DNA of 27,769 nt from an uncultured Oscillospiraceae bacterium. GTDB lineage: Bacteria; Bacillota; Clostridia; Oscillospirales; Oscillospiraceae. Under the pieces are notes generated by a model. It ran no database searches and was not told the DNA's origin. It was given only the letters and a program-made list of their open reading frames with translations. Below are positions 1-27,769 of this stretch, piece after piece. Positions within the stretch are counted from its first letter, which is position 1; every line of letters starts with the position of its first letter. The translations under genes and the position numbers were made by a program. Location: positions 1 through 27,769 of the forward strand of contig CAKUPH010000023.1 of assembly GCA_934675115.1 (NCBI GenBank), given 5' to 3'.

Positions 1-1220
<1,220 letters not shown>

Positions 1221-1256
1221 TCAGGGTGTTATAAAATAAAAATAAAACCAGTGGAT

Positions 1257-2780
1257 TCAATTGACGATCAGGGTGCTGCCGCTCATTTCGTCCGGCTTGT
1301 TCAGCCCCATGAGGTCCAGCATGGTGGGGGCCAGATCGGCCAGACGGCCGTCCCGGAGCTTCACGTCGGTGCCCACGATGCAGCAGGGCACCAGATTGGT
1401 GGTGTGGGCGGTGAAGGGGGTGCCATCCTCCGAGCGCATGTGCTCGGCGTTGCCGTGATCGGCGGTGATGATGGTGACGCCGCCCATTTTCGCCGTGGCC
1501 TCCACCACCTTGGCCACGCCCTCGTCCACCGCCTCGGCGGCCATCACGGCGGCGTCGAACACGCCGGTGTGCCCCACCATGTCGCAGTTGGCGAAGTTCA
1601 GGATGATCACGTCGTACTTCCCGCTCTCGATGCGGCGGACGGCCTCGGCGGCCACCTCCGGCTCGCTCATCTCGGGCTGGAGGTCATAGGTGGCCACCTT
1701 TGGGGAGGGGATGAGACAGCGGTCCTCGCCGGGGAACACCCGCTCCTCGCCGCCGTTGAAGAAGAAGGTGACGTGGGCGTATTTCTCCGTCTCCGCAATG
1801 CGCAGCTGGGTCATGCCCAGCTGGGACAGGTACTCGCCGAAAATGTTGGTGAGCTTCTCCCGGGGGTAGGCCACGGACACGTTGGGCATGGCTGCGTCGT
1901 ACTCGGTGGTGCACACGAACTGCACCGGGATCAGCCCCAGCCGCCGGGAAAATCCGGAAAAGTCCGGGTCCACGAAGGCCCGGGTCAGCTCCCGGGCCCG
2001 GTCGGGCCGGAAGTTGAAGAAGATCATGGAGTCCCCCTCGCTGACGGTAGCGTCGTCGGCGCACACCACGGGGACCATGAATTCGTCGGTGACACCCCGC
2101 TCGTAGGACAGCTCCACCGCGGCGGCGGGGTCGTCCTCAAAGGGCGCGTCGGCATAGGCCATGGCGGCGTAAGCCCGCTCCACCCGGTCCCAGCGGCTGT
2201 CCCGGTCCATGGCGTAATAGCGGCCCATGACGGTGGCGATGCGGCCTACGCCGAGGGCGGCCAGCTTCTCCTGAAGCTGCTGGATGTACCCCTTGCCGGA
2301 GGAGGGCGGCACGTCCCGCCCGTCCAGGAAGCAATGGACGTACACCTCCGTCAGCCCCCGCTCCTTCGCCATGTCCAGCAGGGCGAAGAGGTGGTCGATG
2401 TGGGAGTGGACGCCGCCGTCGCTGAGCAGGCCCAGCAGGTGGAGGGCGGTGCCCTTCTCCTTACAGGCGTCCATGGCTGCGGCGTAGGCGGGATTCCGGA
2501 AGAACAGGCCCTCCTGAATTTCCAGCGTGATCCGGGGCAGGTCCTGAAACACCACCCGGCCCGCGCCGATGTTGGTGTGCCCCACCTCGCTGTTGCCCAT
2601 CTGCCCGTCGGGCAGGCCCACGTCCAGCCCGGAGGCGGACAGCTTACAGCAGTTGTTTTCCGCGAACAGCCGGTCCAGATTGGGGGTGCTCGCGGCGGCG
2701 ATGGCGTTGTCCCCCGGGATCCGGGAGTCTGACAGGCCAAAGCCGTCCATGATGATCAATGTTGTGGGTGTTTTGCTCAT
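1257..2780 (-). CDS. gpmI: 2,3-bisphosphoglycerate-independent phosphoglycerate mutase
   Basis: Interconverts 3- and 2-phosphoglycerate using two Mn ions and a phosphoserine intermediate. The 507-residue length is normal for the family. Visible motifs: metal-binding MDGFG (11-15), the nucleophile serine in GNSEVGHTNIGAGR (Ser64), HCFLDGRDVPP, GRYYAMDRDSRWDR, NFRPDRARELT, FANCDMVGHTG and the C-terminal metal site TADHGNAEHM. The ATG at 2780 is preferred: it has AGAGG about 8 nt upstream, whereas the in-frame GTG at 2801 has no ribosome binding site. It sits between tpiA and eno in the operon, separated from tpiA by an unusual hairpin-rich spacer. Confidence 0.97.
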   Translation of the reverse strand: MSKTPTTLIIMDGFGLSDSRIPGDNAIAAASTPNLDRLFAENNCCKLSASGLDVGLPDGQMGNSEVGHTNIGAGRVVFQDLPRITLEIQEGLFFRNPAYAAAMDACKEKGTALHLLGLLSDGGVHSHIDHLFALLDMAKERGLTEVYVHCFLDGRDVPPSSGKGYIQQLQEKLAALGVGRIATVMGRYYAMDRDSRWDRVERAYAAMAYADAPFEDDPAAAVELSYERGVTDEFMVPVVCADDATVSEGDSMIFFNFRPDRARELTRAFVDPDFSGFSRRLGLIPVQFVCTTEYDAAMPNVSVAYPREKLTNIFGEYLSQLGMTQLRIAETEKYAHVTFFFNGGEERVFPGEDRCLIPSPKVATYDLQPEMSEPEVAAEAVRRIESGKYDVIILNFANCDMVGHTGVFDAAVMAAEAVDEGVAKVVEATAKMGGVTIITADHGNAEHMRSEDGTPFTAHTTNLVPCCIVGTDVKLRDGRLADLAPTMLDLMGLNKPDEMSGSTLIVN

Positions 2781-3071
2781 ATATAAACCTCTTAAATACA
2801 CATTACGGCGGCGTCGCCGCAGAAAGCGGCCGGATCACGGCATCGTCGCCGCCGACTTTGCGGCCTTCTAGAGGCCGCAAGGGGGGCCGGGTCTCAGCTT
2901 CGCTTCGGTCGGCGCGGGACGTTCGCCGCTGGCGAACCGCAGTTTCTGAAACCGCTGAGTACCTTCAGCTTCGTCCACCCCGTAGGGTGGGGGTTCCTCA
3001 AAGGGGGCTAGCCCCCTTTGAAGCCGCGTCGCGTCAGCGATAATGGCGTTTCCGCAGAAACGCCCGCGGCT
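2781..3071. repeat. Hairpin-rich spacer between tpiA and gpmI
   Basis: A 291-nt non-coding gap inside an otherwise compact operon. It holds consecutive perfect inverted repeats: 2858-2866/2872-2880 (9 bp), 2921-2927/2931-2937 (7 bp), 2975-2980/2985-2990 (6 bp), a 24-nt perfect palindrome at 2998-3021 (centre GGCTAGCC), and 3045-3051/3058-3064 (7 bp). The last is enclosed by 3021-3028/3065-3072. No convincing coding frame, promoter or poly-T terminator was found. It resembles a dispersed intergenic repeat of chained stem-loops, but no second copy is visible in this window. It may act in mRNA processing or partial attenuation between tpiA and gpmI. Confidence 0.6.
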
Positions 3072-3845
3072 TTACTCCTGATTTGCGGCGTTGATGATCG
3101 CCATGAAGTCCTCAGGCTTCAAGGCGGCTCCGCCGATCAGTCCGCCGTCCACGTCGGGCTGAGCCAGCAGCTCGGCGGCATTCTTGGCGTTCATGGAGCC
3201 GCCGTACTGGATGGTCACGGCCCGGGCCACCCGGGCGCCGTACTCCTTGCGGATGACGGCGCGGATGTGGCCGCAGACCTCGCCCGCCTGCGCGGCGGTG
3301 GCGGTGCGGCCGGTGCCGATGGCCCAGATGGGCTCGTACGCCACCACGATGCGGCGGACCTGACTGGCGGTGAGGCCGGACAGAGCGGCCTTGAGCTGGT
3401 AGGAGATGTGTTCCTCGGTGACGCCCAGCTCCCGCTGCTCCAGACTCTCGCCCACGCAGATGATGGGCCGCAGGCCCGCCTCCAGCGCGGCCTTGACCTT
3501 CTTGTTGACGGTGAAGTCCGTCTCATTATAATACTGCCGCCGCTCGGAATGGCCGATGATGACGTACTTTGCGCCCACGTCCTTGAGCATTTCGGCGGTG
3601 ATCTCGCCGGTGTACGCGCCGGAGGCCTCGTAGTGGCAGTTCTCGCCGCCGATGGCTACCCGGGTGTCCTTAAACAGCCGGACCGCGCCGGGGATGTTCA
3701 CAGCGGGGACACACAGCACCACCTCGCACCACTTGTGCTTGCCCAGCATGGGCTTGATGGCCTCGGCGTAGGCCCGGGTCTCGGTGAGGGTCTTGTTCAT
3801 TTTCCAGTTTCCGGCGATGATGGTCTTGCGGTATTTCAGATTCAT
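3072..3845 (-). CDS. tpiA: Triosephosphate isomerase
   Basis: Interconverts dihydroxyacetone phosphate and glyceraldehyde 3-phosphate; cytosolic TIM barrel, normally a dimer. 257 residues, the usual length. Active-site residues are present: Asn13 and Lys15 in GNWKMNKT, His99 in IIGHSERR, Glu171 in [15 protein letters not shown], and the phosphate-binding [10 protein letters not shown] and [10 protein letters not shown] near the C-terminus. The ATG at 3845 follows AAAGGAG at good spacing. The 103-nt gap to pgk contains a small inverted repeat (GGGAG near 3880 with CTCCC near 3895) and an odd palindrome TTTGACGGTCAAA (3907-3919), but no clear promoter, so it is probably co-transcribed with pgk. 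Confidence 0.97.
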
Positions 3846-3948
3846 AGGGAAGCTCCTTTCCTTTGTTCAGAAGGTGGGAGCCTCGTTCCGCTCCCATGAA
3901 AACGATTTTGACGGTCAAATTCTTATCCAATAGCCGGTCGGGCGCCTG

Positions 3949-5142
<1,194 letters not shown>

Positions 5143-5198
5143 GCGGAAAGCTCCTTTCAAAGCTGTGATTCTCTCAGTTTTCCCCGCCGAAGGCGGGC

Positions 5199-5687
5199 TT
5201 ACTCGGCACGCGCCATCTCGCCCACGCCGGACAGATCGGGGAATCCCTGCTGGCGCAGCGCCTCATAGGTGAGGATGGCCACGGAGTTGGCCAGATTCAG
5301 GCTCCGGGCGTCCGGCCGCATGGGAATGCGCAGACAGCGGTCATAATACCGCTCCCGGAACTCCAGCGGCAGCCCCGCCGTCTCCTTGCCGAAGAACAGC
5401 CAGCAGCCGTCCCGGAACCGTGCCTGGGTATAATCCCGGGGGGCCTTGGTGGTGGCGAGCCACAGGTCGGGGGCGGGATTTCTGGCGAAAAACTCGTCCA
5501 GATCATGGTAAACGCTGATGTCCACCATGGGCCAGTAGTCCAGTCCCGCCCGCTTCACGGCCCTGTCGCTGATGTCGAAGCCCAGCGGCTCGATGAGGTG
5601 CAGGCGGCTGCGGGTGGCGGCGCAGGTGCGGGCGATGTTGCCGGTATTCATGGGGATCTCCGGCTCCACCAGAACAATGTTGACCAC
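5199..5687 (-). CDS. trmL: tRNA (cytidine/uridine-34-2'-O)-methyltransferase, TrmL type
   Basis: SPOUT-class methyltransferase that 2'-O-methylates the wobble nucleotide of tRNA-Leu isoacceptors using S-adenosylmethionine. Motifs: [20 protein letters not shown] at the N-terminus, [14 protein letters not shown], and the knotted SAM-binding tail [20 protein letters not shown]. The GTG at 5687 is chosen: GGGAGG (5696-5701) lies 8 nt upstream and gives 162 residues, the family length. The in-frame ATG at 5720 overlaps the -10 box of the operon promoter, so it cannot be in the mRNA. First gene of the operon, 56 nt before pgk. Confidence 0.93.
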
Positions 5688-5718
5688 GAAGCAGGCCTCC
5701 CTGTTTTTTCTCAGGGAC

Positions 5719-5747
5719 ATTATAGACTGCCAGCGTCGAAATTACAA
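5719..5747 (-). promoter_or_regulatory. Sigma-A promoter of the trmL-glycolytic operon
   Basis: On the minus strand -35 TTGTAA (5742-5747), a 17-nt spacer, and -10 TATAAT (5719-5724, perfect consensus). Transcription should begin near 5712, giving a short leader before the GGGAGG site. The spacer carries AATTTCGACGC, whose complement GCGTCGAAATT (5733-5743) also forms the core of the direct repeats flanking the island at 12439 and 17413. Confidence 0.75.
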
Positions 5748-5863
5748 GGCAAAAATGGGCGAAGACTCAAAAATCAAAACTTTTTTACGTTTTTTCTGAT
5801 ATTGGAAATTCTATCGCGGCGGTATGGAAAAGGCGGTTTACTGTTCCGCGATAATAAGATAAA
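5748..5863. other. Divergent intergenic region trmL/proB
   Basis: AT-rich non-coding spacer between two divergent promoters. It contains T-tracts around 5781-5796 and an 8-bp inverted repeat TATCGCGG (5812-5819) / CCGCGATA (5846-5853) that ends 10 nt before the proB -35. It could be a protein-binding site; no regulator is identified. Confidence 0.35.
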
Positions 5864-5892
5864 TTGACGAAGTGAAAAAAATGGGATATAAT
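5864..5892 (+). promoter_or_regulatory. Sigma-A promoter of proBA
   Basis: -35 TTGACG (5864-5869), 17-nt spacer, -10 TATAAT (5887-5892). Transcription would start near 5899, leaving a leader of about 90 nt before proB. The in-frame ATG at 5891 lies in the -10 box and is excluded as a start. Confidence 0.75.
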
Positions 5893-5913
5893 GCAGACAT
5901 TCTGCGGCTGGCC

Positions 5914-5975
5914 GCCGCTCCCGCGCCATGGGAGCGGCCCGGCCCATACGGCGGGCGGCATAGGGCCCGCCCTTT
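5914..5975 (+). promoter_or_regulatory. Structured proB leader, possible attenuator
   Basis: Two stem-loops in the proBA leader: 5914-5922/5930-5938 (9 bp, GCCGCTCCC with GGGAGCGGC) and 5950-5956/5965-5971 (7 bp, GGCGGGC with GCCCGCC). The second is followed by TTTT (5973-5976), then the GGAGG ribosome binding site. The second hairpin plus T-run has weak terminator form and sits directly before the translation start. No T-box signature was seen. Regulation by proline is inference only. Confidence 0.4.
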
Positions 5976-5989
5976 TGGAGGAAAACAAC

Positions 5990-6790
5990 ATGGAGGGACA
6001 GAACCTGCGCATCGTGGTCAAGGTGGGCACCTCCACCCTGACCCGGGACAACTTCAGCATCAACTTTCACGCCATGGACCGGCTGGCCATGACGCTGGCC
6101 GACCTGCATGGGCAGGGGCACGAGATCATTCTGGTGTCCTCCGGCGCCATCGCCGTGGGGGCGGGCAAGCTGGGGCTGAAGGAGCGGCCAACGGAGCTGC
6201 GAATGAAGCAGGCGGTGGCCGCCGCGGGTCAGTGCGAGCTGATGCACATATACGACAAGCTCTTCGGCGAATACGGCGCCACCGTGGGCCAGATCCTGCT
6301 CACCGACGAGGACGTGGCTGACCCCCGCCGGGCGGAGCATCTGGAAAACACCTTTGACGCCCTGATGGAGATGGGCTGCATCCCGGTGGTGAACGAGAAT
6401 GACTCCGTGTCCTCCGCCGAGATCGAGACCGGGCAGGCCCGGGTGCTGGGCGACAACGACACCCTGTCCGCTATCGTGGCCCGGCTGTGCCGGGCGGACC
6501 TGCTCATCCTCATGTCCGACATCGACGGGCTGTACGACAAGGATCCCCACAAATACCCGGACGCGAAGCTGGTCAGCCGGGTGAACGCCGTCACGGCGGA
6601 GCTGCGGGCCTCCGCCGGAGGTGCCGGCACCTCCCGGGGCACCGGCGGGATGCAGACTAAGCTGGACGCGGCGGAGATCGCCATGTCCGCCGGGGTGGAC
6701 ATGGTCATCACCAATGGCAGCGCCCCGGAGCTGATCTACGACATCGCGGCGGGGGCGGACATCGGTACCCGCTTCTGCGCCGCGCGATAA
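5990..6790 (+). CDS. proB: Glutamate 5-kinase, short form without PUA domain
   Basis: Phosphorylates glutamate to gamma-glutamyl phosphate, the first step of proline synthesis. 266 residues forming a single amino-acid-kinase domain: VVKVGTSTLT at the N-terminus, VSSGAIAVGAGKLGL, VVNENDSVSSAEIETG, LGDNDTLSAIVA, LILMSDIDGLYDKDP and GTGGMQTKLDAAEIA. There is no C-terminal PUA domain, as in the short ProB forms known from several Firmicutes. The start at 5990 has GGAGG 8 nt upstream. proA begins 12 nt after the stop. Confidence 0.95.
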   Translation: MEGQNLRIVVKVGTSTLTRDNFSINFHAMDRLAMTLADLHGQGHEIILVSSGAIAVGAGKLGLKERPTELRMKQAVAAAGQCELMHIYDKLFGEYGATVGQILLTDEDVADPRRAEHLENTFDALMEMGCIPVVNENDSVSSAEIETGQARVLGDNDTLSAIVARLCRADLLILMSDIDGLYDKDPHKYPDAKLVSRVNAVTAELRASAGGAGTSRGTGGMQTKLDAAEIAMSAGVDMVITNGSAPELIYDIAAGADIGTRFCAAR

Positions 6791-6802
6791 GGAGGACTTC
6801 AC

Positions 6803-8053
6803 ATGACCGCCATTGAATTGCAGGGTCTGGCCGCCCGGGACGCGTCCCGCCGGCTGGCTGTGACCACCACGGAAGAGAAAAACCGGGCGCTGGAGGCCAT
6901 TGCCCGCGCCCTGACCGAGCGGATGGACGAGGTGCTGTCCGCCAACGAGGCCGATCTGGCCGCGGGCCGGGAGGCGGGGCTCACGCAGGCCCTGCTGGAC
7001 CGGCTGGCCCTGTCCCCCGCCCGGATGGAGGGCATTGTGGAAGGCGTGCGGCAGGTGGCCGCCCTGCCCGACCCCGTGGGCGAGGTCACCCGGAAGGACA
7101 CGCTGAAAAGCGGCCTGCTCCTCACCCGGCGGCGGGTGCCGCTGGGTGTCATCGGCATCATTTACGAGGCCCGGCCCAACGTGACGGTGGACGCCGCCGT
7201 GCTGTGCCTGAAGGCGGGCAACGCCGTTATCCTCCGGGGCGGCAAGGAGGCCTTCCGCTCCAACTCCGCCTTCATGTCCATCATGCGGGACGCGGTGGAG
7301 TCCGCGGGACTGCCCCGGGACTGCCTTGCCCTCGTGCAGGACACCAGCCGCCAGTCCGCTCAGGAGCTGATGGATCTGACGGAATATCTGGACGTGCTCA
7401 TCCCCCGGGGGGGCGCGGGGCTCATCCGGGCCGTCACCGCCAACGCCCATGTGCCCGTCATCCGCACCGGCGAGGGCGTGTGCCACGTGTATGTGGACCG
7501 GGACGCCGACTTTGACATGGCGGTGAACATCATCGAGAACGCCAAGTGCTCCCGCCCGTCGGTGTGCAACGCCGCCGAGTGCATTCTGGTGGACCGGGCC
7601 ATCGCGGCTGACTTCCTGCCGAGGGCGCAGGCCGCGCTGGCCGCCCGGCACGTGGAGCTGCGGGGCTGCGGCGAGACCCAGGCCATTCTGGGCGCGGCCG
7701 TCACCCCGGCTACCGACGCCGACTGGGACAGCGAGTACGGCGACTACATCCTCGCCGTCAAGGTGGTGTCCGGCGTGGACGAGGCCATGGACTTCATCGC
7801 CGCCCACGGCACCCGACACTCCGAGTGCATCGTGACGGAAAACGGCGGCACCGCCGCGAAATTCCTCGACGGCGTGGACGCCGCCGCGGTGTACCACAAC
7901 GCCTCCACCCGCTTTACCGACGGCTTTGAGTTCGGGCTGGGGGCGGAGATCGGCATCTCTACCCAGAAGCTCCACGCCCGTGGCCCCATGGGCCTTGAGG
8001 AGCTGACCAGCTACAAGTACGTGGTGTACGGAAACGGCCAGACCCGGGGATAA
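6803..8053 (+). CDS. proA: Glutamate-5-semialdehyde dehydrogenase
   Basis: Gamma-glutamyl phosphate reductase: NADPH-dependent reduction to glutamate 5-semialdehyde, second step of proline synthesis. 416 residues, the family length. Motifs: GVIGIIYEARPNVTVDAA, ILRGGKEAFRSN, LIPRGGAGLI, VPVIRTGEGVCHVYVD, the active-site cysteine in CSRPSVCNAAE, and the C-terminal YHNASTRFTDGFEFGLGAEI. AAGGAGG precedes the ATG by 7 nt. It forms a two-gene operon with proB and ends 16 nt before a strong terminator. The third pathway enzyme (proC) is not in the window. Confidence 0.97.
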   Translation: MTAIELQGLAARDASRRLAVTTTEEKNRALEAIARALTERMDEVLSANEADLAAGREAGLTQALLDRLALSPARMEGIVEGVRQVAALPDPVGEVTRKDTLKSGLLLTRRRVPLGVIGIIYEARPNVTVDAAVLCLKAGNAVILRGGKEAFRSNSAFMSIMRDAVESAGLPRDCLALVQDTSRQSAQELMDLTEYLDVLIPRGGAGLIRAVTANAHVPVIRTGEGVCHVYVDRDADFDMAVNIIENAKCSRPSVCNAAECILVDRAIAADFLPRAQAALAARHVELRGCGETQAILGAAVTPATDADWDSEYGDYILAVKVVSGVDEAMDFIAAHGTRHSECIVTENGGTAAKFLDGVDAAAVYHNASTRFTDGFEFGLGAEIGISTQKLHARGPMGLEELTSYKYVVYGNGQTRG

Positions 8054-8069
8054 AATTTCGAGACAAAAA

Positions 8070-8108
8070 AACGCCCGGCGGCGCTTCAAGCAAGCGCCGC
8101 CGGGCGTT
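8070..8108. terminator. Bidirectional terminator proA / DHHW gene
   Basis: Perfect 17-bp stem 8070-8086/8092-8108 with a 5-nt loop. An A-run (8064-8071) lies on one side and a T-rich tail on the other, so it can stop transcripts from proA (plus) and from the convergent minus-strand operon. Confidence 0.9.
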
Positions 8109-8117
8109 CTATTTTGT

Positions 8118-9248
8118 TTACCGGGCCAGCAGGAACAGGTTGGCGTCGGTGGCGAAATTCGCCGCGGAATAGAGCACCAGAACCTGATCGATGCCGTTTT
8201 CCTCCACATAATCGGCGATGGATGTGCGGTTATACCGGGGGTCGAAGAGGTGTACCTCGCTGAACCGGGTGGACAGGAAGGGGGCCAGCGAGTCGGAGTA
8301 GGAATCCCGGATGACCAGCAGCTTTCCGCCGTCCGCGTCGGGGTTCTCGATGACGCACAGGGGCTGGTTGCCGCCGAGGAACATGGAGTATTTGTCCTTG
8401 ACCTCCAGCTTGGCGGTGTCGTACAGGGAACCGGCCTCCGGCGTGCCGGTGGGGTAGCGGGTGACGGCAGTGTTCCCGGTAAAGCCCCCCTCGGGCACCA
8501 TGGTGTAGATGCTGTCCGGCTTTACCCACGCCGCCCCGGAGGACGACCATGTGGTTCCGAAAAAGCGGTCGCTGCGGAGCACCGGCTCCGCGTCCAGCCC
8601 GGCATCGGCCAGCCCCATGCCGTCCGCCAGCGCCAGATAGCCCTGATAGGCCCCGAAGGTGGACCAGTGGTGGTCGGTGCGGTAGAACACGTCGTCCCCG
8701 GACAGGGCGTTTTTCAGGTCGATCCAGTTCACCCACTGAGAGCAGAGGGCGGCGGCCCTGTCCAGCGTGGAGCCGTCGTCTACGAGAGGGGCGTTGTCCG
8801 GCAGGCGGTCGGCCCAGACATAGCTCTTATCCGGGATGAGGGCGAAGTACACCGGCACGATGAGGTTGTCCGCCAGTGCGTTGACGTAGCCCACCCGTTT
8901 TTCCAGCTCCTCGTCCGAAGGGGCGGTGAACTGGGCGAAGAGGGTCTGCTGTCCGTCGGTGCCGAAGTAGACGGAGTTATTTTCCTCCTTGCCTGCAATG
9001 CGCTCCGACCACGCCTTCAGGTCGATCCAGCTGTCCCGCAGGGGGAACTGATCCACCACGTAGTCCTCAAAATCCTCCATGAATTTGCCGGATTTCAGCG
9101 TCTCCAGCGTGGGGGCCTTGAGCTGGGAGAGGTAGCGGTTTTCCTGCTCGGAAAAGCTCCGGTCGGGCAGGATGAAGAGCGCGGCGCCGAAGCCGAAGAC
9201 GAACAGGCAGAACAGAGCGGTAATGAACACGGGATATTTGTTTTTCAC
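8118..9248 (-). CDS. DHHW/AlgX-like SGNH-type acetylation protein
   Basis: Probable extracytoplasmic partner of the adjacent MBOAT protein in O-acetylation of a cell-surface polymer. 376 residues. A signal/anchor helix occupies about residues 4-27 (FITALFCLFVFGFGAALFIL). Then comes the conserved PDRSFSEQENRYLS segment, the family-defining DHHW motif in FYRTDHHWSTFGAY, and a late VIRDSYSDSLAPF segment resembling the catalytic-serine block of AlgJ/AlgX-type proteins. The start is placed at the GTG at 9248: AAGGGGG lies 8 nt upstream, whereas the GTG at 9257 abuts that site. The ribosome binding site overlaps the MBOAT stop region, indicating coupling. The polymer substrate is unknown. Confidence 0.85.
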   Translation of the reverse strand: MKNKYPVFITALFCLFVFGFGAALFILPDRSFSEQENRYLSQLKAPTLETLKSGKFMEDFEDYVVDQFPLRDSWIDLKAWSERIAGKEENNSVYFGTDGQQTLFAQFTAPSDEELEKRVGYVNALADNLIVPVYFALIPDKSYVWADRLPDNAPLVDDGSTLDRAAALCSQWVNWIDLKNALSGDDVFYRTDHHWSTFGAYQGYLALADGMGLADAGLDAEPVLRSDRFFGTTWSSSGAAWVKPDSIYTMVPEGGFTGNTAVTRYPTGTPEAGSLYDTAKLEVKDKYSMFLGGNQPLCVIENPDADGGKLLVIRDSYSDSLAPFLSTRFSEVHLFDPRYNRTSIADYVEENGIDQVLVLYSAANFATDANLFLLAR

Positions 9249-9261
9249 GGCGCGCACCCCC

Positions 9262-10695
9262 TTAGAAGCGGAAATAAAGGAAGGGATTATAGGTGCCGTC
9301 CACCAGATAGGCGGTGGACAGGATGAGCCCGGCCAGCATCAGCACCGGGAAGGCGATCCGGCGGGCCCGCTCCGGCAGCTTATGCCACAGGTTGGCCGCC
9401 AGCGGCGTGGACGCCACCGCCGCCGCGGCGAGCACCGGCAGGTAGTTGCGCAGGTAGTAGAGGAAATCGCTGTTCCACAGCCCCGCGCCCATGCCGAACA
9501 TGGCCTTGAGGTACAGCCCCATGGCGGAGAAATCCTCCACGGCGAAAATGGCCCAGCCCACGACCACCACCAGCAGGCCGTAGAGGTGACCCAGCCAGCC
9601 CGGGGCCTTTTTCAGGTATTTTCCCAGAAACAGCTTTTCCAGCACCAGCCACACAAAGTAGTACAGACCCCAGATGAGGAAGTTCCAGCTGGCCCCGTGC
9701 CAGATGCCGGTGGCCGCCCAGACGATGAGCAGATTGAAGATCAGCCGCCCGGTCTTCACCCGGTTGCCCCCCAACGGGATGTAGAGGTACTCCCGGAACC
9801 AGCTGCCCAGCGAGATGTGCCACCGCCGCCAGAACTCGGTGGCGGACTTGGAGATATAGGGGTAGTTGAAGTTTTCCAGAAACTCGAAGCCCAGCATCCG
9901 GCCAAGGCCGATGGCCATGTCGGAATAGCCGGAGAAGTCGAAGTAGAGCTGGAGGGAGAAGGCGATGATGCCCAGCCACGCCCCCAGCGTGGTCAGCTCC
10001 CCGCCGGGGGTGGCGAGGTACACGTCCCACAGCTTGCCCAGATTGTTGGCCAGCAGGACCTTTTGGGACAGACCCACCACAAAGCGCTGGACGCCCCGGG
10101 CGAAGCGCTCGGTATTGTGCTCCCGGTGCTCCAGCTGGGCGTCCAGATCCTTGTATTGCAGGATCGGCCCGGCGATGAGCTGGGGGAACAGGGTGACGAA
10201 GGTGCCGAAATTGACGATGTTTTTCTGCACCCGGGCGTCCCCCCGGTAGACGTCGATGGTGTAGCTCATGGTCTGGAAGGTGTAGAAGGAGATGCCGATG
10301 GGCAGGGTGAAGGGAATGGAACCGCCCTCCGGCAGGGGCAGACGCTCAATAATGGGCAGGAAGCCAATGCCCAGACCCGCAAGGCTCCCGGCAATGAAGT
10401 TCCAGTACTTGAAGAAGAACAGCAGCGCCAGATTGCAGATCACCGAGGAGGCCACCGCGCCCTTGGCAAGGCGGAGATTTCCCGTCCGCTTGCCCCGCTC
10501 CACCAGCATACCGTGGGTGTAGTCGATGGCGATGGAGACGAACATGATGAGGATATACACCGGCTCGCCCCAGCCGTAAAAGACCAGATTCACCACCAGC
10601 AGCACGAAATTGCGCCATTTCAGCGGGGAGATATAGTACAGGACCAATACGATGGGTAAATAGAGGAACAGAAAATACGGAGTGGAAAATACCAT
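9262..10695 (-). CDS. MBOAT-family O-acyltransferase (AlgI-like)
   Basis: Membrane-bound acyltransferase expected to pass acetyl groups across the membrane to a polysaccharide or teichoic-acid acetylation partner. 477 residues with about ten hydrophobic segments. N-terminus MVFSTPYFLFLYLPIVLVLY is typical of AlgI/DltB-like proteins. Conserved blocks: GISFYTFQTMSYTIDVYRG, FPQLIAGPI, YFDFSGYSDMAIGLGRMLGF, ATEFWRRWHISLGSWFREYL and the catalytic-histidine block GIWHGASWNFLIWG. GAGGTGAG precedes the ATG. The DHHW gene follows 13 nt after the stop. AlgI is the best-known homologue, but alginate synthesis genes are absent. Confidence 0.92.
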   Translation of the reverse strand: MVFSTPYFLFLYLPIVLVLYYISPLKWRNFVLLVVNLVFYGWGEPVYILIMFVSIAIDYTHGMLVERGKRTGNLRLAKGAVASSVICNLALLFFFKYWNFIAGSLAGLGIGFLPIIERLPLPEGGSIPFTLPIGISFYTFQTMSYTIDVYRGDARVQKNIVNFGTFVTLFPQLIAGPILQYKDLDAQLEHREHNTERFARGVQRFVVGLSQKVLLANNLGKLWDVYLATPGGELTTLGAWLGIIAFSLQLYFDFSGYSDMAIGLGRMLGFEFLENFNYPYISKSATEFWRRWHISLGSWFREYLYIPLGGNRVKTGRLIFNLLIVWAATGIWHGASWNFLIWGLYYFVWLVLEKLFLGKYLKKAPGWLGHLYGLLVVVVGWAIFAVEDFSAMGLYLKAMFGMGAGLWNSDFLYYLRNYLPVLAAAAVASTPLAANLWHKLPERARRIAFPVLMLAGLILSTAYLVDGTYNPFLYFRF

Positions 10696-10757
10696 AGGCT
10701 CACCTCGGGTGGAGTTTCCGCCGTCCGGAGACGGACGCGGGCATCAGGGAAAGAAAA

Positions 10758-10787
10758 AGGCGGAGCGGCGAACCGGCCGCTCCGCCT
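10758..10787 (-). terminator. Terminator of the DUF4358 operon
   Basis: 12-bp perfect stem 10758-10769/10776-10787 with a 6-nt loop; read on the minus strand it is followed by TTTTTCTTTCCC. It lies 12 nt past the stop of the gene ending at 10800 and insulates the MBOAT operon. Confidence 0.88.
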
Positions 10788-10799
10788 GTGCGGAATTTC

Positions 10800-11765
10800 T
10801 CAGAACAGGGCCTTGAAGTCGCTGACAATGCTGTCACAGCTGCCGTTGACTACCATCATAACATAATTTCCGGAAGATACAACCCTGGACTGGCTCTCCC
10901 AGGTATCCATGGCCTCGGGGTACCACGCGCCGCCGGGGCCGTTGCCGTCGCCCACCATGTAGTTGATGCGGGCCTGAAGGATGGCCTTCACCGCCGCCAC
11001 GTCAGCGGCGTCGGACACCTCGATGAGGGCCAGCTCGCCCATGTTCATGGACATCTGGGGGACGTACACAATGCACTGCTTGGTGGAGATACCGGTGAGG
11101 CCGGAGTAGAAGCTGTCCAGCAGGGTGCTGTCCGCCAGCGCGGGGCTGCCCCCGAACTCATACCGGCCAAACAGGTCGCTGGCAAAGGCGGACAGGTCCA
11201 CGCCGGCGGCGGGGGTCTGGGACTCGCTCTCGGCGGGGGCGGCGTCCTCCTTCCAGCGGCAGCGGACGATGCAGCTGGCGGTCAGGCCGCCGTCGGTCTT
11301 GGCGGTGATGACGGTCTTGCCCGGGCCCACGGAGGTCACATTGCCCTTTTCGTCCACCGTGGCGACGCTCTCGTCGTCGCTGGTCCACGTGATGTCAGGG
11401 TGGCCGTCGATGCCGGTGACGGTGGCCTTGAGCTTCAGGACGTATCCGGCGTAGGTGATGGTGGCGTCCTTCATACTCAGAGTCAGGGCCGGGGCTTCCT
11501 CAACGATCTCGGAAGGTTCAGGCTCCGCCGGGGCGTCGGACGTGAAGGGGGACTCCACCACCACGGGCTGGGAGCTTTCAGCGGGTGTCTCAGAGGGTTC
11601 CTCGGGGGTCTCGGAGGGAGTTTCCGGAGTGCCGGTTTCGGCGGGTTCGGACTGGCTGGGCTGGTCGGGCTGACCGGTGCCGCTGCCGCCGGTCTTTCCG
11701 CCGCAGGCGGCCAGCAGGGTCAGGCACAGCGCCAGTGCGGTCAGCTGGGCGATGCTCATTTTCAT
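10800..11765 (-). CDS. DUF4358 lipoprotein with a BIG2-like domain
   Basis: Secreted lipoprotein of unknown function. 321 residues. Signal peptide with lipobox LLAAC (Cys near 21), then a low-complexity Ser/Thr/Pro/Glu linker (about 25-75). Next is an Ig-like BIG2-type domain (about 90-165; hallmarks ITWTSDDESVATVDEKGNV and GKTVITAKTDGG), and a C-terminal DUF4358-type domain (about 190-321) with ARINYMVGDGNGPGGAWYPE. The same C-terminal block recurs in the upstream gene, so the pair are paralogues. The ATG at 11765 follows AAGGAG. Surface or peptidoglycan association is suggested by the BIG2 domain but is inference. Confidence 0.8.
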   Translation of the reverse strand: MKMSIAQLTALALCLTLLAACGGKTGGSGTGQPDQPSQSEPAETGTPETPSETPEEPSETPAESSQPVVVESPFTSDAPAEPEPSEIVEEAPALTLSMKDATITYAGYVLKLKATVTGIDGHPDITWTSDDESVATVDEKGNVTSVGPGKTVITAKTDGGLTASCIVRCRWKEDAAPAESESQTPAAGVDLSAFASDLFGRYEFGGSPALADSTLLDSFYSGLTGISTKQCIVYVPQMSMNMGELALIEVSDAADVAAVKAILQARINYMVGDGNGPGGAWYPEAMDTWESQSRVVSSGNYVMMVVNGSCDSIVSDFKALF

Positions 11766-11813
11766 AGGGATGCTCCTTATCTATCTCTTTTATTCTATAA
11801 GGAATGCCGCTTT

Positions 11814-12317
11814 TTACTTGCTCTCGCCGTAGGAATTGAAGGCGGACACCATGTCATCCTTATTCTCGCCCACGAACAGGCAGACGTAATTGCCCTTCAC
11901 CACGATCTCGGAGTTGTTCTCCCACTCCTCCATGGTCTCGGGATACCACGCGCCGCCGGGGCCGTTGCCGTCGCCCACCATGTAGTCGATGCGGGCCTGA
12001 AAAATGTTCTTCACCGTCTCCGCGTCGTCAGCGTTGGCCACCTCCACCATGGCCACCTCGGCGGCGACGGCGGAGATCATGGCAGCATAGGCCACGGTCT
12101 GCTTCCGCTCAATGGCGGTCAGGCCGGGGTAGGTGTCCTCCAGCATGTCCTCGGGCAGCTCCTCCATGGCGGGGGCGTCGTCGCCCTGATAGAGGGTGTT
12201 GTAAAATTCCTTCAGATCGATGGACTGATCGGCGGAACCGCCGTTATCGGTCTTGCCGCAGGCGGCAAGGGACAGGGCCAGCACGGCGGCCAGCATTACA
12301 GACATCATACGTTTCAT
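11814..12317 (-). CDS. DUF4358 lipoprotein
   Basis: Small lipoprotein of unknown function, 167 residues. Signal peptide MKRMMSVMLAAVLALSLAAC ends in a lipobox cysteine at residue 20; the rest is one DUF4358-type domain ending in ARIDYMVGDGNGPGGAWYPE and a GNYVCLFVGENKDDM strand. It matches the C-terminal domain of the next gene downstream but lacks the linker and BIG2-like domain. The start at 12317 has AAGGAG about 9 nt upstream; an in-frame start at 12362 would add a charged, non-signal-like extension. 48 nt from the next gene, likely the same transcript. It is the last core gene before the island. Confidence 0.82.
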   Translation of the reverse strand: MKRMMSVMLAAVLALSLAACGKTDNGGSADQSIDLKEFYNTLYQGDDAPAMEELPEDMLEDTYPGLTAIERKQTVAYAAMISAVAAEVAMVEVANADDAETVKNIFQARIDYMVGDGNGPGGAWYPETMEEWENNSEIVVKGNYVCLFVGENKDDMVSAFNSYGESK

Positions 12318-12378
12318 TGCGATAATACTCCTTTTAATATGGTGTGATCTCGGGCGTTTCATCGGTCACGCCGTAGTT

Positions 12379-12407
12379 TTTGACGGACGGGCGGGAAAAA
12401 GGTTCCC
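12379..12407 (-). promoter_or_regulatory. Possible ECF-type promoter of the DUF4358 pair
   Basis: Minus strand GGGAACC (12401-12407) and TCAAA (12379-12383) about 17 nt apart resemble the GGAACTT / TCnAA pattern of extracytoplasmic-function sigma factors. No sigma-A promoter stands out upstream of this lipoprotein pair. The GGGAACC box also forms one arm of a small hairpin (CGGGAA/TTCCCG), so the match may be fortuitous. Confidence 0.25.
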
Positions 12408-12438
12408 GTTTTTTCAAATTATTTTTTGCCCCGGCCAG

Positions 12439-12453
12439 CCCGGCGTCGAAATT
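12439..12453 (+). repeat. Left 15-bp direct repeat flanking the island
   Basis: CCCGGCGTCGAAATT, identical and in the same orientation as 17413-17427. Could be a target or attachment core. Confidence 0.7.
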
Positions 12454-12463
12454 CGGAAATGTC

Positions 12464-12479
12464 AATAGTAAATGCGAAA
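12464..12479 (+). repeat. Left terminal inverted repeat
   Basis: AATAGTAAATGCGAAA; pairs with the complement of 17387-17402 at 15 of 16 positions. The core AAATGCGAAA also recurs directly at 13563-13572, in the transposase leader, and nearly (AAATGCGATA) at 17342-17351. Confidence 0.6.
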
Positions 12480-12498
12480 AAAATATAAAAAAATATAA

Positions 12499-13548
12499 TC
12501 AGGCTTCCCGCGCCAATTCTTCAAGGCATTCCGCGAACACGATTTCAGAGGTTTTCCAGCCCAATATTTCACGCGGGTAATTGTTTATCCACTCTTCCGT
12601 TTTCTTGACAGTTGCCCGGCTAACCTTGTTGAAGTCCGTTCCTTTCGGGAACTTTCGCCGAATCATTTTGTTTGCACACTCATTTGACCCACGTTCGCAA
12701 CTTGTGTACGGGTGGCAGTAATACATTTTAGTTCGCTTTTCTTTCCGCAGAATAGATTGTTCAAGGCTCTTCACGTCGGAGAACTCCCCGCCGTTGTCTA
12801 CGGTGATTGTCTGGAACACGCGCGGAAACAGCGCCCCGAACCTCCGTTCAATACGGTTCAGGGCGCGGACTGTGCTGATTGCGGTTCGGTCGCGCATTTT
12901 CTCTATAATCTCTTTTCGCGTCAGGCGCTCCGTCATGACCAACAAGGCGCACGAACCCTCTTTGCTCGAATATACGGTGTCCATTTCCCAATGCCCGAAA
13001 GTGATTCGCTGGTTAATCACTTCCGGGCGTTTTTCTATGCTCTCACCCCGCGGGGCGCGTTTCGTCGTCTTTACCCGGTGATAGGGCCGCTTGCGCTTCG
13101 GCTTCTCCGGCAAGTCCTTGTTCGTCAGGTTCAAGAAAACACCCTTTTCAATGTAGCTGTAAAACGTGCTGACGCAAATAGAGGTTTTGAACGTCCGGCC
13201 CTCTAACTCTATGTCGGCAAGGGCCGCGGCGGGTGAACGGTCCTCTTCAATGACCTTGCGTTCCAAATAGTCGGCAAGTTCGCGGTCATTGCCGATTTTC
13301 AACGGTGCGCCTTTTGCCGCGAGGTTTTCGCGGTATCGCTGTTCCGCTCCGTCCGGGTTGTATCGGTCTTCTGTAAGCCATGTTGCGCCGTCCAGCCACT
13401 CCCAACGGGAACGCTTGATTTCTCTGTAAATCGTGCTGACGTGAACGTGAAGTTCCGCCGCAATCTGCTTCGGCGTATCGCCGCGGTTCAAGCCGTATTC
13501 GATTTTTCGCCGATCTGTAAGCTGTAAATGACTGAAACAATGCCCCAT
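12499..13548 (-). CDS. IS30-family transposase
   Basis: DDE transposase, 349 residues. N-terminal helix-turn-helix (about 10-47) with the IS30-type segment LTDRRKIEYGLNRG and STIYREIKRS. The C-terminal integrase core has catalytic Asp near 190 in GHWEMDTVYSS, Asp near 251 in ITVDNGGEFSD, and Glu near 285 in SCERGSNECAN. The 33 residues between the second Asp and the Glu match the IS30 D-33-E signature; RRKFPKGTDF follows, as in IS30 proteins. The frame is intact, so it is probably functional. The ATG at 13548 has GGGAGG 7 nt upstream. Its promoter carries the 18-bp palindrome also found at 15135, and its leader carries a hairpin and an AAATGCGAAA box. Confidence 0.93.
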   Translation of the reverse strand: MGHCFSHLQLTDRRKIEYGLNRGDTPKQIAAELHVHVSTIYREIKRSRWEWLDGATWLTEDRYNPDGAEQRYRENLAAKGAPLKIGNDRELADYLERKVIEEDRSPAAALADIELEGRTFKTSICVSTFYSYIEKGVFLNLTNKDLPEKPKRKRPYHRVKTTKRAPRGESIEKRPEVINQRITFGHWEMDTVYSSKEGSCALLVMTERLTRKEIIEKMRDRTAISTVRALNRIERRFGALFPRVFQTITVDNGGEFSDVKSLEQSILRKEKRTKMYYCHPYTSCERGSNECANKMIRRKFPKGTDFNKVSRATVKKTEEWINNYPREILGWKTSEIVFAECLEELAREA

Positions 13549-13562
13549 GCTATAACCTCCCA

Positions 13563-13602
13563 AAATGCGAAACCCGCCCAAGCTATCAAGCCGGGCGGGT
13601 TT
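13563..13602 (-). promoter_or_regulatory. Leader hairpin and AAATGCGAAA box upstream of transposase
   Basis: 10-bp perfect stem 13570-13579/13593-13602 (AAACCCGCCC with GGGCGGGTTT) in the transposase leader, ending about 11 nt before its ribosome binding site. AAATGCGAAA (13563-13572) overlaps it and repeats the core of the element's terminal inverted repeats. It may limit translation from read-through transcripts or bind transposase. Confidence 0.5.
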
Positions 13603-13634
13603 TGTTCCTCTTTTCAGCGGTTCCCCGCAAAAAG

Positions 13635-13663
13635 ATTATAACAATATTTTTATACTAACGCAA
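13635..13663 (-). promoter_or_regulatory. Transposase promoter with operator over the -35
   Basis: Minus strand -35 TTGCGT (13658-13663), 17-nt spacer, -10 TATAAT (13635-13640). The -35 lies inside the near-palindrome TATACTAACGCAAGTATA (13651-13668). The same arrangement recurs at 15119-15152. Confidence 0.7.
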
Positions 13664-13668
13664 GTATA
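13651..13668. promoter_or_regulatory. 18-bp palindromic operator, site 1
   Basis: TATACTAACGCAAGTATA, identical to 15135-15152 and two central bases away from the perfect palindrome at 15204-15221. It covers the -35 of the transposase promoter, so a bound protein would repress it. Confidence 0.6.
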
Positions 13669-13676
13669 AAAAACTA

Positions 13677-13919
13677 TTACTCATTTTCTGTCAGCCATTC
13701 CATAGATACGCCGAGTATCTTCGCAAGCACCGCAAGTTCATAATCGGTCACAAAGCGGGTCCCGATTTCAATTCTGCTTACGCTGTCCCGCTCCATTGTA
13801 ATTCCTGCAACTTGTAGACGCGCCGCAAGGTCTGTTTGTGTGATATTCAGCCGGGCGCGTGCTTCTTTGACGCGATTTCCGCAAAGGTTCTTTCGTCCCT
13901 TGTAGTCGTATATCTTCAA
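13677..13919 (-). CDS. XRE-family helix-turn-helix regulator
   Basis: Small DNA-binding protein, 80 residues, essentially one Cro/C1-type HTH: NRVKEARARLNITQTDLAAR (about 15-34), then ERDSVSRIEIGTRFVTDYEL and an alpha-helical end LAKILGVSMEWL. It starts at TTG (13919) with AGGAGG 9 nt upstream. The divergent intergenic region carries three copies of TTGTGTTAAAG(G)TC around a plus-strand promoter, so it probably represses itself and the lipoprotein gene. Its stop lies close to the operator of the transposase promoter. Target assignment is inference from position. Confidence 0.88.
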   Translation of the reverse strand: MKIYDYKGRKNLCGNRVKEARARLNITQTDLAARLQVAGITMERDSVSRIEIGTRFVTDYELAVLAKILGVSMEWLTENE

Positions 13920-13935
13920 CCGCCGATTCCTCCTT

Positions 13936-14001
13936 TTGTGTTAAAGGTCTGCATTTTTCTTGACTTTAACACAATAAGCGTTGATAATTGTGTTAAAGGT
14001 C
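13936..14001. promoter_or_regulatory. Triple operator of the XRE regulator
   Basis: Three sites: TTGTGTTAAAGGTC at 13936-13949 and 13988-14001, and its inverted near-copy GACTTTAACACAA at 13962-13974. The last two form an 11-bp perfect inverted repeat (TTTAACACAAT / ATTGTGTTAAA) separated by 11 nt. They overlap the ribosome-binding region of the XRE gene and the plus-strand promoter. Confidence 0.7.
13960..13988 (+). promoter_or_regulatory. Promoter of the island lipoprotein
   Basis: -35 TTGACT (13960-13965), 17-nt spacer, -10 GATAAT (13983-13988), with operator sites lying across the -35/spacer and immediately after the -10. Drives the gene at 14085 with a leader of about 90 nt. Confidence 0.65.
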
Positions 14002-14084
14002 AGAATCCAGAAAAAGCAATGGTTCCGGCCTTTGAAAATAACGCAAGCCGCCCGGACGCTGGGCGGCAGAACGGAGGATTCCAC

Positions 14085-14777
14085 ATGAAAAAGGTTCTAT
14101 CTCTTGTCCTTGCGGCGGCGCTTGCCGCGTCCCTCTCCGCCTGCGGCGGCGTTCTTGTCGATCTGGACACGCCCAAATCGGAGGAACTGACGGCGCAGTA
14201 TGATTTTTACCCCGATGCTATGAACACCATTCGGGCGGATATGAAAATCACTCCCGAACAGGCCGATGAAGTCTTTATCGTTCTGACTTCCTGCGGCCTT
14301 GACGGGAAGATTACAAGCATTTCCGAAAACAATGGCGCGTATACCGTCTATTACGGCGGTTCATCCCTCGACGTTGCACTTTCTGACGGTGCGGTTGAAA
14401 CCGTCTATTCCGGGCGTGATATGCTGTACCCCGAATATCACAAGCACAATGTCTTGATGGACTATGACTTGACCGTAAAGGACGTGAAAACGGGTTCCGG
14501 CGATAAAATCGGTGAATACGCCTATATCCGCATTACGAAAGCACAGCTTCAAGCCATTACGGAAGAAAACTACAAAGAATTCGTTGAAACCGTCGTCAAG
14601 GACAGCGGCTACAACTGGGTTGCAATTCTTTGCGATGACGGCACGGGTATTTGTTTCCCCGGTTCTATGTACTATGTCGGTACATACGGGAAGCAAGATA
14701 CCGACGGTTCTATTCTTGAAGATTACGGCACTATCACGCTGGACGAAAACGGCGGCTATACATACGAACAGTTCTGA
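14085..14777 (+). CDS. Lipoprotein of unknown function (island cargo)
   Basis: 230 residues. Signal peptide MKKVLSLVLAAALAASLSAC with lipobox LSAC (Cys20), so exported and lipid-anchored. The mature part is acidic with alternating beta-like segments (NNGAYTVYYGGSSLDVALSD, YAYIRITKAQLQAI) and two late cysteines (in AILCDDGTGICFPG) that could form a disulfide. I do not recognise the family. GGAGG precedes the ATG by 7 nt. It is the only plus-strand gene of the island, divergent from the XRE gene, whose operators overlap its promoter. A surface exclusion or host-interaction role would be speculation. Confidence 0.8.
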   Translation: MKKVLSLVLAAALAASLSACGGVLVDLDTPKSEELTAQYDFYPDAMNTIRADMKITPEQADEVFIVLTSCGLDGKITSISENNGAYTVYYGGSSLDVALSDGAVETVYSGRDMLYPEYHKHNVLMDYDLTVKDVKTGSGDKIGEYAYIRITKAQLQAITEENYKEFVETVVKDSGYNWVAILCDDGTGICFPGSMYYVGTYGKQDTDGSILEDYGTITLDENGGYTYEQF

Positions 14778-14791
14778 ACAGCAGGAAAGCA

Positions 14792-14820
14792 AAAGCGACG
14801 GGCGCAACGCCCGCCGCTTT
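14792..14820. terminator. Convergent terminator
   Basis: Stem 14792-14803/14809-14820 with one A/C mismatch, loop GCAAC. T-rich tails in both directions (CTTTATGCC on plus, TTGCTTTCC on minus) serve the lipoprotein and the gene ending at 14823. Confidence 0.8.
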
Positions 14821-14822
14821 CT

Positions 14823-15095
14823 TTATGCCTTTTCCTGCTCCGCGTCTGCCGCGGCCTGAACCTCTGCCGCGAACTGCTCCGGCGACAGTCCCAACACCAC
14901 CGCCGCCCGTTCGTCCATCAGCGATTCAATCATATCGTTTATGCTGTCAAACCCGCTTGCCTTTGCCGCTCTCTGATATACAGACTTTTTGCCTTTCTTT
15001 ACATACGGGTAAATCCTGTCATAGTTTTTGCTGTTGTATTTCCGCTTCGCGTCTGTCGCGGCTTGCCCGCGGGGGTTTCCATATTTGCTTGCCAT
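14823..15095 (-). CDS. Ribbon-helix-helix-like small DNA-binding protein
   Basis: 90 residues, begins MASKYGNPRGQAATDAKRKY. The middle reads as one beta strand (YDRIYPYVKKG, about 25-35), a helix (KKSVYQRAAKASGF) and a second helix (SINDMIESLMDERA), the order of an Arc/CopG-type ribbon-helix-helix fold; the tail is an Ala/Glu-rich helix. The ATG at 15095 has AAAGGAG 8 nt upstream; an in-frame start at 15161 would lie before the promoter. Its promoter -35 is inside the 18-bp palindrome shared with the transposase promoter, so autorepression and control of transposition are plausible. The fold is assigned by eye only. Confidence 0.7.
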   Translation of the reverse strand: MASKYGNPRGQAATDAKRKYNSKNYDRIYPYVKKGKKSVYQRAAKASGFDSINDMIESLMDERAAVVLGLSPEQFAAEVQAAADAEQEKA

Positions 15096-15118
15096 TGTCA
15101 CCACTCCTTTACTTGTCC

Positions 15119-15147
15119 ATTTTATCACGCTGTTTATACTAACGCAA
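15119..15147 (-). promoter_or_regulatory. Promoter of the ribbon-helix-helix-like gene
   Basis: Minus strand -35 TTGCGT (15142-15147), 17-nt spacer, -10 TAAAAT (15119-15124). The -35 hexamer and the adjoining TAGTATAAA are identical to the transposase promoter. Confidence 0.65.
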
Positions 15148-15221
15148 GTATAAAAACACACAATCTATCGTTAGTATATTTGTGCATCATTCCAGCTTGT
15201 ATTTATACTAACGTTAGTATA
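15135..15221. promoter_or_regulatory. Cluster of palindromic operators, sites 2-4
   Basis: Site 2 TATACTAACGCAAGTATA at 15135-15152 (identical to site 1). Site 3 degenerate at 15161-15178 (good half CGTTAGTATA, 15169-15178). Site 4 perfect 18-bp palindrome TATACTAACGTTAGTATA at 15204-15221. Together they cover the minus promoter at 15119 and the plus promoter at 15197. Confidence 0.6.
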
Positions 15222-15225
15222 TAAT
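15197..15225 (+). promoter_or_regulatory. Plus-strand promoter with operator in its spacer
   Basis: -35 TTGTAT (15197-15202), 17-nt spacer, -10 TATAAT (15220-15225). The perfect palindrome fills the spacer. Points into a region without a convincing plus-strand gene. Confidence 0.55.
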
Positions 15226-15366
15226 CATAAGCAGAAAGGGAAACCAAAGCCGCCCGGTTGTCGGGGCGTAGAGTTCGACAACAGCCAACCTTACGGGCTG
15301 ACACGAAAAGGGAACCGACACGGCATACAACAACACTTCAACTTCTGGTTTTTTATATGGGGGTAA
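15226..15366 (+). ncRNA. Candidate non-coding transcript or untranslated leader
   Basis: Downstream of the operator-controlled plus promoter (expected start near 15232). Contains a 7-bp stem GTTGTCG (15257-15263) / CGACAAC (15276-15282) and a short AGCC/GGCT stem near 15283-15299, and a T-run at 15350-15355 without a strong hairpin before it. No plus-strand frame has a ribosome binding site and plausible protein. It could be a small RNA, or a transcript antisense to the minus-strand cargo genes. Confidence 0.3.
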
Positions 15367-15483
15367 TCAATATGACGTACTTTTCGTCAGACCGCGGGCG
15401 GTCCCGAACTCCTGCATTGCAAGGGTGCGGGCCGTCTTCGCCGTCAGCTTGACCCCGCCGTGTTGCTGTTCCTTTCGGCTCAT
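15367..15483 (-). CDS. Possible 38-residue coupled peptide
   Basis: Starts MSRKEQQHGGVKLTAKTART and ends GLTKSTSY. Its ATG (15483) overlaps the TGA stop of the preceding gene (15480-15482), the ATGA arrangement of translational coupling. The peptide is basic and of plausible composition. The purine-rich GGAGG lies only 1 nt before the ATG, so initiation would depend on coupling. Function unknown; it may be a remnant. Confidence 0.4.
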   Translation of the reverse strand: MSRKEQQHGGVKLTAKTARTLAMQEFGTARGLTKSTSY

Positions 15484-15704
15484 ACCTCCGCCGCCTTTCC
15501 GCTTTCCTGCGACAGCCACCAAAGCGGATTGTTCCGCTTGTCCTCATACGGGCAAGGGCTACCATCGTCACAACTGACTTTCCCGCACCCGGCACAATAC
15601 TTCCGCTGGAATTCTTCGTCCCACGGCGCTTCAATGACGGGCAGGCCCCGCAAGAAAGCGCCCAGCGTTTCCGGGTTCTTCGTGATTTCTTCAAAATTGT
15701 TCAC
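15480..15704 (-). CDS. Small four-cysteine protein (island cargo)
   Basis: 74 residues from a GTG at 15704, with AAAGGAGG (15712-15719) 7 nt upstream and overlapping the previous stop codon. The sequence runs NNFEEITKNPETLGAFLRGL, then a cluster YCAGCGKVSCDDGSPCPYE with four cysteines suited to binding zinc, and a tail NPLWWLSQESGKAAEV. Such short cysteine-cluster proteins are common in Firmicute mobile elements. No function assigned. Tightly packed between the orphan HTH gene and the 38-residue frame. Confidence 0.65.
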   Translation of the reverse strand: MNNFEEITKNPETLGAFLRGLPVIEAPWDEEFQRKYCAGCGKVSCDDGSPCPYEDKRNNPLWWLSQESGKAAEV

Positions 15705-15717
15705 CGCGAAACCTCCT

Positions 15718-15969
15718 TTACGAATTGACCGCGGATTTGCCGCGGCGTTTGAAGTTTTCTTGTACGCGCTGTTGTGCAAGAACGGGGTTGTATGCTTTCC
15801 GCAGGTTGCGGTCAAGCCCGCCCGTTTCGCCGCGCTTCAACTCCCGGTAGACGGTAGCCGTTGTCACGCCCAGCCCGTCGGCGATGTCCGCCACCCGGTC
15901 GCCGTTCAGGTATCGCGTGGAAATCTCCTTGCGGTCCTGAAAGTCTATATATCTGTACTGCCGCACCAT
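15718..15969 (-). CDS. Orphan IS30-like helix-turn-helix protein
   Basis: 83 residues starting MVRQYRYIDFQDRKEISTRY. It consists of one HTH_38-type domain: YLNGDRVADIADGLGVTTAT then VYRELKRGETGG, followed by AYNPVLAQQRVQENFKRRGK. This matches the layout of the N-terminal DNA-binding domain of IS30 transposases (compare STIYREIKRS in the transposase at 12499), without any catalytic domain. GGGGTGAA precedes the ATG at 15969 closely; a start further upstream (16053) would overlap the previous gene. It may be a regulator derived from a transposase, able to compete for element ends or to control cargo genes. Confidence 0.7.
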   Translation of the reverse strand: MVRQYRYIDFQDRKEISTRYLNGDRVADIADGLGVTTATVYRELKRGETGGLDRNLRKAYNPVLAQQRVQENFKRRGKSAVNS

Positions 15970-15998
15970 TTCACCCCGTTTCTTTTCACCGTTGCGGC

Positions 15999-16412
15999 TT
16001 ATTCTTCGCCTTTTGCTTTTTCGACACGCGCTTTCAGCGACACATACCAGCAATAGGCGCTTGCGACGTGCGTAATAATCCGCACTAAATCCGGCTTTGT
16101 TGCCGATTTTGTCAGCTTTTCGGCAATTCTGTCCGCCGCCATGCTGTCGAAAAATGCGCCGTCAATCAGCGAAAGAACCGCCGCCGTTTGGAAGCTGTCT
16201 GAAATCGGCGTGTAGTAACCGTCCAGCCTTTCCCACATTTCCGCAAAGAAAACAAGTTCGTTTGGTAGTTCTTCATCGTCGCCATAGTCGGCGTGTTCGT
16301 CAGGATAGCAATATTCGCTTATGAAGTTCCTGATTGCTTCAAGCGTCAGTTCTCCGCGCCCGCCGTCGATGTCCTCCCACGAAAGCGCTTCCGGCCTAAA
16401 AATACAGCCCAT
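15999..16412 (-). CDS. Acidic protein of unknown function (island cargo)
   Basis: 137 residues, MGCIFRPEALSWEDIDGGRG at the start. Strongly acidic centre (YPDEHADYGDDEELPNE), mostly helical prediction by eye, and a basic C-terminal stretch (SLKARVEKAKGEE). No signal peptide or membrane segment and no family recognised. An AAGG-type site precedes the ATG. Second gene of the minus-strand cargo run, separated from the first by a hairpin at 16430-16459. The acidity is reminiscent of DNA-mimic or antirestriction proteins, but nothing specific supports that. Confidence 0.65.
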   Translation of the reverse strand: MGCIFRPEALSWEDIDGGRGELTLEAIRNFISEYCYPDEHADYGDDEELPNELVFFAEMWERLDGYYTPISDSFQTAAVLSLIDGAFFDSMAADRIAEKLTKSATKPDLVRIITHVASAYCWYVSLKARVEKAKGEE

Positions 16413-16429
16413 GCCTTACCACCTTTCCG

Positions 16430-16459
16430 GGAGGGGCGGCAGGCTTTCGCCGCCCCTCC
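16430..16459. terminator. Intercistronic hairpin in cargo run
   Basis: 11-bp perfect stem 16430-16440/16449-16459 with an 8-nt loop. The T-run (16462-16467) lies on the plus-strand side only, where no plus-strand gene precedes it. On the minus strand it would be an mRNA-stabilising or weakly attenuating hairpin between two cargo genes. Confidence 0.5.
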
Positions 16460-16465
16460 GCTTTT

Positions 16466-17296
16466 TTATTCGTAGACGGGATAGAGGGAAGCATTTTTCA
16501 TCAACCAGCACCGCCCGGCACAGTTAAATCGAATGAAATTCCAATCGGTCGCGTCGTAGTACGGGGTTCCGATGATGCGGACCCGGCTAACCTCGAACCC
16601 GAATTCTTCGCAAACTGCGACGCGGGCTTCCGCTTCCGTGATTTCCTCTGAGCAGTTATTGACCGCCCATTTCTGGTGAACGGGCGCGTCTTTACCCGTT
16701 CCGATCTGATATGCGATGATTGCTTCCGGCTTTCTCAGACACCATGCGTAATACGCATAGTCCATCAGCGCACCCGCAGTCAGCCGCCCGGCCTTGATGT
16801 GTTCCGAAATGACCCGGTAAACCTCCTGCAAGGTGTCCAGCTTGAGGCCCCTGCATTCCGCTTCTGCCGTGAACTCTTCCAGCGTCAGGGCGATTCCGTG
16901 GTTCACTTTCCATTTGCGGTCATACCCGGCTTTCAAGTCGGCTTTCGTTGCGAACATATAGCCGCGGTCAAGGACGAACTTTTCAAAGTCGGTCAGCTTC
17001 GACGCATCGGCGTTCGCTCTGATTCTCTCCGCCAGCAAATCGCCGTAGCCCGGCCCCGCCTTTTTGTCCGTTTCGGTGGCCCGCTCGTTTTCGTCGTAAA
17101 TCCGGCTTTCGGAATGCTTGTCGCTCCAAAACTCGACGCGGCCTTTGTCGTTCACCTCATAGAACGTGCCGTTCTCTTCGGTGGAATAGGTCTTGTGAAT
17201 CACGTTGTTTTCCATCGTGGATTTCTCGACGTAGTGAACCCCGCCGATGATTTCGGCTTTCGCGGCTTCGTACTCTTCAAAAGAAACGTGCTTCAT
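16466..17296 (-). CDS. Protein of unknown function heading the cargo run
   Basis: 276 residues, starts MKHVSFEEYEAAKAEIIGGV. Soluble, no signal peptide or transmembrane segment. Features: a Tyr/Glu-rich N-terminal half (TYSTEENGTFYEVNDKGRVE), a helical middle (LTDFEKFVLDRGYMFATKAD, EEFTAEAECRGLKLDTLQEV), and a C-terminal part with several cysteines and aromatic residues (YYAWCLRKPE, FNCAGRCWLMKNASLYPVYE). I do not recognise a family. AAGGAGG lies 8 nt before the ATG. It is the first gene after the right end of the island; no clear promoter was found in the 90 nt between the right inverted repeat and its start. Confidence 0.7.
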   Translation of the reverse strand: MKHVSFEEYEAAKAEIIGGVHYVEKSTMENNVIHKTYSTEENGTFYEVNDKGRVEFWSDKHSESRIYDENERATETDKKAGPGYGDLLAERIRANADASKLTDFEKFVLDRGYMFATKADLKAGYDRKWKVNHGIALTLEEFTAEAECRGLKLDTLQEVYRVISEHIKAGRLTAGALMDYAYYAWCLRKPEAIIAYQIGTGKDAPVHQKWAVNNCSEEITEAEARVAVCEEFGFEVSRVRIIGTPYYDATDWNFIRFNCAGRCWLMKNASLYPVYE

Positions 17297-17340
17297 TTTC
17301 GCGTCCTCCTTGTGCTTTTGGGCTTTTTATGGTAAAAAAA

Positions 17341-17397
17341 TAAATGCGATAGAACGCGTACCCGTCATTCGACGTGGTATTTGTTCTTTCGCATTTA
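17341..17397. repeat. Subterminal inverted repeat at the right end
   Basis: TAAATGCGATAGAAC (17341-17355) pairs with GTTCTTTCGCATTTA (17383-17397) at 14 of 15 positions around a 27-nt spacer. The outer arm is the core of the terminal inverted repeat, so the right end carries two oppositely oriented copies of the motif, as expected for protein-binding sites. Confidence 0.55.
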
Positions 17398-17402
17398 ATA
17401 TT
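17387..17402 (-). repeat. Right terminal inverted repeat
   Basis: Complement reads AATATTAAATGCGAAA, matching 12464-12479 at 15 of 16 positions. It lies 10 nt inside the right direct repeat, the same distance as on the left. Confidence 0.6.
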
Positions 17403-17412
17403 ACAAGCCGCC

Positions 17413-17427
17413 CCCGGCGTCGAAATT
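17413..17427 (+). repeat. Right 15-bp direct repeat flanking the island
   Basis: CCCGGCGTCGAAATT, identical to 12439-12453; it ends 11 nt before the secG -35 box. Confidence 0.7.
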
Positions 17428-17438
17428 TCAAAAATCCC

Positions 17439-17467
17439 TTGCAATCCCCGCGGCGATGTGCTATGAT
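17439..17467 (+). promoter_or_regulatory. secG promoter
   Basis: -35 TTGCAA (17439-17444), 17-nt spacer, -10 TATGAT (17462-17467). Leader of about 63 nt to secG. The right edge of the island is immediately upstream. Confidence 0.7.
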
Positions 17468-17536
17468 ACTTTTTACTTGTACGGGCTTGTTATGCCCATT
17501 TCACCCAAAAATAATCCTTGAAAGGATGGAAACACC

Positions 17537-17776
17537 ATGTCCGTTCCTCAGCTGATCCTGTCTATCATTTACGTCATTCTGGCTGTTTTCCTGGTGGTGG
17601 TGGTCACCATGCAGTCCGGCAAGAGCTCCGGCCTGTCCGGCGCCATCGGCGGCGGCTCCGACACCTTCCTTGCCAAGAACAAGGCCAAGAGCCTGGACGG
17701 CCGTCTGGCCAAGATGACCAAGTGGGTCGCCATTGTCTTTATGGTTCTCACTCTGGTGCTGTGCTTCGTGATGTAA
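17537..17776 (+). CDS. secG: Preprotein translocase subunit SecG
   Basis: Small subunit of the SecYEG channel that assists protein export through the plasma membrane. 79 residues with two membrane helices (about 5-24, LILSIIYVILAVFLVVVVTM, and about 59-78, WVAIVFMVLTLVLCFVM). They are joined by the conserved cytoplasmic loop QSGKSSGLSGAIGGGSDTFL. The length and Gly/Ser-rich loop are diagnostic. AAAGGATGG precedes the ATG by 7 nt. Monocistronic, with its own promoter and terminator; the island inserted just upstream without disrupting either. Confidence 0.96.
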   Translation: MSVPQLILSIIYVILAVFLVVVVTMQSGKSSGLSGAIGGGSDTFLAKNKAKSLDGRLAKMTKWVAIVFMVLTLVLCFVM

Positions 17777-17786
17777 TTTGGATCTG

Positions 17787-17822
17787 AAAACGGCGGAGGC
17801 TATCTGGCCCCGCCGTTTTTTA
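17787..17822 (+). terminator. secG terminator
   Basis: AAAACGGCGG (17787-17796) pairs with CCGCCGTTTT (17810-17819), followed by more T residues. Confidence 0.85.
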
Positions 17823-17849
17823 TGTTCAGGCGAGGAAGCTGCCCCGGTC

Positions 17850-18032
17850 AAAAGCCTCGCAGAGTTTCGCCGCCGTAGCGGCGAAAGAAATGAAATCTGT
17901 TTTCTGCCGCGACATGCGCGTGGCAGAAAACACTTCTCGCCCCGCAAACGTGCACAATTGACGCCATTGGCGGCCATTGTGTGCGCTGCCGCGGGGCGCA
18001 ACCCTTTCGTCGGAAAAGGCTTTGCCTTTTTC
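17850..18032 (+). repeat. 183-nt hairpin-chain repeat, copy A
   Basis: Non-coding repeat whose inverted copy is 24221-24403. Four stems in order: 17865-17873/17878-17886 (TTTCGCCGC); 17899-17908/17922-17931 (GTTTTCTGCC); a long stem closed by CGCCCCGC (17938-17945) and GCGGGGCG (17991-17998) with a variable inner stem; and 18014-18020/18024-18030 (AAAAGGC). Changes between the copies fall in loops or preserve pairing, so structure seems selected. It may be a small mobile repeat or a transcribed element. Confidence 0.75.
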
Positions 18033-18041
18033 GACGGGTAA

Positions 18042-18081
18042 AAAGCCGCCCGGCGGAGCGTTTGCTCCGCCGGGCGGCTTT
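18042..18081. terminator. hsp20 terminator
   Basis: Perfect 18-bp stem 18042-18059/18064-18081 with loop GTTT and T residues on the minus-strand side; 30 nt after the hsp20 stop. Confidence 0.88.
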
Positions 18082-18110
18082 GCTTCGATCATCGGTATTG
18101 CGGTTGATGC

Positions 18111-18551
18111 TTACTCAATGGCGATCTGCTTCTGGCTGGGCAGCTCGGGCTGACCGGCCTTCGGGAAGGTCAGGTGCAGGATGCCGTCCTCATACTTGGC
18201 GGCCACGTTCTCGGGCCGGACGTCCCCGATGTAGAAGCTCCGGCTGCACTGGCCGGCGTAACGCTCCTGGCGGATGTAGCGGCCTTCCTTGTCCTGCTCG
18301 TCCTTGTCAAGGCCCTTGGCGGCGCTGATGGTCAGGTAGCCGTTGTCCAACTCCACGTTGACCTCGTCCTTCTTGAAGCCGGGCAGGTCAATGTCCATCT
18401 CATAGCCATTGCTGGTCTCCTTCACGTCGGTCTTCATCATGTTCTTGGCGTGCTTGCCGTACAGCGGATCACGGCCGCCGAAGAAGTGCTTATCAAAGGT
18501 GTCACCGAAGAAATCATCAAACAGGTTCTCGCTCCAAATGCTCGGATACAT
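18111..18551 (-). CDS. Small heat shock protein, Hsp20/alpha-crystallin family
   Basis: ATP-independent holdase chaperone forming oligomers that bind unfolding proteins. 146 residues. N-terminal arm FDDFFGDTFDKHFFG, then the alpha-crystallin domain (about 40-130): DVKETSNGYEMDIDLPGFKK, VNVELDNGYLTISA, RQERYAGQCSRSFYIGD and YEDGILHLTFPKAG. It ends with a short tail containing the QKQIAIE IxI-type segment used in oligomer assembly. AGGAGG precedes the ATG. The promoter overlaps a CIRCE operator, so expression should be under HrcA heat-shock repression. Confidence 0.95.
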   Translation of the reverse strand: MYPSIWSENLFDDFFGDTFDKHFFGGRDPLYGKHAKNMMKTDVKETSNGYEMDIDLPGFKKDEVNVELDNGYLTISAAKGLDKDEQDKEGRYIRQERYAGQCSRSFYIGDVRPENVAAKYEDGILHLTFPKAGQPELPSQKQIAIE

Positions 18552-18652
18552 AAATCATACCTCCTAAACAGTATGTAATCAATTTTCTGGTTCAAGGCTT
18601 TGTACTCATTCCGGGGAACCTCTTCCAGCTCCCTTTCCTTTCGTACAAGCAC

Positions 18653-18680
18653 ATCATAGCACAGAAATTAGCACTGTCAA
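18653..18680 (-). promoter_or_regulatory. hsp20 promoter
   Basis: Minus strand -35 TTGACA (18675-18680), 16-nt spacer, -10 TATGAT (18653-18658). The -35 lies inside the CIRCE element. Leader of about 95 nt. Confidence 0.75.
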
Positions 18681-18694
18681 TAGGAGAGTGCTAA
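18668..18694. promoter_or_regulatory. CIRCE operator (HrcA site)
   Basis: TTAGCACTG, 9-nt spacer, GAGTGCTAA: 17 of 18 arm positions of the CIRCE consensus TTAGCACTC-N9-GAGTGCTAA. It overlaps the hsp20 -35, the expected position for repression. Confidence 0.92.
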
Positions 18695-18760
18695 AATTCA
18701 CAATAAGTTAATGAGATATTGCAAATATTATGAACAACGCAATTCATTTGCAAGAAAAAA

Positions 18761-18794
18761 GTTCCGGGCCGGCGCAGCCGCACCGGCCCGGAAC
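18761..18794 (-). terminator. Terminator of comEC-holA-rnmV
   Basis: 12-bp perfect stem 18761-18772/18783-18794; minus-strand read-out continues TTTTTTCTTGC. 10 nt past the rnmV stop. Confidence 0.9.
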
Positions 18795-18803
18795 CCATTG
18801 ATT

Positions 18804-19406
18804 TTACTGCGTTTCCGCCGTTTCCAGCGCCAGCGCCGCCGCCTCGTCCGCCGTATACAGTGCGTTGAGGACGGTGAGCAGCGCCTTGGTGTTCATGTGC
18901 TCGGGAAAGCCCAGCTTTTTCAGCAGGGCCTGCCGCCGTGCGGCGGAATCCGGCCGTCCGGTGAGCCCCAGCGCAAAGAGGTCCGCCGCCGTCAGATCCC
19001 CGGCGGCGGGGGCGGGGGCGTCCTCGTCCAGAAAGGTCGCGCCCGCCTGCTCCAGCGCCCGGAGCAGCACCTCCGGGGATACGCCCTCCACTCCCAGCTT
19101 GCCCTCCTTGCCGGGGGCGCGCTTGCGGCGCTCCTTGCCGTAGATGTCCGGGATGTAGGCGTGCTTCACCTGCTCCGGCGGGATGGCGCCCTTGAGGAAA
19201 TTGCGGATGACGAACCCCGCGCCGTCCGGATCGGTGAAGATGATGAGCCCCCGCTCCCGGGCCAGCCGCCGCAGCAGCGCGAGCTTTTCCCCGTCCTTGA
19301 ACACGCCGAAGCCCGACGTCTCCAAGATCACGGCGTCCACCACCTGTGACAGGGTGTTTTTGTCGTAGCGGCCCTCCACCACGATGGCCTCGCGGATGCG
19401 CCTCAT
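18804..19406 (-). CDS. rnmV: Ribonuclease M5
   Basis: Toprim-family endonuclease that matures 5S rRNA in Firmicutes, acting on the precursor bound by ribosomal protein L18. 200 residues. The Toprim core shows the catalytic glutamate in IVVEGRYDKNTL (Glu11), the DxD metal site in IIFTDPDGAGFVI (Asp59, Asp61) and HAYIPDIYGKERRKRAPGKE, followed by the M5 C-terminal region. The ATG (19406) overlaps the holA TGA as ATGA, indicating translational coupling. rnmV usually sits beside ksgA/rsmA; pairing with holA is less typical but unproblematic. Confidence 0.92.
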   Translation of the reverse strand: MRRIREAIVVEGRYDKNTLSQVVDAVILETSGFGVFKDGEKLALLRRLARERGLIIFTDPDGAGFVIRNFLKGAIPPEQVKHAYIPDIYGKERRKRAPGKEGKLGVEGVSPEVLLRALEQAGATFLDEDAPAPAAGDLTAADLFALGLTGRPDSAARRQALLKKLGFPEHMNTKALLTVLNALYTADEAAALALETAETQ

Positions 19407-20455
19407 GTGATCACCCGCCGTCCCGCAGACAGCTCCATGAGGAGGGAGATGAGCAGCTCCTCCTCGTCGCCGCCATAGCTTTTCATGGCCACGTCCGTCT
19501 CCGCGCAGCGGCGGACGGCGTGGCGGCACCATGGCAGGGAAAATTTCCGGGCCCCGTCCATGAGCTTGTCCGCCTGATAGCTGTACCGCATGGCCCAGAG
19601 GGACATGAAGTCGTCCCGGCTGCCCCCGGCCTCCAGACAGAGCCGGGCGGTGTAGAGCTGGCGGAAGTATTTGCCCATCACCGACAGGATCATAATGGGG
19701 GCCTGCTGGTCGTGGAGCAGGTCGGCCAGCACGGAGGCCGCCTTGTCGAAGTCCTTCCGGGTGATGGCGTCGGTCATCTGGAACACGATGGCGTCCACCT
19801 GCGGGATGGCCACGGCGTCGATGTCCTGCCGGGTGACCCGCTGGCTCCGGGCGTAGGCGGCGATCTTGCCGATCTCGCTGACCAGATTGTTCATCAGGTC
19901 GCCGCACAGAAAGATGAGGTATTTGGCGTCCTCGGTGTCGATGGTGTGCCCCGTGGCCCGGAACCGGCGGACGATCCAGTCCGTCAGGTCGCCCTGCTCC
20001 TGCCGCCGGAACTCCACCACCGCGCCCTTTTCCTTCAGCAGGTTGGTGAGCTTGGCCCGGCCATCGGCCTTGTAGGGGATGAGGTCGTACACGAACACCA
20101 AGCAGCAGTAGTCCGGCAGGCTGGAAAACAGGGCCAGCAGCTTGTCCCGCTGGCTCTCGCCCCCGGCGAAGAGGTCGAAGTCCGTCACCAGCACCATGGT
20201 GCGCTCGCTCATCATGGGCAGGCAGTCCACCGCCTGCTCCAGCCACTCAGGGGAGCAGTCCTTCCCCTGAGCGGTGTGGAGGTTGAAGTCCTCCAGCCCG
20301 GCGGGGAGCAGGGCCTTTTTCAGTTCCCCCAGATAGTAGTCCCGGAGGTACGCCTCCTCCCCGTGGAACACGTAAAGGCTTTTCAGCCGGTTTTCCTTCA
20401 GATCCCGCTTCAGCTCGCGCATGGCGGTGTTGTCAGCTTTGGATCTTGGCGGCAT
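19403..20455 (-). CDS. holA: DNA polymerase III subunit delta
   Basis: Clamp-loader subunit that opens the beta sliding clamp. 350 residues with the usual N-terminal signature LKSLYVFHGEEAYLRDYYLG, the segment TMVLVTDFDLFAGG and CCLVFVYDLIPYKADGRAKL in the AAA-like domains. The C-terminal collar domain includes GKYFRQLYTARLCLEAGG and the final EEELLISLLMELS. The ATG at 20455 has AAGGAG 8 nt upstream; a GTG at 20464 lies too close to that site. It begins 23 nt inside the end of comEC and overlaps rnmV at its stop. comEC followed by holA is a common bacterial order. Confidence 0.93.
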   Translation of the reverse strand: MPPRSKADNTAMRELKRDLKENRLKSLYVFHGEEAYLRDYYLGELKKALLPAGLEDFNLHTAQGKDCSPEWLEQAVDCLPMMSERTMVLVTDFDLFAGGESQRDKLLALFSSLPDYCCLVFVYDLIPYKADGRAKLTNLLKEKGAVVEFRRQEQGDLTDWIVRRFRATGHTIDTEDAKYLIFLCGDLMNNLVSEIGKIAAYARSQRVTRQDIDAVAIPQVDAIVFQMTDAITRKDFDKAASVLADLLHDQQAPIMILSVMGKYFRQLYTARLCLEAGGSRDDFMSLWAMRYSYQADKLMDGARKFSLPWCRHAVRRCAETDVAMKSYGGDEEELLISLLMELSAGRRVIT

Positions 20456-22778
20456 AGCCGTCACTCCTTACATAGATGGTGACCGTACCCATCTCGTCGG
20501 TACGGAAGACCCGGATGCCCCGCTGGGCCAGCCGCCCCAGCGTCTCCGCCGCCGGGTGGCCGTAGCTGTTGTGCAGTCCGGCGGACACGACCGCCAGCTC
20601 GGGCAGCAGCGCGTCCAGCAGCTCCGCCGAGGTGGAGCCGGCCGAGCCGTGGTGCCCCAGCACCAGCAGCTCCAGATCAGGGATATTATAATACTTCACC
20701 AGCATTTTTTCCACAAAAGAATCCGCGTCGCCGGTGACCAGCGCGTCGAAGTCCCCGGCGGAGCACAGAAAGAACAGCCCCTCCTCGTTGGACGTGCCGC
20801 CGCTCAGCGGCGGATAGAGGGTGATCTTTCCCGCGCCGAAGGGCAGCTCCGTCAGCTCGGACACCGTGACGATCTCCGCGCCGGAGCGTTCCGCCAGCGC
20901 CAGAAGCTCCGAGCGCCGGGGCGCGTCCGACGGCGGCAGGGCGATCGTCCGGATGTCCATCCGGTGGAACAGCTCGTCCACGCCGTTGACGTGGTCGTCG
21001 TCAAAGTGGGTGAGCACCAGCAGATCCAGCCGGGCGATGCCGAGGGCGGCGAAGTAGTTGGCGGCCACGTCTCCCGGGTCGTCCATGCCGGCGCCGCCGC
21101 AGTCCACAAGGCAGGTCCTGCCGCCGGACAAAAAGGCGGTGGACGAGCCCTGACCCACGTCCAGTGCGGCGATGGTGAGGGCGGAGCGCTCCACCGGCAG
21201 GCGGTTGAGGCCAAAGGCCGCCGTCAGCAGAACGATGAGACAGCACACCGGTACCCAGAGCCGCGTCCGGTGGCGGCGCAGGAGAGATCCCGCCGTGAGG
21301 AAGAGGTAGGCCGCGATCATGCACAGCAGGAACAGCACGTTGGCCGTGTCTACCGCCGCGAACCGCCAGCGGCCCGCGATGGATGCCGCCCAGCAGGCGA
21401 ACCGGGCAAGCAGTCCGAACGCAGCGCCCATGATCCGGGCCGGGACAGGCGCGAACAGTCCCACAAGGCCCGTCAGCATGGCAAGGGGCAGAAAGGCGGT
21501 GACCGCGGGCAGGATGAACACATTGGACAGCATGAACACCAGCGACGCCTGACTGAAATACCAGGCCATGATCGGCTCGGCGAACAGCAGCGCGCCCAGT
21601 CCTGCGGCGGCGCTCTCCCCTGCCGACCGGAGACAGCGGATGAACCACTTCCACAACTGCCCATTGTGCCGCCGGTTCGGGGGCTTGAGGGTGCGGTCCT
21701 GCCGCCGGCAGAGGGCGGGCGTCACCAGCGTGATGCCCGCCACCGAGGCGAAGGACAACTGTAAGCTGATGCTCCCGGCGGCGTAGGGGTTGGCGATGAG
21801 CAGCACCAGCAGGGCAAAGCCCAGCGCCGTGGGCGCGTCGTATTCCCGCTTCGCGAAGGGCGCGGCCAGCAGAACGGCCTGCATCATCACCGCCCGGAAG
21901 GCCGACGGCGTCCCGCCCGCCATCAGCGCGTAAAACACCATCAGCGGGAGCAGGAGAACAGCCATCCGCCGCTTGTTTTTCGCCCGGCGGAGCAGAAGAT
22001 GGGCCAGACAGGAGATGTGGGTGCCGGACACCACCAGCACGTGGGCGAGGCCCGCGCGGTTGAAATCGGAACGCACCGCGTCCCGCAGAAGGCTCTTGTC
22101 CCCGGCGGTGATGGCCACTGCCAGCCCCGCCGCGTCCCCGCCGAAAGCCCGGGTCAGGCTGTTTCGCAGCGCCCGTCCCGCCCGGACGGGCCACACCGAC
22201 GGTGCGGGATGCTCCGGCCGTGCCGCGGACAGGGGCGCTTCCTTGCTGGTCCCCAGCAGAAACACGCCCTTGGCGGTAAAGTAGGTGGTCTCGTCACCCC
22301 GGATGTGGGTGGACTTTTCCAGATCGGCGATAAAGGTGACGATGTCGCCCGGCTCCAGCGCCGCCCAGTCGTCCGTGCCGTAGATCACCGCGTCCGGCGC
22401 GTTCCAGCCGCCGTCCAGACGGACGGTGACGGAGCGCCCGCCCACGGAGGTCTCTCTGGGATAGGTGGTCACCGTGCCGGTGAGGGTGAGGGCCTGCCCC
22501 GCGAGGGCATCCGCCGGGGCGCGGAACACGGCTGTCCAGCCCCAGAACCATCCGGCGGCAAAGACGGTCCCCAGCGAGAGGGTGAGACACCGGCGGAGAA
22601 TGACCGTCAGCCGGACGGGCGGCAGCTCCCGGCGGGCAAGCAGGAGCCGTGCGCCCAGCGACAGCAGAAACAGCGCTCCGAATACCGCCGCCAATGGCCG
22701 GAACAGGTCCGCCGGGCCGTAGACGCACAGCAGACACGCCAGTGCGAACCCGCCGGAAAACCAAGCCAGCTTCCGCAT
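20433..22778 (-). CDS. comEC: ComEC/Rec2-type DNA uptake channel protein
   Basis: Membrane channel for single-stranded DNA import during transformation. 781 residues. N-terminal membrane helices and an OB-like DUF4131 segment (about 60-170, with LTGTVTTYPRETSVGGRSVT); the Competence domain (about 190-450) with AGLAHVLVVSGTHISCLAHL and the conserved GGTPSAFRAVMMQAV; and a C-terminal metallo-beta-lactamase domain with THFDDDHVNG (about 589), LGHHGSAGSTS (about 705) and SYGHPA. The start is placed at 22778; the ATG at 22829 lies between the -35 and -10 of the promoter. comEA is not adjacent, so competence is unproven. Confidence 0.93.
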   Translation of the reverse strand: MRKLAWFSGGFALACLLCVYGPADLFRPLAAVFGALFLLSLGARLLLARRELPPVRLTVILRRCLTLSLGTVFAAGWFWGWTAVFRAPADALAGQALTLTGTVTTYPRETSVGGRSVTVRLDGGWNAPDAVIYGTDDWAALEPGDIVTFIADLEKSTHIRGDETTYFTAKGVFLLGTSKEAPLSAARPEHPAPSVWPVRAGRALRNSLTRAFGGDAAGLAVAITAGDKSLLRDAVRSDFNRAGLAHVLVVSGTHISCLAHLLLRRAKNKRRMAVLLLPLMVFYALMAGGTPSAFRAVMMQAVLLAAPFAKREYDAPTALGFALLVLLIANPYAAGSISLQLSFASVAGITLVTPALCRRQDRTLKPPNRRHNGQLWKWFIRCLRSAGESAAAGLGALLFAEPIMAWYFSQASLVFMLSNVFILPAVTAFLPLAMLTGLVGLFAPVPARIMGAAFGLLARFACWAASIAGRWRFAAVDTANVLFLLCMIAAYLFLTAGSLLRRHRTRLWVPVCCLIVLLTAAFGLNRLPVERSALTIAALDVGQGSSTAFLSGGRTCLVDCGGAGMDDPGDVAANYFAALGIARLDLLVLTHFDDDHVNGVDELFHRMDIRTIALPPSDAPRRSELLALAERSGAEIVTVSELTELPFGAGKITLYPPLSGGTSNEEGLFFLCSAGDFDALVTGDADSFVEKMLVKYYNIPDLELLVLGHHGSAGSTSAELLDALLPELAVVSAGLHNSYGHPAAETLGRLAQRGIRVFRTDEMGTVTIYVRSDGYAAKIQS

Positions 22779-22807
22779 TTTCTCACCCTCTTTCGCCGTT
22801 TTTCTCC

Positions 22808-22836
22808 ATTTTAAGAGCTTTTTTGTCATCCGTCAA
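22808..22836 (-). promoter_or_regulatory. Promoter of comEC-holA-rnmV
   Basis: Minus strand -35 TTGACG (22831-22836), 17-nt spacer, -10 TAAAAT (22808-22813). Short leader to the ATG at 22778, which has GAGGGTGAG before it. Confidence 0.65.
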
Positions 22837-22856
22837 TGAAAAGGGAAAATCAAAAG

Positions 22857-22881
22857 ACGCGCGGAACAAAGTTCCGCGCGT
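22857..22881 (-). terminator. Terminator of the nagZ-like gene
   Basis: Perfect 11-bp stem ACGCGCGGAAC (22857-22867) / GTTCCGCGCGT (22871-22881), loop AAA; minus-strand tail CTTTTGATTTTCCC. 11 nt after the stop. Confidence 0.85.
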
Positions 22882-22892
22882 TTGGGATGTCG

Positions 22893-24161
22893 TCAGCCTT
22901 GCAGCCATTGCCGCAGCTCTGCCGTCTGCCGGTTCACGCTCTCTGTGTCCGGCTCCGCCGCCGGGGCGTTGGTGAGGGCGTAGTCCGACTTCAGCTTCAG
23001 GATGCGGTATACGCTCTCGTCCAGCCGCTCCGCCGTGACGCGGCCCGATTCCACCGCCGCCAACAGGGCTTCGTAAGCCTGTTGAAGCTCGTCCTGCCCG
23101 TGGCAGACCAGCAGCACGTCGCACCCGGCCTCCACCGCCAGCACGGCGGCCTCGCCTATGCCGTACCGCCCGGTGACGGCCCCCATGGTCAGGTCGTCGG
23201 TGAATACCACGCCGTCAAAACCCAGCTCCTCCCGCAGAAGGCCGGTCACCACCGCCGGGGACAGGGACGCCGGGCGCTCCGCGTCCAGCGGCCTCACCAG
23301 CAGATGGGCGACCATCACCGCCGGAGCGCCGTTTTCCACCGCCGTCCGGAAGGGGATGAGCTCCAGCGCCTCCAGCTCGTCCGGCGTTTTGTCCACCACC
23401 GGGAGATCGTAGTGGGAATCCACCGCGGTGTCCCCGTGGCCGGGGAAGTGCTTGACCACCGGGATAACGCCTCCTTCGGTCAGGCCCGCAGCCGTCTCCG
23501 CCGCCATCCGGGCGGCGGTGTCCGGGTCGGAGCTGAACGCCCGCTTCCCGATGACGGTGTTGTCCGGGTTGGACCACACATCCGCCACCGGCGCGAAGTC
23601 GAGGTTCGCCCCCAGCGCGCCGCACCGGGCGGCCAGCACCGTTCCCAGCTCCCGGCACAGGGCGGGGTCTCCCTGCGCCCCAAAGGCATAAGCGGCGGGC
23701 AGGGTGTCGATCTCCTCCGGCATCCGGGACACGCTGCCGCCCTCCTCGTCTACGGCGAGGAACAGCGGGATGTGCTCGCCGTTCATGGCCCGCAGGCCGT
23801 TGGTGAGCCGGACGGCCTGATTGCAGCTTTCCACGTTGCGGCCAAACAGGATGATCCCGCCCACCTGCACCGTCTCCACGGCGTACCGGGCGTCGTCCCC
23901 GGCCTCGGTGCCGGAAATGCCCGCCAGCAGCAGCTGGCCCACCTTCTGCTCGGTGGTCATGCCGTCCAGCTGAGTCTGGATGGGGTCAGGGGCGGGGGTG
24001 GGTTCCGGCGTGGAAGTCGGCGCAGGCTCCGGCGTCTCGGACGGGGCGGCGGAGACCGTCTCCGACGGCTCCGGGCGGCTTGCCGAACCCGGGTCCGGCG
24101 CGGCGCAGGCAGACAGCGCCAGCAGCAGGGCGGCGCAAATGCAGAATGTGCGTAGTTTCAT
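22893..24161 (-). CDS. nagZ: Lipoprotein glycoside hydrolase family 3 (NagZ-like)
   Basis: Probable beta-N-acetylhexosaminidase acting on muropeptide GlcNAc-anhydroMurNAc/MurNAc linkages outside the membrane. 422 residues. Signal peptide with lipobox LSAC (Cys19); a Pro/Glu/Thr/Ser-rich linker (about 25-60); then a single GH3 TIM-barrel domain with LFLAVDEEGGSVSR (133-146), NLDFAPVADVW, the KHFPGHGDTAVDSHYDLP loop (237-254) holding the NagZ Asp/His pair, and the nucleophile motif FTDDLTMGAV (320-329). No second GH3 domain, consistent with NagZ rather than beta-glucosidase. AGAGG is 7 nt before the ATG at 24161. An upstream in-frame start would run through repeat copy B and is rejected. Confidence 0.9.
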   Translation of the reverse strand: MKLRTFCICAALLLALSACAAPDPGSASRPEPSETVSAAPSETPEPAPTSTPEPTPAPDPIQTQLDGMTTEQKVGQLLLAGISGTEAGDDARYAVETVQVGGIILFGRNVESCNQAVRLTNGLRAMNGEHIPLFLAVDEEGGSVSRMPEEIDTLPAAYAFGAQGDPALCRELGTVLAARCGALGANLDFAPVADVWSNPDNTVIGKRAFSSDPDTAARMAAETAAGLTEGGVIPVVKHFPGHGDTAVDSHYDLPVVDKTPDELEALELIPFRTAVENGAPAVMVAHLLVRPLDAERPASLSPAVVTGLLREELGFDGVVFTDDLTMGAVTGRYGIGEAAVLAVEAGCDVLLVCHGQDELQQAYEALLAAVESGRVTAERLDESVYRILKLKSDYALTNAPAAEPDTESVNRQTAELRQWLQG

Positions 24162-24191
24162 AGAAATACCTCTCAGACAGGAGATGAGAGT

Positions 24192-24200
24192 ATCATACCA
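24192..24200 (-). promoter_or_regulatory. Extended -10 promoter of the nagZ-like gene
   Basis: Minus strand TGGTATGAT: -10 TATGAT (24192-24197) with the TGn extension. No good -35 at 17 nt. Transcription would start near 24185. Confidence 0.5.
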
Positions 24201-24220
24201 CAGTTTTGCGCTGTTGAATA

Positions 24221-24403
24221 GAAAAAGGCAAAGCCTTTTCCGACGAAAAGATTGCGCCCCGCCGCAGCGCACGAAGTGGATGCTGCTGGCATCCATTTCG
24301 CACGTTTGCGGGGCGAGAAGTGTTTTCTGCCACGCACATGTCGCGGCAGAAAACGGATCATGTTTCTTTCGCCGCAGCAGCGGCGAAACTCTACGAGGTT
24401 TTT
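24221..24403 (-). repeat. 183-nt hairpin-chain repeat, copy B
   Basis: Inverted copy of 17850-18032, same length. Stems on plus coordinates: 24223-24229/24233-24239; outer 24255-24262/24308-24315 with inner 24277-24283/24289-24295 (TGGATGC/GCATCCA); and 24367-24375/24380-24388. The inner stem sequence differs from copy A yet both pair. Lies between metQ and the nagZ-like gene, where no other metQ terminator is visible. Confidence 0.75.
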
Positions 24404-24439
24404 AGGGCCTTTAAGGATAACTCAAGTACTGCTACTGCC

Positions 24440-25294
24440 TTAGAAGAGGGGCACAACAGCGCCGCTGTAGGTCTCGTTGATGTAGTCGCGGATGGCATCG
24501 GACTCCAGAGCCTCCACCAGAGCCTTGATGGCGTCGCTGTTCTCATTGCCCTCCTTGACGGCAATGACGTTGGCGTAGGCGGTGGCGGCGGCGCCGTCAG
24601 AGGCCTCGACAGCCAGAGCGTCGGCGACCTTCAGGCCGGCGTCCAGCGCGTAGTTGCCGTTGATGACGGCCAGATCCACGTCGGCCAGACGGGAGGGAAT
24701 CTGAGCGGCCTCCAGCTCCACGATCTCGATGTTCTTGGGGTTCTCCACGATATCCAGCTTGGTGGCGTTGATGCCCACGCCGTCAGCCAGCTTGATCAGG
24801 CCCTCCTGCTCCAGCAGCAGCAGCGCACGGGCCTCGTTGGTGGCGTCGTTGGGGACAGCCACCTGAGCGCCGTCAGCCAGATCGGCGATGGAAGCGGTCT
24901 TGCCGGCGTACAGGCCGAAGGGCTCGTAGTGGATGGCGGCTACGCTCACCAGATGGGTGCCGTTGGCCTCATTGTAGTTGTTCATGTAGGTGATGTGCTG
25001 GAAGTAGTTGGCGTCCAGAGAGCCGTCCTCCACAGCGTCGTTGGGGGTGTTGTAGTCGTTGTAGACCACAATGTCCAGATCGATGCCCTGCTCAGCCAGA
25101 ATGGGCTTGACCTGCTCGAGGATCTCGGAGTGGGGGGCGGGGGTGGCGCCGATCTTCAGGGTGACGGTCTCGCCGGAGCCGCCGTTGTCGGAGGGGGCGG
25201 CGGAGTTGGTGCCGGAATCCTTGCCGGAGCAGCCGGCGGTGAGGGCGAAGCAGGCCACAGCGGCCAGCGCCAGCGCGAGAGCTTTCTTTTTCAT
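24440..25294 (-). CDS. metQ: Methionine ABC transporter substrate-binding lipoprotein
   Basis: NlpA-family binding protein delivering methionine to MetI/MetN. 284 residues. Signal peptide with lipobox LTAGC (Cys22), Ser/Gly-rich linker, then NlpA hallmarks KIGATPAPHSEILEQVKPIL, YNDYNTPNDAVEDGSLDANY with FQHITYMNNYN, VAAIHYEPFGLYAGK, VAVPNDATNEARALLLLEQE, IVELEAAQIPSRLADVDLAV and INGNYALDAGL. AAAGGAG precedes the ATG at 25294. It is preceded by its own promoter and a T-box leader, so it is controlled separately from metN-metI directly upstream. Confidence 0.95.
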   Translation of the reverse strand: MKKKALALALAAVACFALTAGCSGKDSGTNSAAPSDNGGSGETVTLKIGATPAPHSEILEQVKPILAEQGIDLDIVVYNDYNTPNDAVEDGSLDANYFQHITYMNNYNEANGTHLVSVAAIHYEPFGLYAGKTASIADLADGAQVAVPNDATNEARALLLLEQEGLIKLADGVGINATKLDIVENPKNIEIVELEAAQIPSRLADVDLAVINGNYALDAGLKVADALAVEASDGAAATAYANVIAVKEGNENSDAIKALVEALESDAIRDYINETYSGAVVPLF

Positions 25295-25403
25295 TTCGTT
25301 TTTCTCCTTTTCATCGAACTTGCAAATTGATTTTGATGGAATGACGTCATTTATGTGATCCGCCGTTTGGCGGGCGCACAACGAAAAAAGTTCAGCCGGG
25401 GCA

Positions 25404-25703
25404 CAAAAAAACGCCCCTGACTTGCGTCAAGGACGAGAGCTTTCGCTTCGTGGTACCACCTTGCTTCACCCGTGCCTCGCGGCAGGGGCCTTACAGAGTG
25501 CGGGATGACTTTCGTAATCCGATACTCCTGCGCTGTCACGGGCGTTCCCGTCAGAACCTAAGACTCCGCGTCCTCGGCTCCGCAGCTCCAAGACCATGTT
25601 CGGCGCGGCCTTCTGTACCCGTTTCCAGCTGCCCGGGCTCTCTGTGCCATATCTCCGCGCTTACTCTTCTCTTCATTGCCTTTGAAAAGCATATTTACCT
25701 GAT
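25404..25703 (-). promoter_or_regulatory. T-box riboswitch, apparent methionine specificity
   Basis: About 300-nt leader of metQ that senses uncharged tRNA and controls termination. It contains the T-box core AAGGTGGTACCACG (25449-25462), whose bases pair with the tRNA acceptor end, followed by the terminator stem CGTCCTTGAC/GTCAGGGGCG (25412-25435, two G-U pairs) and a T-run (25404-25411). Stem I features upstream include AGAGAG and an apparent specifier AUG in GAACATGGTC (25595-25597), matching methionine and the metQ context. The specifier is read by eye. Confidence 0.9.
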
Positions 25704-25709
25704 GGGTTT

Positions 25710-25738
25710 AATTTAGCACAGAACCGCCCCGGTGTCAA
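25710..25738 (-). promoter_or_regulatory. Promoter of the T-box-metQ transcript
   Basis: Minus strand -35 TTGACA (25733-25738), 17-nt spacer, -10 TAAATT (25710-25715); start near 25703. Confidence 0.75.
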
Positions 25739-25759
25739 TGCGGCGCTTTCCACAGAGAT

Positions 25760-25793
25760 AGAGCGGACAAAGCCGCGCAGCTTTGTCCGCTCT
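25760..25793 (-). terminator. Hairpin after metI
   Basis: 14-bp stem 25760-25773/25780-25793 with a 6-nt loop, 50 nt past the metI stop. The T-tail is poor (ATCTCTG), but with the promoter that follows it separates metN-metI from metQ. Confidence 0.7.
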
Positions 25794-25842
25794 CACAATT
25801 TGCCGTAAAAACGCGGGTATTGTCCCCATATGGGACCGCCCG

Positions 25843-26589
25843 TCAGCCTTTGGCCTGCTTCCGGCGGCTCTTTCCGGTCTTGGTGATGCGGTGGTCCAGC
25901 CGGACGGACATCCGGGTGCCGATGGACTGGCAGATCTGCACCAGAATGACCAGCAGGATGACGGACACGTACAGCACCAGATACATCCGGCGCTGGTAGC
26001 CGTTGTTGATGGCAAGGCTGCCCAGACCGCCGCCGCCGATGGCGGCGGACATGGCACCGTAGCTCAGGATGGTGATGAAGGCGGTGGTAAAGCCGGTGAT
26101 GAGGGAGGGCAGGGCCTCGGGCAGCATCACCTTGAAGATGATCTGGAGGGTGGAGCAACCCATGGACTGGGCGGCCTCCAGCACGCCGTGGTCAGACTCC
26201 CGGAGGGAGGCCTCCACCAGACGGGCCACGAAGGGGAAGGCGGCGGCCACCAGCGGGATGATGGAGGCCACGGTGCCCACGCTGGTGCCCACGATGGCGC
26301 GGGACAGGGGGATGACGAGGATCATCAGGATCAGGAAGGGGATGGACCGCAGGATGTTGACGATGATGTTGAGCACCCGCATCAGCCCCCGGGGCAGCGG
26401 GCGGACGCCGTCCCGCTCGCCGGTGACGAGGATGATGCCCAGCGGCAGGCCAATGACGTAGGCGAACAGGGTGGCCAGAATGGTGGAGTACAGCGTCTCC
26501 CAGATGTTGCCGAGCAGGCCGGCCTGCAAATAGGCCAGCTGCTGGCTCACCGGCGTGTTGCCGAAAAACGTGCCGAAAAATTCATCCAT
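25843..26589 (-). CDS. metI: Methionine ABC transporter permease
   Basis: Membrane subunit of the MetNIQ methionine importer. 248 residues with about five to six helices. Conserved segments: WETLYSTILATLFAYVIGLP, IVNILRSIPFLILMILVIPL, the coupling EAA-type loop VEASLRESDHGVLEAAQSMG with IIFKVMLPEALPSLI, and IGGGGLGSLAINNGYQRRM. The basic tail (ITKTGKSRRKQAKG) extends slightly beyond typical MetI. The ATG overlaps the metN stop by 8 nt, using the GAGGAGG within the metN end as ribosome binding site, so the two are coupled. Confidence 0.95.
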   Translation of the reverse strand: MDEFFGTFFGNTPVSQQLAYLQAGLLGNIWETLYSTILATLFAYVIGLPLGIILVTGERDGVRPLPRGLMRVLNIIVNILRSIPFLILMILVIPLSRAIVGTSVGTVASIIPLVAAAFPFVARLVEASLRESDHGVLEAAQSMGCSTLQIIFKVMLPEALPSLITGFTTAFITILSYGAMSAAIGGGGLGSLAINNGYQRRMYLVLYVSVILLVILVQICQSIGTRMSVRLDHRITKTGKSRRKQAKG

Positions 26590-27586
26590 GATAATCTCTG
26601 ACCTCCTCCATGGTGACGTTGGGCTGGCTCCTGATATAGGCCACGGCCTTCGCGGCCTCGTCCGGATTTTCCGGCAGGCCCAGCAGCATGGTGCCGAAGG
26701 CCTTGCCGTCGATGTTCCGGGTGTCCGCGCCCAGAATATTCACCTTCACGCCGCAGTCGATGGCCAGCGACGCGATGAGCGGCTCGTAGGAGGAGCCGCC
26801 GTTGAAGGCGATGCGGATGACGTTGGCGGCGGGGAGCTGGTCGATGATGACCCCGTCGGGGTAGACCAGACGGCGGCCCGCCTCGGTCTGGGGGTTGGAG
26901 AAGATGTCCTCCACCGTGCCCGTCTCCTGAAGGACGCCGTGGTCCAGAATGGCCACCTTGGTGCAGATCTCCTCCACCACGGCCATCTCGTGGGTGATGA
27001 CCACCACCGTGATGCCCAGCCGCCGGTTGATATCCTTGATGAGCCGGAGGATGTCCCGGGTGGTCTTGGGGTCAAGGGCGGAGGTGGCCTCGTCGCACAG
27101 CAGGATCTTGGGGTCGGAGGCCAGCGCCCGGGCGATGGCGATGCGCTGCTTCTGGCCGCCGGACAGCTGGGCGGGGTAGGCATCTGCCTTGTCGGGCAGG
27201 CCCACGATGTCCAGCAGCTCCAGCGCCTTTTTGCGGGCGTCGGCGGCCTTCACCCCGGCGATCTCCATGGGGAAACAGATATTCTTCAGACAGGTGCGCT
27301 GCATGAGCAGGTTGAACTGCTGGAAGATCATGCTGATGGACCGGCGCTGCACCATGAGCTCCTTTTCCGTCATGGCGCACAGGTCCCGGCCGTCGATGAC
27401 CACCTGACCCTCGGTGGGCCGCTCCAGAAGGTTGATGCACCGCACCAGGGTGGACTTGCCCGCGCCGCTCATACCCACGATGCCGAACACATCGCCGTCC
27501 TCCACGGTGATGTTCACGTCGGTCAGCGCCTTGAGCTCGCCGTCGGCGGTGGGAAACACCTTGGAAATGTGTTTTAATTCGATCAT
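26582..27586 (-). CDS. metN: Methionine ABC transporter ATP-binding protein
   Basis: ATPase subunit of the methionine importer. 334 residues. Walker A GMSGAGKST (38-46), Q-loop FQQFNLL, ABC signature LSGGQKQRIAIARAL, Walker B ILLCDEATSALDP and switch histidine VVVITHEMAVVEEI. The C-terminal NIL domain (about 255-334; VIRIAFNGGSSYEPLIASLA, VNILGADTRNIDGKAFGTML) binds methionine for trans-inhibition in MetN proteins. The ATG at 27586 is preferred over the GTG at 27595 because GGGAAG lies 8 nt upstream. Cotranscribed with metI. Confidence 0.96.
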   Translation of the reverse strand: MIELKHISKVFPTADGELKALTDVNITVEDGDVFGIVGMSGAGKSTLVRCINLLERPTEGQVVIDGRDLCAMTEKELMVQRRSISMIFQQFNLLMQRTCLKNICFPMEIAGVKAADARKKALELLDIVGLPDKADAYPAQLSGGQKQRIAIARALASDPKILLCDEATSALDPKTTRDILRLIKDINRRLGITVVVITHEMAVVEEICTKVAILDHGVLQETGTVEDIFSNPQTEAGRRLVYPDGVIIDQLPAANVIRIAFNGGSSYEPLIASLAIDCGVKVNILGADTRNIDGKAFGTMLLGLPENPDEAAKAVAYIRSQPNVTMEEVRDYHG

Positions 27587-27634
27587 TCGGATCACTTCCC
27601 TGAAAAACGTTCCGGTTTCACTTCAATAAATTGA

Positions 27635-27663
27635 ATTGTATGCTAAAAAATCCGGGGTGTCAA
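27635..27663 (-). promoter_or_regulatory. metN-metI promoter
   Basis: Minus strand -35 TTGACA (27658-27663, consensus), 17-nt spacer, -10 TACAAT (27635-27640). The leader is only about 40 nt, too short for a T-box or SAM riboswitch. From 27664 to the window end no gene was identified. Confidence 0.85.
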
Positions 27664-27769
27664 GGGAACGGGTTGACTTTCCCGCCGCCGGGCTGTAGGA
27701 CTACAATACATATTGGACAAGTGAATAAAAAGATATGAAGGATATGGTCTCATGGGTTATAGTTAAGTT

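Follow-up and report, generated by a model that had tools for sequence, protein, structure and literature searches.

An IS30-type transposase element of 4,959 bp upstream of secG, a probable internally deleted Lagaffe-like prophage

Classical IS30 is a simple insertion sequence of about 1-1.2 kb that carries only a transposase. Unlike such a simple IS30, the element described here is 4,959 bp long and contains eight reading frames that we count as genes, with an IS30-type transposase at one end. What kind of element is this, and why does it lie in front of the host gene secG? An earlier, sequence-only reading of the window (the whole 27,769-nt stretch of DNA that was analysed) saw either an IS30-derived transposon with captured cargo or an island moved by a recombinase using a 15-bp core. 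The mobile element, its IS30-type transposase, its recognisable ends and the origin of its repeats by insertion stand; the captured cargo and the recombinase core do not. Based on comparisons with phage sequences, we propose that the element is very probably an internally deleted Lagaffe-like prophage of 4,959 bp, with the IS30-type DDE transposase as its integration enzyme.

Borders of the element

As first described, the element is flanked by identical 15-bp direct repeats, and the repeat CCCGGCGTCGAAATT occurs only twice in the window, at 12439-12453 and 17413-17427. Exactly 10 nt inside each copy lies an inverted repeat (AATAGTAAATGCGAAA at 12464-12479 on the + strand, AATATTAAATGCGAAA at 17387-17402 on the - strand; 15/16 identical). 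The core AAATGCGAAA is found three times in the window versus 0.07 expected from shuffles, and its third copy (13563-13572) is directly upstream of the transposase start. The earlier observations that the transposase stops beside the left inverted repeat (stop at 12499, 19 nt from the repeat's inner edge) and that the interior is AT-richer (GC 0.49-0.55 inside versus mostly 0.58-0.70 outside) also hold. The features at and beyond the borders are:

12439..12453, no strand: target-site duplication, transposase-side copy; exact copy of 17413-17427, in a geometry that recurs in other elements
12454..12479, - strand: proximal (transposase-side) end, with an outward TTGACA (12460-12465) and TTTCGCATTTA
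17387..17412, - strand: distal end; the alignment with phage contig L155 begins exactly at this terminus
17398-17403: TAATAT in the distal end, which would serve as the -10 of a circle-junction promoter
17413..17427, no strand: target-site duplication, secG-side copy; exact copy of 12439-12453
17439..17467, + strand: host secG promoter, TTGCAA-17-TATGAT, 11 nt from the duplication
17537-17776: secG, the host gene downstream of the element

The form of the proximal end, ...GCATTTACTMTTGACA-N6, is kept in relatives. A search for further elements whose ends share this geometry, proposed as a check by the sequence-only reading, was positive: the layout of direct repeat, 10 nt and inverted repeat is present elsewhere with different 15-mers, which excludes a chance origin.

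Gene content and phage origin

The assignment of the transposase to the IS30 type is borne out by NCBIfam NF033563 (IS30; 222 bits, cut-off 80). The protein also matches phrog_4646 (E 2e-130) and is 55% identical to the Lagaffe integrase. The D, D and E residues are invariant in the 79 proteins that were long enough to align among 81 relatives, the window's included; a pattern test for these residues missed 24 of the 81 proteins, and the alignment was used instead. By homology, we assign the transposase to a clade of gut-Firmicutes phages, Faecalibacterium phage Lagaffe among them, in which it is the integrase. The interior of the element contains:

12499..13548, - strand: IS30-type DDE transposase, predicted phage integrase; ATG at 13548, longest frame from 13581
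13563..13604, - strand: leader with a hairpin (fold z -2.5), then the third end-motif copy (TTTCGCATTT), directly upstream of the transposase RBS
13677..13919, - strand: XRE-type repressor, 80 aa (Pfam HTH_3)
14085..14777, + strand: lipoprotein-like gene, 230 aa, lipobox by eye; present in L001 and L024
14823..15095, - strand: phage gene, 90 aa (phrog_13890, E 4e-8)
15133..15224, no strand: operator-like palindromes TTTATACTAACGNNAGTATA, with an additional copy at 13648-13670
15362..15378, no strand: internal deletion junction, with the L209 match on one side and the full G003 prophage (L181) on the other
15480..15704, - strand: putative zinc-finger early gene, 74 aa, 97% identical to L155/L209
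15718..15969, - strand: HTH protein, 83 aa (phrog_11420, E 2e-35), a paralogue of the transposase DNA-binding domain
15999..16412, - strand: 137-aa gene, 98% identical to phage contig L155
16466..17296, - strand: 276-aa gene with 286 database relatives at E 0.001

Repressor, lipoprotein gene and transposase lie at one end, and early genes with the transposase-like HTH gene at the other; as in Lagaffe-type phages, the transposase and the HTH paralogue flank att and the repressor is upstream of the transposase. The transposase-att-HTH arrangement is carried by Lagaffe, nd12 and viral contigs, and by tblastn the repressor is upstream of the transposase in many relatives. In related phages the HTH gene adjoins att, whereas the window has two extra genes between it and the element end.

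The two halves of the element match different phages. For the left half, which reaches the distal end, the match is to phage contigs L155/L209 at 97.5-97.9% identity. On the lipoprotein side, the right half aligns with a prophage of about 48 kb (G003, L181) as two colinear blocks of 77% and 70% identity, with no match for the lipoprotein part; this prophage encodes an endolysin, a Hoc-like protein and a reverse transcriptase. The two matches meet at one point near 15,370 and share 4 bp (TCAT). The two sides of this point continue into different phage contexts that switch at the 4-bp overlap, the pattern that a single deletion would leave. None of the eight element proteins scanned is a virion or packaging, tyrosine/serine recombinase or conjugation protein, and PADLOC gave only generic HTH matches. 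Six phage records matched parts of the element DNA, none covering 80%; no close complete parent phage was found among viral contigs searched with three window proteins and with the HTH protein, where again all matches were partial, nor a second copy of the exact gene set among the loci fetched. With an intact transposase and two intact ends, the remnant could still be mobile on its own, though it lacks virion genes.

Three other explanations have to be weighed against an internally deleted prophage. A phage satellite or compact transposon, that is a stable small element with integrase, repressor and a few genes that depends on a helper phage for transfer, would account for L030 (7.0 kb) and L039 (3.85 kb), two compact relatives that have several genes in common, lie in different genomes at different 15-mers and show no recognised virion gene among the few of their proteins scanned. 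However, the window element switches phage context at the single 4-bp overlap at 15,370 and its gene set was seen in no other fetched locus, and we regard a satellite as improbable. The idea that an IS30-derived transposon captured regulatory and other genes draws on the position of the IS30-family transposase at one end, the inverted repeats at both ends and the AT-richer interior. It is contradicted by the finding that the same transposase and its neighbours form the integrase module of tailed phages and that the left-half genes are nearly base-for-base as in viral contigs; the supposed cargo would be the remains of a phage that used this transposase as integrase, and capture by an insertion sequence is very unlikely. 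It is true that a perfect direct repeat enclosing inverted arms looks like the att site of an island moved by a site-specific recombinase in trans, but the 15-mer is host sequence and differs with each insertion, so that no such recombinase is necessary, and the eight proteins scanned include no tyrosine or serine recombinase; we find this last explanation scarcely credible.

Target duplications in related elements

The window element and L022, L030, L036, L039, L044 and L057 are each bordered at both ends by exact repeats of 15-19 bp. Among ten prophage pairs selected by gene position alone, nine have repeats of 14-16 bp at the same termini; the remaining one, G014, runs up to a contig edge. 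Eleven further pairs, found via the repeats, also have about 15 bp at the same termini. Overall, 20 of 21 pairs show a duplication of about 15 bp (raw 14-19), and 11 of these 20 were found through the repeat itself. The predicted 15-mer is common to four cross-contig pairs. The 15-mer differs in every insertion and equals host sequence, and we read the 15-bp repeats as the target duplication. As side observations, L036 and L044, with duplications of about 15 bp, resemble filamentous or small rolling-circle phages, and L022 keeps a terminase-like gene.

The end search in 81 loci left 23 with no recognised transposase-side end, and the repeats of L012 and L065 were dropped as unrelated 12-nt repeats. 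In a later search, 9 of 15 loci had no distal motif and L195 repeated G016. Five more distal ends were picked by hand (L210, L211, L214, L215 and L217); the remaining non-circle rows in that set are either chance motifs or reversed readings of transposase-side ends.

At the Sporofaciens site (G005), the host flanks joined through one repeat copy give a frame that is open for all 471 codons tested, and an internal repeat of the encoded protein aligns ungapped across the join (80/124 identical). Of 16 sites, 9 gave open frames across the joined flanks. We used G005 alone: the frame at G015 was rejected, as it runs into a sigma-factor-like gene that starts after the join, and the other seven were set aside as looking like chance frames.

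For the secG insertion, no base-exact empty site was found in 400 genomes of the G013 family and 64 of the G289 genus, where the best secG was 91% identical. When the two lipoproteins were searched in 30 of these genomes, only G106 had a strong match beside secG. There, secG and the lipoprotein gene are close together with no element, and the gene between them is by our own reading uridine-kinase-like; the G106 sequence is too diverged for alignment.

Insertion upstream of promoters

Unexpectedly, insertions of this type have a host sigma-70 promoter 10-12 nt downstream; in the window it is that of secG. Promoters were scored against the textbook consensus hexamers. A score of at least 9/12 at offset 10-12 is reached by 13 of 17 discovery sites (0.43% per other offset), 8 of 10 further sites (0.31%) and 9 of 12 later sites (0.09%). 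Offsets and spacers were fixed before the threshold, which was set after inspection of the first 17 sites and ten more; it is therefore the last 12 sites alone that test the threshold as well as the rule. The first 17 include L155, with one end only. The last set was drawn from 28 loci, of which 2 duplicated earlier sites and 14 lacked a distal motif within 1,500 nt.

Overall, 30 of 39 sites pass the threshold on the distal side. Among the nine that miss it, G016 and L203 have the promoter on the opposite side, six (L022, L044, L215, L242, L248 and L260) score 7-8, and G002C4 scores 4 on the distal side and 8 on the other; L039 has promoter scores on both sides. The link to promoters might be secondary, arising not from promoters themselves but from a preference for AT-rich DNA between genes or for a motif like TTGACA that resembles the element end. 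The proximal end itself carries TTGACA, and the G005 site, inside a coding region, has TTGACG with a weak -10. Against this, most sites have both a -35 and a -10 with a spacing of about 17 at a fixed distance, and other offsets of the same flanks show no promoter enrichment; we consider a secondary link unlikely, though it keeps some weight. Searches of the open-access literature showed no report of promoter targeting by IS30-type phages.

A promoter at the circle junction

In free phage genomes the two ends appear joined through about 2 bp, and this junction would form a -35/-10 promoter. End-to-end junctions were found in 12 loci, with no circle of the window element among them, and the best spacing from -35 to -10 is 17 in each. 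The Lagaffe junction spacer can be read as either 1 or 2 nt. L219 and L237 resemble further junctions and were left unscored; L140 + 1122 was falsely flagged as a circle.

These data suggest a mechanism in which the transposase, like that of IS30, would circularise the element by linking its two ends through about 2 bp, and the junction would act as a promoter reading into the early genes. The circle would then be pasted in by 15-bp staggered joining at about -47 to -61 of a sigma-70 promoter, with its distal end toward the promoter. More broadly, we tentatively put forward, at somewhat less than even chances for all parts jointly, that one IS30-type module serves a whole guild of gut phages, both tailed and filamentous; that promoter-bound host RNA polymerase guides this module to a safe site, about 55 bp ahead of transcription starts, at which the unrelated TnGBS/ISLre2 enzymes also arrived; and that circularisation is itself the genetic switch, assembling a TTGACA-17-TATAAT-like promoter, such that early genes fire only in the circular phage.

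This reading would explain a published puzzle, the direct repeats around a prophage with an IS30-type integrase, and would give a rule for the exact borders of such prophages and their remnants. IS30 transposases in these phages would be annotated as integrases and not as stray insertion sequences. It would also mean that targeting upstream of promoters is found in a second DDE enzyme family, unrelated to the first. Since two unrelated families target alike, the recognised feature (RNA polymerase, bent DNA or the hexamers) can be tested by comparison.

Comparison with known systems

Among the closest known systems is FP_Lagaffe, which likewise has an IS30-type transposase as integrase and an HTH gene on the far side of att, but is an active, virion-forming phage of 48 kb, whereas the window element is a remnant. 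The direct repeats at the ends of the Lagaffe prophage were called surprising (Cornuault et al. 2018, PMC5883640); the excerpted description gives no repeat length, promoter rule or circle-junction promoter. IS30 (PMC9333248) and ISApl1 (PMC10916398) share the transposase family and the DDE residues; their circle with 2-bp spacing and the principle of a junction promoter (PMC7780238) would be shared as well. However, both are simple insertion sequences, whereas relatives of the window element reach phage size, and the target duplication of IS30 is 2 bp (PMC9333248) compared with 15 bp here.

IS30-type transposases are also present in filamentous phages, namely the Spiroplasma vespertilioviruses (PMC6668415) and the bajarodino viruses, which resemble our elements in having a transposase of the same family inside a phage. 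In targeting, the likeness is to the Mutator-like TnGBS, ISLre2 and ISKra4 elements, which insert 15-17 bp upstream of sigma-A promoters, mostly in one orientation, elements with symmetric ends inserting both ways (Guerillot et al. 2014, PMC3942029). There too, a DDE enzyme replaces the integrase and acts at a fixed distance upstream of a promoter, but the transposase is of another family and the elements are conjugative elements or insertion sequences, not phages. Unlike TnGBS, the window element lies 11 nt from its promoter, has a 15-bp duplication and matches an IS30 and not a Mutator-type profile. In both, the middle of the target is, by our own estimate, about 18-20 bp from the -35.

Element ends and target duplication

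The direct repeats, inverted repeats, transposase and change in composition that a sequence-only reading had described are all located where it put them. By profile search the window's transposase is an IS30-family DDE enzyme, and it also has a hit to an integration-category PHROG (E = 2e-130). Among its relatives on the top 80 of 135 genome contigs, the transposase-side end is conserved as GCATTTACTMTTGACA followed by 6 nt, beyond which sequences diverge; this end is recognised in 58 of 81 loci, counting these 80 and the window. In seven loci (the window, L022, L030, L036, L039, L044 and L057), at least 15 nt outside the end recur directly before a second end, the repeat lying 13 nt upstream of ATTAAATG or a variant. 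The raw exact repeat is 15 nt in five of the seven but reaches 17 nt in L030 and, in low-complexity sequence, 19 nt in L044; the length beyond 15 nt fits chance matches. The 15-mers differ in all insertions and are therefore host DNA. Element sizes range from 3.85 to ~50 kb; most loci cover at most 10 kb upstream of the transposase, and longer elements are not judgeable in them.

From whole-genome matches, ten prophage pairs were chosen, each a transposase and a gene resembling the window's 83-aa HTH protein on the same strand, 10-49 kb apart. In nine, a 14-16-bp repeat abuts both ends (two pairs in G002; one each in G003, G005, G006, G010, G012, G015 and G016), and in the tenth, from genome G014, one end is missing at a contig edge. 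In four more pairs that span contigs, both members carry the 15-mer that the distal end predicts; by handle, the two contigs come from the same genome in three of these pairs, and presumably also in L196/L019. Altogether, 20 of 21 pairs (7 loci, 10 prophage pairs and 4 cross-contig pairs) agree on the repeat, only the ten prophage pairs having been selected without regard to repeats. In genome G005, the joined flanks give an open frame across 471 codons. The flank protein contains an internal repeat that aligns ungapped across the join (80/124 identical); we read these joined flanks as the empty site.

Insertion upstream of promoters

In the host flanks, TGTCAA stands at a constant distance on the distal side and is the -35 box of the other strand. 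The summed promoter score (matches to the -35 and -10 hexamers, maximum 12 per site) is 160 for 17 sites; shuffled flanks give 110, and the highest of 500 shuffles reaches 123. With offsets from the duplication of 10-12, spacers of 16-18 and a threshold of at least 9/12, 13 of 17 sites in the first set and 8 of 10 new sites score, as do 9 of 12 from a later family search (11 of 12 at 8 or more). At other offsets in the same flanks, the background is 0.43%, 0.31% and 0.09% per offset, respectively. Of 53 proximal flanks, 6 reach threshold, five at offset 11, and three or four of these six ends look like the distal end; G016 and L203 are below threshold distally and above it proximally. Since the distal side mostly scores and the proximal side rarely, insertion has a preferred orientation. 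The promoter adjoining the window's element is TTGCAA-17-TATGAT of secG.

Free forms

The ends are joined directly in 12 junctions: those of Faecalibacterium phage FP_Lagaffe, nd12 and nine further viral loci, plus one in an odd stretch of the G010 genome assembly. In the latter (L135 1290-1640), a host-phage junction lies beside the end-to-end junction with a 10-N gap between, suggesting that free circles are present together with the prophage. From TTGAC[AT] to ATTAAATG or a variant is 20 or 21 nt, and the spacer is 2 nt (1 or 2 in Lagaffe), assuming, per G015, a terminus one base nearer where an extra base precedes TTGAC. The G010 spacer reads AA, as do the two host bases adjoining the distal end (chance 1 in 16). 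In all 12 junctions, the gap from TTGAC[AT] that gives the best -10-like hexamer is 17 nt (4 to 6 of 6 matches), and modelled junctions of 16 integrated elements average a -10 match of 4.6/6 versus 3.2 in shuffles (maximum 4.0, 2,000 shuffles). Fusion promoters at such junctions are already known in insertion sequences (PMC7780238). The conserved end sequence may also be retained for transposase binding.

Phage origin and putative regulatory features

Features of the window's element
13563-13604: strong hairpin (z -2.5) and third end-motif copy, directly before the transposase RBS
13648-13670, 15133-15156 and 15202-15224: palindrome TTTATACTAACG..AGTATA in three copies, ahead of the repressor and the 90-aa gene
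15718-15969: 83-aa HTH protein, similar to the DNA-binding domain of the transposase encoded in the window (34% over 76 residues)

The hairpin and motif copy possibly limit read-through and allow self-control, and the palindromes look like XRE repressor operators. A half copy, CTATCGTTAGTATA, is also present in viral contig L155. The HTH protein may be a competitor for the element ends; the Mu repressor competes with MuA for ends. Separately, two DUF4358 lipoprotein genes lie side by side at 10800-12317, likely a tandem duplication.

Related phages and prophages have the same genes as the element in both places: beside the transposase the XRE repressor, the 90-aa gene and the lipoprotein, and towards the opposite end the HTH and the zinc-finger gene. 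L155 matches the element from exactly the distal terminus (1,933 bp, 97.9%) and L209 over 598 bp at 97.5%, as far as ~15,370; beyond this, two colinear blocks of the G003 prophage match, one of 407 positions at 77% and one of 1,586 at 70%, and another gene takes the place of the window's lipoprotein. TCAT is common to both sides at the switch. Given this switch, a single internal deletion of a phage of this type is the simplest reading. We infer the extent of the deleted sequence from the G003 prophage (~48 kb), which encodes an endolysin, a Hoc-like protein and a reverse transcriptase. There (L181 951-2165), the reverse transcriptase adjoins the Hoc-like decoration protein gene; it may belong to a diversity-generating retroelement of the sort present in Lagaffe and Mushu.

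At E 1e-12, the HTH marker occurs in 5 of 391 Clostridia genomes and 25 of 400 genomes of G013's family. Small rolling-circle or filamentous phages also seem to carry the module, because Rep and Zot-type genes are found in L036 (Rep_trans and Zot-type ATPase), L044 (Rep protein) and L057 (Rep_1 protein).

Comparison with known systems

Searches of an open-access library, at the level of listings and passages, turned up no paper that reports promoter targeting or a 15-bp duplication in this clade. The IS30 integrase and direct repeats of Lagaffe are already published. In a 2026 phage paper, the transposase gene was taken for an insertion sequence: orf43 of phage FP01, an IS30 transposase, is regarded as one in a lytic phage, and orf46 is an 84-aa HTH (PMC13432834). 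Together, orf43 and orf46 look like the same integration module as in the window's clade. A large inovirus survey puts transposases in a single group, whether as integration or as selfish elements (PMC6813254), and direct repeats are described on the flanks of Enterocloster inoviruses (PMC10061712). The Mutator-like elements TnGBS, ISLre2 and ISKra4 are known to insert upstream of sigma-A promoters (PMC3942029), and a common signal, for example promoter-bound RNA polymerase, is therefore plausible behind both targetings. Finally, IS30 ends are likewise spaced 2 bp, but the IS30 target duplication is also 2 bp (PMC9333248), whereas that of the phage clade is ~15 bp.
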